Shown one piece after another: positions 1-63,192 of a DNA stretch of 63,192 nucleotides. Source of the DNA: an uncultured Bacteroidota bacterium (lineage in GTDB: Bacteria > Bacteroidota > Bacteroidia > Bacteroidales > P3); assembly GCA_902784465.1 (NCBI GenBank), contig CACZUZ010000006.1:1-63192 (forward strand). The letters are read 5' to 3'. How positions within the stretch are numbered: position 1 is the stretch's first letter; each line of letters starts with the position of its first letter. The notes under the pieces were generated by a model. It saw only the letters and a program-made list of their open reading frames with translations, was not told where the DNA came from and did not search any database. A program made the position numbers and the translations under genes.

Positions 1-42
1 CCCGCCTTTTCAACCACACCGTTTTTCCGTCGAAAGCGAGTG

Positions 43-50
43 CAAAGATA
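43..50 (-). promoter_or_regulatory. Leftward -7 promoter element for a gene outside the window
   Basis: On the minus strand this reads TATCTTTG, the Bacteroidetes -7 element TAnnTTTG. It would drive transcription to the left, so a gene probably starts just outside the window. A clear -33 partner is not obvious. Confidence 0.45.
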
Positions 51-367
51 CAACCGTTTTCCAAACTGACAAATTTTTTTTCGCCCCATAATGGATTTTT
101 CATCCTATCTCGCTGTGGCACAACAACAAAAAATTTGAACTTTTTTTTCTCCGGCGCGGAATTCATGCGAAAAACGACCCACAGATTGCCGTTTTTTACG
201 AAAAATCGGCATCTTTTTGTCATGTTAACCCAAATATTCGTGTATCTTACGATTAATCAGATATTTAAATACAAAATAAGATACCTTTTGACATTTTTTA
301 TCAACAATAAAATAGGAAAATCCGAAAATAGTTTTTCTTGATTGACTCATAATTTAGATTAAATGTG
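51..367. other. Non-coding stretch upstream of ansA
   Basis: This AT-rich stretch lies between a leftward promoter element and the ansA promoter. It has long T runs and no convincing gene. A 68-codon frame at 135-341 has biased, low-complexity composition and is not believed. I see no tRNA or structured RNA. Confidence 0.5.
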
Positions 368-375
368 TAACTTTG
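368..375 (+). promoter_or_regulatory. -7 promoter element for ansA
   Basis: TAACTTTG matches the Bacteroidetes -7 consensus TAnnTTTG. An ATTGAC stretch at about 341-346 may serve as the -33 element. The leader to the chosen ansA start would be about 95 bases. Confidence 0.55.
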
Positions 376-472
376 CAAACTCAAACGGAGACGCGCATGC
401 ACAAAAATTGTCTTATATAGAATTAAATGACAACAGGAAAAAGCATTGCATGAGCGTACAAACAATAGTAAG

Positions 473-1528
473 ATGAACGAAGAGACAAAAAAAGACAAAG
501 TACTACTGATATACACAGGAGGCACAATCGGTATGGTACAGGATGAGAGCGGAGCCCTTCAGCCTTTCGCCATGGAACGCATTTATGACGCGCTCCCCTT
601 GCTGCACCGCACCGACTACCAGATAGATTCGTGCCAGCTGGAGCGCATTATCGACTCGTCGAACATGACACCTGAGTTTTGGGTCGACATAGCCACCATC
701 ATAGAGCGCAACTATGACGAATACATAGGGTTTGTGGTGCTTCACGGGACTGACACGATGGCCTATACTGCATCAGCGTTAAGTTTCATGTTCAAGAACC
801 TGTCTAAGCCTATCGTATTGACTGGAAGTCAGTTGCCTCTTGGCATGTTGCGCAGTGACGGACGAGAGAACATCATCTGTGCCCTTGAAATAGCCGCAGG
901 ACGTGAGGTTGTCATTCCCGAGGTTACGGTATTTTTCGAGAATCACCTATACCGTGGCAACCGCAGCACCAAAGTCAGTGCGGAGAATTTCAACGCTTTT
1001 GAGTCGTTCAATTATCCCTCGCTTGCCAAGGCAGGCATCAAGATAAGCTATCGCAAACATCTCATTCTGCCTCAGCCGACAAGCGAGTTGAAGGTACGCA
1101 AGAAATTTGACAGACGCATTGCTGTCCTCAAGCTGTTTCCCGGCATCACACCCGCCGTGGTACAGTCGACGGTACGCATTCCCGACCTGCAGGGACTTGT
1201 CATAGAGACCTTTGGTTCGGGGAATGCGCCAACAGAGTCCTGGTTTATCGAGTCGCTGCAGGAAGCCATTGACCGTGGAGTAATAGTGCTTAACGTCACA
1301 CAATGCAAGGCTGGAGCGGTGCAGATGCGTCAGTACCAGGCTAGTTGTGATATGGACCGCATAGGCGTTATCGGTGGCAACGACATCACCATTGAGGCCG
1401 CAGTTACCAAGATGATGTACCTGCTCGGCAACTTCCCCAACGAAAAAGCCAAGGTATGCGACCGCCTGTCGAGAAGTTTGCGAGGAGAGATTTCGACAGA
1501 GTTGAATATTGAAGAAGAGGATTACTAA
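473..1528 (+). CDS. ansA: Type I (cytoplasmic) L-asparaginase
   Basis: This enzyme hydrolyses L-asparagine to aspartate and ammonia. The first active-site motif YTGGTIGM is at residues 14-21 and the second, HGTDT, at 91-95, both standard for the asparaginase/glutaminase family. There is no signal peptide, and the 351-residue length fits the cytoplasmic type I form. The ATG at 473 is chosen; an in-frame TTG at 446 would add nine residues that do not look conserved. The heptose kinase gene follows on the same strand, and its own ATG lies 19 bases after this stop codon. The ansA identification is strong; true substrate preference cannot be read from the sequence. Confidence 0.9.
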   Translation: MNEETKKDKVLLIYTGGTIGMVQDESGALQPFAMERIYDALPLLHRTDYQIDSCQLERIIDSSNMTPEFWVDIATIIERNYDEYIGFVVLHGTDTMAYTASALSFMFKNLSKPIVLTGSQLPLGMLRSDGRENIICALEIAAGREVVIPEVTVFFENHLYRGNRSTKVSAENFNAFESFNYPSLAKAGIKISYRKHLILPQPTSELKVRKKFDRRIAVLKLFPGITPAVVQSTVRIPDLQGLVIETFGSGNAPTESWFIESLQEAIDRGVIVLNVTQCKAGAVQMRQYQASCDMDRIGVIGGNDITIEAAVTKMMYLLGNFPNEKAKVCDRLSRSLRGEISTELNIEEEDY

Positions 1529-1547
1529 GGGTCAAGATATTGTATTT

Positions 1548-2552
1548 ATGACTATAGAAAAGATATTTGAGAAGATAACCCAAGAGCATGTGCTCATTGT
1601 TGGGGACGTAATGATAGACTCGTACATGTGGGGGAAGGTAACCCGCATTTCACCCGAGGCACCCGTTCCCGTTGTTGCCGTGACCAAGCGTGAGAAGAGG
1701 CTTGGAGGCGCTGCGAATGTCGCGCTTAACATCGAAGCCATGGGTGCGACGCCCATAATATGCTCGGTATTGGGCGATGATGACAGCAGCAAAGATTTCC
1801 AGCAGATAATGTATGATGCCAACATGGACCGTCGGGGCATTGTGGTGAGCGACAATCGCATGACCACTGTCAAATCGCGAGTCATAGGCAACAGTATGCA
1901 TATAGTCCGAGTCGACGAGGAGAACACACATCCGCTCAGTGCCATAGAGGAAGACAAACTGCTAGACCGCATCAGCCGAGCCATAAAGACCATGTCAATC
2001 GATGCCATCATTCTACAGGATTACGACAAGGGATGCATCACGCAGCGCATAATAGAAGAGGTAACGGCCATGGCACGTCGCAAAAAGATACTCACCACTG
2101 TCGATCCCAAACACCGCAATTTCAGTCTTTTCAAAAATGTAGGAGTTTTCAAGCCAAACCTGAAAGAGTTGAGTGAGGGGCTCAATATCGAGATTGATGA
2201 CAGCAGCGAGGAGAGTCTGATGAATGACCTGCTTCATGCATCAAAGATACTCCATGAACGCCAGAATATCGATGTTGTGCTGACCACCCTGTCAAGCCGC
2301 GGCATGTATGCATGCGACTTCCGTAGCGGGGAGCCGCAAGCAGTTCTTGTGCCGTCGTGTGCACACGCCGTATCGGATGTTTCAGGTGCTGGCGACACTG
2401 TAATAAGTGTAATCACCCTGGCACTTGGTGCCGGCATGACACTGCAGGAGTCGGTACATTGTGCCAACCTCGCCGGCGGCATCGTCTGCGAACATGTAGG
2501 TGTAGTCCCCATCAACCCAGAGCGACTGAAAGAAGAGATGCGGAAAATGTAG
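1548..2552 (+). CDS. rfaE1: D-glycero-beta-D-manno-heptose-7-phosphate kinase (PfkB family)
   Basis: This is a PfkB-type sugar kinase expected to phosphorylate heptose 7-phosphate at C1 in ADP-heptose synthesis for the LPS core. The N-terminal stretch GDVMIDSYMWGKVTRISPEA (19-38) and RLGGAANVA (51-59) are typical of RfaE/HldE kinase domains. The PfkB anion-hole motif GAGD is at 280-283. At 334 residues it holds only the kinase domain, so the nucleotidyltransferase half must be encoded elsewhere. The ATG at 1548 is chosen over an upstream TTG at 1509 that would overlap ansA. The gene lies 19 bases after ansA and may share its transcript. Ribokinase-like alternatives are less likely given the N-terminal motif. 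Confidence 0.88.
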   Translation: MTIEKIFEKITQEHVLIVGDVMIDSYMWGKVTRISPEAPVPVVAVTKREKRLGGAANVALNIEAMGATPIICSVLGDDDSSKDFQQIMYDANMDRRGIVVSDNRMTTVKSRVIGNSMHIVRVDEENTHPLSAIEEDKLLDRISRAIKTMSIDAIILQDYDKGCITQRIIEEVTAMARRKKILTTVDPKHRNFSLFKNVGVFKPNLKELSEGLNIEIDDSSEESLMNDLLHASKILHERQNIDVVLTTLSSRGMYACDFRSGEPQAVLVPSCAHAVSDVSGAGDTVISVITLALGAGMTLQESVHCANLAGGIVCEHVGVVPINPERLKEEMRKM

Positions 2553-2595
2553 ACTTGATTATCTTAAAAATTTATTGAACAACTGATTATTTATC

Positions 2596-4776
2596 ATGAT
2601 AGGAAAGAGAACACTCAAAAGAATAGCTCTTTTGGCCACACTGGTCGCATTTGTTGGATGCCAAAAAGAGGAGAGAGAGTTTTTCACTGCAACCACACAG
2701 GACTATTCTGCAACAACAAAAGTACACATAGCCAGCGGCAACCAAAACTCCATCGCCTACTGGGACAATGGCGACCAGGTGATGATCAACGGCACCACGC
2801 ACAGCGTCACAATTGAAGCCAGCAACAGCAATACCGCCAAAATAGCTGCCGAAGGCGTCAGTGCCTACGGTGAGAAATACTACGCTGCCTACCCAGCCAA
2901 CCGTGCCACAATGAGCGGTAGCACAGTCACTTTTGACATCCCCTACAGCGAGAAATATACCACTAACAGCAGTGGTCAACAGCTTGTCAACAACATCATG
3001 GTAGCCAAAAGCGACGGCACCAAACTTGCATTTCAGAATGCAGGAGCCATGCTCCATTTCAGCGTGAAAGGCAGCAGTAACGGTGTCGGGCAGCTGTTAG
3101 CCATCGAGGTTTCGTGCGACCGTCCCCTATGCGGACAGCTAACGGTAGACATGTCAGGCAGTACCGCGAACAGCACCCTTGTCGGGTCACCATCAGACAC
3201 GGCACGAACATTGTTATTCGACGAACCATACACATTGACATCAACACCCAAAGATTTTTATCTCAACATTCCGGCACTGACAGGAGCAACAAAATTTCGT
3301 GTGAGATACATCCTCAAGAACGGTTCAAATCTAAGAATATTCGACAAAACCAAAACCGCAGACATTACCTTCACAAAAGGTTGCATATACTCTTTTGGTC
3401 AAGACATCTATGACGGCAGTAGTACATTCACATTCGCCGGGAATGCCGGGACGATGGTGACTCCAGGCACTGGAGACAACCCGCTGAAGATAACGTCAGG
3501 AGATATATTTACAGCCTCAGCGTATTATTTCGGCACAGCCGGCCGACAGTTTATCCTCGACCGGGACATTACCGTCACTTCCAGTGTCACCACGCTGAAA
3601 GCCACATTAGACGGCAACGGTCACACCATAACCTTAGGCAGCAGTAATTCCCTCTTCCAAAGCATCGACGGAGGCACAGTAAAGAATCTGACTGTAGACG
3701 GCACCATCTCGTCTCCCACTTGTGTCAACTATCGTTTCGGGGCCATTGCCTGCGAGGCAAAAAACTACGCAACCCTTGAGAACTGCACCAACAAAGCAAC
3801 CATCACCTGTATACAAGGCAAGAACAACAACAACACAATAGTTGGCGGAATATGTGCGTACGTGAACAGCAGCACCATTAATGAATGTCGTAACGAAGGA
3901 GAAATCAGCACCGACGCACAATACACTGGTGGTATTGCCGGATATTGCAATAGTCTGAAATCTATTAATGGGTGCAGCAATAGCGAACCCGTCAACGTAA
4001 CCATAGCAAATGGCGAGAGCCGAGATATATTTGTTGGAGGCCTGATTGGGAACATCTCCCTATTAAGCAGCGGAACCCTGAAGGCCGAAAACTGCCAAAA
4101 CTATGGTGAAATAACCATTAGCGGAACAACATCAAAAGACATCTACTGTGGTGGCTGCTTTGGACAAGCGACAGCATCATCTTCGTTCAGCATAGAGAAA
4201 TGCAGCAATATGGGATCTATAACCTGTAATATGACATCATCTGGAGAAATGTATTTCGGCGGCGTATTGGGGAGCGACGGAAGCGGAGGTGAGTCAATAA
4301 TGCTCAATTGCTATAACGAAGGCTCTATTGGAAATACATCGATCAAGCTTGCCGGTGGACTTCTCGGACGCAGTCAAAGAATGAGCATCGCCAACAGTTA
4401 CGCATTCTGTAATATAACCGCCAGTACGGCGGCAGGTCTTGTGGCGGACGGGGCAACGCTTCAGACAATAGTAACGATAAACAATTGCTACTACTTTGGC
4501 AGGCTTACATCCAACAGTCCAAGCACTAAATACGGAATAGCCGGTTCTTCTGCCGATGCCAGCCATCGCATGGAACTAACGTACTGCCACCATCCGAAAG
4601 GGAAAGGTATAGCGAACTTCTGCGGAGCCAACAGCATAGCCTACGGCACCTGTGATTCAGTCCTTACTGCCACAGATGCGGGAATGTTGACCTCATTAAA
4701 TGAACACAAGCCAACAGGAGGTAACGGATGGACTACCGGCAGCGACCATATCGTTATCCAATCGGGGAAACGTTAG
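2596..4776 (+). CDS. Fimbrillin-like lipoprotein with GLUG-type repeats
   Basis: The N-terminus is a lipoprotein signal with lipobox cysteine at residue 22 (FVGC). Residues 25 to about 270 resemble Bacteroidales fimbrillin-like domains, including the AYWDNGDQV strand and the KYYAAYPA strand. Residues about 310-640 are a run of repeats alternating GG-I-AG turns with NC-N-G-I strands, the pattern of GLUG-type beta-helix repeats. It is therefore probably an outer-surface lipoprotein, perhaps a pilus tip or adhesin component. No fimbrial operon partners are next to it. Its 3' end overlaps the convergent radical SAM gene by four bases. The exact role is unknown. Confidence 0.75.
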   Translation: MIGKRTLKRIALLATLVAFVGCQKEEREFFTATTQDYSATTKVHIASGNQNSIAYWDNGDQVMINGTTHSVTIEASNSNTAKIAAEGVSAYGEKYYAAYPANRATMSGSTVTFDIPYSEKYTTNSSGQQLVNNIMVAKSDGTKLAFQNAGAMLHFSVKGSSNGVGQLLAIEVSCDRPLCGQLTVDMSGSTANSTLVGSPSDTARTLLFDEPYTLTSTPKDFYLNIPALTGATKFRVRYILKNGSNLRIFDKTKTADITFTKGCIYSFGQDIYDGSSTFTFAGNAGTMVTPGTGDNPLKITSGDIFTASAYYFGTAGRQFILDRDITVTSSVTTLKATLDGNGHTITLGSSNSLFQSIDGGTVKNLTVDGTISSPTCVNYRFGAIACEAKNYATLENCTNKATITCIQGKNNNNTIVGGICAYVNSSTINECRNEGEISTDAQYTGGIAGYCNSLKSINGCSNSEPVNVTIANGESRDIFVGGLIGNISLLSSGTLKAENCQNYGEITISGTTSKDIYCGGCFGQATASSSFSIEKCSNMGSITCNMTSSGEMYFGGVLGSDGSGGESIMLNCYNEGSIGNTSIKLAGGLLGRSQRMSIANSYAFCNITASTAAGLVADGATLQTIVTINNCYYFGRLTSNSPSTKYGIAGSSADASHRMELTYCHHPKGKGIANFCGANSIAYGTCDSVLTATDAGMLTSLNEHKPTGGNGWTTGSDHIVIQSGKR

Positions 4777-5855
4777 TTGCCCATCAACCGATGGTAGTGG
4801 CAAAACAGCAGTTCCTCGTTGTTGTCGTATAGGTGCATGCCACTGCCCTTGCAGTATTTGAAAAAGTCGCACTCTCGGCACTGACCCTTGCGAGTCCACG
4901 AATGGTCACGGAATTTTTGGAAACGGTTCTGCCATACGTCCCAGAGGTTGTCTTTGTAGATATTACCCTGATGGAAATTTGAACGAATAGAGGTGCATCC
5001 TGAAATGGAGCCATCGACAAGCACCGATGCGACATTGATGCCAGCACGGCAATGGAAATAATAGTCGCGCGCCCTACCTTCATACTGCCCGAGGAAACCC
5101 TCACAACCATAGTTGGCATGTATGCGACCCTCTTCGCGTACTTTTTCGATAAAAGCGAAAAGACCACGAAACTGACTGTCGTTCAGTTGTAATTCATTAT
5201 TATCGGCGGCGCGACCCATGGGGAATATAGAAAAAAGTCGCCAATTACGCACACCTATTGAGACAAGGTACTCCTTGAACTCATCCAGACGCCCATAGTT
5301 GCGGGGGTTGACGCAGGTCACGATGTCCCACACCAGGTCGGGAGTGCGCGTCAACAAGCGTACGGCATGGTCGGTACGTTCGAAGCTCTTTTCATTCCTG
5401 CGAATCCAGTTATGATCGTCGGCGAAGCCGTCGAAAGAGACGGTAATAGAGTGCATGCCACTTCGCAACAGGCTGTCCAGCCTTTTTTCGTCAAGCAATA
5501 GTCCATTGGTAACCAACCCCCAAGGGAAGCCACGTCTATACAGCTCTAGGCCCACATCTTCAATATCGTCGCGGACCAGGGCTTCACCACCGGTGAATGT
5601 GACAAAGGTTTTGTTAGGATTAACATGTGGAGTGATGTCGTCAATAGCCTTAAAGAAATCTTTTGCTGGCATGTCGGGCGTGGAAGCTGCCTGTTTACAA
5701 TCGCTGCCACAATGGCGGCAGTTCATGTTGCAGCGCAAAGTACATTCCCAAAACAGATTGCGAAGTTCGTGGATCTGAGCCTCATTCTCACAAATACGGC
5801 TATGCAGTCCCAACGCGAGACGTTTTTTGAAAGACAACGATTTCTTCTCGTTCAT
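4773..5855 (-). CDS. Radical SAM/SPASM-like protein of the rSAM/lipoprotein system (TIGR04133-like)
   Basis: This 360-residue protein carries the radical SAM cluster motif CNMNCRHC with cysteines at 42, 46 and 49, which binds the SAM-activating 4Fe-4S cluster. The C-terminal part has seven further cysteines (251, 269, 287, 326, 329, 335, 352), a SPASM-like pattern able to hold auxiliary clusters. It overlaps the upstream lipoprotein gene by four bases (ATGA), so the two are translationally coupled. From memory this pairing matches the TIGR04133 radical SAM and TIGR04134 lipoprotein families of gut Bacteroidetes, whose chemistry is not established. A modification of the partner lipoprotein is an inference. 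Other SPASM maturases are the main alternative. Confidence 0.85.
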   Translation of the reverse strand: MNEKKSLSFKKRLALGLHSRICENEAQIHELRNLFWECTLRCNMNCRHCGSDCKQAASTPDMPAKDFFKAIDDITPHVNPNKTFVTFTGGEALVRDDIEDVGLELYRRGFPWGLVTNGLLLDEKRLDSLLRSGMHSITVSFDGFADDHNWIRRNEKSFERTDHAVRLLTRTPDLVWDIVTCVNPRNYGRLDEFKEYLVSIGVRNWRLFSIFPMGRAADNNELQLNDSQFRGLFAFIEKVREEGRIHANYGCEGFLGQYEGRARDYYFHCRAGINVASVLVDGSISGCTSIRSNFHQGNIYKDNLWDVWQNRFQKFRDHSWTRKGQCRECDFFKYCKGSGMHLYDNNEELLFCHYHRLMGN

Positions 5856-6517
5856 TTCTTCTTGCGTTTCATCTTGATAGCCACCTCAGCGTTCTTAATG
5901 CCAAGATTCCATTGCGACACCGGTTTGTCACCACTTTCGGGGTCGCCAAACTGTACGTCGACGAGCTGATTCTGAAACGAACCGTTTTTGGAGCCATCGA
6001 TGTCACGGACCAACACTCTCATCGTTTCCCACGGACGGTCAGAGCCGTTAACCTCGAAGTTGCCCTTCTCATCGGTAGTATCGCTCATGCGACGCATCTC
6101 TGATTTCCAATACTCATTATCAGGCAGGTTATCGGGGTCAATCCTGCTGTCAATCAGTATGACTTGCATGCCCTTTACAGGCTTGCCATTGGGGTCGGTG
6201 ACACGACCTTTAACACAAAAGTCTACAGTCGGCACCCCATAGACTGTCACCTGAGGCTCACGGGGTTGCGGGGGAACGACAGTTGGGGCAGGTTGCTGCG
6301 AATCAGCAGGAGATTGAGTCACAGCATTGCTGTCGGCATATTCTCTTAGCGGGACGCCGTACATAGGCACAAGCACATTCTCGTCGATGCGATGCGGCTC
6401 TTTTGTGCCTTTGTCGCCAGCTGCCATCTCTTTGCTGTGACGGCAAGCCGTGAGACCGAGAATGCTCATTGCCGTGACAATCAGCCAGTTTTTAAATTTA
6501 AGGTATCGAATTTTCAT
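5852..6517 (-). CDS. Radical SAM-associated lipoprotein (TIGR04134-like)
   Basis: This 221-residue protein starts with a lipoprotein signal whose lipobox ends LTAC at cysteine 25. A Pro/Gln-rich linker (about 66-90) separates two copies of a YGVP motif, MYGVP at 52-56 and VYGVP at 92-96. After the second copy comes a single carboxypeptidase-regulatory-like beta domain beginning CVKGRVTDPNGKPVKG (101-116). The C-terminus is very basic (KMKRKKK). The gene is first in a two-gene operon with the radical SAM protein, which overlaps it by four bases. The duplicated YGVP element beside the linker is a plausible modification site, but that is inference. The protein is expected to sit in a membrane, periplasmic or surface facing. 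Confidence 0.8.
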   Translation of the reverse strand: MKIRYLKFKNWLIVTAMSILGLTACRHSKEMAAGDKGTKEPHRIDENVLVPMYGVPLREYADSNAVTQSPADSQQPAPTVVPPQPREPQVTVYGVPTVDFCVKGRVTDPNGKPVKGMQVILIDSRIDPDNLPDNEYWKSEMRRMSDTTDEKGNFEVNGSDRPWETMRVLVRDIDGSKNGSFQNQLVDVQFGDPESGDKPVSQWNLGIKNAEVAIKMKRKKK

Positions 6518-6596
6518 TGCATGACCTATTGCTTACAGATAATAACGAATAGAATTATTAAATATTGTGTTGTGAGCGACTTTGCCACAAAAAGAG

Positions 6597-6604
6597 TATC
6601 TTTG
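6597..6604 (+). promoter_or_regulatory. -7 promoter element for aroF-CM
   Basis: TATCTTTG fits the Bacteroidetes -7 consensus and lies 24 bases before the aroF-CM start codon, which implies a very short leader. The 111-base gap also has to hold the divergent promoter of the lipoprotein/radical SAM operon, for which I see no canonical element. Confidence 0.55.
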
Positions 6605-6628
6605 CAGCTGTAAGAAAAGCAGGAAAAA

Positions 6629-7666
6629 ATGGATAGAATACTAACTATCAGCACCAAACCGATAGTCATTGCAGGACCATGCAGTGCCGAAAACCCTATG
6701 CAACTACAGCAAATAGCCGCTTCTATCGCCAAAGACGACCGCATATCCATGATGCGATGCGGAGTATGGAAGCCACGCACTCGACCAGGAGGCTTTGAGG
6801 GCATGGGAGAGCCAGCGTTGCGATGGATTTCAGACTTGCGAAAAACATACCCCACAATGCGTTTCTGCTGCGAGGTGGCTCGTCCTGAGCATATTGAACT
6901 ATGCTTACAATATAGCATGGACGCTGTGTGGATTGGTGCCCGCACGAGTGTCAATCCGTTCCTGATGGGCGAGCTTGCCGAAGCCCTTCGGGGCACCAAT
7001 CTTGCCGTGATGGTGAAAAACCCCATCACCCCCGACGTGGACCTCTGGGTAGGAGCCGTCGAGAGACTGCATGCTGTAGGAATAGAGGACTTGGCAGCCA
7101 TCCATCGCGGTTTTGCCACATACAACAATCTTGGTTATCGCAACAACCCACTATGGGAGATACCTATAGAGATGAAACGCCGGATGCCAAAACTGCCGTT
7201 GCTATGCGACCCTAGCCATATAGGTGGCCGCAGCGAACTCGTGGCCCAACTATCGCAGATGGCACTCGACCTCCATTTCGACGGACTGATGATTGAATGC
7301 CACCCATCGCCTGACGATGCGTTGACCGACAGTCTCCAGCAAATCCGACCCAGCGAACTCACCACGCTGCTCGACAGCCTCAAGATAAGGCAGCAGGGGA
7401 CCACTCCTGGCGAGATGCGACGGTTGCGCGAAGAGCTGGACATGATTGACACGCAACTGCTCGAGCTATTGAGCCGACGCATGAAGATTTCTTTCGCCAT
7501 AGGCAACATAAAACGCAAGCACAACATGCCCATTTTCCAGCCTGAACGTTGGCAACAAGTTCTTGACAAACAGCTGGAGAAAGGTCGAAGTCTGGGGCTC
7601 GACGCCAATTTTGTAAAGGAGCTCAGCGAGAAAATACACGGCGAAAGCCTTAGACAGCAAGAGTAA
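6629..7666 (+). CDS. Bifunctional DAHP synthase / type II chorismate mutase
   Basis: The first domain condenses phosphoenolpyruvate with erythrose 4-phosphate, the entry step of the shikimate pathway. The second converts chorismate to prephenate. The DAHP synthase part shows IAGPCSAE (14-21), KPRTRPG (48-54), GARTSVNPF and DPSHIGG. The mutase domain fills about residues 257-345 and includes the helix LREELDMIDTQLLELLSRR. This fusion is the usual form in Bacteroidetes, where the mutase often makes the synthase sensitive to prephenate. Here it stands alone, without pheA, tyrA or an aminotransferase beside it. aroQ and aroK lie far downstream in this window. A strong terminator follows. Confidence 0.92.
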   Translation: MDRILTISTKPIVIAGPCSAENPMQLQQIAASIAKDDRISMMRCGVWKPRTRPGGFEGMGEPALRWISDLRKTYPTMRFCCEVARPEHIELCLQYSMDAVWIGARTSVNPFLMGELAEALRGTNLAVMVKNPITPDVDLWVGAVERLHAVGIEDLAAIHRGFATYNNLGYRNNPLWEIPIEMKRRMPKLPLLCDPSHIGGRSELVAQLSQMALDLHFDGLMIECHPSPDDALTDSLQQIRPSELTTLLDSLKIRQQGTTPGEMRRLREELDMIDTQLLELLSRRMKISFAIGNIKRKHNMPIFQPERWQQVLDKQLEKGRSLGLDANFVKELSEKIHGESLRQQE

Positions 7667-7697
7667 TGGGAACCGACACCCTCAACGCAAAAAAAAG

Positions 7698-7727
7698 AAA
7701 GCAGCCAGAGACGGCTGCTTTTTTTTT
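7698..7727 (+). terminator. Rho-independent terminator after aroF-CM
   Basis: A 6-bp GC-rich stem (GCAGCC / GGCTGC) with a six-base loop is followed by nine T residues and preceded by an A run, so it could also work on the other strand for rpmA. Confidence 0.85.
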
Positions 7728-7728
7728 C

Positions 7729-7801
7729 GTGACCGAGATCGGTCACTGTTTTTTCGTGACCGAGATCGGTCACTGTTTTTTTCGTGACCGAGATCGGTCA
7801 C
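7729..7801. repeat. Three tandem copies of an 18-bp palindrome separated by T runs
   Basis: GTGACCGAGATCGGTCAC occurs at 7729-7746, 7756-7773 and 7784-7801. Each copy is an 8-bp inverted repeat around GA. The spacers are T-rich, so each copy plus its T run looks like a terminator on the plus strand, and the A runs ahead of the copies give the minus strand a U tract as well. The array lies between the convergent ends of aroF-CM and rpmA. It may be a multi-copy bidirectional terminator or a dyad bound by a protein. Confidence 0.8.
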
Positions 7802-7825
7802 GTTTTTTTTCTTTGTTCGATGGGG

Positions 7826-8083
7826 TTATTCAGCGGGGACAACAGAAACAAAAGACTTGTTTTCACGACCCTTGTGGAACTTCACCACACCATCGCAGAG
7901 AGCGAAGAGGGTATGATCCTTACCCATGCCAACATTCTGACCAGGGTTGTGGACAGTACCGCGCTGGCGGATGATGATGTTACCAGCGATGCAGGGCTGA
8001 CCGCCAAAAATCTTAACACCCAAACGTTTGCTTTCGGATTCACGACCGTTACTGGAACTACCGACACCTTTTTTATGAGCCAT
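7826..8083 (-). CDS. rpmA: 50S ribosomal protein L27
   Basis: L27 is a small, basic protein of the large ribosomal subunit near the peptidyl-transferase centre. The 85-residue sequence opens [22 protein letters not shown] and has the conserved IIRQRGT and [12 protein letters not shown] segments. It begins directly MAHKKG without the N-terminal extension that some Firmicutes cleave off. It follows rplU by 30 bases in the standard rplU-rpmA order and is surely cotranscribed with it. The palindrome array at 7729-7801 lies just beyond its stop. Confidence 0.97.
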
Positions 8084-8113
8084 AATATAAACGTTTTAAA
8101 AGGTTAGACAAAA

Positions 8114-8422
8114 TTAGTTAATGCTGTTAATCTGAATCTGGGTAAGGTAGTCGCGATGACCGTTCATCTTCTGATATCCTTTACGACGGATTTTCTTGAA
8201 GACGAGCACCTTCTTACCTTTCAGATGTTTCACCACGGTAGCTTTCACGTTGGCTCCATTGATATAGGGCTGGCCAACGGTAATGTTACCATCATTGTCT
8301 TTGAGCATCACGGTGTCAAAAGAAACTTCGCTGCCTTCCTCATTCTGAAGACGATTGACGAAGATCTTCTGATCTTGGGCGACCTTGAATTGCTTTCCTG
8401 CGATTTCTACGATTGCGTACAT
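8114..8422 (-). CDS. rplU: 50S ribosomal protein L21
   Basis: L21 is a 23S rRNA-binding protein of the large subunit. The 102-residue protein opens MYAIVEIAGKQFKV, the universal L21 start, and ends with the basic RRKGYQKMNGHRDYLTQIQI region. The reading frame stays open upstream to 8542, but the conserved start fixes the ATG at 8420-8422. It leads the rplU-rpmA operon. A Bacteroidetes-type promoter lies about 90 bases upstream. Confidence 0.97.
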   Translation of the reverse strand: MYAIVEIAGKQFKVAQDQKIFVNRLQNEEGSEVSFDTVMLKDNDGNITVGQPYINGANVKATVVKHLKGKKVLVFKKIRRKGYQKMNGHRDYLTQIQINSIN

Positions 8423-8512
8423 TTTATTTATTTGATTTAAAAAGATTTTCAGACAACTGGACAATCGGATTTTCAGACTTTTATAAATCCATTTTTTCCA
8501 CAAAACGGAGTG

Positions 8513-8520
8513 CAAAAGTA
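8513..8520 (-). promoter_or_regulatory. -7 promoter element for rplU-rpmA
   Basis: On the minus strand this reads TACTTTTG, matching TAnnTTTG. It gives a leader of about 85 bases ahead of rplU, long enough to hold autoregulatory structure, though none was identified. Confidence 0.5.
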
Positions 8521-8594
8521 CTAATATTTTTATATATGACAAAATATTTTTTCACAACAATCAACAGAATACTGATATTCAACTAACTATTTTA

Positions 8595-9800
8595 TCAAAA
8601 ATATTTTTTAACTTCACCATTGTCCTCACATTCTGTAAGGATTTGCCTTATTGTTTTTCGGAATTTCGGATGTCTATAATCGGGGATAATTTCATCGAGA
8701 GGCACAAGCACAAAACGGCGAGAGTGCATGCGAGGATGAGGCAGCAGAAGGTCATCAGTCTCTACAATCGCCGAATTGTAGAATATCAGGTCGATGTCTA
8801 TTGGGCGAGAGGAGTATTCCCTTGCAGGCTGTAGGGAATCGGAGCTGGCGTTTTTTATTTCGTCCTTTCTTATCCGACCAAGTTCTTTTTCAATATTCAA
8901 TGCCTCTACAAGCACCTCATGTGCGGAGAGGTCGGTGTCGACAACAACGGCTTGGTTCAAGAAGTTTTGCTCAGCCTCGAAGCCCCAAGGTTCGGTCTCG
9001 TATATGGAGGAAATGAGCGACACTGCCCCTATTCTTTTGCCTATCTCGGCAATGGCATTCATAAGAGTAGCCACGCGGTCGCCCTGATTGCCACCCAAAA
9101 GCAGGACCACACTATTATTTTTCCACCGTCCGAGATAGCTTTTGTTGATATCCTGGTGTTCGAGCAGCTGCAGGAAATCCTCACGTGGCACCTCTCTAGC
9201 GCCAAGGGATGCAAGATGTGAAGTGTACATCTGAGCGTCGACAAAACGGAAGCCATGCAGTTGCGCAAACTCAACCATCCTGGCGAAGGCCACCTTCGAA
9301 GCATCGGTGACAGTATGGAACATAGACTCGCCACAGAAATAGTCGCTCATACTGATACCATAAAGCCCACCGACAAGCCTGCCGTCGAGGAAAGTCTCGA
9401 AGGAGTGAGCAAAGCCCAAATCATGCATACGGCAATAGGATTCTATGAAGCGGTCGGATATCCATGAGCCAGCATCCTGTTTTTCGCGCTTCACAGAAGC
9501 ACAGGCATTGATGACATCCTTGAAGCAGGTGTCAACCCTCATCTCGAAACGGTTCGATGCGATAGTGCGGTGCAGGCTTTTCGAGCAACGGAATTCTTTG
9601 GGGAATAGCAACATACGCGGATCGGGAGAATACCAGTAGGTGTTGCCGCCGCCGTCATCGTACCAAGGGAAGATACCCATATAATAGGCATTCAGGAGCC
9701 AATCGGGCGACATGCCGCCGCCAAAAGCCAGGAACCCGTCAGCCTCGGACAGCCTGGGGTCGGGGAAACCCACCTGATCATCGTCTAGTCTGAAAACCAT
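8595..9800 (-). CDS. Fusion of leucyl/phenylalanyl-tRNA-protein transferase (Aat) and HPPK (FolK)
   Basis: One uninterrupted 401-codon frame encodes two complete enzymes. Residues 1 to about 228 are Aat, which adds Leu or Phe to N-terminal Arg/Lys for the N-end rule pathway: YYMGIFPW is at 39-46 and GGLYGISMSDYFCGESMF at 144-161. Residues about 230-401 are the folate enzyme HPPK: LLGGNQGDR (234-242), YETEPWGF (267-274), RPIDIDLIF (332-340) and LPHPRMHSRRF (353-363). The junction has almost no linker. The two activities are normally separate genes with unrelated roles. All key motifs look intact, so both halves are probably active. A frameshift artefact is unlikely because no frame change is needed. 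Confidence 0.9.
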   Translation of the reverse strand: MVFRLDDDQVGFPDPRLSEADGFLAFGGGMSPDWLLNAYYMGIFPWYDDGGGNTYWYSPDPRMLLFPKEFRCSKSLHRTIASNRFEMRVDTCFKDVINACASVKREKQDAGSWISDRFIESYCRMHDLGFAHSFETFLDGRLVGGLYGISMSDYFCGESMFHTVTDASKVAFARMVEFAQLHGFRFVDAQMYTSHLASLGAREVPREDFLQLLEHQDINKSYLGRWKNNSVVLLLGGNQGDRVATLMNAIAEIGKRIGAVSLISSIYETEPWGFEAEQNFLNQAVVVDTDLSAHEVLVEALNIEKELGRIRKDEIKNASSDSLQPAREYSSRPIDIDLIFYNSAIVETDDLLLPHPRMHSRRFVLVPLDEIIPDYRHPKFRKTIRQILTECEDNGEVKKYF

Positions 9801-9911
9801 TGATTGCAGTTATTTCAACAACTATAATTAATGCTCGTTCACTGAATACACCAATCTCTGGGATTGAGTATTTGACACCATGATTGTATCCTGCGGCCGA
9901 ATCATTAAAAC

Positions 9912-9940
9912 AAGGCTCTGGCCTCAATAGCCAGAGCCTT
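9912..9940 (-). terminator. Terminator after the small lipoprotein gene
   Basis: An 11-bp perfect stem (AAGGCTCTGGC / GCCAGAGCCTT) with a seven-base loop lies 26 bases past the stop of the lipoprotein gene. On the minus strand the stem is followed by GTTTTAATG, a short U tract. Confidence 0.8.
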
Positions 9941-9966
9941 GAATAATTCAAACGGGGACAAACATA

Positions 9967-10344
9967 TTACTGTTTAACAAACTCATAAGTATCATCACCT
10001 TCGACGATGGTCAACTTGTTGTCCTTAACGTTGAACTTGCTTTCCATGGGGCTGCCATCTGTCTCGTCGATACCAGTGATGACACCATTGCCCTTACCGT
10101 CGCAGGTGTAGGTGAAAGCCTGGTCATCAGTCTGACCAAAGATTTCGAACTTCATGGTTCCTTCTGTTGCGCTGGCAAACTCAAGAGTGGTGGTCACGTC
10201 GAAATGTACATCTTCCTCGATATCATCAAATTCCATCGAGTGGTTTCCAATCCAAGTAGTACCGGTGAGATCCATTTTGTTAGAGCATGAGCCCAATCCG
10301 AACATGACAAAGGCCATGAACGCAGCGTAAAACATTTTTTTCAT
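9967..10344 (-). CDS. Small lipoprotein, possibly lipocalin-like
   Basis: This 125-residue protein has a clear lipoprotein signal (lipobox LGSC, cysteine 20). The mature part begins with LTGTTWIG and is a run of short beta strands rich in Asp, Glu and Thr, a layout like the lipocalin-like domains common in Bacteroidales lipoproteins. No ligand or enzyme motif is visible. It lies 60 bases downstream of glnA on the same strand and may be read from the glnA transcript; no separate promoter was seen. A terminator follows. The function is unknown. Confidence 0.75.
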   Translation of the reverse strand: MKKMFYAAFMAFVMFGLGSCSNKMDLTGTTWIGNHSMEFDDIEEDVHFDVTTTLEFASATEGTMKFEIFGQTDDQAFTYTCDGKGNGVITGIDETDGSPMESKFNVKDNKLTIVEGDDTYEFVKQ

Positions 10345-10404
10345 AACAATATATTTTGTAAAGGTTTAAAGAATCACATAAGCGGTAAAGGCCTAGACTG
10401 TTTA

Positions 10405-11910
10405 TCAACCGCAGTGCATGAAACGCTCCACAAGCTGCAGTATCTTTTCCTGGTCATTTCCAATCTCGGCACGGAGCGAGCGGTCGTTGAATGCACGGAG
10501 ATCTTTGATTATGCCGTCGATAAGCTGGGGTGCGAAGACGCCCTGTTCCTCATATACGGCGCGGTCTCTCTCCAGGATGTCGGCACTGGCAGCACAGCTG
10601 TCGGGAAGCACGTCGAGGCGTTTCAGCACATCCTCATGCTCAAAAATATTGACACTTACATAGCGGTCCTTGGCATACTGGACGGCATCCTGCATCTCGA
10701 AACCATGACGGGCAGCCACAGTCATGCCAGCCAAAAGCAGGTAGACATTGGCGCTACCGTCGGGTGTACGCAGCTCGATAGTCTGCTTGTGGCTGAAATC
10801 GACGGGGTCGTTGGCTTCGATAGGGTTGCAATGAGCCATCATATTGCCGCTGCCCTTTGTCCAGCCGAGAGGGACGCGCACCATCGCACTGCGGTTGCGG
10901 TCGCCCCAGCAGATATTGGTGGGAGCCTCCTGGTGAGGTACGAGACGGAAATAGCTGGTAGGGTTGGTGTCGCCGAAGGCAGTGAGCGAGCCAGCCAGGC
11001 TCAGGATGCCGGCAATGGTCTTGTGGGCCACTTCGCTGAGGCCGTTCTCGCCTACATACATGTTCTTGCCGTCCTTGCTGACGCGGGTGTGGATATGCAT
11101 GCCGCTGCCAGCCTTGCCGACAGTAATCTTGGGTGCAAAAGTCACGGTGATGCCATACTTGTAGCCCAGTTCGCGCATAACCCATTTTGCTATAACCAGC
11201 TGGTCAGCTGCATCTTCCAGATAGGTGGGGAGGAATTCAATCTCATTCTGTTCGTACATGGTGTCGCCAACGGTGAAATTGCCCACTTCACTGTGGCCAT
11301 ACTTTATCAGGCCACCACATTCGGCAATCAGTTTCATGGCCTGAGTGCGATATTCGCCGAACTTGCAGAAAGGAGCCGACTCGTGATAGCCCTTCTGGTC
11401 GGCGGCGAGATACATATCCTGTTTCTCGGCGATGGCGTAGTATTCCAGTTCGCCCATGACCTCAAATTCCATACCGTCTGTAGCCTTACGGAAAGCCTCG
11501 CCAGCCTTATGGAGAGTATATTCGGGTGCCATCTCGAAGGGTTCGCCATCCTTTGTATAGAAATTGCAGAGGATGTCGAGAGTCGGAATCTCGGCAAAGG
11601 GGTTGATGAAAGCGGTACGGAAGCGAGGGATGACATAGAGGTCGCTGCTGCCAGCCTCAAGAAATGGGAATAGGCTGGAGCCATCGACACGCTCGCCCGA
11701 AGCAAGCACTTCGCGGATATGATCGTAGCTGTTGATGACAAAGTTAAGCGTTTTCAGTCTACCATCGTTGGCCATGTAACGGAAGTTGACCATTTCGATT
11801 TCGAACTCCTCGATGACACGCATCATGTCCTCGCGTGTAAACTGACTTGCCGGCTTTTGAAGGAAAGCCACAAGTCGGTTAGGGTTTAATTTATAGCTAT
11901 TTGCATTCAT
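10405..11910 (-). CDS. glnA: Glutamine synthetase
   Basis: This 501-residue enzyme makes glutamine from glutamate, ammonia and ATP. The catalytic glutamates lie in GELEYY (153-158), the substrate motif GSGMHIH is at 268-274, and the nucleotide/arginine region NRSAMVRVPLG follows. The length and motifs fit a GSI-like enzyme, not the larger GSIII form that is also common in Bacteroidetes. The adenylylation tyrosine context of proteobacterial GSI is not recognised. A TATCTTTG -7 element sits 33 bases upstream. gdhA, the other ammonia-assimilating enzyme, is elsewhere in this window. Confidence 0.93.
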   Translation of the reverse strand: MNANSYKLNPNRLVAFLQKPASQFTREDMMRVIEEFEIEMVNFRYMANDGRLKTLNFVINSYDHIREVLASGERVDGSSLFPFLEAGSSDLYVIPRFRTAFINPFAEIPTLDILCNFYTKDGEPFEMAPEYTLHKAGEAFRKATDGMEFEVMGELEYYAIAEKQDMYLAADQKGYHESAPFCKFGEYRTQAMKLIAECGGLIKYGHSEVGNFTVGDTMYEQNEIEFLPTYLEDAADQLVIAKWVMRELGYKYGITVTFAPKITVGKAGSGMHIHTRVSKDGKNMYVGENGLSEVAHKTIAGILSLAGSLTAFGDTNPTSYFRLVPHQEAPTNICWGDRNRSAMVRVPLGWTKGSGNMMAHCNPIEANDPVDFSHKQTIELRTPDGSANVYLLLAGMTVAARHGFEMQDAVQYAKDRYVSVNIFEHEDVLKRLDVLPDSCAASADILERDRAVYEEQGVFAPQLIDGIIKDLRAFNDRSLRAEIGNDQEKILQLVERFMHCG

Positions 11911-11942
11911 TAATGACAGTTTTTTAGTAAGAATAACTTTTG

Positions 11943-11950
11943 CAAAGATA
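11943..11950 (-). promoter_or_regulatory. -7 promoter element for glnA
   Basis: The minus strand reads TATCTTTG, a perfect match to TAnnTTTG, 33 bases ahead of the glnA start codon. Confidence 0.65.
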
Positions 11951-12087
11951 CAAATAAATTGATAATTAAAAAATTAAAATCAAAAAGATTCCGTCTGCAC
12001 AATAAAAAAGGGTTGGAAACGTTGATGTATATTGTTGTTGGATTAATCAACAAGAACCTCAAGCAAAACCTTAAAACCCAAAAAATA

Positions 12088-13476
12088 ATGTTCAGCAAAG
12101 AAACTTATAAAGCACGCCGTGAGCAGCTACGCAAAGACGTAGGTCATGGGCTCATCATCATCCAGGGCAACCACGAGGCCTCATGCAACTATCCTGACAA
12201 CACCTACTGGTTTCGTCAGGACAGCACATTCCTTTATTTCTTCGGTCTCAAGCGCGAAGACCTTGTCGGCGTTCTGGACTGCGACAGTGGCAAGGACTAC
12301 CTCTTCGCCAACGACTACGACATTGACGACATTATCTGGACAGGTCCGCTGCCCAGCGTGAAGGAGCTTGCAGCCAGCGTAGGAGTGGAGAACAGTGGCG
12401 ACCTCGGTGCACTACAGACGCTGTGTACCAAGACCATAGGCGAGGCACGCAAGATACACTATCTTCCACCCTACCGTGCCGACAACACCCGCCAAATGAG
12501 CGTCCTGCTCGGTCTGAAATACGATGCCGTATGCCGCTATGCCTCGATGGAGCTTATCAAAGCCTGTGTCAAGCAGCGCAGCATCAAGAGCCAGGAAGAG
12601 ATAAGCGAGATAGAGAAAGCCATAGCCACAGCCTACAACATGCATGTGGGAGCCATGAAGATGGCGATGCCAGGCCGCTACGAATACGAACTGGCAGGAT
12701 TCATGGAGGGCGAAGCATGGAAAGGCAACGGGCCCGTCAGTTTCCCCGTCATCATGACCATTCATGGCGAGACACTCCACAACCACGGCCACAACAACAA
12801 GTTGATAGAAGGACGCATGCTGGTGATGGATGCCGGATGCGAGACAGCGATGAACTACTGCAGCGACATCACACGATCCGTACCCGTCGGGGGCCACTTC
12901 AACGACCGCCAGAGGGCCATCTACGAGATTGTCCTCGCAGCCAACATGGAAGCCATACGAGTCACCCGACCCGGCATCACATACCAGGAGGTTCACACGG
13001 CAGCCAGCCGCATCCTCGCCGAAGGCTACAAGGGGCTTGGCATCCTCAAGGGCAGTGTCGACGACATCGTCGCCAACGGGGCACACAGTCTTCTCATGCC
13101 CCACGGTCTAGGCCACATGATGGGCCTCGATGTCCACGACATGGAGAACTACGGCCAGATCAACGTCGGATACGACGACGAGACACGTCCGAGCGACCAA
13201 TTCGGTCTCGGCAGCCTACGCTGCGGACGACGCCTCCAGCCAGGATTTGTAATCACCGACGAGCCCGGATGCTATTTCATTCCCGCGCTCATCGACAAAT
13301 GGCACGCCGAAGGTACCAACAAGGATTTCATCAACTTCGACGAGTTGGAGAAATGGAAAGACTTTGGCGGCATACGCATCGAGGACGATGTGCTGGTGAC
13401 CGACAATGGTTGCCGTGTCCTCGGCAAACCGATACCCAAGACGGTAGCTGAAATCGAGGCGACAATGAACGCCTGA
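12088..13476 (+). CDS. pepP: Xaa-Pro aminopeptidase (M24 family, AMPP type)
   Basis: This 462-residue metallopeptidase removes N-terminal residues that precede proline. The dinuclear metal site is intact: the aspartates lie in VMDAGCE and CSDITRSVP, the histidine in PHGLGHMMGLDVHD, and the glutamates in TDEPGCY and GIRIEDDVLV. The N-terminal aminopeptidase P domain (about 1-150) is present. The ATG at 12088 is chosen because the protein then opens MFSKETYKARREQL, as homologues do; the frame is open further upstream but that part is Lys/Asn-rich leader. It is divergent from glnA and is followed by a terminator. Confidence 0.93.
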   Translation: MFSKETYKARREQLRKDVGHGLIIIQGNHEASCNYPDNTYWFRQDSTFLYFFGLKREDLVGVLDCDSGKDYLFANDYDIDDIIWTGPLPSVKELAASVGVENSGDLGALQTLCTKTIGEARKIHYLPPYRADNTRQMSVLLGLKYDAVCRYASMELIKACVKQRSIKSQEEISEIEKAIATAYNMHVGAMKMAMPGRYEYELAGFMEGEAWKGNGPVSFPVIMTIHGETLHNHGHNNKLIEGRMLVMDAGCETAMNYCSDITRSVPVGGHFNDRQRAIYEIVLAANMEAIRVTRPGITYQEVHTAASRILAEGYKGLGILKGSVDDIVANGAHSLLMPHGLGHMMGLDVHDMENYGQINVGYDDETRPSDQFGLGSLRCGRRLQPGFVITDEPGCYFIPALIDKWHAEGTNKDFINFDELEKWKDFGGIRIEDDVLVTDNGCRVLGKPIPKTVAEIEATMNA

Positions 13477-13498
13477 TGGAGAGATGAGGAATAGAGAA

Positions 13499-13526
13499 GG
13501 GCGACCGAAATCGGCCGCCCTTTTTT
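13499..13526 (+). terminator. Terminator after pepP
   Basis: The stem GGGCGACCGA / TCGGCCGCCC has one A-C mismatch, a two-base loop and a six-T tail. Its CCGA..TCGG core resembles that of the 7729-7801 palindromes. Confidence 0.8.
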
Positions 13527-13550
13527 GGTATGGTTGGCTTCTGGAGAAGC

Positions 13551-16500
13551 TTATTTCACGATTAGTTTCTTAACAGTGTTTACTCCATCGGCAGAGACGC
13601 GGACGAAGTAGGCACCCTGTGCAAGACCGCTGACATCAACCTGCTTTGTGCAGTCGTCATAGTCGCAGGAGACAAGAAATTCCTTGACAGCACGACCATT
13701 CATGTCGACAATGGTTATTTGCAGATCGCCGCTTATGCCTCTAACGGTAATGGTTGTGGCGTCGCTTGTCGGGTTAGGATAGATTGACAACAGGTTGCCG
13801 TCGGCCGTCAGAGGTGATATTCCGTCAGCACTTGCCGTGCTGAAATCAACTCTTTCCGACCAACTTCCATTGACCCCTTCGCCACATACCGCCATCACAT
13901 ATACCGAATAATTGCTTTCATCACTCAAGCCGGAGAGGGTGCAACTGTTGCCCTCAGCAACAGTAATCGAGGTGCCGAGACCGGTGCTGAAATTGAGTGG
14001 GCCAAACTCAACGATATACTTGACGGCAGATGCAACAGCATTCCAGCTTACCACTGCACTGTTGCTGGTTATGTTGCCCACCAGAACACCAGTGACCTGC
14101 GGACAAGAGCTGGTGGTGAAAGTAATAGTGTCGCCATATTCGCTCTCGGCAGCGCCGTTGCCGCAGATTGTTTTGACAACGGCCGAGTAGCTGGTGTTGG
14201 AAGCCAGACCCGTGACAGTGAACGGATTGCTGTCGGCATCGAAGTCGAAGCCTCCTGCGGTGTTCCAAACATGGATGCTCCACTGGTCTTGGCCTTCGAC
14301 AGCAGTCCATGCAAGGGTTACGGAAGTGGTTTGAACAGCAACGGTGTGGAAATCGGTGGGAACCATGCATGGCAGTTCGGAGGTGGTGAAGCTGCCCACC
14401 GACCAGTCGGAGACGTCGCCTGCCGCGGCATCGCATACGGTGCGGACACGGAACTGGTACTGGGTGGCAGGAGTCAGTCCACTGACGTTATAGGTTGTGG
14501 CGTTGTTGACAACAGTGGCATCAGACCAGACGCCAGCTGTTGCGGGCTTCACGGCCACCTCATAGCTGTTGGAAGAGCCAGACCAGTGAAGCAGGGCTGA
14601 GCCGTAGTTGACATCCGTTGCGTAAAGTCCGTTGGGGCGTGGGCATCCTATGCCGCAACTGATAAGCTTGATGTCGCCGACAGTTGAGGATGCAGTGCCG
14701 CCGCTGACGGTAGTATAGTCGTATGGGTCGTAATCGCTATATACGTATCGTGCGCGAGCCACAGTGTCGACGTGTGCTGCGAAATTGGGGGACGACGAAT
14801 AATCGCCATTCTCGCGGTTGACGGCAACAAGCACGTTGCTGACGCCGTCCCATGAGAAGGCAGTGTCCAAATTCTGTATCTGCCAGCCAGTCTCGCTGAA
14901 CGAGAAGCTGGCATTGTCGATAACCTTATGGAAGGCAGTGGAGTTGTCAGGCATGACAAAACCATCGGAAAGATTGTCAACGGCAACGTTGGCCATCCAA
15001 ACGGTCATGCCCTCAAATTCGCTGCTGCCAGAGGTGACAGAGGTGGGGTTGAAGGCGAAAGCCGTAATCTCACCCGTCAGGTCAGCAAGGCGCGAAGCGG
15101 GTATGATGGTTTGGACATAGCTGTAGTTGTAGTAGCTATATCCTATGGGGAAATGGGTAGCCGTGCTGCTCGACTGAGATGCATCGTAGTTGTAGAGTTC
15201 TATCGAATTGTCGCACATGGCTGTCTGCAGTGTTATTCTCGACCATACGCCCGACTCATTGCCGCTGCAGATGCTATGCACATAGATGTCATAGTTGGTC
15301 AGGGCAGTCAAGCCCGAGATGACGGCACTATTGGTTGTCGAGTTCATGGTTTGACCCTGTCCCTGGATGAAGCCGGCGACGCCATACTCTATCTCATAGT
15401 GTTGAGCATCGGTAACGGCATCCCACGTGACTGCAAGCTGCGTGCTGGAAGCTGCCACGCTGGGGTCTTGCACGAGGTTCATCACACGACACGATGTGCT
15501 GACGCAGCTGACATTGATTTCGAAGCCACTGTACACCATGGAACCGTCGGAGTGGAAAGCTATGGTCAAAGGGCCACTGACAGACTCTATCGGGCCAAAG
15601 TTCTGGCTGGAAGAGACATTGTAGTCCGTCCACAGTTCAGTGCCGCCTGTACCTATGCCGTCGTAGATTGTCAGATAATCCCACGACCCTTCGGTTAAAG
15701 ATGTACCGCTGACGCTTACCAGCATGTTGGGGCTGTCGGGACGGATGATGACATAGCTGTCCTGACTGCTGCTATAGTTGCCTGAAGGGCCGCCATCGTC
15801 ATAGATGGTGCCACCACACATATAGATGGTATCGACCTGGTTGGGCTGCATTGTCCAGACGCCGGGGCGCACAGGGCCCACCATCGTCCACGACGAGGAG
15901 TCGCCGCCACCGCAGTCGTTAAGGACATAAAAGTAATAGTCGGTGCCAGGCGTAAGGCCCGTAACAGTGTATGGGTGCGATGAGACAGCATCTGTGGTGC
16001 CGTTCAATGGGTTGGAGAGCGGAGAGGTAGAATAGCTGACCAGCCAGCTGTAGTCGTTGCCGGTATAGCTACCCCAGTCGAGGGTGATGGTATTGGAGGT
16101 AGAGCCCACGACGGCGAGATTAGCGACATCGGCACATGAAGGCATATCCACACACTCGAGGAAGATTGCAAAGCCGCTGTAAGTCACGCCACCATCAGAG
16201 TGGAAATGCAGCGTGACAGGACCGCCATTTGTAAGAACAGTGTCGACAACGATGTTGTTGCCGTCGATAGTGGCGATAGGTGTGCCTGTCGACTGCGAAC
16301 CTTCATAGATTTCGAGATGGTCGTAGCCAGACTCAGTGCTGCCATAGCCCCACAGTTTGAAGCGTTTAGTGTTATCGTTGGGGTAAATCACAAGTATGTC
16401 ATCACGATTGCTGCCATAATTGTCGTTGGGGCCACCGTTGTCATAGATTATTGCCGAACAGGTGCTGATAGAGTCATTACCAGCATTCATGTTCATCACC

Positions 16501-19500
16501 GTGATGCCGATACTGAAGTTGACGGGGCCAATCCAAAGGCTGTAGTCTCCGTTTCCGCAGTTGGCACGCACGTATGCATCGTAGAATCCATCGGCAAGGT
16601 TGGATACATAACTGCTGTTTGTATAAACGGTAGAGATATTGCTTGCATTGTTAGGGTTGAAGCCCGAGTTGCCGTAAACGATGTCCCAACTGTAAGAAGC
16701 CGTGTCGGTCCATGCGAAGTCGACATCGCTGCCGTTAACCGTGGCGGTGAGGTCGGAGGGGTTAGGACAGGTGTTGTGGATTATAGAAATATTGTCGATG
16801 GCTGCGGGGGGTTGGGTGCCGCTGAAGCCGTCGTTGCGCCACATGAAGACCACCTTGTAAACTCCATTCGACGGAATGTCGAAAGAGCCGCTCTGAGTCT
16901 GCCAGTTGCCTTGCTGGTTCAGGCGATAGGCACCGTCGAGGGCTATACCGCCAGTAGGCATGCCCGACGTGCTGTTGAAACCACAGTAGCTGCCGGCTTG
17001 TAATTCAGTAGTATTGGGGACCACAGCCGCACGTATGAAATCGTAGCTGCTCTCTCCATCGGCTTTCCAGTCGTAGCTGTAATAATACTCGCCGGCCGAG
17101 AATTGGAAAACAGCGTAAGCGAAGACATAGGATGTGCTGTTTGTGCTATAGCTGTAGCTGGTGCCGTCGTTGGTGATGTACAAAGCATTGCTGCCGCCAT
17201 TGTTGGTAGCCGAGCCCACAGTCCAGTAGTTTGTCTGGCTGCCATTCTCCAGAACCCAGTCGGAGGCCTCATTCTCATTGCTAGAGTTGACTTCGAAGCC
17301 ACAGAAATAGGGGAAGATGCTGATGGGGTCACCTGCCAAGGTGCGGGTATTGACAGTTGCGGCACTGCTGGTATCACCGTTGTCGCACAGGGAACGCACC
17401 TTGATAGTATAGGTGGTATTGATGTCAAGGTTTGACAGATAGTAATCATTGTTATATGCAATGCCTACCACAGAGTCGTTGATAGAGACTTCCCAGCTGC
17501 TCTCGATGTCGCCAGGGGTCCAGCTGACGAAGATCTCGTTGGTTGTCACCGAGTCGACATTCAAAGCCGTAGGAGAAGGACAAGAGACCAGTGTGCGGAT
17601 GTTTTCGCTGTTAGTGGCGAAACTGGTGTCGCCATCACCGCAGATGGCACGCACACTGAAATGGTAGTAGGTGTATGGTTCCAATCCCTGTGCGGTATAG
17701 TTGTTGCTCGAAGAGTAGTCGACGATGGTGTCGGAAATGGTTATTTCCCACCCATACTCGTTGCCGGTCGACGTCCAGTTCAGGTCTACCGAGTTGCTGT
17801 GTGGCACGAGCGTAAGGTTCTCGGGCTGTGGGCATGTAAGTTCATGAATGTTGATATTGTCGACGGCTGCCGGGGGCTGTGAACCGCCGCTTACATCATT
17901 GGCCCACATAAAGACAAGGAAGTAGTTTCCGGCCGACAGAGAGGGTGTGGCCACAGTGGTCTGCCAACTGCTATGCAGGTTCATTTTGCCGCCCAAATCG
18001 ATCCATCCCGAGGGAGTGGTTGTAGTATAGCTGTAGGCTGATGTGGTGCCGTCAGGAGTCTGTCCGGACGTGAAGGTGGCATTAGATGGAGCTATCCAGG
18101 CACGGAGATAGTCATAGTTGCTTTCGCCGTAAGCCTTCCAGTCGAAGCTGACTGCATACTGGCCGGCACTGCTGATTAACAGCGGACGATAGGCGTAGCT
18201 GAACTGGATGCCAGAGACATTGTAGGAATTGGTGGTTCCATTATCGTTGCTGATATATAGGCCGTTAGTGCCTGTATGAGCTTCTCCAGAGCCGATAGTC
18301 CACTGGTTGGTGGCATCGTTGACAAAAGACCATGCTATGTCATCGTCAAACTCAAAACCAGTGGTATAGGGAAATTCGGACACTGGTTCTCCTATTGTTG
18401 CAAAAGTGTATGAGACAGTGTCGCTAACCTCATCGTCGTCACAGATGCCCCACACCATGACGGTGTAACCAGTACCTGCACTAAGGTTGCTCATCTCCAG
18501 ATAGTTGTCATTCTCGGTACTGAAGGTTCCGTTGCCGACAGCGACATCGGCCGACTCGCCCCAAAACACACCATAGCTGCTTGTAGTGCCATTCCACACC
18601 AAACGAGCGTAGTCGGAAGCAAGGCTGTCAATCTGCAGTCCGGAAGGAGCATAACAATCCGAACAGGGTCTGGTCATGGTGAAGACAGTATCGGCGGATG
18701 GATGGCTTGCCGAGTAAACAAGCACATTGCCAAAGTTGTAAATCTCAAACGAAACTTCGCTGTCATAGGAGCCGGAGTTCCAAACGAACGAAACTGGCAG
18801 GCTGCCAGACACGTTAATCGTGTAGTTTCCCGAAGACCCCGACGGGAGGCTGAAACTACCCAGGGTAGCACTGCCCTGAATGATGTCCAGGCTGCCGCCA
18901 TTCCAGCCGTCGCCATAGCTGTCGGCACCGACGATATTGACAGCACATCCTCCAATCATAAAGTCCTTCATCACCCAGTTGCTGTTATTAGTGTCGCAGA
19001 GCCTGCGTACATAAACCTCGTAGATTCCTTCGCTGAGGCCAGTAATGGTGTAACTGTTGCTGGTGACTATGTCGAAGTTGACTAACTCGTTGTCGGGATT
19101 GAAGCCTTGCAGACCCCACACAATCTTCCAGTCGGTGCCATCACCGGCATTCCAGCTGATGCTGGCATCGTAACCCGATGTGGTGGCGCTGAGGCCAGTG
19201 GGTGGCAGACAGATGCCCTCCGCGGGCTGATAGGTGAATGTCACCTTGGGCAAAAAGTCATGAGTACCAGAGCTAGAGCCATAGCTATAGTATGCTCCGC
19301 CCGTGTGGCTTACTCCGTACCAGCTCGAAGAGCTCCAGCTGGCGGCTGTCGTGGTAACATCAATCAACAGATTACCTCCCAGGTAGACATACGGTGTAGC
19401 AAGCACAATATTCTCCACCATGTTTTGGCCGTTGATGGTTCCCGTCCACACCACTGTGGCGTTTGTTGTGGGTTGCAGTGTGTTCAGTCCAGAGTTAGTC

Positions 19501-19784
19501 ACCTCCATCATTCTGATAGTGACGTTGGTACCCCATGGAGAGGTTGACATGTCGCTCATATAGAATGCCATCTCGGTGATAACACCGCCTGTCAAGTCAG
19601 TCAGCATGCTTGCCGGATAGAGCATCTGGTTGTGCTGTGACTCGTCACACCAAAGTCCGTAAATCGGGACATAGTTGTTTGTCGATGAGCCGTCTGCAAC
19701 AGTAATCGTTGTGGACTGTGCCTTTGCTATCCACGGCAAGCAAAGCAGCGTGCATAGCAGGATGTGTTTCAAGTGTTTAATCAT
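13551..19784 (-). CDS. Giant T9SS-secreted multidomain surface protein
   Basis: This 2077-residue protein starts with a signal peptide ending AKAQS (about residue 24). After a beta-sandwich (about 25-190) comes a long array of fibronectin type III modules. Between them lie a GDGWNGG calcium-loop-like domain (about 290-375), two MAM/choice-of-anchor-J-like domains (near 475-640 and 830-1000) and two CUB-like domains, both with HSDG-YSGF. A second copy of the first beta-sandwich type follows. The last 80 or so residues are a type A T9SS sorting domain: YPNPTSD, then VDMNGRAVKEF, ending TVKKLIVK. It should be exported by T9SS and fixed on the cell surface. It is the last gene of the leftward polysaccharide block. 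A binding role is likely; no protease motif was seen. Confidence 0.88.
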   Translation of the reverse strand: MIKHLKHILLCTLLCLPWIAKAQSTTITVADGSSTNNYVPIYGLWCDESQHNQMLYPASMLTDLTGGVITEMAFYMSDMSTSPWGTNVTIRMMEVTNSGLNTLQPTTNATVVWTGTINGQNMVENIVLATPYVYLGGNLLIDVTTTAASWSSSSWYGVSHTGGAYYSYGSSSGTHDFLPKVTFTYQPAEGICLPPTGLSATTSGYDASISWNAGDGTDWKIVWGLQGFNPDNELVNFDIVTSNSYTITGLSEGIYEVYVRRLCDTNNSNWVMKDFMIGGCAVNIVGADSYGDGWNGGSLDIIQGSATLGSFSLPSGSSGNYTINVSGSLPVSFVWNSGSYDSEVSFEIYNFGNVLVYSASHPSADTVFTMTRPCSDCYAPSGLQIDSLASDYARLVWNGTTSSYGVFWGESADVAVGNGTFSTENDNYLEMSNLSAGTGYTVMVWGICDDDEVSDTVSYTFATIGEPVSEFPYTTGFEFDDDIAWSFVNDATNQWTIGSGEAHTGTNGLYISNDNGTTNSYNVSGIQFSYAYRPLLISSAGQYAVSFDWKAYGESNYDYLRAWIAPSNATFTSGQTPDGTTSAYSYTTTTPSGWIDLGGKMNLHSSWQTTVATPSLSAGNYFLVFMWANDVSGGSQPPAAVDNINIHELTCPQPENLTLVPHSNSVDLNWTSTGNEYGWEITISDTIVDYSSSNNYTAQGLEPYTYYHFSVRAICGDGDTSFATNSENIRTLVSCPSPTALNVDSVTTNEIFVSWTPGDIESSWEVSINDSVVGIAYNNDYYLSNLDINTTYTIKVRSLCDNGDTSSAATVNTRTLAGDPISIFPYFCGFEVNSSNENEASDWVLENGSQTNYWTVGSATNNGGSNALYITNDGTSYSYSTNSTSYVFAYAVFQFSAGEYYYSYDWKADGESSYDFIRAAVVPNTTELQAGSYCGFNSTSGMPTGGIALDGAYRLNQQGNWQTQSGSFDIPSNGVYKVVFMWRNDGFSGTQPPAAIDNISIIHNTCPNPSDLTATVNGSDVDFAWTDTASYSWDIVYGNSGFNPNNASNISTVYTNSSYVSNLADGFYDAYVRANCGNGDYSLWIGPVNFSIGITVMNMNAGNDSISTCSAIIYDNGGPNDNYGSNRDDILVIYPNDNTKRFKLWGYGSTESGYDHLEIYEGSQSTGTPIATIDGNNIVVDTVLTNGGPVTLHFHSDGGVTYSGFAIFLECVDMPSCADVANLAVVGSTSNTITLDWGSYTGNDYSWLVSYSTSPLSNPLNGTTDAVSSHPYTVTGLTPGTDYYFYVLNDCGGGDSSSWTMVGPVRPGVWTMQPNQVDTIYMCGGTIYDDGGPSGNYSSSQDSYVIIRPDSPNMLVSVSGTSLTEGSWDYLTIYDGIGTGGTELWTDYNVSSSQNFGPIESVSGPLTIAFHSDGSMVYSGFEINVSCVSTSCRVMNLVQDPSVAASSTQLAVTWDAVTDAQHYEIEYGVAGFIQGQGQTMNSTTNSAVISGLTALTNYDIYVHSICSGNESGVWSRITLQTAMCDNSIELYNYDASQSSSTATHFPIGYSYYNYSYVQTIIPASRLADLTGEITAFAFNPTSVTSGSSEFEGMTVWMANVAVDNLSDGFVMPDNSTAFHKVIDNASFSFSETGWQIQNLDTAFSWDGVSNVLVAVNRENGDYSSSPNFAAHVDTVARARYVYSDYDPYDYTTVSGGTASSTVGDIKLISCGIGCPRPNGLYATDVNYGSALLHWSGSSNSYEVAVKPATAGVWSDATVVNNATTYNVSGLTPATQYQFRVRTVCDAAAGDVSDWSVGSFTTSELPCMVPTDFHTVAVQTTSVTLAWTAVEGQDQWSIHVWNTAGGFDFDADSNPFTVTGLASNTSYSAVVKTICGNGAAESEYGDTITFTTSSCPQVTGVLVGNITSNSAVVSWNAVASAVKYIVEFGPLNFSTGLGTSITVAEGNSCTLSGLSDESNYSVYVMAVCGEGVNGSWSERVDFSTASADGISPLTADGNLLSIYPNPTSDATTITVRGISGDLQITIVDMNGRAVKEFLVSCDYDDCTKQVDVSGLAQGAYFVRVSADGVNTVKKLIVK

Positions 19785-19839
19785 AACCCAATAATTAGAG
19801 CTGTTTTCATAATGGTGTTTACGTAGAGTTATTAGTGAA

Positions 19840-21759
19840 TCATTTCTTTTTGTCGAGTTCGCAGTATATCGAATTGTTGCTGATAAACTCAGGAACGATG
19901 GACTTCATTTTGGCGACAATCTTGCGGTCGTCGAGTGTCCACATAATATCCTGCAACTCACCATACTCGCGGTCAATATCTTCGAGCGGATACTTGCGTA
20001 CCTGTGCACGCATAATCTTTGGATGGTAAGTGGGTATGTTGTTTTCCTTCGTTGCGAGCAGCTCCTCGTAGAGTTTCTCGCCAGGTCGGAGACCAATCTC
20101 TTTGATTTCGATTCCCCTCAGTCCGGAGAGTTGTATCATTCTGGTAGCGAGGTCATATATCTTGACCGGTTTACCCATGTCGAAGACAAATATGTCGCCC
20201 CCCTCGCCCATAGCTCCAGCCTCGAGAACCAAATTGCAGGCTTCGGGGATGGTCATGAAGTAGCGGATAATGTCCTTGTGCGTAACGGTGAGTGGGCCAC
20301 CGGCGGCAAGCTGTTTCTTGAAGAGAGGGATGACGCTGCCATTGCTGCCCAGCACGTTGCCGAAACGGGTGGTTACGAAATGGGTCTGGTCGGTAGAGCG
20401 ACTCTGAATGTAGATTTCGGCCATACGCTTGGTAGCGCCCATGACGTTAGTGGGATTAACAGCCTTGTCGGTAGAAACCATTACAAATTTCTCGGCACCA
20501 TATTTGATGGCCAGGTCGGCGACATTCTTCGAGCCGAAGACGTTGACATAAATGGCCTCGTATGGATTTTCCTCCATGAAAGGCACGTGCTTGTAAGCAG
20601 CGGCATGGTAGACAAGGTTAGGACGGTACATCTCGAAAACCTCCTCCATGCGTGGTTGGTCTTTGACGTTGGCAATGACAAAAACCATCGAGTCGACATA
20701 TTTCTTGTAAGGCTCGTTGTTCTTTAGTTCGAACTGGAGGTCGTAGAGGGGCGACTCGGCTTGGTCGAGCATAATAATCTTTTTAGGTTTGTACTGCAAA
20801 AGCTGTCGGCAAATCTCAGAACCGATGGAGCCAGCAGCACCCGTGACCAGCACTGTCTTGTCGAGTACCTCGCGAACGACGTTGATGTTGTCAATCTTGA
20901 TGGGCTCACGCTCAAGGAGATCTTCAATCTTGATATCCTGAATCTGAGTGGCATTGAAGGAGCCGTTCATCCACAGCGAGATGTGGGGCACAGCTTTGAC
21001 ATTGAGTCCGAGGTCGAGAGCGCGATTGGAGATTGCCTGCTTGTGCATCAGGCGAATGTTTGGAATGGCAATGATAATCTGCGAGACATTCTTCTGGTCG
21101 ACAAACTTCTGGTTCAGCACATCGCGGGCACGCATCACAGGCACGCTATCGAGCAGCTGGTTGACCTTCGACTTGTCGTCATCGATAAAGGCCACAACCT
21201 TGTATTCGATATGGTTGTCCTGTTTCAGGGCATTGTGGGCGATGACACCAGCTGCACCTGCACCATAGATGACCACGTTGACCTCTTTGCGGCGACGCTT
21301 GAAATACTGGTTATAGATATACAACACCATGAAACGCTCGAGAAGCATGAGCAGAGCCAGCATAGAGTAGAGCATGATGACCATGCGGTATGACGGTATG
21401 AGTCGTGATACCGGGGAGACTACTCTAAACTGGTTGTTGAGGAAATTAACGGCTCCGCAGACTAAAGCCATAAATACGCAGGCTATCAACACCTTAAAGA
21501 TATCGTTCAAGCCCATGTGCCGCACAATATTGCGGTAGGTCTTGAAGATGTAGAAGAACGTCAGCGTGATAAAGCCACAAATGATGAAATTGACCCAGAC
21601 AGCATTCCAGGTGATATGGGACTCAAAACGCCAAGCAAACAATTCGGCTACGGCAAAGGCACCAATGAAAAGAATGATGTCGAAAAGCAGCATTATCCAT
21701 CCCGGTACAGTGGAATGGCGATAGCGTTTAACTAAGTTGTAGAATAATTTCTGAAACAT
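19840..21759 (-). CDS. Membrane-bound nucleoside-diphosphate-sugar 4,6-dehydratase (WbpM/CapD/PglF-like)
   Basis: This 639-residue protein has about four N-terminal membrane segments (15-150), a first Rossmann-like domain (VVIYGAGAAG near 162-171) and a second, catalytic Rossmann domain (VLVTGAAGSIGSEI). The conserved VSTDKAVNPTNVMGATKR segment marks the extended SDR class of UDP-GlcNAc 4,6-dehydratases. Such enzymes start the synthesis of 2,4-diacetamido-sugars or 6-deoxy-HexNAc for surface glycans. The long form with membrane segments matches WbpM/PglF. It lies 44 bases downstream of the acetyltransferase gene and 55 bases upstream of the giant T9SS gene. Exact stereochemistry is not predictable. 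Confidence 0.88.
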   Translation of the reverse strand: MFQKLFYNLVKRYRHSTVPGWIMLLFDIILFIGAFAVAELFAWRFESHITWNAVWVNFIICGFITLTFFYIFKTYRNIVRHMGLNDIFKVLIACVFMALVCGAVNFLNNQFRVVSPVSRLIPSYRMVIMLYSMLALLMLLERFMVLYIYNQYFKRRRKEVNVVIYGAGAAGVIAHNALKQDNHIEYKVVAFIDDDKSKVNQLLDSVPVMRARDVLNQKFVDQKNVSQIIIAIPNIRLMHKQAISNRALDLGLNVKAVPHISLWMNGSFNATQIQDIKIEDLLEREPIKIDNINVVREVLDKTVLVTGAAGSIGSEICRQLLQYKPKKIIMLDQAESPLYDLQFELKNNEPYKKYVDSMVFVIANVKDQPRMEEVFEMYRPNLVYHAAAYKHVPFMEENPYEAIYVNVFGSKNVADLAIKYGAEKFVMVSTDKAVNPTNVMGATKRMAEIYIQSRSTDQTHFVTTRFGNVLGSNGSVIPLFKKQLAAGGPLTVTHKDIIRYFMTIPEACNLVLEAGAMGEGGDIFVFDMGKPVKIYDLATRMIQLSGLRGIEIKEIGLRPGEKLYEELLATKENNIPTYHPKIMRAQVRKYPLEDIDREYGELQDIMWTLDDRKIVAKMKSIVPEFISNNSIYCELDKKK

Positions 21760-21803
21760 GGTATTGTAAGTGGTTTGTAATGAGTGATTGGTATCGTCAA
21801 TTA

Positions 21804-22367
21804 TTAATTATCAATTTTCTCCAGATGGTCTGGGTCGACAAGGCGGTAATGTCGTCCACAGGTGCAGACAAGTGTGTTGTCCAAGCGCTTGCCACACTCA
21901 CAGACCCACCCCAACTGCCTGGCAGGCACACCGATTACGAGGGCGTAGTCGGGGACGTTGGCAGTGACCACAGATCCGGCACCCACCATAGCATAACGTC
22001 CTACGGTGTTGCCGCACACGATGGTGCTGTTGGCTCCCAACGATGCTCCGCACTTGATAAGAGTACGGGCATAATCGCCGTGAACAGGGAAGTTGGCTCG
22101 TGGTGTCAGGACATTGGTGAACACACAACTGGGACCCAAGAACACATTGTCCTCTATCTCAACGCCCTCATAGATAGAGACATTGTTCTGCACCCGCACG
22201 CCATTGCCGATGACGACATTGTTACCCACATTGACATTCTGCCCAAACGAGCATCCATAGCCTATACGAGCACCCGTCTGAATATGGCAGAAATGCCATA
22301 TCTTGGTGCCACTTCCTATGGTCACATTATCGTCGATATAAGATGATTTATGTATGTATGGTTTCAT
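21804..22367 (-). CDS. WbpD/WlbB-like UDP-sugar N-acetyltransferase (left-handed beta helix)
   Basis: The 187-residue protein is built from hexapeptide repeats (for example VTIGSG, ARIGYG, VVIGNG, VSIYEG). The segment TKIWHFCHIQTGARIG near the start and VFLGPSCVFTNVLTPRA are typical of WbpD/WlbB, which acetylates the 3-amino group of UDP-GlcNAc3NA on the way to diacetamido-uronic acids. The C-terminus carries CECG and CTCG pairs that could form a zinc knuckle. In P. gingivalis the Wbp pathway makes the linking sugar that anchors T9SS cargo, so its place two genes upstream of a T9SS cargo gene is notable. The rest of the pathway (WbpA, B, E) is not in the window. Confidence 0.8.
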   Translation of the reverse strand: MKPYIHKSSYIDDNVTIGSGTKIWHFCHIQTGARIGYGCSFGQNVNVGNNVVIGNGVRVQNNVSIYEGVEIEDNVFLGPSCVFTNVLTPRANFPVHGDYARTLIKCGASLGANSTIVCGNTVGRYAMVGAGSVVTANVPDYALVIGVPARQLGWVCECGKRLDNTLVCTCGRHYRLVDPDHLEKIDN

Positions 22368-22411
22368 TTTAATGGTTTAATCATTCTGAAGTTAAGAGAA
22401 GAGGTAGAGTG

Positions 22412-23590
22412 CTATCTGGATTTCTTTCCGTACCTGCAGTCGATTACCCGTCGACCGAGGTCGACAATACGATCCACTCGTAAACTGATCATGCTGCAAT
22501 GCCTACACATATTCGAATAGCGAGAAGGTTGTTTATCCCTACAATGGACAATGATGAAATAGGGAGTCCAAATGCATAATATTCCGGTGGCAACAACAAT
22601 AAAGAGCTGTGGTAACACATGCATGCCGATGTTTGCCGTAAGATACCACACAGCGACAACAACAAGATTAATCAGGACCAGAAGGGTTGTCGCCATAAGG
22701 TGATTCATACCCATGTCGACAAAGACATGATGCAGATGCGAGCGGTCTCCTTTGTATGGGGCCTTGTGGTAAAAGACGCGTGTCAGCACTACCCTCACGA
22801 GGTCGAAAAGCATGACAGACAAAACGGAGATAATAAAAGAGAGCGAGTAATTGTCGGCCAGAAAGCTGCCGTCGAGCGTCGAGAAATTGTCATCACAAAC
22901 GGCGATAAAGATGAAGAGGCCCAACACCAGCGAGCCGGAGTCACCCATATAGCTCTTGTAACGTTTAGAAAACACGTTGAAGAAGAAGAACCCCGTCATG
23001 ACACCTACCATGATATAGCAGAGGACGGCTTGAGTAACAAAGCCGTGGCGGGTATGCCAATAGCCCATAGTCAAGCCAGCCAGAACGCCCAATGCCGATG
23101 CCAGGCCATCAATGCCGTCGGAAAAATTGACGGCATTGAGTATCAATAAGCCGCAGAAAAGAGTCAAAAGACACGAAAGCCAGGGAGTCATATTGCGGAG
23201 GAAAGGTATGGCGTAAAAATCATGGACACCATATTTGCTGCCGAAGTATAGCAGCAAAACAGCCATAGCCTGGAGCAACAATTTAAATAACCATAAAAGG
23301 CCTATGGCGTCATCCATCAACCCGAAGATGTAGAGCATAAACATCACACACACAACCGGGAAGAGAGGAGAGAGGTCGAAAAACAAGTTGATGATGACAG
23401 TGGTGATGCAAATAACGAGCATCATCACCGTCCCCCCCATCAAAGCGACAGGATAGCTTTGACGCTTACGCGGGCCTGGACCATCGGTGAGTCGTTTGCG
23501 ATGTGCCATTAAAACAAACGCCGGCAAGACCATTGGAATAAGTATCAATGGAATAAGCAGTGCAAGCAGATATAGTATATTGACATACAT
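22412..23590 (-). CDS. UDP-HexNAc:undecaprenyl-phosphate HexNAc-1-P transferase (WecA/TagO-like, MraY family)
   Basis: This 392-residue polytopic membrane protein has about ten hydrophobic segments. It shows the family signatures NAVNFSDGIDGLA (catalytic aspartates), GDSGSLVLGL and RSHLHHVFVD (the HHH-type motif of WecA relatives). It loads the first sugar phosphate onto the lipid carrier and so primes glycan synthesis. The start lies 14 bases after rmlD. The C-terminal tail beyond residue 340 is Arg/Cys-rich and cytoplasmic. MraY itself is excluded because the gene is in a polysaccharide locus and lacks the mur neighbours. Confidence 0.88.
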   Translation of the reverse strand: MYVNILYLLALLIPLILIPMVLPAFVLMAHRKRLTDGPGPRKRQSYPVALMGGTVMMLVICITTVIINLFFDLSPLFPVVCVMFMLYIFGLMDDAIGLLWLFKLLLQAMAVLLLYFGSKYGVHDFYAIPFLRNMTPWLSCLLTLFCGLLILNAVNFSDGIDGLASALGVLAGLTMGYWHTRHGFVTQAVLCYIMVGVMTGFFFFNVFSKRYKSYMGDSGSLVLGLFIFIAVCDDNFSTLDGSFLADNYSLSFIISVLSVMLFDLVRVVLTRVFYHKAPYKGDRSHLHHVFVDMGMNHLMATTLLVLINLVVVAVWYLTANIGMHVLPQLFIVVATGILCIWTPYFIIVHCRDKQPSRYSNMCRHCSMISLRVDRIVDLGRRVIDCRYGKKSR

Positions 23591-23604
23591 AAAACCACCA
23601 AAAA

Positions 23605-24510
23605 TTATGACAAAATCTGACGATAATTATGCATACATATAGAGAGTGACTCAGTCCAATGGGGAATAACTATGCCGAAGGTACGCTTCACCTTACTCTT
23701 GTCGAGTACAGAGTAGGATGGACGCACGACCTTGCTTGGAAACTCAGAACTGAGGCAGGGTAAAATCATGCATCTGTGCACTTCTTCTTGGTTCTCAGAG
23801 TCCGACACATATCCTTCTGAACATCTTTTAATCTCGGTGGCAAAGTCGTACCAGCTGCATACCCCCTCATCGGTGAAATTATAGATGCCCCCCAAGTTGC
23901 GTAGATTCTCGCCTTCAACGATTTTGACAACCAGTCTTGCCAGGTCGCCAGCGTAAGTGGGCGTACCCACCTGGTCGAAGACCACATTGAGAGTATCCTT
24001 TTCGGAAAAAAGACGCAACATCGTCTTGAAGAAATTTTTGCCGTACTCGCTATAGAGCCAGGCTGAGCGGATAACGATGGCATGGCATCCCACCTCTGCA
24101 ATAGCCTGTTCGCCATGAGCCTTTGTACGTCCGTAGGCTCCTGTGGGGTTAATGTCGTCGTCCTCACTGATGGGACGGTTGAATCCTCCTCCACCGAAAA
24201 CATAGTCAGTGGAGATATGGATGAGTGTTCCGCCCGACACCTTCATGGCATCGGCCAGATGACGTACTGCTGTGGCGTTGACAAGCTCGGCATCGGCCTC
24301 ATTGTCCTCAGCCATTTCGACATTGGTGTAGGCAGCACAGTTGATAACAACGTTGATGCCGTTGGTAAGAATATAGTTGAACACAGCGTCGCGACGGCAG
24401 ATGTCGAGTTCGTCAACATCAGTGAAGAAATAGCGATGCTGACTGTCGTCAGCTAGACTCCTTATATAAGTTCCGAGCTGTCCTTTTGACCCTGTAACAA
24501 GAATATTCAT
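23605..24510 (-). CDS. rfbD: dTDP-4-dehydrorhamnose reductase
   Basis: This extended SDR enzyme reduces dTDP-4-keto-L-rhamnose to dTDP-L-rhamnose, the last step of the pathway. The Gly-rich nucleotide loop GSKGQLGTYI is at residues 7-16. NCAAYTNVEMAE, STDYVFGG and the catalytic YGRTKAHGE are all present. The 301-residue length is slightly longer than the usual 285-295. It lies downstream of rfbC; rfbA and rfbB, needed for the first two steps, are not in the window. Confidence 0.9.
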   Translation of the reverse strand: MNILVTGSKGQLGTYIRSLADDSQHRYFFTDVDELDICRRDAVFNYILTNGINVVINCAAYTNVEMAEDNEADAELVNATAVRHLADAMKVSGGTLIHISTDYVFGGGGFNRPISEDDDINPTGAYGRTKAHGEQAIAEVGCHAIVIRSAWLYSEYGKNFFKTMLRLFSEKDTLNVVFDQVGTPTYAGDLARLVVKIVEGENLRNLGGIYNFTDEGVCSWYDFATEIKRCSEGYVSDSENQEEVHRCMILPCLSSEFPSKVVRPSYSVLDKSKVKRTFGIVIPHWTESLSICMHNYRQILS

Positions 24511-24576
24511 AGTTTAGATTTAAAATGAGTGTTGGTAGTCTATATTAGTAGCCACGCATCCGGTAATGACAACGTG

Positions 24577-25140
24577 TTAAGCCAATTTCGTTTTGTCCTG
24601 ACTTATCGAGTCGAATGGTGGATTGTTCTTATCCTTATCGGAGAGAACGATGTCTTCGGCCGGCAGCTGCCAGTCGATGGCAAGACTAGGGTCGTTCCAT
24701 GCGATGGCACCCTCGGATTCTGGAGCATAGAAATTGTCGCACTTATACTGGAAGACAGCGTCTTTACTCAGCACGGAGAATCCATGTGCAAAGCCTTTAG
24801 GGATGAAGAACTGGCGATGATTCTCAGCACTGAGACGCACAGCCACATGTTTGCCGAATGTAGGCGAATTGGGGCGAATATCAACAGCGACATCGAGTAC
24901 CTCGCCGCGGACCACGCGCACCAGCTTGCTTTGGGCATGAGGGGAACGCTGAAAATGAAGTCCGCGGACAACGCCATAGGAGGACAACGATTCATTGTCC
25001 TGTACAAAATGAACCTTGAAGCCCGATTTCTCGCGGAACTCGCGCTCATTGAAACTTTCGAAGAAGTAGCCACGGGCATCGCCGTGGACGGTGGGTTCTA
25101 CGATAAGAACACCTGCTAATTCAGTTTTTATTATTTCCAA
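24577..25140 (-). CDS. rfbC: dTDP-4-dehydrorhamnose 3,5-epimerase
   Basis: This 187-residue cupin epimerises the 4-keto sugar at C3 and C5. The sequence shows HGDARGYFFESF near residue 19, VQDNESLSSYGVVRGLHFQ with the catalytic-region histidine, and DVAVDIRPNSPTFG, all standard for RmlC. It is the first rhamnose gene after the tyrosine kinase. A strong hairpin at 25256-25305 lies in the 186-base gap between them and may set its expression level. Confidence 0.92.
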   Translation of the reverse strand: MEIIKTELAGVLIVEPTVHGDARGYFFESFNEREFREKSGFKVHFVQDNESLSSYGVVRGLHFQRSPHAQSKLVRVVRGEVLDVAVDIRPNSPTFGKHVAVRLSAENHRQFFIPKGFAHGFSVLSKDAVFQYKCDNFYAPESEGAIAWNDPSLAIDWQLPAEDIVLSDKDKNNPPFDSISQDKTKLA

Positions 25141-25255
25141 GTCAGAAGAATATTAGTTGCTTATAATCAAATAGTCTTGAATGGCAAATAAGCTAGCTTT
25201 ATATTGACTCATGAACCTACTGCCAAGACTCTCGCATTTCGTACTATTTTGAAAT

Positions 25256-25305
25256 GTGAACTGTGACCAGAGAGGGTTTTGAAGCCCTATCGTGTCACAG
25301 TTCAC
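25256..25305 (-). promoter_or_regulatory. Strong hairpin between the tyrosine kinase and rfbC
   Basis: A 12-bp perfect inverted repeat (GTGAACTGTGAC / GTCACAGTTCAC) encloses a second short stem (AGGG / CCCT). On the transcribed minus strand only a weak U stretch follows (ATTTCAAAATAG). It could be a leaky terminator, an attenuator or an RNA-processing site. It lies 22 bases past the kinase stop. Confidence 0.6.
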
Positions 25306-25326
25306 CGGTTTCTTTACATTAAATAT

Positions 25327-27795
25327 TTAGGACTCGGACTCCTTCTCTTCCTTCTCCTTGTCCTCACCGTAAGCAGTGCCATAGCCGTAGCCATAACCAT
25401 AGCCGTAACCATATCCATAGCCGTAACCGTAGCCATAACCGTAACCATAGCCGTAGCCATATCCGCCATAACGTCTCTTGATGACGGGGGTATCGGTGAG
25501 GATGATAGCCATATTTTTGAATTTCTGCTTGTCGTTGAGTTCCTGGATGAACGGGAATGCTGCTTTGCTGAGGATGCCGACACGCATGATGTAGAGAGTC
25601 AAGTCTGCTGAGCGGTTTACGATGGCGGAGTCAGCAACAATCTGTGCAGGAGTGGAGTCGAGGATGACGTAGTCGTAACGCTCTTTCAGGTACTCGACCA
25701 ACGTCTCGAACTTACCGTTCATAAGCAGCTGGGTTGCGTTGGGGGGAGTCTTCTCGCAAACGATGTAGTCGAGATTCTCGGAGGTCTCGCTCTTGGTGAT
25801 AATCTTTTCGATGTCATTCTCCTTGCCAAGCAGGTAATGGATGATACCCATACGGTTGTGGCGGTCGATAGTCTTCGATGTGCTGCGTTTACGAAGGTCA
25901 AGGTCGACGAGGCAGGTCTTCTTGCCTGTATAAGCCAACGAGAGTGCAAGGTTGATGGACACGAACGACTTACCTTCACCAGGCTGTGTCGAAACGGTCT
26001 GTAGCACCTTATTGCTCTCACCATTGAGGAAGAACGGTATGTTGGAATGCAGGATTCGGAAAGCCTCTGTGACGGTGTCGGTACCGTTGGCAGTGACGAG
26101 AACCTCGTCTTTCTGTCTTCCCTCGGGTTTGGAAGGAATCTCACCGAGAACGGGGATAGAGAGAGCCTTTTCGACATCGGGTTTACCGCGCAACTTGGTA
26201 TTGAAGAACGAGATGCAGAACATGACGAGTGCCGGAATAGCAAGACCCAGGACGAGACCTACAAGGATGAACATCATCAGATTGGGGGCCACCTTGACCT
26301 GAGTAGCACTTTCAACCACCTTGGCATTAGCAATGGTGGATGCAAGTGTCAAGGCATTCTCTTCGCGTTTGCTCAAGAGGTAGAGGTAAAGCTCTTCCTT
26401 AATCTTCTGCTGACGCAGCACGCTGTTGGCCTCCTTGGTCTGAGTTGGCATATCGCTGATACGCTTTTGTGATGCCTGCTCCTGACGACGAGCGCCGCTA
26501 AGCTTCACATTAATAGAGTTGATAAGGTTGCGGATAGAAGCCACAATAGCCTCGCGAGTTTTCTGGAGTTCCTTGGCGTTGTTCTGGACAGCGGGGTTGC
26601 TGGGACCTGCACCTTGCACTAATCGCTGGTAGCTGAGCAGCTGGCTGTTGTAGACATTAATAAGGTTGGCGACACCAGCATCCGAGATGATGAGCGACGG
26701 GATAAGGTCATTGTTGTTTTGAGGATTGGAGACGTGCTCCTGCACCATCTTGACGGCGGCGAGTTCAACCTCCAACTGGGCAACCTCATCGGCATAACGC
26801 ATTCCAGACTGCAAGAGGGCACCGCCAGCCGACTGAAGGTCGGTGACCTTGGCTCCTTTCTGCAACTGCTCGACCTGTGAGTCGACAGTGTTAAGTTCTC
26901 CTGAAATGAGGGAGATACGATCATCGATAAACTTCTCTGTTTTCTCGGCGACAATGTTCTTGTCGTTGATAACATCCTCGTTGTAAACAGCTATCAAGGT
27001 GTCGATAAACTCTTTTGCACATAGGGGATTGGTATTGGTGAAAGAAATCGAGAGGATGGTGGCTTGCTTGTCAACACGCGAAACGTTAAGACTTCCCTTC
27101 ATGCGTTTTGCGACAGTGAAGAGAGGCGCGTAACCCAAATTAAAGGTGATGTTATGGTCTTTCTTGCTGAATGACTTCATCTTGTCAATAGAGAAGCCAA
27201 CATATTCATTGACATTGACAATCTGATTGAAAACGGCTTTCTTCTTCTCGCCTTTGATAGGTTTACCATTCAGATTGACAATACGATAATTGAAATTATT
27301 GTCATCCAATGGAGTCACCTCCATGGTGATAGCCAGCTGCACACTGTCGACCGCACGATTGAAAACGGTGAGGTGCATGGGGGCGTCCTTATAATAAGTT
27401 ATTTTGCGGAACAGTGAATTGCGGTTGCACCAGTTGTTCAAGCCCAAGCGGTCGGCCGTCTTCATAAGAATGGGCGTCGACTTGATGATATAGATCTCAT
27501 TTTCGAGCGACAGGGAGCTGTTGTCGAATCCCATATTGTTGAAGATGGCATCCATATTTTTGTTCTTGAAGCCTTGGTTGCCATCGTCGTCACGCAAAAG
27601 GATGGTGGCTGTGTCGGTGTAGGTCTTGGGCTTCGATTTGTACACGACGGCGCTTATCACCAGACAGATGACAGCCGAAATGACAAACCAGTACCAATTG
27701 TTGAGGACAATAAAAACGATGTCCTTGATGGAGATGGCGTTCTCGTTGTCCTGGACGCCATTCACCTGCTGGTTATTCAACTGATTATTTTCCAT
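25327..27795 (-). CDS. Polysaccharide co-polymerase with BY-kinase domain and Gly-Tyr tail (Wzc-like)
   Basis: This 822-residue inner-membrane protein controls polysaccharide chain length and export. Membrane segments lie near 25-50 and 505-530, flanking a large periplasmic Wzz-type region with coiled coil (about 285-460). The cytoplasmic tyrosine autokinase has Walker A TQPGEGKS (603-610), Walker A' CLVDLDLR (628-635) and Walker B DYVILDSTP (708-716). The C-terminal tyrosine cluster is extreme: 14 consecutive Tyr-Gly units between residues 779 and 806, plus Tyr776 and Tyr809, followed by an acidic tail. No separate phosphatase gene is adjacent. It sits directly after the Wza-like gene. Confidence 0.92.
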   Translation of the reverse strand: MENNQLNNQQVNGVQDNENAISIKDIVFIVLNNWYWFVISAVICLVISAVVYKSKPKTYTDTATILLRDDDGNQGFKNKNMDAIFNNMGFDNSSLSLENEIYIIKSTPILMKTADRLGLNNWCNRNSLFRKITYYKDAPMHLTVFNRAVDSVQLAITMEVTPLDDNNFNYRIVNLNGKPIKGEKKKAVFNQIVNVNEYVGFSIDKMKSFSKKDHNITFNLGYAPLFTVAKRMKGSLNVSRVDKQATILSISFTNTNPLCAKEFIDTLIAVYNEDVINDKNIVAEKTEKFIDDRISLISGELNTVDSQVEQLQKGAKVTDLQSAGGALLQSGMRYADEVAQLEVELAAVKMVQEHVSNPQNNNDLIPSLIISDAGVANLINVYNSQLLSYQRLVQGAGPSNPAVQNNAKELQKTREAIVASIRNLINSINVKLSGARRQEQASQKRISDMPTQTKEANSVLRQQKIKEELYLYLLSKREENALTLASTIANAKVVESATQVKVAPNLMMFILVGLVLGLAIPALVMFCISFFNTKLRGKPDVEKALSIPVLGEIPSKPEGRQKDEVLVTANGTDTVTEAFRILHSNIPFFLNGESNKVLQTVSTQPGEGKSFVSINLALSLAYTGKKTCLVDLDLRKRSTSKTIDRHNRMGIIHYLLGKENDIEKIITKSETSENLDYIVCEKTPPNATQLLMNGKFETLVEYLKERYDYVILDSTPAQIVADSAIVNRSADLTLYIMRVGILSKAAFPFIQELNDKQKFKNMAIILTDTPVIKRRYGGYGYGYGYGYGYGYGYGYGYGYGYGYGYGTAYGEDKEKEEKESES
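25378..25470 (-). repeat. Degenerate tandem hexanucleotide repeat encoding the Gly-Tyr tail
   Basis: About 15 units of a 6-bp pattern (plus strand NCC followed by ATA or GTA) encode alternating Gly and Tyr. Units vary among TCC, GCC and ACC with ATA or GTA, so the array is not a perfect microsatellite. Any change in copy number keeps the frame. Confidence 0.85.
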
Positions 27796-27887
27796 GCTAT
27801 TGCTATAGATTATAGATTACAAAAGATTTTGATACGCCTTTACATATTAAAGTTGTTCACTTAACAATCATCGACCTCGCCAACATA

Positions 27888-28712
27888 TTATTGTCTGCTG
27901 TTATAGTACTTGGACAGCGTCCAGTAGTAGAACATAGACGAAAGGACGGATACGACGGAGAGACCGCTCGAAATGTAGGTCATGACCATCGGGTCGCGGT
28001 CGGCATTGCGTTTCTTGCGGACATTGGGCTCAACATACACCACATCATTCTGATGCAGGAAGTAGTAAGGCGAATTGAAGACATCCTTCGACGAGAGGTC
28101 GATATTGCCGATGATGCGGCTTCCGTTTTCCTCGCGGATGACGGTGACATTCTCGCGCTGACCAGAAATCTGCAGGTCGCCGACCATACTCAAAGCCTCG
28201 AAGATGGTAAGACGCTCACCCTGCACCACAAGTTGTCCCGGGCGAGCCACATCTCCGAGCACACAGACGCGGAAGTTCATCAACTTGACGATGACCACAG
28301 GGTCGAGCACATGGCCTTCACTCTTCAATCGCTGCTCTATGCTACGCGCCAACTCGGCGTGGGTCAAACCCAGCACATGGATTTTGCCGAGGACGGGGAA
28401 AATGATGTCGCCATCCTGGTTCACAAGGTAACCCTGAACAGCACTGCTGCCCGGATTCATGACCGTGCCATTATACACAGCCACCTTGTTGGTCTCCTGG
28501 TTGAAGGGGACGGTAGCCTGGGTGGTTTGGCTCTCGACATAGATGTAAAGAATGTCGTTGGCCTGAATACCTTTCGAAAATTCGCCGGCAATGGTTGCTG
28601 CCGAATCTCTAGCCGCATCCTTGACGTATGCTATGTCGCGTTGCTGACGGCACGATACTGTCATCAGCAGAACCCCAACGAGGGGTAAAAGGAGCTTGAA
28701 TTTGGTCTGCAT
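27888..28712 (-). CDS. Polysaccharide export outer-membrane lipoprotein (Wza-like)
   Basis: The 274-residue protein has a lipoprotein signal with cysteine 21 (TVSC). A poly_export domain begins near residue 45 (NDILYIYVESQT) and leads into VNQDGDIIFPVLGKIHVLG. An SLBB-like domain follows (VCVLGDVARPGQLVVQGERLT). A C-terminal hydrophobic segment (about 245-268) may be the membrane-spanning helix. It forms the outer-membrane exit for the glycan handled by the Wzc-like kinase, which starts 92 bases downstream. The ATG at 28712 is chosen because it gives the lipoprotein signal; the frame is open further upstream to 28820. Confidence 0.9.
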   Translation of the reverse strand: MQTKFKLLLPLVGVLLMTVSCRQQRDIAYVKDAARDSAATIAGEFSKGIQANDILYIYVESQTTQATVPFNQETNKVAVYNGTVMNPGSSAVQGYLVNQDGDIIFPVLGKIHVLGLTHAELARSIEQRLKSEGHVLDPVVIVKLMNFRVCVLGDVARPGQLVVQGERLTIFEALSMVGDLQISGQRENVTVIREENGSRIIGNIDLSSKDVFNSPYYFLHQNDVVYVEPNVRKKRNADRDPMVMTYISSGLSVVSVLSSMFYYWTLSKYYNSRQ

Positions 28713-28817
28713 TTTGTGGTTTTTTATTTTATACAATACTAATAATTCATCAAAAAAAACTGTAATACAACACAATCCGTCCCGACTGGAATAATCATTA
28801 GGGACTAATTTGAAATG

Positions 28818-28825
28818 CAAAGATA
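28818..28825 (-). promoter_or_regulatory. -7 promoter element for the polysaccharide block
   Basis: The minus strand reads TATCTTTG, a perfect TAnnTTTG. It gives a leader of about 105 bases before the Wza-like gene and probably drives the leftward block. Confidence 0.6.
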
Positions 28826-28934
28826 AGATTTTTTTAAAACTATTTAAGCGGTAAACAATTTTTTTTCAAAAAAATGGTTATTGTTGCACTCACAGAAACA
28901 GTAGTACATCTTTAATTATCCCTTTTTTTTCTGC

Positions 28935-31736
28935 ATGACATTTCTTGGCAAAGTGGCACGGCAAATCGTCAGCGAGCATCCCGAGGGGTGCGACGACGTG
29001 TTGGTTGTCTTCAACAATAGGCGCGCAGGCCTTTTCTTGCAACGCGAACTGCAAAAACTGGGCGACAAACCTTTCTTCCTGCCCCGCATCATCGGCATAG
29101 ACGACCTTGTCGGCGAGCTGGGAGGTTTACGCATAGTGCCTCACGAGTTCCTGCTGTTCGAACTCTACGACATACACCGTGGCCGCACGAAAGAGCCAGA
29201 GCCGTTCGAAGACTTTATATCGCTGGGAGAGATGATGCTTGGCGACTTCTCAGAAATCGACCTCTACGGCATCCCCGCCGACCGCATTCTTGGCAACCTC
29301 TACGACCTCAAGCAACTGGGCGAATGGAACCTTGACGAAAGACAACAGACCGAATTCCAAAAACGCTACCTGGAATTCTACAACTCGCTTCATTCCTACT
29401 ACAAGGAACTGCACAAACGACTCGAGGAAAGAGGCGAGGCTTTCAGCGGAATGGCTTACCGCAACCTTGCGGAAAATATCGAAACCCTGTCAGAAAAGCT
29501 GCAGGAAAAGCACATTTATTTCGTCGGCTTCAACGCACTTTCGCAATGCGAGTCAAAGATTATAAAATGGTTTGAAAACCAAGGAGTAGGGAAACTCATC
29601 TGCGACGGCGATGACTACTACTACAACGACCCTGTCCAAGAGGCCGGTCTATTCCTTCGCCAGAACGCACAAAGGCACAACATCAGCACTGATTTCGGCA
29701 GCAACTTCACCGAAGGAGAAAAGATAATACACATCGTCAACAGTCCCGAAAACGTCCTACAGGCCAAGACCGCCGGAGCCATCATTCAAGGATCTCCCAA
29801 AAGCGAATGGGGCAGCGGCTCGGCCATCGTACTGGCCGACGAGAAGTTACTGATTCCCATGCTCAACTCGCTCCCACCAAGCATCGACGCCATCAATGTG
29901 ACCATGGGTCTTCCCTTCAACATGAGCGGCGTGCATAACACTACCTGCAAAATCCTGGCACTTCTCGCCAACCGCCGCAACGAAAAATACTATCATATCG
30001 ACATCACCAACCTCTTCAGCGACAACATAATATCCCGCCTGTTAGAAACCACCACAGCTCTCACAACAGTCAAGAACAAACTCATTGCAGACAAGACAAT
30101 ATATGCCTCCGTCGACGAAATAAGAGCCTTGGCACAACAAGTGCCTAATGCAGAGAAGATTATGTTCCTGTTTGAGTGCGGCAAGGGTGTGGATGAGACA
30201 CTCTCTGTTATGAAACGGTTTGTCAGCGTCGTCAACGAGAGTGGGTGCATTGAAACGGTTGTGCGAGAACAGGAGTCGTTGGCATGCCTGCTACAGATTG
30301 TCAACTACTTCGAACAAATCCAGAAAAAATACCAGCACATACAAAACATTGAGACGCTCCAACGTATCTACATGCGGCTGGCATCGCACTACACCATTGC
30401 CCTGTATGGGGAACCGCTCAAGGAGATTCAGCTGCTTGGCGTGCTGGAGACCCGCAACCTCGACTTCGAGCGGCTCATCATCCTCTCTGTCAACGAAGGC
30501 ACCCTCCCTTCGGGACGCTCATCCAACTCACTCATTCCATATACTTTGAAGCGAGCCTTTGGGCTTCCCACCCACGAGGAGAAGGATGCCGTCTACGCCT
30601 ACAACTTCTACCGTCTCATACAGCGAGCCCATGAGGTGTGGCTCATCTACAGTTCCGACTCCGAAGGTATGGGCAAAGGCGAGCCCAGCCGCTTCATACT
30701 CCAGTTGCGCAACGAGATGGCATCAAAAATCCCCAACGTCAAGATTGACAGTTTCTCGGTGGATGTGGAAAACCGGCAACAGGCGAAGAGCATTGTCGAC
30801 CATGCAATAAAAGATGAACGAGCCCGGAAGAGGCTAAAAGAGATGGCAGAACGCGGATTTTCGCCCAGTGCCCTGAACCGCTACCGTAACTGTCCGATGA
30901 TGTTCTACCTGGGCGACGTGGTTGGGGTACACGAGGTAGAGGAACTCTCGGAAGAGGTGGAGAGCAACGAGCTGGGTACATTCATCCATAAAATCCTGTG
31001 CGACATCTACAGCATCGACGCAGATAAACGCATAAGGGTAGAGACACTTTCCGATGCCCTGAAGAGACTGCCCGATACGATTGAAAAAACATTCAAGGAT
31101 GAGGTGCTGAAAGGACGCAGTGAGGAGGGCAAAAACCGCCTTTACCTCGAAGTGGCAAAGATGGAAATCAGCCACTTCCTTCGGCGAGAGATAAAAAAGC
31201 TCAAAGAGGGACACACCATCCAGATGGTACTTACCGATGACAAGCCCATAACTCTGCCTCTACACCTCGACTTGCCATTCGTCAACTACCCGGTGAACAT
31301 CAACGGCATCACCGACCGCGTCGACTACTACGACGGACAACTGCGCATAGCCGACTACAAATCGGGCGGAGTCAAAGAGGATGACCTACGCATGAAGAGA
31401 GATATAGTGTCGCTTCGCGACCCCTCGGACAAATGGTTTCAGGTGATGACCTACGCATGGCTCTACTGCCGCAGTAGCGGCTACAATGGCTCATTCATGA
31501 GCGGCATTTTTCCGCTGAGAGCTCTCTCGTCCGACTTCATTGCCGCCTCGTGGCTTGAAACAAAGACGATGGACTCGACGCACATAGACCAATTCGAACA
31601 GATTCTCCGCGACCTAGTCAGCGAAATATTGGATCCCGAAACCGACTTCCTCGCCGCTCCCCGAAAAAACGCCTGCGAATACTGCCCATTCAATAAAGGA
31701 TGCAAAAACCAGAACACCGAATTTGCAAAACACTAA
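28935..31736 (+). CDS. AddB-like PD-(D/E)XK exonuclease subunit
   Basis: This 933-residue protein looks like the Bacteroidales AddB, partner of the AddA helicase in double-strand break resection. The N-terminal helicase-like half is degenerate (VVFNNRRAGLFLQREL instead of a good Walker A). The C-terminal nuclease shows GITDRVDYYDG followed by RIADYKSGG, the D...D-x-K core. One cysteine in NRYRNCPMMFYL and three in CEYCPFNKGC near the end form the AddB/Cas4 type iron-sulfur pattern. addA is usually adjacent in Bacteroidetes but is not here. It is divergent from the Wza-like gene. Confidence 0.85.
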   Translation: MTFLGKVARQIVSEHPEGCDDVLVVFNNRRAGLFLQRELQKLGDKPFFLPRIIGIDDLVGELGGLRIVPHEFLLFELYDIHRGRTKEPEPFEDFISLGEMMLGDFSEIDLYGIPADRILGNLYDLKQLGEWNLDERQQTEFQKRYLEFYNSLHSYYKELHKRLEERGEAFSGMAYRNLAENIETLSEKLQEKHIYFVGFNALSQCESKIIKWFENQGVGKLICDGDDYYYNDPVQEAGLFLRQNAQRHNISTDFGSNFTEGEKIIHIVNSPENVLQAKTAGAIIQGSPKSEWGSGSAIVLADEKLLIPMLNSLPPSIDAINVTMGLPFNMSGVHNTTCKILALLANRRNEKYYHIDITNLFSDNIISRLLETTTALTTVKNKLIADKTIYASVDEIRALAQQVPNAEKIMFLFECGKGVDETLSVMKRFVSVVNESGCIETVVREQESLACLLQIVNYFEQIQKKYQHIQNIETLQRIYMRLASHYTIALYGEPLKEIQLLGVLETRNLDFERLIILSVNEGTLPSGRSSNSLIPYTLKRAFGLPTHEEKDAVYAYNFYRLIQRAHEVWLIYSSDSEGMGKGEPSRFILQLRNEMASKIPNVKIDSFSVDVENRQQAKSIVDHAIKDERARKRLKEMAERGFSPSALNRYRNCPMMFYLGDVVGVHEVEELSEEVESNELGTFIHKILCDIYSIDADKRIRVETLSDALKRLPDTIEKTFKDEVLKGRSEEGKNRLYLEVAKMEISHFLRREIKKLKEGHTIQMVLTDDKPITLPLHLDLPFVNYPVNINGITDRVDYYDGQLRIADYKSGGVKEDDLRMKRDIVSLRDPSDKWFQVMTYAWLYCRSSGYNGSFMSGIFPLRALSSDFIAASWLETKTMDSTHIDQFEQILRDLVSEILDPETDFLAAPRKNACEYCPFNKGCKNQNTEFAKH

Positions 31737-31850
31737 ATACAAGACACCGAAACAGTAATTAGTTTTCTGATAACTAACGTTTTTTATTGAAAGCAAAACG
31801 TTTTTTACAATTAATTGGAATACCATATAATTATTTCAAAAAAAATGTCA

Positions 31851-31858
31851 TATCTTTG
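31851..31858 (+). promoter_or_regulatory. -7 promoter element for the TPR/OmpA-like lipoprotein
   Basis: TATCTTTG matches the -7 consensus. It is followed by a leader of about 100 bases that contains a perfect 7-bp hairpin, CAGTCTG/CAGACTG (31880-31899). Confidence 0.65.
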
Positions 31859-31960
31859 CATTTTGGATATTTTAGGTCGCAGTCTGGTTTATCAGACTGA
31901 GTGACAATTATATACAGTTCAATTATATTCAAGATAATTCATTATTAAGAGCCTCATAAT

Positions 31961-33781
31961 ATGAGAAAAAACATTTTTTACATCTTTCTGTTATCGTTTC
32001 TTCTGGTTGGTTGCAGCGGATTGTCCAAGATGAAATCGGGCAGCAACAAAGTCCGCTACCAAGCAACCCCTAACCCCGTCGAGACCCGCGACGACAAGGT
32101 GGTTGTCAAGTTCGTAGGCTCCATACCCGAAAAATACTTCATCAAGAAAGCTGCTGTTTTTGTACAGCCCATATTCACATGGGAAGGTGGCTCCATTCCG
32201 CTGAACCCCATCACCCTCAAGGGCGAGAACGTCAACGGTGAGGGCATCACCATCAACTACGAGAACGGCGGACGCTTCACCTACACCGACGAGCTGGACT
32301 TCAAGCCCGGCATGGAAACCGGTCGCGTGACGCTTGCGCCTGTGGCCTACACCGCGTCCACCACCGACGACGAGGCCAAGTTTGCCGACGAGATACAGTA
32401 CAAGACCGTCACCTTCCCCACGGTGATGATCTCCGACGGTGTCAACAATACCTCCTCGTGGGTCAACATACGCGGCAACATCTCCATCTCGCCTATCAAC
32501 TACAACAAGACCCAGGGCGTTGTCGAGACCGCCGACATCTACTTCCCCAATGGGCTCTCGGTTCTCGACTGGAACTTCGGGATGAACCGCATCTTCAACA
32601 GCAAAGCCCAACTTGAGGACCTTCGTCGCATCATGCTCGAAAACGGTCTGCCAAAACAGATTACCATCACTGGCTGGGCATCGCCTGAGGGTGAGGAGAC
32701 CAACAACGTGGGTGTCAGCAAGAACCGTGCCGAAGTGGCAACAACGCAAATCAAGCGAGTCCTCGACGACGTGCTCAACACCATGGCTAGCCGCAAAAAC
32801 GTCCCCTCGTACGAAATCGACCACTACAAATACGAGTTGCAGAAACAAATAGTCCTGTCGACACGCGCTGCCGGCGAGGACTGGGTACACTTCATCATCA
32901 TGGTTGAAGAGTCGGACATCCAGGACAAACATGCCATCGTCAACATTGTCGAGACACAGCAAAACCTCATCAAGCGCGAGCAGATGATAAAGAACATGGC
33001 CGAGACCTACACACAGCTCAACACCAACATCTTCCCCAGCCTACGCCGAGCCCAGATAGCCCTCTACTACTCTGAGGCCCGCAAGACCGACCCCGAACTG
33101 GCCAAGCAGGCATCCCTCAACCCCGCCAAACTTACTTTCGACGAGCTGATGTATGCAGCCTATATCAACTACAACTACGAGACCAAGCTGAAATACTACA
33201 AATGGGCAACCGAGAACCACAGTTCCGAATGGGCTGCATGGAACAATGCCGGAGCCGTTGCCTTCTATCTGGGCGACTACCCCGAGGCCGAGCGTTACCT
33301 TAACATGGCTCGCCAGCTCAACCCTCATAACCCTGACGTGCTCAACAACACTGGTCTTCTCTGCCTGGCTCAGAAAGACTACGCCCTTGCCAAATACTAT
33401 TTCGAAGAGGCTGAACGTCAGGGCAGCACCGATGCCGAAACCAATCTGCCTATACTCAACCTCAAGAAGGGCAACTACAAAGATGCACAGAAACAGCTCA
33501 AGGGTAGCACCTGCAGTTTCAACCTGGCCTTCGCACAGCTGATGAACGGCGAGACTGCCAACAGCATCCGCACCCTTGATTGCTGTCTCGACCAGAATGC
33601 AGATGTCTACTATCTCCGTGCCGTGGCTTATGCCCGTCTTGGCGACAAGGCCAACGCCCTCAAGAACCTCAAGCAGGCATGCGACGAGGAATATAATTAC
33701 AAAGAGCGTGCCGCAACGGATGTGGAATTCAAGGCTTACTGGGACGACGCAGAATTCAGGCTCATTGTGAAGCTTTGGTAG
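31961..33781 (+). CDS. Envelope lipoprotein with OmpA-like and TPR regions
   Basis: The 606-residue protein has a lipoprotein signal (lipobox LVGC, cysteine 18). The first 190 residues are beta-rich. Residues about 195-280 resemble an OmpA-like peptidoglycan-binding fold (NFGMNRIFNSKAQLEDLRRI, ITITGWASPEG, NRAEVATTQIKRVL). Residues about 400-580 are TPR-like, with AWNNAGAVAFYLGDYPEAER and VLNNTGLLCLAQKDYALAK as the clearest units. It has its own promoter and a 9-bp repeat plus terminator behind it, so it is probably monocistronic. A structural role linking the envelope to other complexes is likely but not specific. Confidence 0.75.
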   Translation: MRKNIFYIFLLSFLLVGCSGLSKMKSGSNKVRYQATPNPVETRDDKVVVKFVGSIPEKYFIKKAAVFVQPIFTWEGGSIPLNPITLKGENVNGEGITINYENGGRFTYTDELDFKPGMETGRVTLAPVAYTASTTDDEAKFADEIQYKTVTFPTVMISDGVNNTSSWVNIRGNISISPINYNKTQGVVETADIYFPNGLSVLDWNFGMNRIFNSKAQLEDLRRIMLENGLPKQITITGWASPEGEETNNVGVSKNRAEVATTQIKRVLDDVLNTMASRKNVPSYEIDHYKYELQKQIVLSTRAAGEDWVHFIIMVEESDIQDKHAIVNIVETQQNLIKREQMIKNMAETYTQLNTNIFPSLRRAQIALYYSEARKTDPELAKQASLNPAKLTFDELMYAAYINYNYETKLKYYKWATENHSSEWAAWNNAGAVAFYLGDYPEAERYLNMARQLNPHNPDVLNNTGLLCLAQKDYALAKYYFEEAERQGSTDAETNLPILNLKKGNYKDAQKQLKGSTCSFNLAFAQLMNGETANSIRTLDCCLDQNADVYYLRAVAYARLGDKANALKNLKQACDEEYNYKERAATDVEFKAYWDDAEFRLIVKLW

Positions 33782-33784
33782 TAA

Positions 33785-33847
33785 GCTAGAGTGTCTAGAC
33801 AATCTAGAGCATCTAGACCATCTAGACTATCTAGACTATCTAGCCAA
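33785..33847. repeat. Seven-unit tandem 9-bp repeat with CTAG core
   Basis: The unit TCTAGACNA repeats with a strict 9-bp period (33794, 33803, 33812, 33821, 33830, 33839), preceded by one diverged unit at 33785. Each unit holds CTAG, and five hold the full palindrome TCTAGA. It lies between the lipoprotein stop and the terminator ahead of pssA. Confidence 0.85.
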
Positions 33848-33858
33848 CCTTGAAAAGA

Positions 33859-33884
33859 AAGGATGTCACAGCACATCCTTTTTT
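33859..33884 (+). terminator. Terminator upstream of pssA
   Basis: An 8-bp stem (AAGGATGT / ACATCCTT) with a six-base loop leads into a run of T residues, with A residues before the stem. It ends the lipoprotein transcript only 15 bases before the pssA start, so pssA may need a promoter inside or before this element. Confidence 0.75.
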
Positions 33885-33898
33885 AAATTCCAGAAAAC

Positions 33899-34594
33899 AT
33901 GAAGAAACAAATCCCCAACTTAATAACCCTAGGCAATCTTTTATGCGGTGTGCTGGCTTGTTATTTAGGATCCGTGGATCACTATAAGAATGCTTCCATT
34001 CTGATATGTGCTGGCATATTCCTGGATTTCTTCGACGGCATGGCGGCTCGGCTGCTGAAAGTACCATCGGAGATAGGCAAACAACTCGACTCCCTGGCAG
34101 ATGTAGTAACTAGCGGCGTTGCTCCAGGACTAATCATGATGGGCATCCTAACTCATGGGCAGTTCGAGAAGCTCTGTTTGGTGGCTTTGATGATACCACT
34201 TTTTGCGGCCTATCGACTTGCCAAGTTCAATGTCGACACTCGTCAGAGCCATAGTTTCCGCGGACTTCCCGCACCTGCTAATGCGATGATATGGGTTGGC
34301 ATAGCCCTTGGCGGATGGAAGCCCGACTTGTTATTCGGCTGGCAGGATGCCGCTATACTCTTCACGATAGCGGTCACCTGCATACTGATGGTATGCGACC
34401 TTCCGATGTTCTCGCTCAAGTTCAACTTTCACGACATGAGTTGGAAACAGAACCGCACACAGTACATCTTCCTGACAGGATGCGCCGTCATCATAGCACT
34501 GACACACAACTGGTATGCCATATCAATCATAATAGGATGGTATGTCGCACTCTCAATAGCCACAATCAAATGGACGAAAGAATCAGAGCAATAG
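33899..34594 (+). CDS. pssA: CDP-diacylglycerol-serine O-phosphatidyltransferase
   Basis: This 231-residue membrane enzyme makes phosphatidylserine from CDP-diacylglycerol and serine, the precursor of phosphatidylethanolamine. The CDP-alcohol transferase motif DG(x)2AR(x)8G(x)3D(x)3D is complete, starting at the aspartate of DFFDGMAAR (about residue 44). Six or more hydrophobic segments follow the family pattern. queA starts 25 bases before the end of this gene in another frame, so the two are coupled. psd is not in the window. Confidence 0.9.
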   Translation: MKKQIPNLITLGNLLCGVLACYLGSVDHYKNASILICAGIFLDFFDGMAARLLKVPSEIGKQLDSLADVVTSGVAPGLIMMGILTHGQFEKLCLVALMIPLFAAYRLAKFNVDTRQSHSFRGLPAPANAMIWVGIALGGWKPDLLFGWQDAAILFTIAVTCILMVCDLPMFSLKFNFHDMSWKQNRTQYIFLTGCAVIIALTHNWYAISIIIGWYVALSIATIKWTKESEQ

Positions 34595-35877
34595 AAAATA
34601 TAGCCATCGCCGACTACAACTATCCCCTTCCCGAAGAACGCATCGCCAAGTTCCCTCTTGAACAACGCGACCAGTCGAAACTGCTTGTCTACAGCGATGG
34701 CGACATCAGCGAGACGCAGTTTTCCCACCTTCCTGAACTACTGCCTGCCGACGCGATGTTGCTCTTCAACAACACCAAGGTCATCCACGCCCGCCTCTTT
34801 TTCCGCAAACCGGCTAACGCCAATGGCATGCCAGGAGCACTCATCGAAGTCTTCTGCCTTGAACCTTACCATCAGCCTGTTGCACAAGCCTTCGAGGAGA
34901 GGGAACATTGTTCTTGGCTCTGCTTCATCGGCAACAACAAGAAATGGAAAGAGGCACCTCTATCTTCACAATTCACAATTCACGATTCACAATTCACGAT
35001 TACCGCTTCCCGTGGTGAAGCGGTAGGCAACGCATGGGTTGTCGATTTCGAATGGACTGGCGGCATAAGTTTTGCCGAAGTCATCGAGCATGCTGGAGTC
35101 ATCCCTCTCCCACCCTACCTGCATCGCGATGCCGAAGAGAGCGACAAGGAACGCTACCAGACGGTATACGCCGACCCTGAAGGGTCTGTGGCTGCACCAA
35201 CGGCAGGGCTTCACTTCACCGACAACGTGCTGGAGAAACTGAGAGACAAAGGCATAGCGACGGAATTCATAACCCTGCACGTGGGAGCCGGCACCTTCAA
35301 GCCAGTCACCACCGACACCATTGGCGGACACGAAATGCATGTCGAGAAGGTTCAAATCAGCCGTCAGAACATCGTCAATATCCTTAACCAGCTCGGCAAA
35401 CGCAAAGATCGTCGTCCCAAGGCTGGCAATCACAAATCCTCAACACCCGCCTCTCCCATCATCGCTGTCGGAACCACCACAGTGCGTACCCTCGAGTCGG
35501 TCTATTGGTTTGGCGTGCAATTGGAAGAGAACCCCGACATCGAAGCAATGCATGTATTGCAATGGGAGCCTTACAACCACAGAGAGAAGGAAATCAGTGT
35601 CGAAGAGTCCTACAGCAACGTCATGAAATGGATGGATAGCCACGGCATCGACACACTTTGCGGCGACACCCAGCTGCTCATTGCCCCAGGGTACCACTAT
35701 AATGTCATCGATGGCCTCGTCACAAACTTCCATCAACCGAAAAGTACGCTTCTATTGCTCGTCTCCGCCCTAATCGGCGACGCCTGGAAAAGCTGCTACC
35801 GCTACGCCCTCGACCACAACTTCCGCTTTCTCAGCTACGGCGACAGCTGCCTGTTTTGGAACAGAGACGTGCTGTGA
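34570..35877 (+). CDS. queA: tRNA preQ1(34) S-adenosylmethionine ribosyltransferase-isomerase
   Basis: QueA transfers and rearranges the ribosyl part of SAM onto preQ1 in tRNA, the penultimate step of queuosine synthesis. Family motifs are clear: YPLPEERIAKFPLEQRDQSK near the start, LLFNNTKVIHAR, PTAGLHFT, TLHVGAGTFKPV and NFHQPKSTLLLLVSAL. The protein is 435 residues, longer than the usual 340-350. Extra residues include about 133-144, encoded by a 7-bp tandem repeat, and a Lys/Pro-rich insert about 278-295. The ATG at 34570 matches the family start and overlaps pssA by 25 bases. Both inserts fall between conserved segments. Confidence 0.92.
   Translation: MDERIRAIENIAIADYNYPLPEERIAKFPLEQRDQSKLLVYSDGDISETQFSHLPELLPADAMLLFNNTKVIHARLFFRKPANANGMPGALIEVFCLEPYHQPVAQAFEEREHCSWLCFIGNNKKWKEAPLSSQFTIHDSQFTITASRGEAVGNAWVVDFEWTGGISFAEVIEHAGVIPLPPYLHRDAEESDKERYQTVYADPEGSVAAPTAGLHFTDNVLEKLRDKGIATEFITLHVGAGTFKPVTTDTIGGHEMHVEKVQISRQNIVNILNQLGKRKDRRPKAGNHKSSTPASPIIAVGTTTVRTLESVYWFGVQLEENPDIEAMHVLQWEPYNHREKEISVEESYSNVMKWMDSHGIDTLCGDTQLLIAPGYHYNVIDGLVTNFHQPKSTLLLLVSALIGDAWKSCYRYALDHNFRFLSYGDSCLFWNRDVL
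34967..35001 (+). repeat. Five-copy 7-bp tandem repeat inside queA
   Basis: Units CACAATT, CACAATT, CACGATT, CACAATT, CACGATT follow one another without gaps. They encode about residues 133-144 of QueA. Seven is not a multiple of three, so gain or loss of one unit would shift the frame. Confidence 0.9.
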
Positions 35878-35915
35878 TACCGTCGTCTGGTTCCGGACAC
35901 CTGTGGAACAACACT

Positions 35916-36608
35916 ATGCACCTGTTTCGCGATTTCATAGAGCTCTTTTTCCCACGCACCTGCTGCCTCTGCGGCAGACCATTGATGGTCGGCGAGGAGG
36001 AGATTTGTCTCCACTGCCTCTCCGATTTGCCCGAGGCATTGAACGCTGAGTGCAGCAACAACTATGTGGTTCAACGACTGCAAGGTCGGGTCCCCCTAGT
36101 TGCAGCCACCACCCTACTCATCTTCAAACGCAAAAACAATACGCAAAAACTACTCCACCAAATAAAATATCATGGCAACGAACGTCTCGCTGTCATTATG
36201 GGTCGCCAGATGGGGCATGCACTGTCACGGAACAGGCAATTCGACGATGTCGACATTATCATTCCCGTCCCATTGCATCCACGCAAACTACGGAAACGAG
36301 GTTACAACCAGAGCTTTTTGCTCAGCAAAGGAATAGCAGAGGTGTTCAAACGTCCCATCAGCGACAACAACCTGATTCGCACTCGTCATACAGAGACACA
36401 GACTCGCAAAAACCGCGAACAGCGACTCGACAACATGCAAGATGTCTTTCAACTTCGCGACCCCGAAAGACTCAAAGGGCATCATGTACTCCTTGTCGAC
36501 GATGTCCTCACCACGGGAGCCACCACTGAAGCTTGCTGGTTAGCTCTCAAAAAAGTAGAAAACATTAAGATAAGTCTCGCCACACTCTCAGTAAGCAACG
36601 ACATCTGA
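35916..36608 (+). CDS. ComF-like phosphoribosyltransferase family protein
   Basis: The 230-residue protein has an N-terminal zinc-knuckle-like pair (CCLCGRPL and CLHCL) and a C-terminal phosphoribosyltransferase fold. The PRPP-binding motif is LLVDDVLTTGATTEAC, and the PVPLHPRKLRKRGYNQS segment is the ComF family signature. ComF-type proteins act in DNA uptake in naturally competent bacteria; in other lineages the role is unclear. The ATG at 35916 gives the conserved MHLFRDFIELFFPRTC start; a TTG at 35856 would overlap queA. It follows queA closely and a strong terminator ends the operon. Confidence 0.85.
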   Translation: MHLFRDFIELFFPRTCCLCGRPLMVGEEEICLHCLSDLPEALNAECSNNYVVQRLQGRVPLVAATTLLIFKRKNNTQKLLHQIKYHGNERLAVIMGRQMGHALSRNRQFDDVDIIIPVPLHPRKLRKRGYNQSFLLSKGIAEVFKRPISDNNLIRTRHTETQTRKNREQRLDNMQDVFQLRDPERLKGHHVLLVDDVLTTGATTEACWLALKKVENIKISLATLSVSNDI

Positions 36609-36648
36609 AAAAAAAATCATTCTTTTAGCCAAAGAATGATTTTTTTTT
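36608..36648. terminator. Bidirectional terminator after comF
   Basis: A long A/T-rich inverted repeat, AAAAAAATCATTCTTT and its exact complement around TAGCC, gives a stem usable on both strands with U tracts on each side. Confidence 0.85.
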
Positions 36649-36765
36649 CGTAATTTCGTTGTCTCAAATCATCAGCGATTATTTGGCTATTCCCGACGCA
36701 ACACACTTGTTGTCAAACCAATAGTCGCAAATATCTTTTATATATCAACTTTAAACTTTTAATAT

Positions 36766-37473
36766 ATGAAATACAACCGTGTCCTCTTGAAACTCAGCGG
36801 CGAGTCGCTGATGGGAAGCCAAAGTTACGGCATCGACCCTTCCATGCTCGAACAATATGCATGCGACATACGCGAAGCTGTAAACAATAAAGTAGAGGTC
36901 GCCATCGTCATTGGCGGCGGCAACATATTCCGAGGCCTGAGCGGAGCCGCCAAGGGCATGGACCGCGTGCAAGGCGACTACATGGGTATGCTTGCCACCC
37001 TCATCAACAGCATGGCCTTGCAAGCCGAACTTGAGAAGCAGGGACTTAAAACAGAGTTGCTTAGTGGTCTCGCCATTGAACCCATCTGCAAGGAGATGAG
37101 TCGCCGTCGTGCCATCGAGGCAATGCAGGAAGGCAAGGTGGTCATCATCGGCGGTGGTAGCGGCAACCCCTTCTTCACTACCGACACCGCCTCGGCTCTG
37201 CGTGCCGTCGAAATCAAGGCCGACGCCATTCTGAAAGGCACCCGTGTTGACGGAGTCTACACCGCCGATCCCGAGAAAGACCCCACGGCAACAAAATATA
37301 CAACGCTGACATTCCAGGAGGCGCTGTCCAAGAAGCTCAAAATCATGGACCTTACCGCCTTTGCCCTTTGCGAGGAGAACAAACTGCCCATCTATGTCTT
37401 CGACATGAACAAACCTGGCAACCTGCTAAAAGTAGTCACTGGAGAACCCATTGGAACAGAAGTGAACGCATAG
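36766..37473 (+). CDS. pyrH: UMP kinase
   Basis: This 235-residue amino-acid-kinase-family enzyme phosphorylates UMP to UDP in pyrimidine synthesis. The LKLSGESLMG start, IGGGNIFRG, and the C-terminal KATRVDGVYTADPEKDP-type segment (here KGTRVDGVYTADPEKDP) are the family marks. It forms the common pyrH-frr pair. The ATG at 36766 gives the standard MKYNRVLLKLSGES opening. Confidence 0.95.
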   Translation: MKYNRVLLKLSGESLMGSQSYGIDPSMLEQYACDIREAVNNKVEVAIVIGGGNIFRGLSGAAKGMDRVQGDYMGMLATLINSMALQAELEKQGLKTELLSGLAIEPICKEMSRRRAIEAMQEGKVVIIGGGSGNPFFTTDTASALRAVEIKADAILKGTRVDGVYTADPEKDPTATKYTTLTFQEALSKKLKIMDLTAFALCEENKLPIYVFDMNKPGNLLKVVTGEPIGTEVNA

Positions 37474-37543
37474 CTTCATCTCGTTAGAGTGGTGCAACCC
37501 CTGTTCCGGAAAACAAAGACAAATAATTTTAAATCCAATCATA

Positions 37544-38107
37544 ATGAACGACTTATCGAAAGCTTGTATTGACGAAGCAAAACAAAGTATGCAGAGTGCC
37601 ATCAACTTTCTTGAGAAAGAGCTGGCAAAAATCCGCGCCGGCAAAGCCAACCCCGGCATGCTCGACGGTGTGAAAATAGACTATTACGGTGCGCCCACCG
37701 AACTAAGCCAGGCCGCCAACATCAGCACCCCCGACGCCCGCAACATCATCATCCAACCTTGGGACAAGAGCATCATCGGGGCCATCAACAAAGCCATCCT
37801 CGATGCCAACCTTGGCTTCACGCCGCGCCACGAGGGCGACATCCTGCGCATCGTTGTGCCTCCACTGACCGAGGAACGCCGCAAAGAGCTCTCCAAGGCT
37901 GCCAAGAGCGAGGTAGAGAACGGCAAGGTGAACATCCGTAACGCACGCCGCAATGTCATGGACAAAGTCAAAAAGCTCAAGGACAAGTCAGTACCCGAAG
38001 ACGAAGTAAAGCAGGTGGAGAAAGAAATCCAGGACATCACCGACAAATATGTCAGCGAATGCGACAAAATCTTCACTGCCAAGGAAAAGGAAATCATGAC
38101 CGTCTGA
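37544..38107 (+). CDS. frr: Ribosome recycling factor
   Basis: RRF splits the post-termination ribosome together with EF-G. The 187-residue protein has the expected helical layout with AKIRAGKANPGML, ISTPDARNIIIQPWDKS and a long C-terminal helix rich in Lys and Glu. It lies 70 bases after pyrH, the usual order. Confidence 0.96.
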   Translation: MNDLSKACIDEAKQSMQSAINFLEKELAKIRAGKANPGMLDGVKIDYYGAPTELSQAANISTPDARNIIIQPWDKSIIGAINKAILDANLGFTPRHEGDILRIVVPPLTEERRKELSKAAKSEVENGKVNIRNARRNVMDKVKKLKDKSVPEDEVKQVEKEIQDITDKYVSECDKIFTAKEKEIMTV

Positions 38108-38157
38108 TGATGGAGCCATTCGCGCATGGCGGGTGGGACATCACTCCTTGATGAAAA

Positions 38158-38949
38158 ATGTGTTCAAAAATGGACATCCGTTTTTTCGACACTCTAGAAT
38201 CTACAAACGCATACTGCAAACTCCTCGACCCTAAGAGCCTCGGGGAGTTTACTGTTGTCTGGGCAGGCAACCAGACCGCCGGCATCGGGCAAAAGGGCAA
38301 TGTATGGTGCAGCGAGCCTTACAAGAACCTCACCTTCAGCATTATTCTAAAGCCCTCTTTTTTGAAAGCCTCCGACCAATGGCTATTGAGCATGACCCTC
38401 GCCCTCGCCATCACCGACAGCCTGATTGGAGCCGGTCGCGGTTTATTGAACACTTGCGACGAAAGGCAAACTGAAGACAATGCACCCTGTCGCAACAAAG
38501 TGTCCGTCAAATGGCCCAACGACATCTATATAGGCGACCGCAAAGTCTGTGGCATACTCATCACCAACCAGCTTACAAGCACTTCAATAAGCCAATCAAT
38601 ATGCGGCATTGGACTCAATGTCAACCAAACCACCTTCCCTGACTGGATTCCCAATCCCACATCAATAAGCATCGAGACAGGCAAGCACTACGGTCTGAAA
38701 AACGCTCTGGATAACGTCCTCGGCAAGATAGAGTCACGCTATTCGCAGCTCAAAAGTCATCCCTCCAGCATCAAGCCCGACTACATGAATCGCCTCTACA
38801 GACTGAATAAGCCATCACCTTTTCTATATGATGAACGTCGAATCACAGCCACCATCATCGATGTCGACTCCTTAGGACACCTACATCTCACAACAGAGGA
38901 TGACCAAGAAATCGTCTGTGACCTGAAGGAAATCAAGTTTGTCATCTAA
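38158..38949 (+). CDS. birA: Biotin-[acetyl-CoA-carboxylase] ligase (catalytic domain only)
   Basis: The protein attaches biotin to carboxyl-carrier domains. It has the LESTNAYCK start, AGNQTAGIGQKGNVW, KWPNDIYIGDRKVCGIL and GIGLNVNQ segments. There is no N-terminal HTH, so it is not a repressor. The biotinyl-AMP loop, GRGRRGR in E. coli, reads GIGQKGN here, with isoleucine at the first arginine position. At 263 residues the length is normal for the mono-functional form. ATG codons at 38158 and 38170 are both possible. It probably shares the pyrH-frr transcript. Confidence 0.88.
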   Translation: MCSKMDIRFFDTLESTNAYCKLLDPKSLGEFTVVWAGNQTAGIGQKGNVWCSEPYKNLTFSIILKPSFLKASDQWLLSMTLALAITDSLIGAGRGLLNTCDERQTEDNAPCRNKVSVKWPNDIYIGDRKVCGILITNQLTSTSISQSICGIGLNVNQTTFPDWIPNPTSISIETGKHYGLKNALDNVLGKIESRYSQLKSHPSSIKPDYMNRLYRLNKPSPFLYDERRITATIIDVDSLGHLHLTTEDDQEIVCDLKEIKFVI

Positions 38950-38962
38950 ATTTAGTATTCAG

Positions 38963-40549
38963 TTATCCTACAAGCCAGTCTTTGATGTTCCACTGGTCGA
39001 GGTCGAAGCTTACGCCAATTTTGACTACAGGGTTTGGTGCTGTAGCAAAGGGGTCGGAATAGTGTTTCTCGTCGATTTGCTCCAAAGCACTTTGGGCGGC
39101 ACCGTTCAGCTTGAATTCGAAAATGTAGGTTGTGGTGGCAGAGAAGACAGCCATGTCGATGCGTCCGCCGTGGCAACGTACCTGGGTCTGGACGTAGATG
39201 TTCATCATCGACAGGATGAGGTACATGGTGTATTCCCAGAAGCCCTCGCGTGTGGCGGCCTCGGCAAGCTTCTTCTTGAAGCCGTCGACGTACGGCACAC
39301 CGGCAAGGAAAGCCTGCAGCTCGCGCATGGCCTGGTCCACATTGCCTGTGTTGAGGGCCTTGTAGATTTTGAAGGCACAGCCCAATTTGACGCTGTCGCT
39401 TCGGATTCCGGAATACATGGGAAGTAGCCCCCGGGTCAGGCCTACCATCACTTCCTTGTTGGGGATGCCCAGCCTGTAGGCTTCGGACTCTTTGCTGTAC
39501 CCTTTAATGGTCAGGTATCCGGCCTGATAGAGCAAAGGCAGGGCATTGTCCAGCACTTCGGTTGGCAGGTAGAAATCTGATTCGGAAGCCTCAATGTTGT
39601 CAAGGCTTGTTATGTCGGTTCCAAAATGCTGTATTTGTCTGAACAGGAAGGATGAGGTGCCGCTTTCGAACCAGTAGTCTTTGACTCTTTTCTGTGCGAA
39701 GCAGTTCATCAAGCTGTAGGGGTTGTAAATATCCTCGGATTTCTCGGAGAAGTGATACCCGTCGTACATCAGCTTCAACTTTTGGTGCATCTCCTCGGTG
39801 CTGCATTCCTCATACTCGGCAAGCATGGCAATATCCTCCGCCATGTCGCTGGCCAGCTCCTTTTCCGTTATTCCGCAGATGGCTGCAAAGTCGGGGTGCA
39901 TCGAGAGGTTCATGATGTTGTTGAGCGTGGAGAAGATGCTCAGCTGGCTGAACTTGGTGATGCCAGTGATGAAGCAGAACTTGATCATTCTCTCGCAGGC
40001 CTTCAGCGGCTGGTAGAACTCCTGCATGACCTTCTTGTAGGCCATCAGTTCCTCCTTCTCGTGAAGCACATCAAGCAACGGCGCGTCGTATTCGTCTATG
40101 AGTATGACAACCTGTCCTCCAAATTGTTCGGCAGCACTAGTTATTATGGCCTCCAGATACTTGCCTGGCGTAAGGTCACTGCCATCCACTTTGAACTGTT
40201 TACAGTCATAGCGCAGGCGGAACCTGAGAGTTTCGGAAAGCATATTTGGATTGTCCTGGTTCTTCGCAGTACTCAAGTCCAGATGAATCACAGGGTATGA
40301 TTTCCATTCCTGTTCCAGTTCCATGATTTTCAAACCTTCGAAGAGGTCCTTGCGACCCTCAAAGTATGACTCAAGAGTAGTAGTAAGCAGTGACTTGCCG
40401 AAGCGTCGGGGGCGGCTGAGGAAGACGTATGGTGCCGCATGAGCCAACCGCCACACCATATCAGTCTTGTCAATATAGACTTGTTTTTCATTGATTATTC
40501 GTTCGAATGTCTGTATCCCGACTGGATATCTTCGCCGTATCGTATTCAT
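38963..40549 (-). CDS. AAA-ATPase-like / PD-(D/E)XK nuclease domain protein
   Basis: The 528-residue protein has an N-terminal P-loop (SRPRRFGKSLL, about 44-54) and Walker B VVILIDEYDAPL (about 146-157). The C-terminal part has a degenerate PD-(D/E)XK core: RIDMAVF followed by IFEFKLNG. This is the AAA-ATPase-like plus DUF1703 family, present in many diverged copies in Bacteroidales genomes. The family has no firm function; a link to mobile or defence DNA is often guessed. The 3' end converges on birA with a 13-base gap. It has its own promoter. Confidence 0.85.
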   Translation of the reverse strand: MNTIRRRYPVGIQTFERIINEKQVYIDKTDMVWRLAHAAPYVFLSRPRRFGKSLLTTTLESYFEGRKDLFEGLKIMELEQEWKSYPVIHLDLSTAKNQDNPNMLSETLRFRLRYDCKQFKVDGSDLTPGKYLEAIITSAAEQFGGQVVILIDEYDAPLLDVLHEKEELMAYKKVMQEFYQPLKACERMIKFCFITGITKFSQLSIFSTLNNIMNLSMHPDFAAICGITEKELASDMAEDIAMLAEYEECSTEEMHQKLKLMYDGYHFSEKSEDIYNPYSLMNCFAQKRVKDYWFESGTSSFLFRQIQHFGTDITSLDNIEASESDFYLPTEVLDNALPLLYQAGYLTIKGYSKESEAYRLGIPNKEVMVGLTRGLLPMYSGIRSDSVKLGCAFKIYKALNTGNVDQAMRELQAFLAGVPYVDGFKKKLAEAATREGFWEYTMYLILSMMNIYVQTQVRCHGGRIDMAVFSATTTYIFEFKLNGAAQSALEQIDEKHYSDPFATAPNPVVKIGVSFDLDQWNIKDWLVG

Positions 40550-40661
40550 AACTTTGATGTTAAGATAATTTGTAGAATTGCTTACTGACTTCTATAATAC
40601 AACTTTGTATTTATCACGTTTTGTTTGAGTTAAGACGGAGCCCAAAACTCAATGGATGCTG

Positions 40662-40669
40662 CAAAGTTA
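40662..40669 (-). promoter_or_regulatory. -7 promoter element for the ATPase/nuclease gene
   Basis: The minus strand reads TAACTTTG, matching TAnnTTTG, with a leader of about 110 bases. Confidence 0.55.
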
Positions 40670-40705
40670 CATTTTTTGTTCAAAAAGAGCTATTTCCCGT
40701 CGCCA

Positions 40706-41554
40706 TCATTTCACCGGCATGAAGCTCTCGCGCATGCCTTCCTCGTACCATATCATGTCATCGAAATAGTTATATGAAGGGTTGTAGATGAAATAGTGGA
40801 CGTTGCTGCCCTTCATACTTCGGATATAGTTGGTTACCAGACGTTCGACGTAAAGTGTGGCACAATGGCTGCCCAACTGTCGAGCCAGCGAATAGGCATG
40901 GTTCACGTCAATATGCTCATAGTCGACCTTCATCTTGGCAGTGCCATCACCCAGCGACACCACCGTGCCGTGGAAGTTTTCATCCATACCGTCTCCGACA
41001 AAAAAGACCTCCGCCGAGTCGCTCACGTCGAAGCGCAGCCACAGATTGAGGTTCAGATGACGCAACTCGTAGTCATAATAGTAGTAATAGCCCTTTCGCG
41101 TCGAGAAATCGCTTCGCTGAGGCTCCAGGTACTCCTCTAGCTCGAGTTGCGCCAGATCGACAACAAGATGCTGGTCGTCAGCCTTTGGCAGTTGCGATAC
41201 ATCGTCGACCAACACGATGGGGATGTTGGCGCGACTGAGGGTATAAAGAAAATATGAGTTGAACTGAGACAAAAAGATGTTGTCATCAACCTTGTCGAGG
41301 ATAGCCGTCTTGCTGGCAATCACCGAATCCTGCTCATGCTCAGACATCAACATGAATCCCGGTATGTCGTTGAGCGAACTGTTGGTATGGATTACCTCCT
41401 TAGGCAGAGAGACATAGATGCGTTCCGTAGCATCGTCACTCCCCCTCTGGAACTTGTACAGATAACTACTGGCATAGTATGTCTCGGAACTGCAGCTGCT
41501 CAATGCCAAAACAATAAGCAGAGGATAAAAGAGAATATGAGCTGTTTTTTTCAC
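40706..41554 (-). CDS. Hypothetical lipoprotein
   Basis: With the GTG start at 41554 the protein is 282 residues and opens with a basic tip, a hydrophobic stretch and the lipobox LSSC (cysteine 21). The mature part is mixed alpha/beta. A tyrosine run (YYYYYDYE) lies near the middle, and the LAQLELEEYLEP segment precedes it. I do not recognise a family. An upstream ATG at 41707 would overlap the divergent yitT start and lose the lipoprotein signal, so it is not used. It may be co-transcribed with the downstream ATPase gene, 156 bases away, although that gene has its own -7 element. Confidence 0.7.
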   Translation of the reverse strand: MKKTAHILFYPLLIVLALSSCSSETYYASSYLYKFQRGSDDATERIYVSLPKEVIHTNSSLNDIPGFMLMSEHEQDSVIASKTAILDKVDDNIFLSQFNSYFLYTLSRANIPIVLVDDVSQLPKADDQHLVVDLAQLELEEYLEPQRSDFSTRKGYYYYYDYELRHLNLNLWLRFDVSDSAEVFFVGDGMDENFHGTVVSLGDGTAKMKVDYEHIDVNHAYSLARQLGSHCATLYVERLVTNYIRSMKGSNVHYFIYNPSYNYFDDMIWYEEGMRESFMPVK

Positions 41555-41632
41555 GGTATAAGATTTGTTTCTGAATAACGTATTGCCATTCAAAAATATT
41601 GCATCAAAGAATAGAAATCCATAAAACTTATG

Positions 41633-41640
41633 TATCTTTG
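41633..41640 (+). promoter_or_regulatory. -7 promoter element for yitT
   Basis: TATCTTTG matches the consensus exactly, 57 bases before the yitT start codon. Confidence 0.65.
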
Positions 41641-41697
41641 CAGTCCGATATTCAACAGATAAATCTATACAAAACAATATAAAACAATTAGATACAA

Positions 41698-42648
41698 ATG
41701 GCAACACAGAAAAAGAGAAACGTAAAACAGGAGATTGTCGCCTATCTGCTCGTAATATTGGGCAGTGCCATCTTCGCAGTGGGCGATGTAATGTTCGTCA
41801 ACCCCTACCACCTGGCGCCCGGAGGCGTCTATGGTGTGGCCAACGTCCTCAACGCCCTTTTCGGATGGAAAATCTCCCTTGCCGGCATCTGCATGGACAT
41901 CCCCCTGCTCATCATCGGCACCATCATCCTCGGTCCCCGCTTTGGCATAAAAACCATCGTGTCAGTGATTCTCATCCCCTTCTTCACCTACATACTGGAG
42001 ACCACATGGGGTTATGCACCACTCATCTACGATGGTGAGTTTCTGACCGAAGGCACCGCCACCATGCTCTCCTTCATGGATGGCGACACAGAGGTCTTCT
42101 TCAACCCCGACTTCTTCCTCAACACCATCGTTGCCGGCATCATCTACGGTATTGCCATCGGTGTCATCTTCCGTTCCGGTGCCACGTCCGGCGGCAGCGA
42201 CATCATCTCTATGATTATCCACAAGTACACCAAGATTTCCCTTGGCACCCTGGTCATCATCGTCGACAGCCTCATCTCGCTCACCACCCTCATCATCGGC
42301 AACATCCGACTGCCAATATACTCCATCATACTTATATATATAGAAGGCAAAATCATCGACCTCGTCGTTGAGGGGTTCACCACCTACAAGACCGTCTTCA
42401 TCATCACCGACAAAATCGAGGCTGTCAAGAACTATATCATCAAAGACCTTGAGCGTGGCGGCACCTGCTTCCCCGGCATCGGTCTCTACCAGGGCCAGGA
42501 GCGCAAGATGATCTACGTCACCCTCGACCGCAGCGACCTTGTGAAGCTGAAGTCCAACCTCCATCACCTCGACCCTAATGCTTTCGTCAACGTAATAGAG
42601 AGTTCTGAAATCATGGGCCTCGGATTCAAAGCCCTACCTGAGGAATAA
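41698..42648 (+). CDS. YitT family membrane protein
   Basis: The 316-residue protein has about six membrane segments in the first 220 residues, with the GGVYGVANVLN and RSGATSGGSDIISMII motifs typical of the YitT (DUF161) family. The C-terminal domain (about 225-316, VFIITDK...) is the DUF2179 regulatory-type domain. It is probably a transporter of unknown substrate. The glycosyltransferase starts two bases after its stop, so the two are tightly coupled. Confidence 0.88.
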   Translation: MATQKKRNVKQEIVAYLLVILGSAIFAVGDVMFVNPYHLAPGGVYGVANVLNALFGWKISLAGICMDIPLLIIGTIILGPRFGIKTIVSVILIPFFTYILETTWGYAPLIYDGEFLTEGTATMLSFMDGDTEVFFNPDFFLNTIVAGIIYGIAIGVIFRSGATSGGSDIISMIIHKYTKISLGTLVIIVDSLISLTTLIIGNIRLPIYSIILIYIEGKIIDLVVEGFTTYKTVFIITDKIEAVKNYIIKDLERGGTCFPGIGLYQGQERKMIYVTLDRSDLVKLKSNLHHLDPNAFVNVIESSEIMGLGFKALPEE

Positions 42649-42650
42649 CG

Positions 42651-43844
42651 ATGCGGATATTACAGCTCTGCTATAAGCCCCCCTACCCCACTGTCGACGG
42701 TGGCACGATGGCTATGAACGGCGTGACGCAAGGCCTACTGGCATGCGGACACGCCGTCCGTGTGTTGAGCATGTGCAGCGACAAGCACCCCGTCGGCAAG
42801 CAAGTGGCATCGTCAGACTATGCCCAACAGACGCATTTCCAAGCCGTTCACATCGACCTCTCAATCCATCCCGTCGATGCCGCCGTCGCGCTGCTATGCG
42901 GTGAGTCGTACAACGTCAAGCGCTTTTATAGCAAAGAGTTCGACAGAAAGCTGGCCGAAATACTCGATGCCGAGGAATTCGATGTCGTGCATGTGGAGAG
43001 CATCTTCCTTGCCCCATATCTAGCCACCATACGCCGTCACAGCAAGGCGCGCGTGGTGATGCGTGCCCACAACATAGAGCACCGCATCTGGCAACAGATG
43101 ACCCGAAGCGAGAAGAACCCACTGAAACGTTGGTATCTGAAGCACCTCGCACTAGCACTGCGCCACTATGAGTTGGAGCAGATCAACCTCTTCGATGGCA
43201 TAGTGTGCATAACCGACAACGACGCCGAAGGGTTCCGCCAGCTGGGATGCCGCAAAAAAATAGCAAGCATCCCCTTTGGCATCGATCTCAAGCCACTGCC
43301 AACAGCCGAGCCAGAACCCAACAGTCTGTTCCATATCGGTTCGATGGACTGGCTTCCAAACCAGGAGGGCATCCGATGGTTTCTCGACAAGGCATGGCCA
43401 CTGATTCACAAGGATATGCCGCAGTTGAAGCTCTATCTCGCAGGACGCAAAATGCCCCAAGAACTGCTACAGCTCGACAGCGAGGGAGTCGAGGTAGTCG
43501 GCGAGGTATCCGATGCGTCCGACTTCATAGCATCAAAGCTCATCAACATCGTGCCGCTTCTCTCCGGAAGCGGAATCCGCATCAAGATTATCGAGGCCAT
43601 GTCGCTCGGCAAAGCTGTGGTTTCCACCAGCGTTGGAGCCTCCGGCATCGACTATGCCGACGGAGAGAACATACTTATCGCCGACACACCTGAAGCTTTT
43701 GCCGCTCAAGTGCGTCGCCTGGTCGATAACCCCAGACTCTGCTCTACGCTTGGCGACAACGCACGACGACTGGTTGAAGAACACTACAGCCAACAGGCAA
43801 TGGCAAAACAACTTATATCATTCTACGAAACCCTTTTGCAATAA
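42651..43844 (+). CDS. Family 4-type glycosyltransferase
   Basis: This 397-residue protein has a GT-B fold. The N-terminal domain opens with LQLCYKPPYPTVDGGT and contains the conserved RAHNIEHRIW segment; the C-terminal domain has FHIGSMDWLPNQEG and EAMSLGKAVVSTSVGASGI, the GT4 nucleotide-sugar region with its E-x7-E type glutamates. It probably adds a hexose to a surface glycan or lipid. It follows yitT by two bases and is not in the polysaccharide block. Confidence 0.85.
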   Translation: MRILQLCYKPPYPTVDGGTMAMNGVTQGLLACGHAVRVLSMCSDKHPVGKQVASSDYAQQTHFQAVHIDLSIHPVDAAVALLCGESYNVKRFYSKEFDRKLAEILDAEEFDVVHVESIFLAPYLATIRRHSKARVVMRAHNIEHRIWQQMTRSEKNPLKRWYLKHLALALRHYELEQINLFDGIVCITDNDAEGFRQLGCRKKIASIPFGIDLKPLPTAEPEPNSLFHIGSMDWLPNQEGIRWFLDKAWPLIHKDMPQLKLYLAGRKMPQELLQLDSEGVEVVGEVSDASDFIASKLINIVPLLSGSGIRIKIIEAMSLGKAVVSTSVGASGIDYADGENILIADTPEAFAAQVRRLVDNPRLCSTLGDNARRLVEEHYSQQAMAKQLISFYETLLQ

Positions 43845-43937
43845 ATACGTAAAAAGAGTTACAAAATAATATATCGAACAGATTGGTATATCCTTTTTAA
43901 GTGCAAAAAAGAATAACATTAAAACAACAAACAGATA

Positions 43938-44450
43938 ATGAAACATATTAGAATCATCATCCTTCTCGCACTGCTTGGCGCATTCTCTTTCGCTTCCGCT
44001 CAGGCCATCAAGATTCCCGAAACCAATGTCAGCTTCTCGTTCCCGAAAGGCGGATGGAAATACCTGAACACCCAGAAGGTGAACAACAACGTCACCGTTT
44101 ATCTGTATTCCTACTCAAAAAAATATGTAGTAGACAGCAAGGGCGATACCACCATACCGTTCATGCGTGTTTACATCCACAAGAACTACAAAGGCACTGT
44201 CTACGACATGGCAATGAAACGCTACACCAGCCAGCCCTTCCAGTCGCTGGACGAATACCCGTTCAAGGACGGCCTTGGCTACTGGGGAGCCTACACCAGC
44301 AATGAAGACGGCAAAGACTACCTCTTCCGTATGGTTTATCTCAAAGATGGCAGCACCGGTATCGAGATAAGGCTGGAAACCACTCGCGACAACTATAACG
44401 ACTTCGATGCAGAATTCAAGTCCATACTGAATACCATCAAACTGAAATAA
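43938..44450 (+). CDS. Small secreted protein of unknown function
   Basis: A signal peptide ends near FASAQA (about residue 22). The mature protein of about 148 residues is rich in aromatic residues and lysine, opening IKIPETNVSFSFPKGGWKYL, a pattern like PsbP/DUF1795-type beta proteins. The PorE-like OmpA gene begins directly after its stop codon, so the two form one operon and may work together. No catalytic motif is seen. Confidence 0.7.
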   Translation: MKHIRIIILLALLGAFSFASAQAIKIPETNVSFSFPKGGWKYLNTQKVNNNVTVYLYSYSKKYVVDSKGDTTIPFMRVYIHKNYKGTVYDMAMKRYTSQPFQSLDEYPFKDGLGYWGAYTSNEDGKDYLFRMVYLKDGSTGIEIRLETTRDNYNDFDAEFKSILNTIKLK

Positions 44451-47234
44451 ATGTCAATGAATAAGATAATAGCCTGTTTTGCCGTACTGCTCTTCGCAAC
44501 GAGCCTGTCGGCCCAGGTGCATGACGAAAGCTACTATTCAAATCAATACAACAAGATTTACAAAGCTTACGTCCGGCAACCCGACGATGTCGCCAATCTT
44601 CTCACGATGGCATCGTTCTATGCCGACACCGTCAACCCCATGAAGGACTACCCCATGGCTATGCGCTTCGCCACCGAGGCCGAGTCGCTCTATGTCTCCA
44701 TCCTTGAGGACCGCGACAGGTATCGCGAAGCCAAGAAACTCATCAAGAAGAACATCACCGTCACGCTGGTACGCCAGACCAAAAGGGATGTCATCGTTCG
44801 TGCCCGCCGCGAACTTGCGAGCGACGAGCCAATCTCTGATGCCGTTCTCGACAAATACGCCGAGGCTTTCAGCGACGACCCAAACACCTTGCGCTACGTC
44901 GAGAGCAAGCGTCTCCAATCCAGGTTTCAACAGGCCCGCGCGACCAACACTCTTGCCGCCTACCGCTCATTCGTGGAGAGTTACGGCAACACCGACGAGG
45001 GCGAGAAAGCAGCAAACGAGATGAGCGAACTCGCCTACTCGATTGTTGAGAATGCCAAGAGCGAAACCGAAGTAGACCGCCGTCTTGAAGGGTTTCTCGA
45101 CATGGAACCCGTGCGTAGAGCCGCCTCACGCAAGAAGAGTGCCATAGCCTACAATGCCCTGATGGAGAACCCCTCGCCCAAAGCCTGTCGCGAATACCTG
45201 AAAAAATATCCAGGCAGCGACGGCTACTCCGCAGTCTTGGCGATGATGGACGACGAGCTGAACCAGGAGTTTGAGGACATGCACACCGCACGCCAGTTTG
45301 CCGACTTTGCAATAGAAAACTCCGACAACCCCCTTGCCGACGAGGCCATGTCGCGACTCAAAAGCCTCATCACCGACAAGAGGGACATGGAAGCTCTGCG
45401 GATTTACCTTGCCGAGTTCCCCCTCGACGTCAGCTACAACGAGATTTACCTGGAAGTGTTCAACTGGCATACCGAGGAGGGCAACCTTGCTCCCGTCATG
45501 ATGTTTGCCGAGCGGTTCCCCGACTTCCCCTACAAGATGGCCCTGCAGGATGCCTTGAACAACGCACGTCGATTCGACTCCATCGAAATACCACGTACCT
45601 TTGTTGAAAAAGACTTTAGCAAATGGGCATCGAAAATCTACCATCTCACCGGCAAGAAGGAGTCTTTCGTGGCACTGCAACGCACCATTTCGGAACAGAT
45701 AGCCTCGGGACAATGGAAGAAAGCCCTTCAGCGCATCGACTATTTCAACCTCAGCTTCGAGGACAACTGCGTCGACGAAGTGGCCGAACTGCGCGACATT
45801 CTGGAGGCTCCTGTCGACCATCGCTTGGCATCGACGCCCATCGTCCGTCCTGCCTACAACCTGACGCATCCCGTCATGCACCCCGACGGCAAGCAGCTCT
45901 TCTTCTGTCGCACTATCGACGGACAGCCGCACATACAGATTGCCGTCGCAAAACCATCCAAGAAAGGCTCGGTATGGCGTAGCCAGGGCGATGTCGTTTT
46001 CACCAACATCGTCAACAGCGGCATTGAGATCTACAGTTTCTTCGACAATGGCAACAAGATGCTGCTGGGCAGCAACGGCGAGATAATGGTTGCCGAGCTG
46101 CTGGACGACGGCACATGGATTGTCTCCGAGACTCTTCCTCAGCCAGTGAACGACCCCACAGCCTTCGACTTCGACGCCTACATGATGCCCGACGGCAGCG
46201 GCATACTCTTCGCCAGCGACCGCAAAGGCGGACACAACCTGCAACCCTCCTACGCATTCTTCCACGGCGACAACGCGCTGGCCTCCGACATCTACTTCGC
46301 CCCATATTCCAACGGCCAATGGGGCAAGCCCATCAATCTTGGCATCGGCATCAACAGCCCCTATATGGAGTGCAGCCCCGTCATAAGCGACGACCTCAAG
46401 ACCATCTACTTCATCACCGACGGACGAGGACTGGGCTTTGGCGACATCTATTTTGCCTCACGCGACAATGTTGACGACTGGACCACATGGACCAAGCCTG
46501 TCAACTACGGCAAGGGCGTCAACAGCGGACGCAACGAGAAGAGCATCTCCATGTCCGGCACAACCGGCAGCCTATTGTACTGCAGCGATGCCGACGGCCA
46601 CTACGGTTGCTACTCCGTCCCCCTCTATCACACTGTCAACGCCGACTTCACGCATGTGGAAGTCTCCTCAACGACCGTGGGGTTCACCGCCGACATCGTT
46701 GAACTGGCAAGCCACAAAAGCATCGGCAACCCCATCCCCATCAAGCAGGGGTCCTCATGGTCGGGCATGCTGCGTTCCAACAAGACCTACGTTCTTTACG
46801 CCCACCAGAACGGTGTATACATCCCCGCAATGGTCTTCACCCCCTCGCAGAACGACAAGCCCGAGCCACAGATATTCACGGCTTCCAGCCTTCTCAACCT
46901 CGCCGACGACGAGCAGCTGCTCATTCTCAACGGCATCATCTTCCAGGAAGGCAAATCCACTTTGGAGAATTGTTCTGCAAAAGAGATAGACCACCTGGCC
47001 GACTTCCTGAACCGCAACATGCAAGTGGGCGTCGAGTTCACCTGCCATGTTGACGGCGACGACGATGCCGAGTGCTACAAGTTGTCGCAGGAGCGTGCCA
47101 ACCGCATCAAACAGGAGCTCGTATCCCGCGGCATACACACAGACCGCATAGCCACCTCTCCCTACGGCAACAGCCAAACCAAATTGGGCAAAGCCAAAAC
47201 ATCAGTCGGACTCACACTGCACCGGCTGGAATAG
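44451..47234 (+). CDS. PorE-like OmpA family protein (helical repeats, PD40 propeller, OmpA C-terminus)
   Basis: A signal peptide ends LSAQ (about 22). Residues 30-430 are helical, TPR-like. Residues about 470-720 hold WD40/PD40-type propeller blades (MHPDGKQLFFCRT, MMPDGSGILFASDRKGG, SDDLKTIYFITDGRG, SGTTGSLLYCSDADG). Residues about 725-820 look like a small regulatory beta domain. About 835-927 are an OmpA-like peptidoglycan-binding domain (ILNGIIFQEGKSTL, ERANRIKQELVSRG). This order matches PorE of the P. gingivalis T9SS, but the helical part is much longer and the signal is type I, not lipoprotein. It may be a PorE paralogue or an envelope scaffold. Confidence 0.82.
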   Translation: MSMNKIIACFAVLLFATSLSAQVHDESYYSNQYNKIYKAYVRQPDDVANLLTMASFYADTVNPMKDYPMAMRFATEAESLYVSILEDRDRYREAKKLIKKNITVTLVRQTKRDVIVRARRELASDEPISDAVLDKYAEAFSDDPNTLRYVESKRLQSRFQQARATNTLAAYRSFVESYGNTDEGEKAANEMSELAYSIVENAKSETEVDRRLEGFLDMEPVRRAASRKKSAIAYNALMENPSPKACREYLKKYPGSDGYSAVLAMMDDELNQEFEDMHTARQFADFAIENSDNPLADEAMSRLKSLITDKRDMEALRIYLAEFPLDVSYNEIYLEVFNWHTEEGNLAPVMMFAERFPDFPYKMALQDALNNARRFDSIEIPRTFVEKDFSKWASKIYHLTGKKESFVALQRTISEQIASGQWKKALQRIDYFNLSFEDNCVDEVAELRDILEAPVDHRLASTPIVRPAYNLTHPVMHPDGKQLFFCRTIDGQPHIQIAVAKPSKKGSVWRSQGDVVFTNIVNSGIEIYSFFDNGNKMLLGSNGEIMVAELLDDGTWIVSETLPQPVNDPTAFDFDAYMMPDGSGILFASDRKGGHNLQPSYAFFHGDNALASDIYFAPYSNGQWGKPINLGIGINSPYMECSPVISDDLKTIYFITDGRGLGFGDIYFASRDNVDDWTTWTKPVNYGKGVNSGRNEKSISMSGTTGSLLYCSDADGHYGCYSVPLYHTVNADFTHVEVSSTTVGFTADIVELASHKSIGNPIPIKQGSSWSGMLRSNKTYVLYAHQNGVYIPAMVFTPSQNDKPEPQIFTASSLLNLADDEQLLILNGIIFQEGKSTLENCSAKEIDHLADFLNRNMQVGVEFTCHVDGDDDAECYKLSQERANRIKQELVSRGIHTDRIATSPYGNSQTKLGKAKTSVGLTLHRLE

Positions 47235-47319
47235 CCCTCGATTACACACTAATCATTTATTAACAATCCATTGAGGATTTCTTTTTTAGCCTAAGTACTT
47301 CCAAAACAAATATTGGGAG

Positions 47320-47327
47320 TACTTTTG
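47320..47327 (+). promoter_or_regulatory. -7 promoter element for the hydrolase gene
   Basis: TACTTTTG matches TAnnTTTG, 26 bases before the start codon. Confidence 0.5.
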
Positions 47328-47353
47328 TACTTTCTAATCAATGTCACCATACT

Positions 47354-48172
47354 ATGGAGAAGCATAAGGTTATACTGTTCGAAAACAAAGAAATACACTA
47401 CTGGGAGGAGGGTTGTGGCAAAGCCGAAACATTAGTACTGCTCCATGGATTCCTGCAAAGTCTCGACGTGTGGAGTTCCATCATGCTGTCCTACATGCGC
47501 ACGATGCATGTCGTGACCATCGATTTGCCAGGCCACGGTCACAGTGCCACCTATTCCGATGTACACACCATGGACTTTATGGCCGATGCCGTCAAGGCTG
47601 TCCTCGACAGTATCGGAGTAGAGAAATGCACCATGGTGGGCCACTCGCTGGGCGGCTACGTGGCGCTTGCCTTTGCCGACTCCTACGGATATATGCTCAA
47701 CGGACTAGGACTTCTCCATTCGCACGCCCTGGCAGACGACGAACAGAAGCAGCATCAGCGCGACGAGCTCTGCCGCCAGGTCCACACCAACCGCGCCGGC
47801 TTTATCGTCGATTTCATCACCAACCTCTTCGACGAGTCGAAGCGCACCCTGCTGGCCTCCGAGATCAGAGAGCTGCGCGACCAATGTCTCGAGACACGCG
47901 AAGAGGGCATCCTGGCAGCCCAGCGTGGCATGAAGGCACGCCCCTCTCGGGTCAAGACCCTCGCCCGCGCAACCTGTCCGGTGCTCTTCGTCTACGGCAA
48001 AAACGACCGTCGCATCCCCATCGAGTTGGGATTGTCGCAAGCCATGCTTCCCCAGCGTTCCGAGGTACTTTTGCTCGACAATGTAGCCCACATGTCATTC
48101 ATCGAAGAAAAAAAATACCTCAAATTCAGGCTGTATAACTTTGTACATCAATGTTATGCAATTTTATCATAA
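47354..48172 (+). CDS. Alpha/beta hydrolase
   Basis: The 272-residue protein shows the alpha/beta-hydrolase fold: LLHGFLQSLDVW (oxyanion region), VTIDLPGHGHS, the nucleophile elbow GHSLGGY with serine near 97, and a C-terminal NVAHMSFIEE histidine. The DRRIPIELG segment before it carries the likely acid. This pattern fits MenH/BioH-like esterases. The substrate cannot be read, and no menaquinone or biotin genes are adjacent. Confidence 0.85.
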   Translation: MEKHKVILFENKEIHYWEEGCGKAETLVLLHGFLQSLDVWSSIMLSYMRTMHVVTIDLPGHGHSATYSDVHTMDFMADAVKAVLDSIGVEKCTMVGHSLGGYVALAFADSYGYMLNGLGLLHSHALADDEQKQHQRDELCRQVHTNRAGFIVDFITNLFDESKRTLLASEIRELRDQCLETREEGILAAQRGMKARPSRVKTLARATCPVLFVYGKNDRRIPIELGLSQAMLPQRSEVLLLDNVAHMSFIEEKKYLKFRLYNFVHQCYAILS

Positions 48173-48212
48173 AAATAATTAAAAAAAACTTTTCCCATTC
48201 CAATAAATTGTA

Positions 48213-48220
48213 GTACATTT
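48213..48220 (+). promoter_or_regulatory. -7 promoter element for gdhA
   Basis: TACATTTG matches TAnnTTTG, 47 bases before the gdhA start codon. Confidence 0.6.
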
Positions 48221-48267
48221 GTTTTCTCAAAACAAATAACTATTATTATCATAAATCATTAAATACC

Positions 48268-49611
48268 ATGAAAGTAAACGAAATTATGGCCAACCTGGAG
48301 GCCAAACATCCGGGCGAAAACGAGTACTTGCAGGCTGTCCGCGAGGTTCTTGAAACCATCGAAGAGGAATACAACAAACATCCCGAATTCGAGGCCAACA
48401 AGATTGTCGAGCGTATTGTCGAGCCCGACCGCATCTTCACCTTCCGCGTGACCTGGGTCAACGACAAGGGCGAAGTTTGCACCAACCTCGGTTACCGCGT
48501 TCAGTTCAATGCTGCCCTCGGTGCATACAAGGGTGGTCTCCGCTTCCACAAGGCTGTGAACGTCTCCATGCTGAAGTTCCTCGGTTTCGAGCAGATTTTC
48601 AAGAACAGCCTCACCATGCTGCCTCTCGGCGGTGGTAAGGGTGGTTCCGATTTCGACCCCGTTGGAAAGAGCGATGCTGAAATCATGCGTTTCTGCCAGG
48701 CCTTCATGTATGAGCTGTGGCGCAACATCGGTCCCGACCAGGACAGCCCCGCTGGTGACGTGGGAGTTGGCGGTCGTGAAATCGGCTACCTCTACGGTGC
48801 CTACAAGAAACTTGCCCGCGAGCACTCCACTGGTGCCCTCACTGGCAAGAGCTACGGCTGGGGTGGTTCCCTCATCCGTCCCGAGGCTACCGGCTTCGGC
48901 GCCATCTACTATGTCGAGCGCATGGTGAAACAGAATGGTGACAAGATGGAAGGCAAGCGCATTGCCCTCTCCGGCTTCGGTAACGTTGCTTGGGGTGCTG
49001 CCATCAAGGCCACCGAGCTTGGTGCCAAGGTTGTCGCCATCTCCGGCCCCGACGGTGTCTGCGAGATTGAGAACGGCATCACCAAGGAGATGATCGACTA
49101 TATGCTCGTCATGCGTGCTTCGAACCGCAACAAGGTTCAGGACATGGCCGACAAGTTCCCCGGCCAGGCCAAGTTCACCGCTGGCAAGAAGGCTTGGATT
49201 GTCAAGTGCGACATCGCTATGCCTTGCGCTTTCCAGAACGAGCTTGCTGAGGAAGATGCCAAGATGCTCCTCGCCAATGGCGTGAAGTATGTTGCTGAGG
49301 TTTCCAACATGGGTTGCCAGCCCGCCGCTATCGCTGCCATCCAGGCTGCCAAGGTTCCCTTCGGTCCTGGCAAGGCTGTCAACGCCGGTGGTGTTGCCAC
49401 CTCTGGTCTCGAGATCTGCCAGAACGCCGAGCACCGCAACTGGACTGCCGAAGAGGTCGACAAGAACCTCCATACCATCATGAACAACATCTACGACATG
49501 TGCGTCGAGCACGGTCGCGAGGCTGACGGCCACATCAACTACGTGAAGGGCGCCAACATCGCCGGCTTCATGCGCGTTGCCAAAGCCATGGTTGCTCAGG
49601 GTATCATCTAA
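48268..49611 (+). CDS. gdhA: NADP-type glutamate dehydrogenase
   Basis: This 447-residue hexameric-type enzyme makes glutamate from 2-oxoglutarate and ammonia. It has KGGLRFHKAVN, the catalytic lysine region LPLGGGKGGSDFDP, the GYLYGAYK and RPEATGFGA segments, and the Rossmann loop SGFGNVAWG. Codon use differs from neighbours: GGT, GCT, CGT and GTT are frequent where neighbours prefer GGC, GCC and CGC, the usual mark of a highly expressed gene. Its antisense strand carries a long open frame only because of this bias. A terminator follows. Confidence 0.95.
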   Translation: MKVNEIMANLEAKHPGENEYLQAVREVLETIEEEYNKHPEFEANKIVERIVEPDRIFTFRVTWVNDKGEVCTNLGYRVQFNAALGAYKGGLRFHKAVNVSMLKFLGFEQIFKNSLTMLPLGGGKGGSDFDPVGKSDAEIMRFCQAFMYELWRNIGPDQDSPAGDVGVGGREIGYLYGAYKKLAREHSTGALTGKSYGWGGSLIRPEATGFGAIYYVERMVKQNGDKMEGKRIALSGFGNVAWGAAIKATELGAKVVAISGPDGVCEIENGITKEMIDYMLVMRASNRNKVQDMADKFPGQAKFTAGKKAWIVKCDIAMPCAFQNELAEEDAKMLLANGVKYVAEVSNMGCQPAAIAAIQAAKVPFGPGKAVNAGGVATSGLEICQNAEHRNWTAEEVDKNLHTIMNNIYDMCVEHGREADGHINYVKGANIAGFMRVAKAMVAQGII

Positions 49612-49639
49612 TTTGCCCGTCAAACCGTTTTTTATACAG

Positions 49640-49671
49640 AAAGCCGCCCGTGAGGGGCGGCTTTCACTTTT
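49640..49671 (+). terminator. Terminator after gdhA
   Basis: A 10-bp stem (AAAGCCGCCC / GGGCGGCTTT) with a short GTGAG loop is followed by CACTTTTTT. Confidence 0.9.
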
Positions 49672-49721
49672 TTATGCACTACCCTGTTTTTTTCTCTCAA
49701 TAATACCTTTTTCTCACTCCC

Positions 49722-50141
49722 ATGAAAAAAATATCAATCATCAACGGCCCCAACCTCAACCTCACCGGCAAACGCGAGCCCGAAGTGTATGGCACCACCA
49801 CAATGGAACAACTTGTGGACAGCCTCCGCACCGCGTTCCCCGATGTTGAAATCTCATATTTCCAGAGCAATATCGAAGGCGAACTCATCGACCGCATCCA
49901 GCAAGATGGGTTTGTCACTGACGGCATCGTCATCAATGCCGGTGGCTACAGCCACACCAGTGTCGCCATCCACGACGCCCTCAAGGCCGTCCCCGCACCA
50001 GCCATCGAAGTGCATATCAGCAATATCTTCGCACGCGAAGAGTATCGTCACCACTCCCTCATATCGCCTGCCTGCCGAGGCATGATTTGCGGCTTAGGAC
50101 TCAAAGGCTACCACCTTGCCATAGATGCCTTGAGTTGTTGA
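49722..50141 (+). CDS. aroQ: 3-dehydroquinate dehydratase, type II
   Basis: This 139-residue dodecameric-type enzyme removes water from 3-dehydroquinate in the shikimate pathway. It shows INGPNLNLTGKREPEVYG with the catalytic tyrosine, EISYFQSNIEGELIDRI, INAGGYSHTSVAI and the EVHISNIFAREEYRHHS segment. aroK and aroF-CM are elsewhere in the window. The short leader after the gdhA terminator shows no canonical -7 element. Confidence 0.95.
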   Translation: MKKISIINGPNLNLTGKREPEVYGTTTMEQLVDSLRTAFPDVEISYFQSNIEGELIDRIQQDGFVTDGIVINAGGYSHTSVAIHDALKAVPAPAIEVHISNIFAREEYRHHSLISPACRGMICGLGLKGYHLAIDALSC

Positions 50142-50194
50142 AAACATGCTGATAACATCTGTCTTCGACAGTAGTGAAATAGCGAAATACTTAG

Positions 50195-50202
50195 TACTTT
50201 TG
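50195..50202 (+). promoter_or_regulatory. -7 promoter element for the TPR gene
   Basis: TACTTTTG matches TAnnTTTG and lies 58 bases before the start codon. Confidence 0.55.
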
Positions 50203-50260
50203 TTCGGTTGCTGTCACCGCGAAAGCCGATGCCAAATCGGTGACAACCATTCTGTTGTAT

Positions 50261-51676
50261 ATGCAAAAGAAGAACAAAGACCGGTTTAAAAACTACGAAG
50301 AAGACGTAAAGCAACTCGTACTCGACTTCGAGAGGATGCAGAGAAACGGCGAACGCCGCTATTTCGACCTCGACGAGATGGAGATTATCATCGATTTCTA
50401 CCTCGACAACTACGACGGCGAGATGATTGAGAAGTCGGTGCTGCACGGCGAATATCTCTTCCCCGCCTCCTACGAAATCAAGTTGCGTCGCGCCCACCTG
50501 CTCTGCTTCAAGGAACGTTTCAACGAAGCCCACACCCTGCTGAAGCAGATTGAGCGCGTCCAGCCCGACGACACCGACGTGTTGTATGCCATGGGGGTGG
50601 TGTTGAGTGCTTTAGACCAACCTCGCAAGGCCATACAATACTACACAAAGGCTGCTGCCGACGGCTATGAACTGGGCATCATCTACGGCAACATCGCCGA
50701 CGAATATGTAAAGATGAACCGTCTCTCCGAGGCTCGCAACTACTACCGCAAAGCCCTGAGACTAAAGCCCGAAGACGAGCATTCCCTATATGAGCTTGCC
50801 AACTGCTACGAAAACGACGGACTTATCGACAAACTGGTAGACTACTACCAGCACTTCGTCGAGGAACACCCCTACTCGAAAGTGGGCTGGTTCTGTCTTG
50901 CCGAAGGCTATGCCTCGAACATGCTCTATGAGAAAGCCATCGATGCATACCAATATGCCATCGCCATCGATGCCGACTTCTATTATGCCTACAACCAGAT
51001 GTCGTGGTGCCATCAGGCACTTGGCGACTACAAGGCCGCCGTCGACGACCTGCACGACGCCGTCGAACACACCGAAGACAAAGCCCTGGTCTACTATCGC
51101 ATAGGCGATATTTTCCGCTTCCAGGGCAACTCAGCCACAGCCATTAGCTATTTCCGCAAGGCCACCAAGGAGGATCCCTTCTATGCCGACGCATGGCATG
51201 CCATGTCGACCTGCTACACCATGACGATGGATTTTGGAGAGGCTGTAGACTGCGCCCGGAAAGCCATCTCCATCGAACCCGAGTCGCCCATCTACCTCAC
51301 CACGTTGGCACTCATCTATGCCGACAACCGCGACTTCGACAACGCCGACCACTACTTCCAAAGCGCCATCCCCCACTACACCGACTTCGAGCAGGGTTGG
51401 ATAGCATACGCCGACTACCACATCATGCGCGGAAACTACGATGAGGCCATCGACGGACTCAACAAAGGCGTGACCAACAGCGAGATGGCAATGGAATTCT
51501 ACAAAAGGCTTGCGCTCTGCTACTACATGACCAGACGACGCAACATGCTCTTCAACGCCGTGCGAGCCTGCATCTACGACAACCCCGAGGGGGACAAGGA
51601 ACTGCTGAGCTATGTCCCCGAACTGGAAACCGACCTCGAAGTAATGAATATCATCCACTCTAATTCCAAAGAATAA
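50261..51676 (+). CDS. Cytoplasmic tetratricopeptide repeat protein
   Basis: The 471-residue protein has no signal peptide and consists of about ten TPR-type units from residue 70 to 440, such as VLYAMGVVLSALDQPRKAIQ, EARNYYRKALRLKPEDEHS and ALVYYRIGDIFRFQGNSATA. TPRs mediate protein-protein contacts; no enzyme domain is attached. The ATG at 50261 is chosen because it directly follows the leader and gives a charged, soluble N-terminus. dedA begins four bases after the stop. Confidence 0.85.
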   Translation: MQKKNKDRFKNYEEDVKQLVLDFERMQRNGERRYFDLDEMEIIIDFYLDNYDGEMIEKSVLHGEYLFPASYEIKLRRAHLLCFKERFNEAHTLLKQIERVQPDDTDVLYAMGVVLSALDQPRKAIQYYTKAAADGYELGIIYGNIADEYVKMNRLSEARNYYRKALRLKPEDEHSLYELANCYENDGLIDKLVDYYQHFVEEHPYSKVGWFCLAEGYASNMLYEKAIDAYQYAIAIDADFYYAYNQMSWCHQALGDYKAAVDDLHDAVEHTEDKALVYYRIGDIFRFQGNSATAISYFRKATKEDPFYADAWHAMSTCYTMTMDFGEAVDCARKAISIEPESPIYLTTLALIYADNRDFDNADHYFQSAIPHYTDFEQGWIAYADYHIMRGNYDEAIDGLNKGVTNSEMAMEFYKRLALCYYMTRRRNMLFNAVRACIYDNPEGDKELLSYVPELETDLEVMNIIHSNSKE

Positions 51677-51680
51677 TACC

Positions 51681-52472
51681 GTGAAAAAACGCCAACTACT
51701 ATCCTTCATCCTTTTCCTCGCCCTTGCGACGAGCATTTTCGCACAGACCGACAGCCTGGCAGCCTCCACCGGCGAACCCGACCTCATCGAGGCAGAAATC
51801 AACGCAGCCGACAGCCATTACCACGGATGGGTAGCCCAAGTGGTTCACTGGTACAGCCAGCATGTAGGCTACACCGCCGTTGGCACGCTGATGACCATCG
51901 AGAGCTCGTTTGTGCCATTCCCTAGCGAGATTGTCATTCCGCCGGCCGTAATGGTCGCTGCCGACCCAAAGACACCCAACGACATGAAAATATGGCTCAT
52001 AGTGTTGGTAGGCACTCTCGGAGCCCTGCTGGGAGCATACATCAACTATTTCCTTTCCCGCTGGCTGGGGAGACCGATAATATACAAGTTCGTCGACAGC
52101 AAGGTAGGCCATGCCCTACGGCTCTCGGGCGAGAAGATGGAGCGCGCCGAGAAATACTTCAACGACCACGGTGTGGTGAGCACCCTTGTAGGGCGTCTCA
52201 TCCCCGTCATCCGCCAGCTCATCTCCATTCCCGCCGGCCTGTCGAAGATGAACATCGCCACATTCACGTTCTACACCTTCCTCGGGGCAGCCATCTGGAA
52301 CTGCGTGCTGGCACTGCTCGGCTACCTCGCCGTCAAGGCAGGGGGCATGGACTTCATCTTCAAATACAGCGGCATACTGTCCAAAGTCATCATTGTACTC
52401 TTCGTCCTCGCCGTGGCATTCCTCGTTGTCCGCGCCATCGTCCGTAAACGCAAAAACAGCCCAGTGCAATGA
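51681..52472 (+). CDS. DedA family membrane protein
   Basis: The 263-residue protein has a signal-like N-terminus ending IFAQ and then the DedA/SNARE-associated domain: SFVPFPSEIVIPPA, LLGAYINYFLSRWLGR and VSTLVGRLIPVIRQLISIPAGLS. DedA proteins help move lipid carriers such as undecaprenyl phosphate and phosphatidylethanolamine across the membrane. The extra leading hydrophobic segment is unusual for the family in proteobacteria. A 59-residue gene overlaps its end by four bases. Confidence 0.88.
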   Translation: MKKRQLLSFILFLALATSIFAQTDSLAASTGEPDLIEAEINAADSHYHGWVAQVVHWYSQHVGYTAVGTLMTIESSFVPFPSEIVIPPAVMVAADPKTPNDMKIWLIVLVGTLGALLGAYINYFLSRWLGRPIIYKFVDSKVGHALRLSGEKMERAEKYFNDHGVVSTLVGRLIPVIRQLISIPAGLSKMNIATFTFYTFLGAAIWNCVLALLGYLAVKAGGMDFIFKYSGILSKVIIVLFVLAVAFLVVRAIVRKRKNSPVQ

Positions 52473-52648
52473 GCGGCAGCAGCGAAAAAACAGAGGCAGA
52501 TAAAGAACAAAAGTTCGATTGGCAGTCCTTTCTGCGCCGCAAAGACCGCCCGCTGCCCAAAGCAGGCTGCAGCTGGGCTTTCTACATTGTCCTTCTGCTG
52601 ATTATCGTCTACCTTATCGCAATGTTTATCAAGTACAAGCAAGTCTAA
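52469..52648 (+). CDS. Small single-pass membrane protein (59 residues)
   Basis: The ATG overlaps the dedA stop codon (ATGA), and the frame ends four bases before sufS, so it is a genuine coupled gene slot. The first 36 residues are polar and charged (MSGSSEKTEADKEQKFDW...), then a cysteine and one strong membrane helix at about 37-54 (FYIVLLLIIVYLIAMFI), then KYKQV. The charge pattern places the N-terminus in the cytoplasm only weakly. I do not recognise a family. It may be a helper of DedA. Confidence 0.7.
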   Translation: MSGSSEKTEADKEQKFDWQSFLRRKDRPLPKAGCSWAFYIVLLLIIVYLIAMFIKYKQV

Positions 52649-52652
52649 CAAC

Positions 52653-53894
52653 ATGAATTTACGCGAGCAATTCCACATCCTCGACCAACAGGCATACGGC
52701 CACCCGCTAGTCTACTTTGACAACGCTGCGACAACCCAAAAGCCGCAGTCGGTAATCGACGCACTGGCAGGCTACTACACCACTCTCAACAGCAACATCC
52801 ATCGCGGAGCCCACTACCTTGCCGCCAAAGCCACCGACGAATACGAGCAGACCCGTCGTGCCGTGCAACAATTCATCAACGCCCGCCACAGCCACGAAAT
52901 AGTATTCACCCGTGGCACCACAGAGAGCATCAACCTCGTGGCCGCCACCTTCGGCGAGCGATTTCTGGGAGAGGGCGACGAAGTGATAGTGTCGGGCATG
53001 GAGCACCACAGCAACATCGTACCCTGGCAGCTGGCATGCGGCCGCAAGGGGGCATCGCTACGCGTCATTCCGTTCAGCGACGAAGGAGTATTGGACCTCA
53101 ATGTCTACCGCAGCCTCATCAACGAGAAGACACGCATCGTGGCAGTGAACCATGTAAGCAATACCCTCGGCACAATAAACCCAGTGAAAGAGATTGTGGA
53201 GATTGCTCATAGCCACGGAGTTCCGGTATTAGTCGACGGGGCTCAGTCCATTTCGCACATGGCTGTCGATGTGCAGTCCTTGGGATGCGACTTCTACTGC
53301 TTTTCAGGCCATAAGATGTATGCGCCGATGGGAGTCGGCGTGATGTATGGCCGCGAAGAGATATTGGAGCAACTGCCTCCTTATCAGGGTGGTGGCGAGA
53401 TGATAAAAGAGGTGACATTCGAACGCACCACTTATAATGAGTTGCCATTCAAGTTCGAAGCCGGCACACCGTCGGTAGGCGACGTGTTGGGACTCAAGGC
53501 TGCCATCGCTTTCATGCTTGAAGTAGGCATCGACAACATAGCAAAGCATGAAAAAGAGCTCACCGACTACGCCACCGAGCAACTCCTACAGATTGACGGT
53601 CTCCGCATCTTTGGCACCGCCCAAAACAAGGCCTCCGTCATCTCCTTCCTATTACACTCAAACATTCACACATTCACACATTCAAGCATTCATTACATCC
53701 ACCCCTACGACGTGGGGACGCTGCTCGACAAGCTGGGCATCGCCGTCCGCACGGGACACCATTGCACACAACCCATCATGGACCGCTACGGCATCCCTGG
53801 CACAGTAAGGGCCTCGTTCGCAATATACAACACCTTGGAAGAGGTCGACCTCCTAGTAAAAGCCCTCAACAGAATAGCACCAATGCTTTTATAG
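52653..53894 (+). CDS. sufS: SufS-type cysteine desulfurase
   Basis: SufS takes sulfur from cysteine for iron-sulfur cluster assembly. The 413-residue protein has VYFDNAATTQKP, ANIHRGAHYL-type (here SNIHRGAHYL), the PLP lysine in FSGHKMYAPMG and the persulfide cysteine in RTGHHCTQP. An extra segment of about 14 residues (336-347 and nearby) sits directly before the conserved HPYDVG and is encoded by an 8-bp tandem repeat. sufBCD are not adjacent. It follows the 59-residue gene by four bases. Confidence 0.92.
   Translation: MNLREQFHILDQQAYGHPLVYFDNAATTQKPQSVIDALAGYYTTLNSNIHRGAHYLAAKATDEYEQTRRAVQQFINARHSHEIVFTRGTTESINLVAATFGERFLGEGDEVIVSGMEHHSNIVPWQLACGRKGASLRVIPFSDEGVLDLNVYRSLINEKTRIVAVNHVSNTLGTINPVKEIVEIAHSHGVPVLVDGAQSISHMAVDVQSLGCDFYCFSGHKMYAPMGVGVMYGREEILEQLPPYQGGGEMIKEVTFERTTYNELPFKFEAGTPSVGDVLGLKAAIAFMLEVGIDNIAKHEKELTDYATEQLLQIDGLRIFGTAQNKASVISFLLHSNIHTFTHSSIHYIHPYDVGTLLDKLGIAVRTGHHCTQPIMDRYGIPGTVRASFAIYNTLEEVDLLVKALNRIAPMLL
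53660..53691 (+). repeat. Four-copy 8-bp tandem repeat inside sufS
   Basis: Units AAACATTC, ACACATTC, ACACATTC, AAGCATTC are contiguous and encode about residues 336-347 of SufS. Eight is not a multiple of three, so a single-unit change would shift the frame ahead of the catalytic cysteine. Confidence 0.88.
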
Positions 53895-53927
53895 CTGATT
53901 ATCAAAACATAATTACAATCCACACCT

Positions 53928-55637
53928 TTGCTCAAGACACTACACATAGAAAATTACGCTCTCATCGAGCAGAGCGACATCGAGTTCGACAATTGCTTTG
54001 TTGCAATCACAGGCGAGACCGGTGCGGGCAAGAGCATCATGCTTGGCGCACTGGCGCTGTTGCTTGGTGGCAGAGCCGACAGCCATACCCTTTTCGACCC
54101 TGAACGCAAGTGCATAGTCGAGGCCGTCTTCGAGACAAAAGGACTTGCCATCGAGACACTTTTCGAGGCCGAGGATGTAGACTACGGAGATGACAGCACG
54201 GTCATCATCCGGCGCGAGATACTGCCCTCCGGCAAATCGCGAGCATTCGTGAACGACACGCCTGTAGGACTTGCATTCCTCAAGGAATTGGGACAAAGGC
54301 TAATAGACATCCACTCGCAGCATGCCAACCTCCTGCTTGGCGACAGCGGATTTCAGACATCGCTGCTGGACATACTGGCCGACGATTCGAAAGAGCTGGC
54401 TGACTATCAAGACTGTTACCGCAAATACACACAACTGAAAAAAGAGCTTGAGCAACTCAGCGCCGAAGAGCAGCAGAACCGCAAAGACTACGACTACAAC
54501 AAGTTCCTCTTCGACGAGTTGGAGAGCGCCAACCTCAGCGAAGGAGAACAAGAGGAGCTGGAACAGGAGTCGGCACTACTGGCCAATGCAGAAGGCATCA
54601 AGGAGACACTCACACAGATTGTAGCCATCAGCGACGGAGACGATGACTCAGCCATCTCGAGGTTGAGCAGCTGCAAGACGCTGCTTTCAAAGCTGACACA
54701 CATCACCACTGATTTCCAAAGCCTTTACGAAAGATTAGATTCCACGCTCATAGAGTTGCGCGACATAGTTTCGACACTCGACAGCGCCAACGAGGCCACC
54801 GTGTTCTCGCCCGAACGCCAACAGGAGGTCGACGACCGTCTGGCACACATCTACAAGCTGCAAAAGAAACATGGCGTGGAGAGCATCGCCGAGCTGCTGT
54901 CGATACAGAACCAACTGAGCCAGCGACTTGCAGCCATCGACATCACCGACGAGAGGATTCATCAGGTAATGGAGGCTGTAGACATTGCTTACAAAAAGCT
55001 GCAAAGCAAAGGCATTGCACTGACCAAATGCCGAAATCGAGGTGGGGAAACGCTACACGACCAAATCACACCTCTCCTTGCCGAGCTGGGCATGCCCAAT
55101 GGAACCATCAAGGTAGAGCTACGACCATCAGACAATTACAGTCTCACAGGATGCGACCACGTCGCCATACTCTTCAACGCCAACAAGGGAGGGGAGCTGC
55201 GCGAGATTGCCAAGGTGGCGTCGGGCGGTGAGATGTCGCGACTCATGCTAGCCATCAAGTCGCTCACGGCACGTGCGGGGCTGCTACCGACCATCATTTT
55301 CGACGAAATAGACACCGGCATTTCGGGCGACATATCACTGAGGGTAGGAGATATCATGAAACGCATGGCTGCAGAATCAGTAAACGGTCATGCCGGTATG
55401 CAGGTCATTGCCATAACACACCTGCCACAGATAGCTGCCCGAGCCACACAACACTACAAAGTATACAAGGGAGAGCTAGAAGGGCGCACGACATCGAACA
55501 TACGCCTACTTGCCACCGACGAACGCCGCTACGAACTTGCCGTCATGCTTTCCTCCAACCCGCCATCCGATGCCGCCCTGCAGACAGCAACGGAACTGAT
55601 GGCCGAGAACGACAGAAGCCAAACAACCGACAATTGA
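53928..55637 (+). CDS. recN: DNA repair protein RecN (SMC-like)
   Basis: RecN is an SMC-like ATPase that acts early in double-strand break repair. The 569-residue protein shows Walker A GETGAGKS (about 30-37), a coiled-coil centre (about 150-380), the signature VASGGEMSRLMLAIKSL and Walker B PTIIFDEIDTGISG. The start codon is TTG; it gives the universal LKTLHIENYALIE opening, and no ATG is suitable. The M23 peptidase gene overlaps its stop codon. Confidence 0.93.
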   Translation: MLKTLHIENYALIEQSDIEFDNCFVAITGETGAGKSIMLGALALLLGGRADSHTLFDPERKCIVEAVFETKGLAIETLFEAEDVDYGDDSTVIIRREILPSGKSRAFVNDTPVGLAFLKELGQRLIDIHSQHANLLLGDSGFQTSLLDILADDSKELADYQDCYRKYTQLKKELEQLSAEEQQNRKDYDYNKFLFDELESANLSEGEQEELEQESALLANAEGIKETLTQIVAISDGDDDSAISRLSSCKTLLSKLTHITTDFQSLYERLDSTLIELRDIVSTLDSANEATVFSPERQQEVDDRLAHIYKLQKKHGVESIAELLSIQNQLSQRLAAIDITDERIHQVMEAVDIAYKKLQSKGIALTKCRNRGGETLHDQITPLLAELGMPNGTIKVELRPSDNYSLTGCDHVAILFNANKGGELREIAKVASGGEMSRLMLAIKSLTARAGLLPTIIFDEIDTGISGDISLRVGDIMKRMAAESVNGHAGMQVIAITHLPQIAARATQHYKVYKGELEGRTTSNIRLLATDERRYELAVMLSSNPPSDAALQTATELMAENDRSQTTDN

Positions 55638-57418
55638 AGACAATAAAACAAATATTATCCTTAATCTTAACCCTTTGCGTTGTGGTGATTGCCACAGCAC
55701 AAGAGTACCCGAAGCCACCGCAGGTGAACGGACAGCTGCCACTACGGCTGCCCCTCGCCATGTCGGGCGACTTTGCCGAGATACGCCCCAACCACTTCCA
55801 CTCGGGGCTCGACATCCGCACCGATGGCGAGGAGGGGAAGCCCGTCTACGCCCCTGCCGACGGCTACGTGAGCCGCATCAGCATCTCGGCCTGGGGAGGC
55901 GGCAAGGTGCTTTATATTGCACATCCTGATGGATATACGACAGTATACATGCACCTCAGTACATTCTGCGGCAGAATAAGCGAGTATGTCCACAACTACC
56001 AGTATAGTCACCATGTGTATGCATTCGATGCCAAGCTGCCCGTCGACTCGATCAAAGTGCGAAAAGGCGATTTGGTGGCCCTGACAGGCAACACAGGAGG
56101 CTCAATGGGGCCGCATCTCCACTATGAGATAAGAATCACTGAGAACGACCAGACAATCAACCCTCTGCATTTCGGACTACCCTACAGCGACCCCATAGCA
56201 CCCACCATTGCCGGCATCAAGCTCTATCCCGCCACCATAAACAGCACTATAGATGGCCGCAACAAGGAGCTGAAAATCTATTCAGCCTCATCATCCAAAA
56301 AAGGAAGAAATATTAGCGCCCTCGGGCAGTCGCGCTATCAACCAGTATTAGTGAGCGGCCGCTTCTACACAGGCATCTACACCTACGACCAGATGGAGTA
56401 CGGTTCGCACAGCAAAAACGGAGTGGAACGCATCGAGCTGTACGTCGACGACACACTATTTCATACCTATAGCGTGCCGTCCTTTATTTTCGAGGAGACA
56501 CGCGCCATCAACGCCATCATCGACTACCGCGAGTATCAACGCAGTCGCGAATACTACATAGTGAGCCGTCGACTCCACGGCGACCCGACCAACTTCAACA
56601 GCGTCACCCGCGACTTCGGCTATCTACAGTTCGACGACGATAAGACGCACAGACTACAGTACCGCGTCAGCGACTACAAAGGCAACAGCACTACGCACAC
56701 CTTCTACGTCCGCGACACCGGTAGCCACAACAAACAGACAGACCATGCAAGCGACATACAGGCAATAGAGCATACCGGCATACAGACCCCTGGCGAACCC
56801 ATAGCCTATTACAAGCCATTCCATCTGGTGCGCGAAGGCTTTACGCTCGACGTAGAGGCCAACAACATATACGGGAACGACTACATCCTCTACAGCTGCA
56901 ATGCCGATGGGGGAGGGATTACGCAGCAGCACAGCGTATCGCTACGCCGCAACCCTTTGCCGCCGCATGACCGCATCAAGATAGCCCTAGCAATACCCGA
57001 CAAGGTGCCACAGGCGCTGCATTCAAAGCTAGTCGTAGTCTGCATGAATGGCAAGAAGACGACGGCATGTCCGTCAAAGAACGAGGGCAACCATGTATCA
57101 GCCACCAGTCGGTCGTGGGGCAGTTTCGCGCTGCGTCTGGACACCGTTCCGCCAACCATCAGAGCGAACGGCTTTGGGGATAACAGCGTAATCAAAGAGA
57201 ACAAAATCACAGTCATTATTGGCGACAACCTCTCAGGAGTGGAGCATTACAGTTGCACCGTCAATGGCGAATGGCGGGTAGTGGAGCATGACGGGAAGAG
57301 TTCCTCATTGACTCTCAGCGCACGGCTGCTCAGAAAGGGAAGAAACACACTACAGTACACAATCACCGATGCAGTAGGCAACATCAGAACCAAAGAGTAC
57401 GTAGTCTACAGAAACTAA
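55634..57418 (+). CDS. Secreted M23 (LytM-type) metallopeptidase
   Basis: A TTG start overlaps the recN stop. The 594-residue protein has a signal peptide ending ATAQ (about 22). The LytM domain (about 40-185) has the zinc ligands in HFHSGLDIR and in GPHLHYEIR, plus the GYTTVYMHLS strand. Such enzymes cut peptidoglycan cross-links. The long C-terminal part has beta-rich Ig-like regions, common in Bacteroidetes homologues. It may remodel the wall during growth or secretion. aroK follows by 20 bases. Confidence 0.9.
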   Translation: MKTIKQILSLILTLCVVVIATAQEYPKPPQVNGQLPLRLPLAMSGDFAEIRPNHFHSGLDIRTDGEEGKPVYAPADGYVSRISISAWGGGKVLYIAHPDGYTTVYMHLSTFCGRISEYVHNYQYSHHVYAFDAKLPVDSIKVRKGDLVALTGNTGGSMGPHLHYEIRITENDQTINPLHFGLPYSDPIAPTIAGIKLYPATINSTIDGRNKELKIYSASSSKKGRNISALGQSRYQPVLVSGRFYTGIYTYDQMEYGSHSKNGVERIELYVDDTLFHTYSVPSFIFEETRAINAIIDYREYQRSREYYIVSRRLHGDPTNFNSVTRDFGYLQFDDDKTHRLQYRVSDYKGNSTTHTFYVRDTGSHNKQTDHASDIQAIEHTGIQTPGEPIAYYKPFHLVREGFTLDVEANNIYGNDYILYSCNADGGGITQQHSVSLRRNPLPPHDRIKIALAIPDKVPQALHSKLVVVCMNGKKTTACPSKNEGNHVSATSRSWGSFALRLDTVPPTIRANGFGDNSVIKENKITVIIGDNLSGVEHYSCTVNGEWRVVEHDGKSSSLTLSARLLRKGRNTLQYTITDAVGNIRTKEYVVYRN

Positions 57419-57438
57419 AAGAAGACAAGGGGGAGAGA

Positions 57439-57945
57439 ATGGTATACCTTATCGGATATAGCTACAGCGGCAAAAGCACGCTGGGACGGCGACTGGCAGA
57501 GTTGCTGGGTTACGACATTTTCGATACCGACAGAGCCATCGAAAACAGATACCATACCACGATACCCATACTCTTCGCGCGCTATGGCGAGAAGGCATTC
57601 CGCATCATAGAGCGACAGATACTCTTCAGCACTGGCGAGATGCAGCGCACCGTAGTCGCCACCGGAGGAGGGACAGCCTGTAGCGACGAGAACATCCGGT
57701 TCATGCTAGAGCATGGCACGGTGGTACACCTATCGATGACCGTCGACGACATACTGCGACGGTACGCCACATCACGCAAGGTGCGGCCACTGCTTGAAGG
57801 GATGAGCGACGAGGAGCGACGACACTACGTGGAGAAGCACCTCGCCCAACGCCTCCCCTACTACCGGCAGGCCCACATCACCCTGCCCGCCGTAGACGCC
57901 ACCGCCGAATCCCTCCGCGATTTACTAAACCTGCCAATCCCCTAA
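57439..57945 (+). CDS. aroK: Shikimate kinase
   Basis: The 168-residue kinase phosphorylates shikimate at O3. The P-loop GYSYSGKST is at 6-14; the magnesium/substrate aspartates lie in FDTDRAIE (28-35). FRIIE, VVATGGGTA and the lid arginine in RKVRPLL are present. The P-loop is slightly unusual (YSYSGKS, where GxxGAGKS is common). It is last in the recN-M23-aroK run. Confidence 0.92.
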   Translation: MVYLIGYSYSGKSTLGRRLAELLGYDIFDTDRAIENRYHTTIPILFARYGEKAFRIIERQILFSTGEMQRTVVATGGGTACSDENIRFMLEHGTVVHLSMTVDDILRRYATSRKVRPLLEGMSDEERRHYVEKHLAQRLPYYRQAHITLPAVDATAESLRDLLNLPIP

Positions 57946-58038
57946 AAAAATTTTCATCAAAAACGTTACTTTTTCGTTTTTTTGCGACTTATATTATATA
58001 GGGTTACCTTTTTTCTTCACCTACATTGTCCCTAACGC

Positions 58039-58596
58039 ATGAAGCGTCGCAAAAAGACATATCTCTCTTCTGACGAACCGCCTGTCAACCAGCGCTCTTC
58101 TGACAATATGTCAGAGGAAGAGCGCTTTATGCTGATGCTGAGCAAAAATCAAAGTACCATTTTGCAAATCTGCTCCTTCTTCTCCAATCCTCATTCCGAC
58201 AGCATCAACGACCTCTATCAGGACATCGCCTGCGCCTTATGGGAGTCGTGGCCTTCCCTACGTCACGAGGCCGCCACCGACTCGTGGGTGCGTCGCGTAG
58301 CCACCAACGTGGCCATTTCTGCGTTCCGCAACAACCGTAAACGACAAAAGTTTGTGCCCTTAGAGGACTGGATGTGCGATGCTGTCTCTGAAGAAACATC
58401 CAATGCCCCTCCCGATTACAAAAAAATTTTGGAAAACCTCAAACCCAAGTTCCGCGCCATTTTATATCTGCATCTTGAAGGCTATACTATTAAAGATATT
58501 TCAGAAACTCTCGGCATCACCAAGGCCGCCGTCAAGCAACGACTTTACAGGATACGACTAATAATAAACAAAACAAAAAAAACAATATATGAGTAA
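58039..58596 (+). CDS. ECF RNA polymerase sigma factor
   Basis: The 185-residue protein has sigma region 2 (SINDLYQDIACALWESWPSL, then SWVRRVATNVAISAFR) and region 4 with a helix-turn-helix (GYTIKDISETLGITKAAVKQRLYRIR). The first 40 residues are polar and not conserved in the family. No FecR-type anti-sigma is adjacent. Instead the next gene, overlapping by eight bases, encodes a membrane protein that is the best candidate for a partner. The group as a whole is unassigned. Confidence 0.88.
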   Translation: MKRRKKTYLSSDEPPVNQRSSDNMSEEERFMLMLSKNQSTILQICSFFSNPHSDSINDLYQDIACALWESWPSLRHEAATDSWVRRVATNVAISAFRNNRKRQKFVPLEDWMCDAVSEETSNAPPDYKKILENLKPKFRAILYLHLEGYTIKDISETLGITKAAVKQRLYRIRLIINKTKKTIYE

Positions 58597-59146
58597 AACA
58601 AACATATATCCTTCTGATAAGAGTATGGATCTGCCCTCTTTCGACGATTTGAAAGCCACTTTCGATAAACAAAACCAAATTATCGATGCAATCGTCGAAC
58701 GCCATGATGCCAACCCAAAGAGCCTCAATTTCGCAGGTCTCAGGGTTGCGCGTCGCAAAAAAATCCTGCTCCTTGCGTTTCTGTTTCTTGCCTCTGTTTC
58801 ATTCTCCGTCTTATGGAGCCTCAACCTTGGTCAATACAACTACGACCTGGCCTTTCTAATTCTCTCCATCACCATTGAATTCGTATATATTATCCTCTCG
58901 CTCGTGTTCTTCTCCAAACTCTCCATCTATTTCCGCCACCTCTACCCATTGTGGTTTATCATGCCTTTTTCTCCTGCCAACACTTCTCGTTTCAGTCAGT
59001 TCCAGATTCCAACAGTCAGATATTCTGCCACCATCGGCGTCGCCGCCACTGTCGCCATTGCTTTCATTGTCAACAGTTCAGCTTATGCAATAACCCCCGA
59101 CACAGAAGCCACACAACAACTCGTTTATATTCTCGAAAAAATATGA
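58589..59146 (+). CDS. Membrane protein coupled to the ECF sigma factor
   Basis: The 185-residue protein has a cytoplasmic, charged N-terminus (about 1-57), then hydrophobic segments near 59-77, 88-108 and 145-165. It starts eight bases before the sigma stop and ends on a four-base overlap with the next gene. No zinc-binding or known anti-sigma motif is visible, but position and topology fit a membrane-bound anti-sigma or sensor. I do not recognise a family. Confidence 0.7.
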   Translation: MSKTNIYPSDKSMDLPSFDDLKATFDKQNQIIDAIVERHDANPKSLNFAGLRVARRKKILLLAFLFLASVSFSVLWSLNLGQYNYDLAFLILSITIEFVYIILSLVFFSKLSIYFRHLYPLWFIMPFSPANTSRFSQFQIPTVRYSATIGVAATVAIAFIVNSSAYAITPDTEATQQLVYILEKI

Positions 59147-59640
59147 AAAGCCTGCGATCATCAAAAATAACAACCTCATGGCTCTTCACCTTCACAGTTT
59201 GCCTGCTGTTGGTTGGAGGTGCTATCACTGTCGTTTTTTGGCCACGACAATATGGGAGCGAAATTTACCAGTATTATTCTAACATTAAAGGAATAAAAGC
59301 CAGCTATTTCGAGAACTATCGCATCAACGACACCGTTTTTGTTGACATCACTCTTCTGGAGGCTGTCGACTCCAACGGGTGGAATATATTATGTGAAGAT
59401 TTATTTATTGTAAAGTTGGATTCCTTATCCCAAAAGAAAGTTGACAACGGTAAGGATTTAATATTCACCAAACAACTAAGCATAAATGACCTCTCAAAAA
59501 CCAACACTTCAACATCCGAAGACTCTGTTTTAAGAACAGTCTCTTATTTGAGAAAAGAAGTGTGTGTCTTCCATACTAAAAACGAGAAAGAAAGACATGC
59601 GGTTTATTATTACAACTTCGATAAAACCACAAAACAATAA
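59143..59640 (+). CDS. Single-pass membrane protein of unknown function
   Basis: The 165-residue protein has one N-terminal membrane helix (about 12-34, WLFTFTVCLLLVGGAITVVFW) and a periplasmic domain rich in Asp, Lys and Thr. Its ATG overlaps the stop of the previous gene (ATGA). It appears to be the third member of the sigma operon. No recognised family. Confidence 0.7.
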   Translation: MKSLRSSKITTSWLFTFTVCLLLVGGAITVVFWPRQYGSEIYQYYSNIKGIKASYFENYRINDTVFVDITLLEAVDSNGWNILCEDLFIVKLDSLSQKKVDNGKDLIFTKQLSINDLSKTNTSTSEDSVLRTVSYLRKEVCVFHTKNEKERHAVYYYNFDKTTKQ

Positions 59641-59652
59641 TAACATTCAATC

Positions 59653-60066
59653 ATGAAAAAAATAATCACAACTATCGCACTCCTCTCAGTGCTCGGAACA
59701 TTGGCCGTCAGCTGCCAGAAAGAAACCATCTCGGAACCAACCGCTATCATGGCTGAGGACAGCGCCATCTACAGGGTAAGTTACACTGTCGATGGAATAA
59801 CCTATAATCTAACGCTCATTGGCGATGATGCTTGGCAAGACTTTGTGAAACGCATGATTGCATTAGCCGAACAGGGTCATAGAGTGACTTTCCGTAACGA
59901 GAATTCATCATCTCAGGCCGCTTCTGCCAAAGAAGTCATTACATACACAACCACCAGCCATGATGATGCCTATGAATGGGCTGAAAAAAAGGGAAAAGAA
60001 GGATACGACGTAACAATTGAATATAACGAAAGAACCGGCAAATACACCTGCACCGCCATCAAATAA
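59653..60066 (+). CDS. Small lipoprotein of the sigma operon
   Basis: The 137-residue protein has a lipoprotein signal (lipobox AVSC, cysteine 21). The mature part is short and polar, with a YRVSYTVDGITYNLTLIGDD strand region and an EWAEKKGKEGYDVTIEYNE segment. It lies 12 bases after the previous gene. No family recognised. Confidence 0.7.
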   Translation: MKKIITTIALLSVLGTLAVSCQKETISEPTAIMAEDSAIYRVSYTVDGITYNLTLIGDDAWQDFVKRMIALAEQGHRVTFRNENSSSQAASAKEVITYTTTSHDDAYEWAEKKGKEGYDVTIEYNERTGKYTCTAIK

Positions 60067-60115
60067 ACATCAACATTAACAAATAATCCTCATCATTAAC
60101 AAGCAAAACACAATT

Positions 60116-60250
60116 ATGAAAAAGTCATTGTTTATTTTATGCTGTATTTCATTCCTTGGTACAGCATTCTGCCAAAACAGCGTCGTTGTTTCGGAACAGA
60201 GCATACACGGCAACACGCTGAATTCGGTAATCAAGGAATGCCAAAACTAA
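60116..60250 (+). pseudogene. Truncated paralogue of the following secreted protein
   Basis: A 44-codon frame begins with a signal peptide (MKKSLFILCCISFLGTAF) and continues NSVVVSEQSIHGNTLNSVIKECQN before a stop. The same layout is seen at 60402 (YSVTASKQNLHGVVNHTIIKEY), so this looks like the first part of a duplicated gene whose remainder is lost. It could instead encode a short secreted peptide. Confidence 0.6.
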
Positions 60251-60286
60251 TAATGTATAAACATAATAATATAGGAGAACAAGACC

Positions 60287-60325
60287 ATGAAAAGAATACT
60301 AGCAATTTTACTGTTCGCAGGTTGA
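60287..60325 (+). pseudogene. Signal-peptide-only remnant
   Basis: Twelve codons, MKRILAILLFAG, then a stop. It looks like the start of another secreted protein gene that lost its body. The call rests only on the signal-like composition and position. Confidence 0.35.
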
Positions 60326-60401
60326 GAACAAAAACCAACTCGCTATCCTTTAGACTTTACTAAACGTAATAATTCAATATTCAAACGTTAATAACATTTT
60401 T

Positions 60402-61841
60402 ATGAAAAAAATTTTTTGTATCCTGTACTTGTCCCTTTTAGGGTGTACAGTGTTAGGCCAATATTCTGTCACGGCTTCAAAGCAGAATTTGCATGGTGTG
60501 GTAAATCACACGATTATAAAAGAATATGATTATCCCAAAACAATTTCATGTGTTTTCTCAGATAACACAAAGTCTACTTTTATCCTGTCTGACCAGACTT
60601 TACAAACAAAAGAGTTTACATTGAACAATATTAAGGTGAATGACATGATGTTTGCCAGAAAAGCCACAGGATTATATGACACACTAATTTTCTGCGGAAA
60701 GGATTTGACGACAGGTTTTGCTATGGTGGGATATTTTAATATTAACGATGTTTTTAATGGCTCTGGGCAAGTCTTTGTTCAGGACTCTATTGTTTCAGCT
60801 TATCCAAATATAATGGTCGATGAGCTAACACGAATGGCTATTTATGCTTCTGAAGTCGGCACCCATGTTGTATGCATTGGTCGGAATAAGGAGGATTATC
60901 CATGTTTGGTCGATTTTGTTTACCACACTGCTTGGGGTCCAATGGTATGGAGCTACAAATCAGGTTTTATCCCGGACCATTTTGAAACAATGTATGATAT
61001 TAAATACCTTCATACGATACTTGAAGACTACCTTGTTACAGCAGGTATGGATAACACGTATGGACGATATCTTAATTTGAGGGTATATAAACTCGACAAT
61101 GTTTTTTCTTCTTCTGGAATCCAGAACATCAAACATGTTTTTTGCATTGACACGACTTTCGGTGCAGAATGGATAAAGGATGATGTCCTGTTAGAGTATG
61201 TGACGGATGGCTTTTTCTCAACAGTATCATATATTAAACCTGATGAATTTCCGCAAGAAAAAACCGACAGAAGCGTTTTTATTGATTGTGTGCATATTGG
61301 AATCTACAATTTGAGTTCATTGGTTGCGGGTTCGTTGACTAGTATGGTAAAAAGCACATTGCTTGAGCCGCAAACTCAGATTAACAATAAATTGACGAGA
61401 TATTGTCAAGGCAGGAATAATCGATATGTCTTTTTGCAAGAAATACGAAATCATTTGTCTGTTTTTTCAAGCGTTTTCTGTGAGTTCAAGATAGATTTGC
61501 CAAGTATGGATTTGAATGCGCTCACTAAATATAAAACAACTAATGAGATCTTTCAAGGATTAGATAATCATAATTCTGCGAGTCAGTATGTTTTAAGCGG
61601 ATACAATACTGAAAACAGTACCCTTTTGAAGTATGGGATGATGACTTATAATAATCAAAATGTTTGCGCGAAAATACTAAAATGTGACATGTCCAACCCG
61701 AATCCTTACAAATCTGTTAATTCAAAGAAAGATTATATTCATATAGCCTCACCATTCAGTTTTGAGGAGTGTCGTGTGGAGATTGTGCGTGCGCCAATTA
61801 CAATAGAATGTCAAATGTTTAACCAAAGTATGGAGGAATAA
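60402..61841 (+). CDS. Secreted protein of unknown function
   Basis: The 479-residue protein has a signal peptide ending at about LGQY (residue 20). The body is beta-rich and mixed, with no recognised domain. A T9SS sorting domain is not visible at its end. The gene is clearly more AT-rich than most of the window. It has a truncated relative at 60116-60250, so it belongs to a small, duplicated and partly decayed family. It stops two bases before the next gene. Confidence 0.7.
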   Translation: MKKIFCILYLSLLGCTVLGQYSVTASKQNLHGVVNHTIIKEYDYPKTISCVFSDNTKSTFILSDQTLQTKEFTLNNIKVNDMMFARKATGLYDTLIFCGKDLTTGFAMVGYFNINDVFNGSGQVFVQDSIVSAYPNIMVDELTRMAIYASEVGTHVVCIGRNKEDYPCLVDFVYHTAWGPMVWSYKSGFIPDHFETMYDIKYLHTILEDYLVTAGMDNTYGRYLNLRVYKLDNVFSSSGIQNIKHVFCIDTTFGAEWIKDDVLLEYVTDGFFSTVSYIKPDEFPQEKTDRSVFIDCVHIGIYNLSSLVAGSLTSMVKSTLLEPQTQINNKLTRYCQGRNNRYVFLQEIRNHLSVFSSVFCEFKIDLPSMDLNALTKYKTTNEIFQGLDNHNSASQYVLSGYNTENSTLLKYGMMTYNNQNVCAKILKCDMSNPNPYKSVNSKKDYIHIASPFSFEECRVEIVRAPITIECQMFNQSMEE

Positions 61842-61843
61842 TA

Positions 61844-63192
61844 ATGAAAAAGATATTTACAATTATGTTTCTTGTCTTCTGCGCCGCAGTGGCCAATGCG
61901 CAGTTCCAGCTGGGAGACACTCTTGTTCTCGGTGAGCGGTGGCCCACATATTACTATTGGGGCGACAACTGGATTGACAGGTTTCCTCTCAATGGATGGA
62001 GTGTCGGGAATAGGACAGTATTGGACTCCAGATGTAAGCCGGAAATGGCTCGTTATTGTTATACGGACTCTTCTCTGCGCGTTGTGGGTATTGCTGTGAC
62101 TATGGATTTCCTTTTACACCATGAGTCAGATACTTACAACCTGGAGGATGCATATAAAGACCTTCAGACGGAATATTTCCGCTTATATGAAGTGGATTCG
62201 GCAACGGACGAAATGGTACTCCTCGCCGAGAAACCGTTGATTGACACGAGTATAGTGTGTTATTTGCCGGCGGGGGATGATGGCATACTTTTTGGTCGCA
62301 GACCTAGGGGTTTGCCGACGCGTGAGGTCTATTTTGACTCTGCTATAACAGTTCATGACTCTTTCTACGTGTCGGTGACAGGCTATAATAATTATCGCAG
62401 GGAGTTAAGTCCGTATAAGGCATATTTTACAACGCGAGTGTATGGGAATGTTTGTTCAAATCCCGAAGTGTCACCCAATCCAAGACATTATCGCAAGAAA
62501 CTACATCTTGTGAACGGCTACGATGTAGACCATGCTTACAATATTACTGATACAAATTGGCATGCATATCGTTTCTATTATTCTGATACCAATGTTTTTG
62601 ACTGGAATGTATTCATGATGATGTTCCCTATAATTGACACGACTCTGAGTCAAGCATGGGTCCCGGAATGTCCTACTCCAAGGGACTTGTCAGTGGTGCA
62701 TGCGGGGAAGGAGGTCGTTGTTTTGGCGTGGGATGACTACGGCGCTTCAGAATGGGAACTGGCGTTGGTATCGGATGGCGAAAACTTTGATGCGGCTACG
62801 CCGATGGCATGCAACAGCGCAGTGACTCCTATTTATGGGTTGGATACCGCCAGATGGTTTTCCGCTCGTGTGCGTTCCGTATGCGGTGATGATCGGCGAA
62901 GCGAGTGGAGCGATACCATACGCTTCTTCGTGCCTGGCGACACTACGTCCACCGACCCGACCGACCCGACGGAAGGTATCAGTAATGTCGTGGAACGTTA
63001 CACCTACCTCATGCCCAATCCCGCAAGCGGACAGGTGTCCGTGATGTCCTCGTTCCGCATCGACCGCGTGGAGATCTACACCCTCGCCGGACAGCGCATC
63101 CTTCAGGAGAACGCCGCCGGCCTCTCCGCCCAGATTGACATCTCCGCCCTCGCCCAAGGCACCTACATCGTGCGCACCTACACCAACCGCGG
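61844..63192 (+). CDS. T9SS-secreted protein, cut by the window end
   Basis: A frame opens at ATG 61844 with a signal peptide (KIFTIMFLVFCAAVANAQ) and stays open to the window end (449 codons, no stop). Residues about 285-365 resemble a fibronectin-type module (LAWDDYGASEWELALV). A Thr/Asp/Pro linker (TTSTDPTDPTEG) leads to a T9SS type A sorting domain: YLMPNPASGQ, then VEIYTLAGQRI and ISALAQGTYIVR. The 3' end of the domain is missing. The last 250 bases are visibly richer in GC than the gene body. The product should be exported and surface bound. Confidence 0.85.
   Translation, partial: MKKIFTIMFLVFCAAVANAQFQLGDTLVLGERWPTYYYWGDNWIDRFPLNGWSVGNRTVLDSRCKPEMARYCYTDSSLRVVGIAVTMDFLLHHESDTYNLEDAYKDLQTEYFRLYEVDSATDEMVLLAEKPLIDTSIVCYLPAGDDGILFGRRPRGLPTREVYFDSAITVHDSFYVSVTGYNNYRRELSPYKAYFTTRVYGNVCSNPEVSPNPRHYRKKLHLVNGYDVDHAYNITDTNWHAYRFYYSDTNVFDWNVFMMMFPIIDTTLSQAWVPECPTPRDLSVVHAGKEVVVLAWDDYGASEWELALVSDGENFDAATPMACNSAVTPIYGLDTARWFSARVRSVCGDDRRSEWSDTIRFFVPGDTTSTDPTDPTEGISNVVERYTYLMPNPASGQVSVMSSFRIDRVEIYTLAGQRILQENAAGLSAQIDISALAQGTYIVRTYTNR

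Follow-up and report, generated by a model that had tools for sequence, protein, structure and literature searches.

The best-known radical SAM peptide maturases act on small RiPP precursors that carry dedicated leaders. Where such enzymes have a canonical SPASM region, it follows a seven-cysteine pattern (CX9-15GX4C...CX2CX5CX3C...C). One radical SAM/SPASM maturase of particular relevance here is the splicease PlpX, which we take to be a member of TIGR04103 (nif11-class radical SAM maturase 3). According to the parts available of the two papers that describe it, PlpXY excises tyramine at X-Y-G, with MYG and LYG as natural sites; Met or Leu precedes the Tyr, or Gly if the site is engineered, and the reaction is described as needing Gly after Tyr (PMC10533398, PMC11002830). 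The same parts of the second paper assign PlpX to IPR026482 and report uses of the PlpX-type residue in bioorthogonal labelling and in inhibiting proteases (PMC11002830). A further radical SAM system is defined as a pair of families in NCBIfam, TIGR04133 (rSAM_w_lipo) and TIGR04134 (lipo_with_rSAM), neither of which states a function. No paper on this pair was found in the literature searched, although Scott et al. 2022, which lay outside that search, may bear on novelty.

The locus considered here belongs to the second system. It lies in a stretch of 63,192 nucleotides from an uncultured Bacteroidota bacterium, called the window below. Two genes on the minus strand, flanked by one convergent and one divergent gene, overlap by four bases (5852-5855), as a sequence-only reading of the window had noted. 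The upstream gene (5852..6517) encodes a lipoprotein of 221 aa and the downstream gene (4773..5855) a radical SAM/SPASM protein of 360 aa. That reading had named the TIGR04133/TIGR04134 pair, and both curated cut-offs are indeed passed: the enzyme scores 590.8 bits against 425 for TIGR04133, and the lipoprotein 85.9 bits against 39.8 for TIGR04134, covering profile positions 31-150 of 150. The two families also go together. Among 295 genomes of the order (Bacteroidales), TIGR04133 (E <= 1e-60) is present in 39 of the 40 with a TIGR04134 protein over the cut-off; in the other direction, a TIGR04134 match (E <= 1e-5) is absent from 22 of the 69 genomes with TIGR04133. Loci of the enzyme family include those of Bacteroides fragilis, Parabacteroides and Alistipes. 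When a third gene conserved across the loci was sought, antisense ORFs overwhelmed the result, and scans of the region for promoters and terminators yielded nothing of use here.

The source genome, which is 84% complete, holds one TIGR04133 gene and three TIGR04134 genes. The two additional TIGR04134 proteins are encoded on other contigs and carry the motifs AEYGCP and CEYGAP; we infer that they are substrates of the same enzyme as well. For a small second lipoprotein found at a related locus (L006), the only counterpart detected in this 84% complete genome was the signal peptide of the window lipoprotein.

The window lipoprotein has three parts. Its signal peptide (residues 1-24; 6446..6517, minus strand) contains KNW and, shortly before the lipobox LTAC with Cys25, LGL. 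A motif of this last kind, [LFM]G[FLIMV] in the 10 residues preceding the Cys, is found in 115 of 126 HMM-found lipoproteins versus 3 of 74 other lipobox ORFs at the same loci. Next come two YGVP motifs separated by a Pro-rich stretch, an arrangement the sequence-only reading had described correctly. The first is MYGVP (residues 52-56; 6350-6364), within MYGVPLREY (residues 52-60; 6338..6364, minus strand), and the second is VYGVP (residues 92-96; 6230-6244), within VYGVPTVDF (residues 92-100; 6218..6244, minus strand). Both are proposed modification sites. All 10 close relatives in the comparison, the window among them, have the same MYGVP, and the linker around it varies; elsewhere the first motif appears as MYGGP (L009, L020), MYGVQ (L010, L014), MYGAI (L021) or LYGVP (L022, L023). 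In the second motif Y93, G94 and P96 are invariant across a 31-row lipoprotein alignment. Directly after it, a predicted model places a beta strand (97-107) that opens the third part, a putative transthyretin-like or carboxypeptidase-regulatory-like beta domain (residues 97-215; 5873..6229, minus strand). This assignment comes from the model, from weak fold matches and from two Pfam scores that fall below their cut-offs, 25.6 bits for CarboxypepD_reg (cut-off 32.3) and 23.5 bits for TTR-52 (cut-off 24.9).

The motif is widespread in the family. In 145 distinct TIGR04134-like ORFs of at least 100 aa found by profile, YG.P occurs in 135 and YG alone in 8 more, so that YG is present somewhere in 143 and neither form in 2. 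As a background, only 18 of 672 YG dipeptides are YG.P in other ORFs of at least 200 aa from the same loci, antisense frames included. Tyr or Phe stands at Y+7 in 160 of 172 YG.P motifs. The number and position of copies vary among partners, and successive YG are mostly 7 apart (10 cases). This conservation across homologues supports the earlier suggestion that YGVP is a target, and comparison with relatives makes the YG motif the candidate substrate site of the enzyme. Any action of the enzyme on the lipoprotein we infer; that it acts at the YG motif is very probable.

The sequence-only reading had given the enzyme three cluster cysteines and seven more in a SPASM-like tail. All ten are present: C42, C46 and C49 make up the CxxxCxxC of the radical SAM cluster (5709..5732, minus strand), and the tail holds C251, C269, C287, C326, C329, C335 and C352. 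Pfam agrees, with 66.3 bits for Radical_SAM, over the cut-off, and 36.9 bits for SPASM (PF13186) against a cut-off of 21.5; the SPASM-like region runs from C269 to C352 (4800..5051, minus strand). However, the tail is not a canonical seven-cysteine SPASM. It has six of the seven pattern cysteines, the last Cys of CX2CX5CX3C being replaced by G339, and C251 sits outside the pattern. Both G339 and C251 are invariant in 31 aligned enzymes. Another marker is G50, directly after the cluster Cys: a 25-row alignment has Gly here in 12 of 12 TIGR04133 and 6 of 6 splicease-like rows and in 0 of 7 others.

Is the enzyme then related to the spliceases? A 29-row tree separates 10 TIGR04133 and 12 splicease-like rows from 7 others by a 100/99 branch, and the joining branch is also 100/99 in a 23-row tree; a first tree, which included PqqE and L159, gave it 85/58, those two being omitted from the later trees, and the splicease-like rows of the 29-row tree were chosen by TIGR04103 score with most radical SAM/SPASM families unsampled. 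Membership of TIGR04103 itself was considered and rejected: the family cut-off is 725 bits and the enzyme reaches 107.6, and the locus has neither PlpY nor a RiPP leader. A phmmer search with the 71-aa ORF of a Nostoc TIGR04103 locus, made for a PlpY-type gene, matched the Nostoc record only (L087, L091), and at E <= 0.01 the lipoprotein matches TIGR04134 alone in NCBIfam, with neither a Nif11 nor an NHLP leader among the matches. The window enzyme scores 114.1 bits for TIGR04053 and 107.2 bits for AhbD, the former above and the latter level with its TIGR04103 score; therefore profile scores do not single out the spliceases.

The neighbors of related enzymes also deserve mention. The Nostoc TIGR04103 enzyme (853 bits) adjoins, besides the 71-aa ORF, a Nif11-leader precursor ending ALYGLPPELF. 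Other enzymes of the wider clade adjoin a protein with LYGTPP (L171), one with six KYGYP (L173), or DUF1843-like proteins with PYG, AYG and LYG (L168, L169). YG is not universal in this clade: the core at L170 is VLYMAHSK, a DUF1843 protein has PMYMAT, and no YG precursor was seen beside the enzymes of L172 and L174. In viral contigs the Nostoc enzyme had distant matches only (20 loci at 23-38% identity), which were left out of the comparison.

On balance, the TIGR04133 enzyme is probably a splicease-like radical SAM/SPASM maturase of lipoproteins that uses the signal peptide as its leader. The enzyme would act on the lipoprotein precursor in the cytoplasm, ahead of export. In place of a RiPP leader it would recognize the signal peptide, with K-N-W and then L-G-[LF] ahead of the lipobox, as the proposed recognition element, and its targets would be X-Y-G-x-P-x-x-x-[YF] motifs within the flexible region of the protein. 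The reaction is perhaps tyramine excision, by analogy with PlpX, in which case most of the tyrosine would be cut out of the chain. The lipoprotein would then be exported and lipidated, displaying one or two ketoamides. In the predicted lipoprotein-enzyme model of a close relative (L018), residues 1-88 have pLDDT < 50; therefore motif docking in this model cannot be judged. Besides the profile scores, the 85/58 branch, the missing PlpY-type gene and the relatives without YG, two observations count against the splicease-like reading. Glu directly precedes the Tyr in 75 of 172 motifs, versus Met, Leu or Gly at PlpX sites in the available parts of the PlpX papers. Table 1 of PMC10533398 gives LYGLPI tags at two sites in FtsZ as not accepted, and a tag GAVAAGYGVVFPG there has no P at +3.

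What if the enzyme alters the YG motif by another reaction, such as a cross-link, an epimerization or a dehydrogenation? A cross-link, for example, could run from the Tyr to the residue two positions on, giving a three-residue cyclophane as in triceptides. The motif evidence suits any Tyr-directed reaction, and YM replaces YG in some relatives. The SPASM region is also unlike the one in the splicease relatives, with G339 in place of Cys and the invariant C251, and therefore the chemistry may have changed. However, the residue two after the Tyr varies (V, T, S, C, P, A, M), and this variation, Pro included, is unsuited to one fixed link. Further, the Gly that PlpX needs, as far as the available text goes, is present here, and the enzyme groups with the splicease relatives in the 29-row tree. 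A different Tyr-directed reaction is possible but unlikely.

An improbable alternative is that YG.P has a binding or structural role in the lipoproteins and stays unmodified, and that the enzyme acts at another place or on a different substrate. In the predicted model both motifs are outside the folded domain and could be a docking peptide. However, the motif recurs on different scaffolds that lack the TIGR04134 domain: in short linear lipoproteins of 84-86 aa (L069, L072, L076, L077), in coiled-coil partner lipoproteins (L106, L109, L111, L114) and in the 49- and 66-aa frames of L080. Beyond the signal peptide, lipobox and YG, no feature was seen that TIGR04134, short and coiled-coil partners have in common. 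Moreover, a YG lipoprotein or TIGR04134-like ORF is found, within the sequence covered, at 118 of 121 distinct enzyme loci by a lenient count; under a strict lipobox rule the number is 107 of 121. That the enzyme instead modifies Cys101 or another residue within the regulatory-like domain, both raised in the sequence-only reading, is very improbable: the domain does have invariant residues (G104, V106, G152, P162, D172, G179, G206), but column 101 is Cys in only 2 of the 31 rows (the window and L038), and the domain is absent from several partner lipoproteins.

If the splicease-like reading is correct, gut and rumen Bacteroidota export a class of lipoproteins whose backbone has been rewritten, a change that is not predicted by genome annotation and would escape standard proteomics. 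About as likely as not is the fuller proposal that the TIGR04133 enzymes act as spliceases of lipoproteins: guided by the signal peptide as leader, they would cut tyramine out of Tyr-Gly motifs and so give the envelope of many gut and rumen Bacteroidota, and of a Treponema, backbone ketoamides that could trap proteases or other nucleophiles. An effect of the labelling or protease-inhibition type would, if true, be a new function in the envelope; any biological role of the pair is presumptive.

How does the locus compare with known systems? It resembles the TIGR04133/TIGR04134 pair in family scores and in its adjacent, overlapping genes, and differs in that the lipoprotein adds an N-terminal linker with a second motif, common to close relatives. 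The solved radical SAM/SPASM enzymes SkfB, anSME, PqqE and SuiB are comparable in predicted fold: the predicted L018 model matches their folds in Foldseek, with 14-22% identity in the top ten rows, and a TIGR04133 alignment gives profile matches to the same four. The TIGR03913 GDL maturase lies on the same side of the branch and several of its DUF1843 peptides have PYG, AYG or LYG, but these are small peptides without a lipobox, some with YM for YG. PlpXY/TIGR04103 is likewise on the same side (100/99; 85/58 in the first tree). It has in common with TIGR04133 the Gly after the cluster Cys, G253 and S289, and X-Y-G in the partner (MYG and VYG in the window), which in the Nostoc precursor also has P at +3 and an aromatic at +7. 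In contrast to that system, the TIGR04133 enzyme is short of one SPASM Cys and has the additional C251, and its candidate substrate is a lipoprotein with a signal peptide rather than a Nif11 or NHLP leader.

The minus strand of the window carries a lipoprotein gene (221 aa, 5852-6517) and a radical SAM/SPASM gene (360 aa, 4773-5855) that share a four-base overlap. The sequence-only reading had named TIGR04133 and TIGR04134, and both families were correct. The enzyme scores 590.8 bits with NCBIfam TIGR04133 (cut-off 425) and the lipoprotein 85.9 bits with TIGR04134 (cut-off 39.8). The pair is already named as a family, with function not described, and a search of the available literature found no paper on it. 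A divergent DAHP synthase-chorismate mutase gene lies upstream (6629-7666). Downstream, a convergent plus-strand ORF of 726 aa (2596-4776) overlaps the 3' end of the enzyme gene by 4 bases; it is another predicted lipoprotein, with no match at E <= 0.01 in NCBIfam and Pfam. 3' of the DAHP synthase gene is a tandem repeat (7720-7811, about 3.2 copies of a 27-28 base unit) with the inverted repeat TGACCGA..TCGGTCA in its unit. A single minus-strand ORF (8595-9800) combines leucyl/phenylalanyl-tRNA-protein transferase and HPPK domains, both above Pfam cut-offs.

Judged from the sequences, the YG motif is the constant element across the partner proteins. The loci collected contain 139 TIGR04133-like enzyme ORFs, 121 of them distinct. 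A profile seeded with the window lipoprotein, not with the motif, matched 188 ORFs, and YG.P is present in 168 of these. Removal of duplicates and of ORFs <100 aa left 145, of which 135 have YG.P, eight YG alone and two neither; some of the ten without YG.P look like chance matches or have YG distant from the signal peptide. By comparison, other ORFs >=200 aa long from the same loci (antisense included) contain 672 YG, of which 18 are YG.P and two YG.P...[FYW]. Position +7 from the Tyr is Tyr in 83 and Phe in 77 of 172 YG.P motifs, and the position ahead of the Tyr is chiefly occupied by Glu (75), Met (57) or Val (20). A strict lipobox rule places a YG lipoprotein upstream of 107/121 distinct enzymes (24 of the 150 ORFs in this set were not profile-found, several of them chance). 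A lenient rule finds a YG partner for 118/121, the exceptions being L039 and L115, which begin close to contig ends, and L118, which has a remnant. The commonest spacing between successive YG copies is 7 (10 cases, e.g., KYGGPPAEYGVLTAEYGVPHARF in L165); a spacing of 38 occurs in 9 cases, from related sequences. The copies are located in linkers, loops and tails.

Partners without the domain also carry the motif. Frames of 84-86 aa at L069, L072 and L077 have two MYG motifs, as does L076, where the same protein forms the last part of a longer frame. Four loci (L106, L109, L111, L114) encode coiled-coil-like lipoproteins in which the motif, for example VYGSPE, occurs one to three times, and at L080 the frames are 49 and 66 aa long (EYGVPYTSF, MYGPLHVEY). 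Pfam gave no family over cut-off for three domain-less partners. Common to these differing proteins are a signal peptide, a lipobox and YG (mostly YG.P). Probable partners at L003 and L163 keep YG and have no lipobox Cys; VLGF is retained ahead in the first, and the C-terminal end of the second presumably resembles a type IX sorting domain. At L018:3371-5083, on a MAG contig, lipoprotein and enzyme form a single 571-aa open frame, which reflects either genes fused in nature or an erroneous base where the two meet.

Within the window lipoprotein, the linker copy MYGVP is identical in ten aligned close relatives (window included), in a variable linker. Other relatives have MYGGP (L009, L020), MYGVQ (L010, L014), MYGAI (L021) or LYGVP (L022, L023), so YG is firmer than P here. 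Y93, G94 and P96 of the second motif are invariant in 31/31 alignment rows. The structural model (mean pLDDT 80.9) has a poorly ordered linker, and the second motif directly precedes the first strand; the domain weakly matches transthyretin-like and dioxygenase-associated folds (TMq about 0.3). Further upstream, [LFM]G[FLIMV] occurs <=10 residues before the lipobox Cys in 115/126 profile-found lipoproteins versus 3/74 further lipobox ORFs from these loci, a count in which sequences are related and the background includes some non-lipoproteins. Perhaps this signal-peptide motif acts as a leader-like recognition element.

In the source genome (88 contigs, 84% complete) TIGR04133 is matched once and TIGR04134 three times; the remaining two lipoprotein genes are on different contigs and carry AEYGCP and CEYGAP. 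Across 295 genomes of the order, TIGR04133 (E <= 1e-60) is found in 69, TIGR04134 (E <= 1e-5) in 55 and both in 47. The enzyme is present in 39/40 genomes whose TIGR04134 match exceeds the cut-off (Fisher p 1.5e-28, in a sample that includes related genomes); the sole genome without it at E <= 1e-60, G618, has two YG proteins (AQYGAI, CYGSP). Twenty-two genomes have the enzyme without a TIGR04134 match. Five were inspected singly: a coiled-coil lipoprotein adjoins the enzyme in G397, G494, G592 and G676, and G524 (locus L118) has only a 57-aa remnant. Neither family was found in G472, G574 and G663, from the same family as the window genome, and a whole-phylum sample has TIGR04133 in 3/395 genomes. 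Outside the phylum, the pair occurs on a Treponema saccharophilum plasmid, with YG immediately after the lipobox Cys (SCYGMP).

Where does the enzyme belong? Three trees, sampling a minority of radical SAM/SPASM families, tend to place TIGR04133 with splicease-like relatives. The first (27 rows) groups it with TIGR04103 (Nostoc), TIGR03913 (GDL) and unnamed relatives (branch 85/58). The joining branch is 100/99 in the second (23 rows; PqqE, L159, MftC and L161 dropped) and again in the third (29 rows), which restores MftC and L161, adds seven relatives picked by TIGR04103 score and omits PqqE, L159 and three redundant rows. An alternative that pairs TIGR04133 with one AhbD-like row is rejected (p-AU 0.0015, 23-row tree); a grouping with L090 and L173 is neither supported nor rejected (p-AU 0.316, 29-row tree). 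In a 25-row alignment, G50, G253 and S289 are shared by 12/12 TIGR04133 and 6/6 splicease-like rows and by 0/7 others. Profile scores of the window enzyme (TIGR04053 114.1, TIGR04103 107.6, AhbD 107.2) are less telling. When the relatives are scored instead, TIGR04133 is the third-best profile for the Aureibacter and Agathobacter enzymes and the fourth-best for that of Nostoc. Two extra TIGR04133 cysteines, C53 (HCGSxC) and C251 (preceding the GF/GY motif), are also present in the L090 and L173 enzymes, which retain CX2CX5CX3C.

YG proteins also lie beside several splicease-like relatives. At the Nostoc plasmid locus (L087), a TIGR04103 enzyme (853 bits, over cut-off) is accompanied by a 71-aa ORF that overlaps the end of the enzyme gene. 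The locus also encodes a precursor with a Nif11 leader and the C-terminal end ALYGLPPELF, whose YG, P at +3 and Phe at +7 repeat the pattern of the window MYGVPLREY. An upstream 176-aa frame at L171 ends LLYGTPPVPLYQAPSK, with an aromatic at +8. Directly after the splicease-like gene of L173 (genome G238, same order as the window genome), a 216-aa frame (L173:2949-3596) without a Pfam match has six KYGYP, five of them KYGYPC. DUF1843-like peptides at L168 and L169 have PYG, AYG or LYG. Counter-cases are L170, which ends VLYMAHSK, and YM in some DUF1843; no YG precursor was seen at L172 and L174 or evident around the Agathobacter enzyme.

We take IPR026482 to be TIGR04103. PMC11002830 assigns PlpX, the splicease that excises tyramine from X-Y-G, to IPR026482 and describes a layout for PlpX-type systems like that of the Nostoc locus. 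PlpX natural sites are given there, and in PMC10533398, as MYG and LYG. Tags in Table 1 of the latter contain LYGLPI or GYGLPI; two longer GYGLPI tags were accepted, in contrast to the LYGLPI tags placed at two sites of FtsZ. The published mass loss is 135.0757 Da for C8H9NO, and the formula gives 135.068. Given the grouping with splicease relatives and the shared motif, we lean slightly towards the idea that the window enzyme would perform the PlpX reaction at YG. Nevertheless, we are cautious and do not file it under TIGR04103, because compared with PlpX it is without one SPASM Cys and has the extra C251, and the pair has no PlpY gene and a lipoprotein as its putative substrate.
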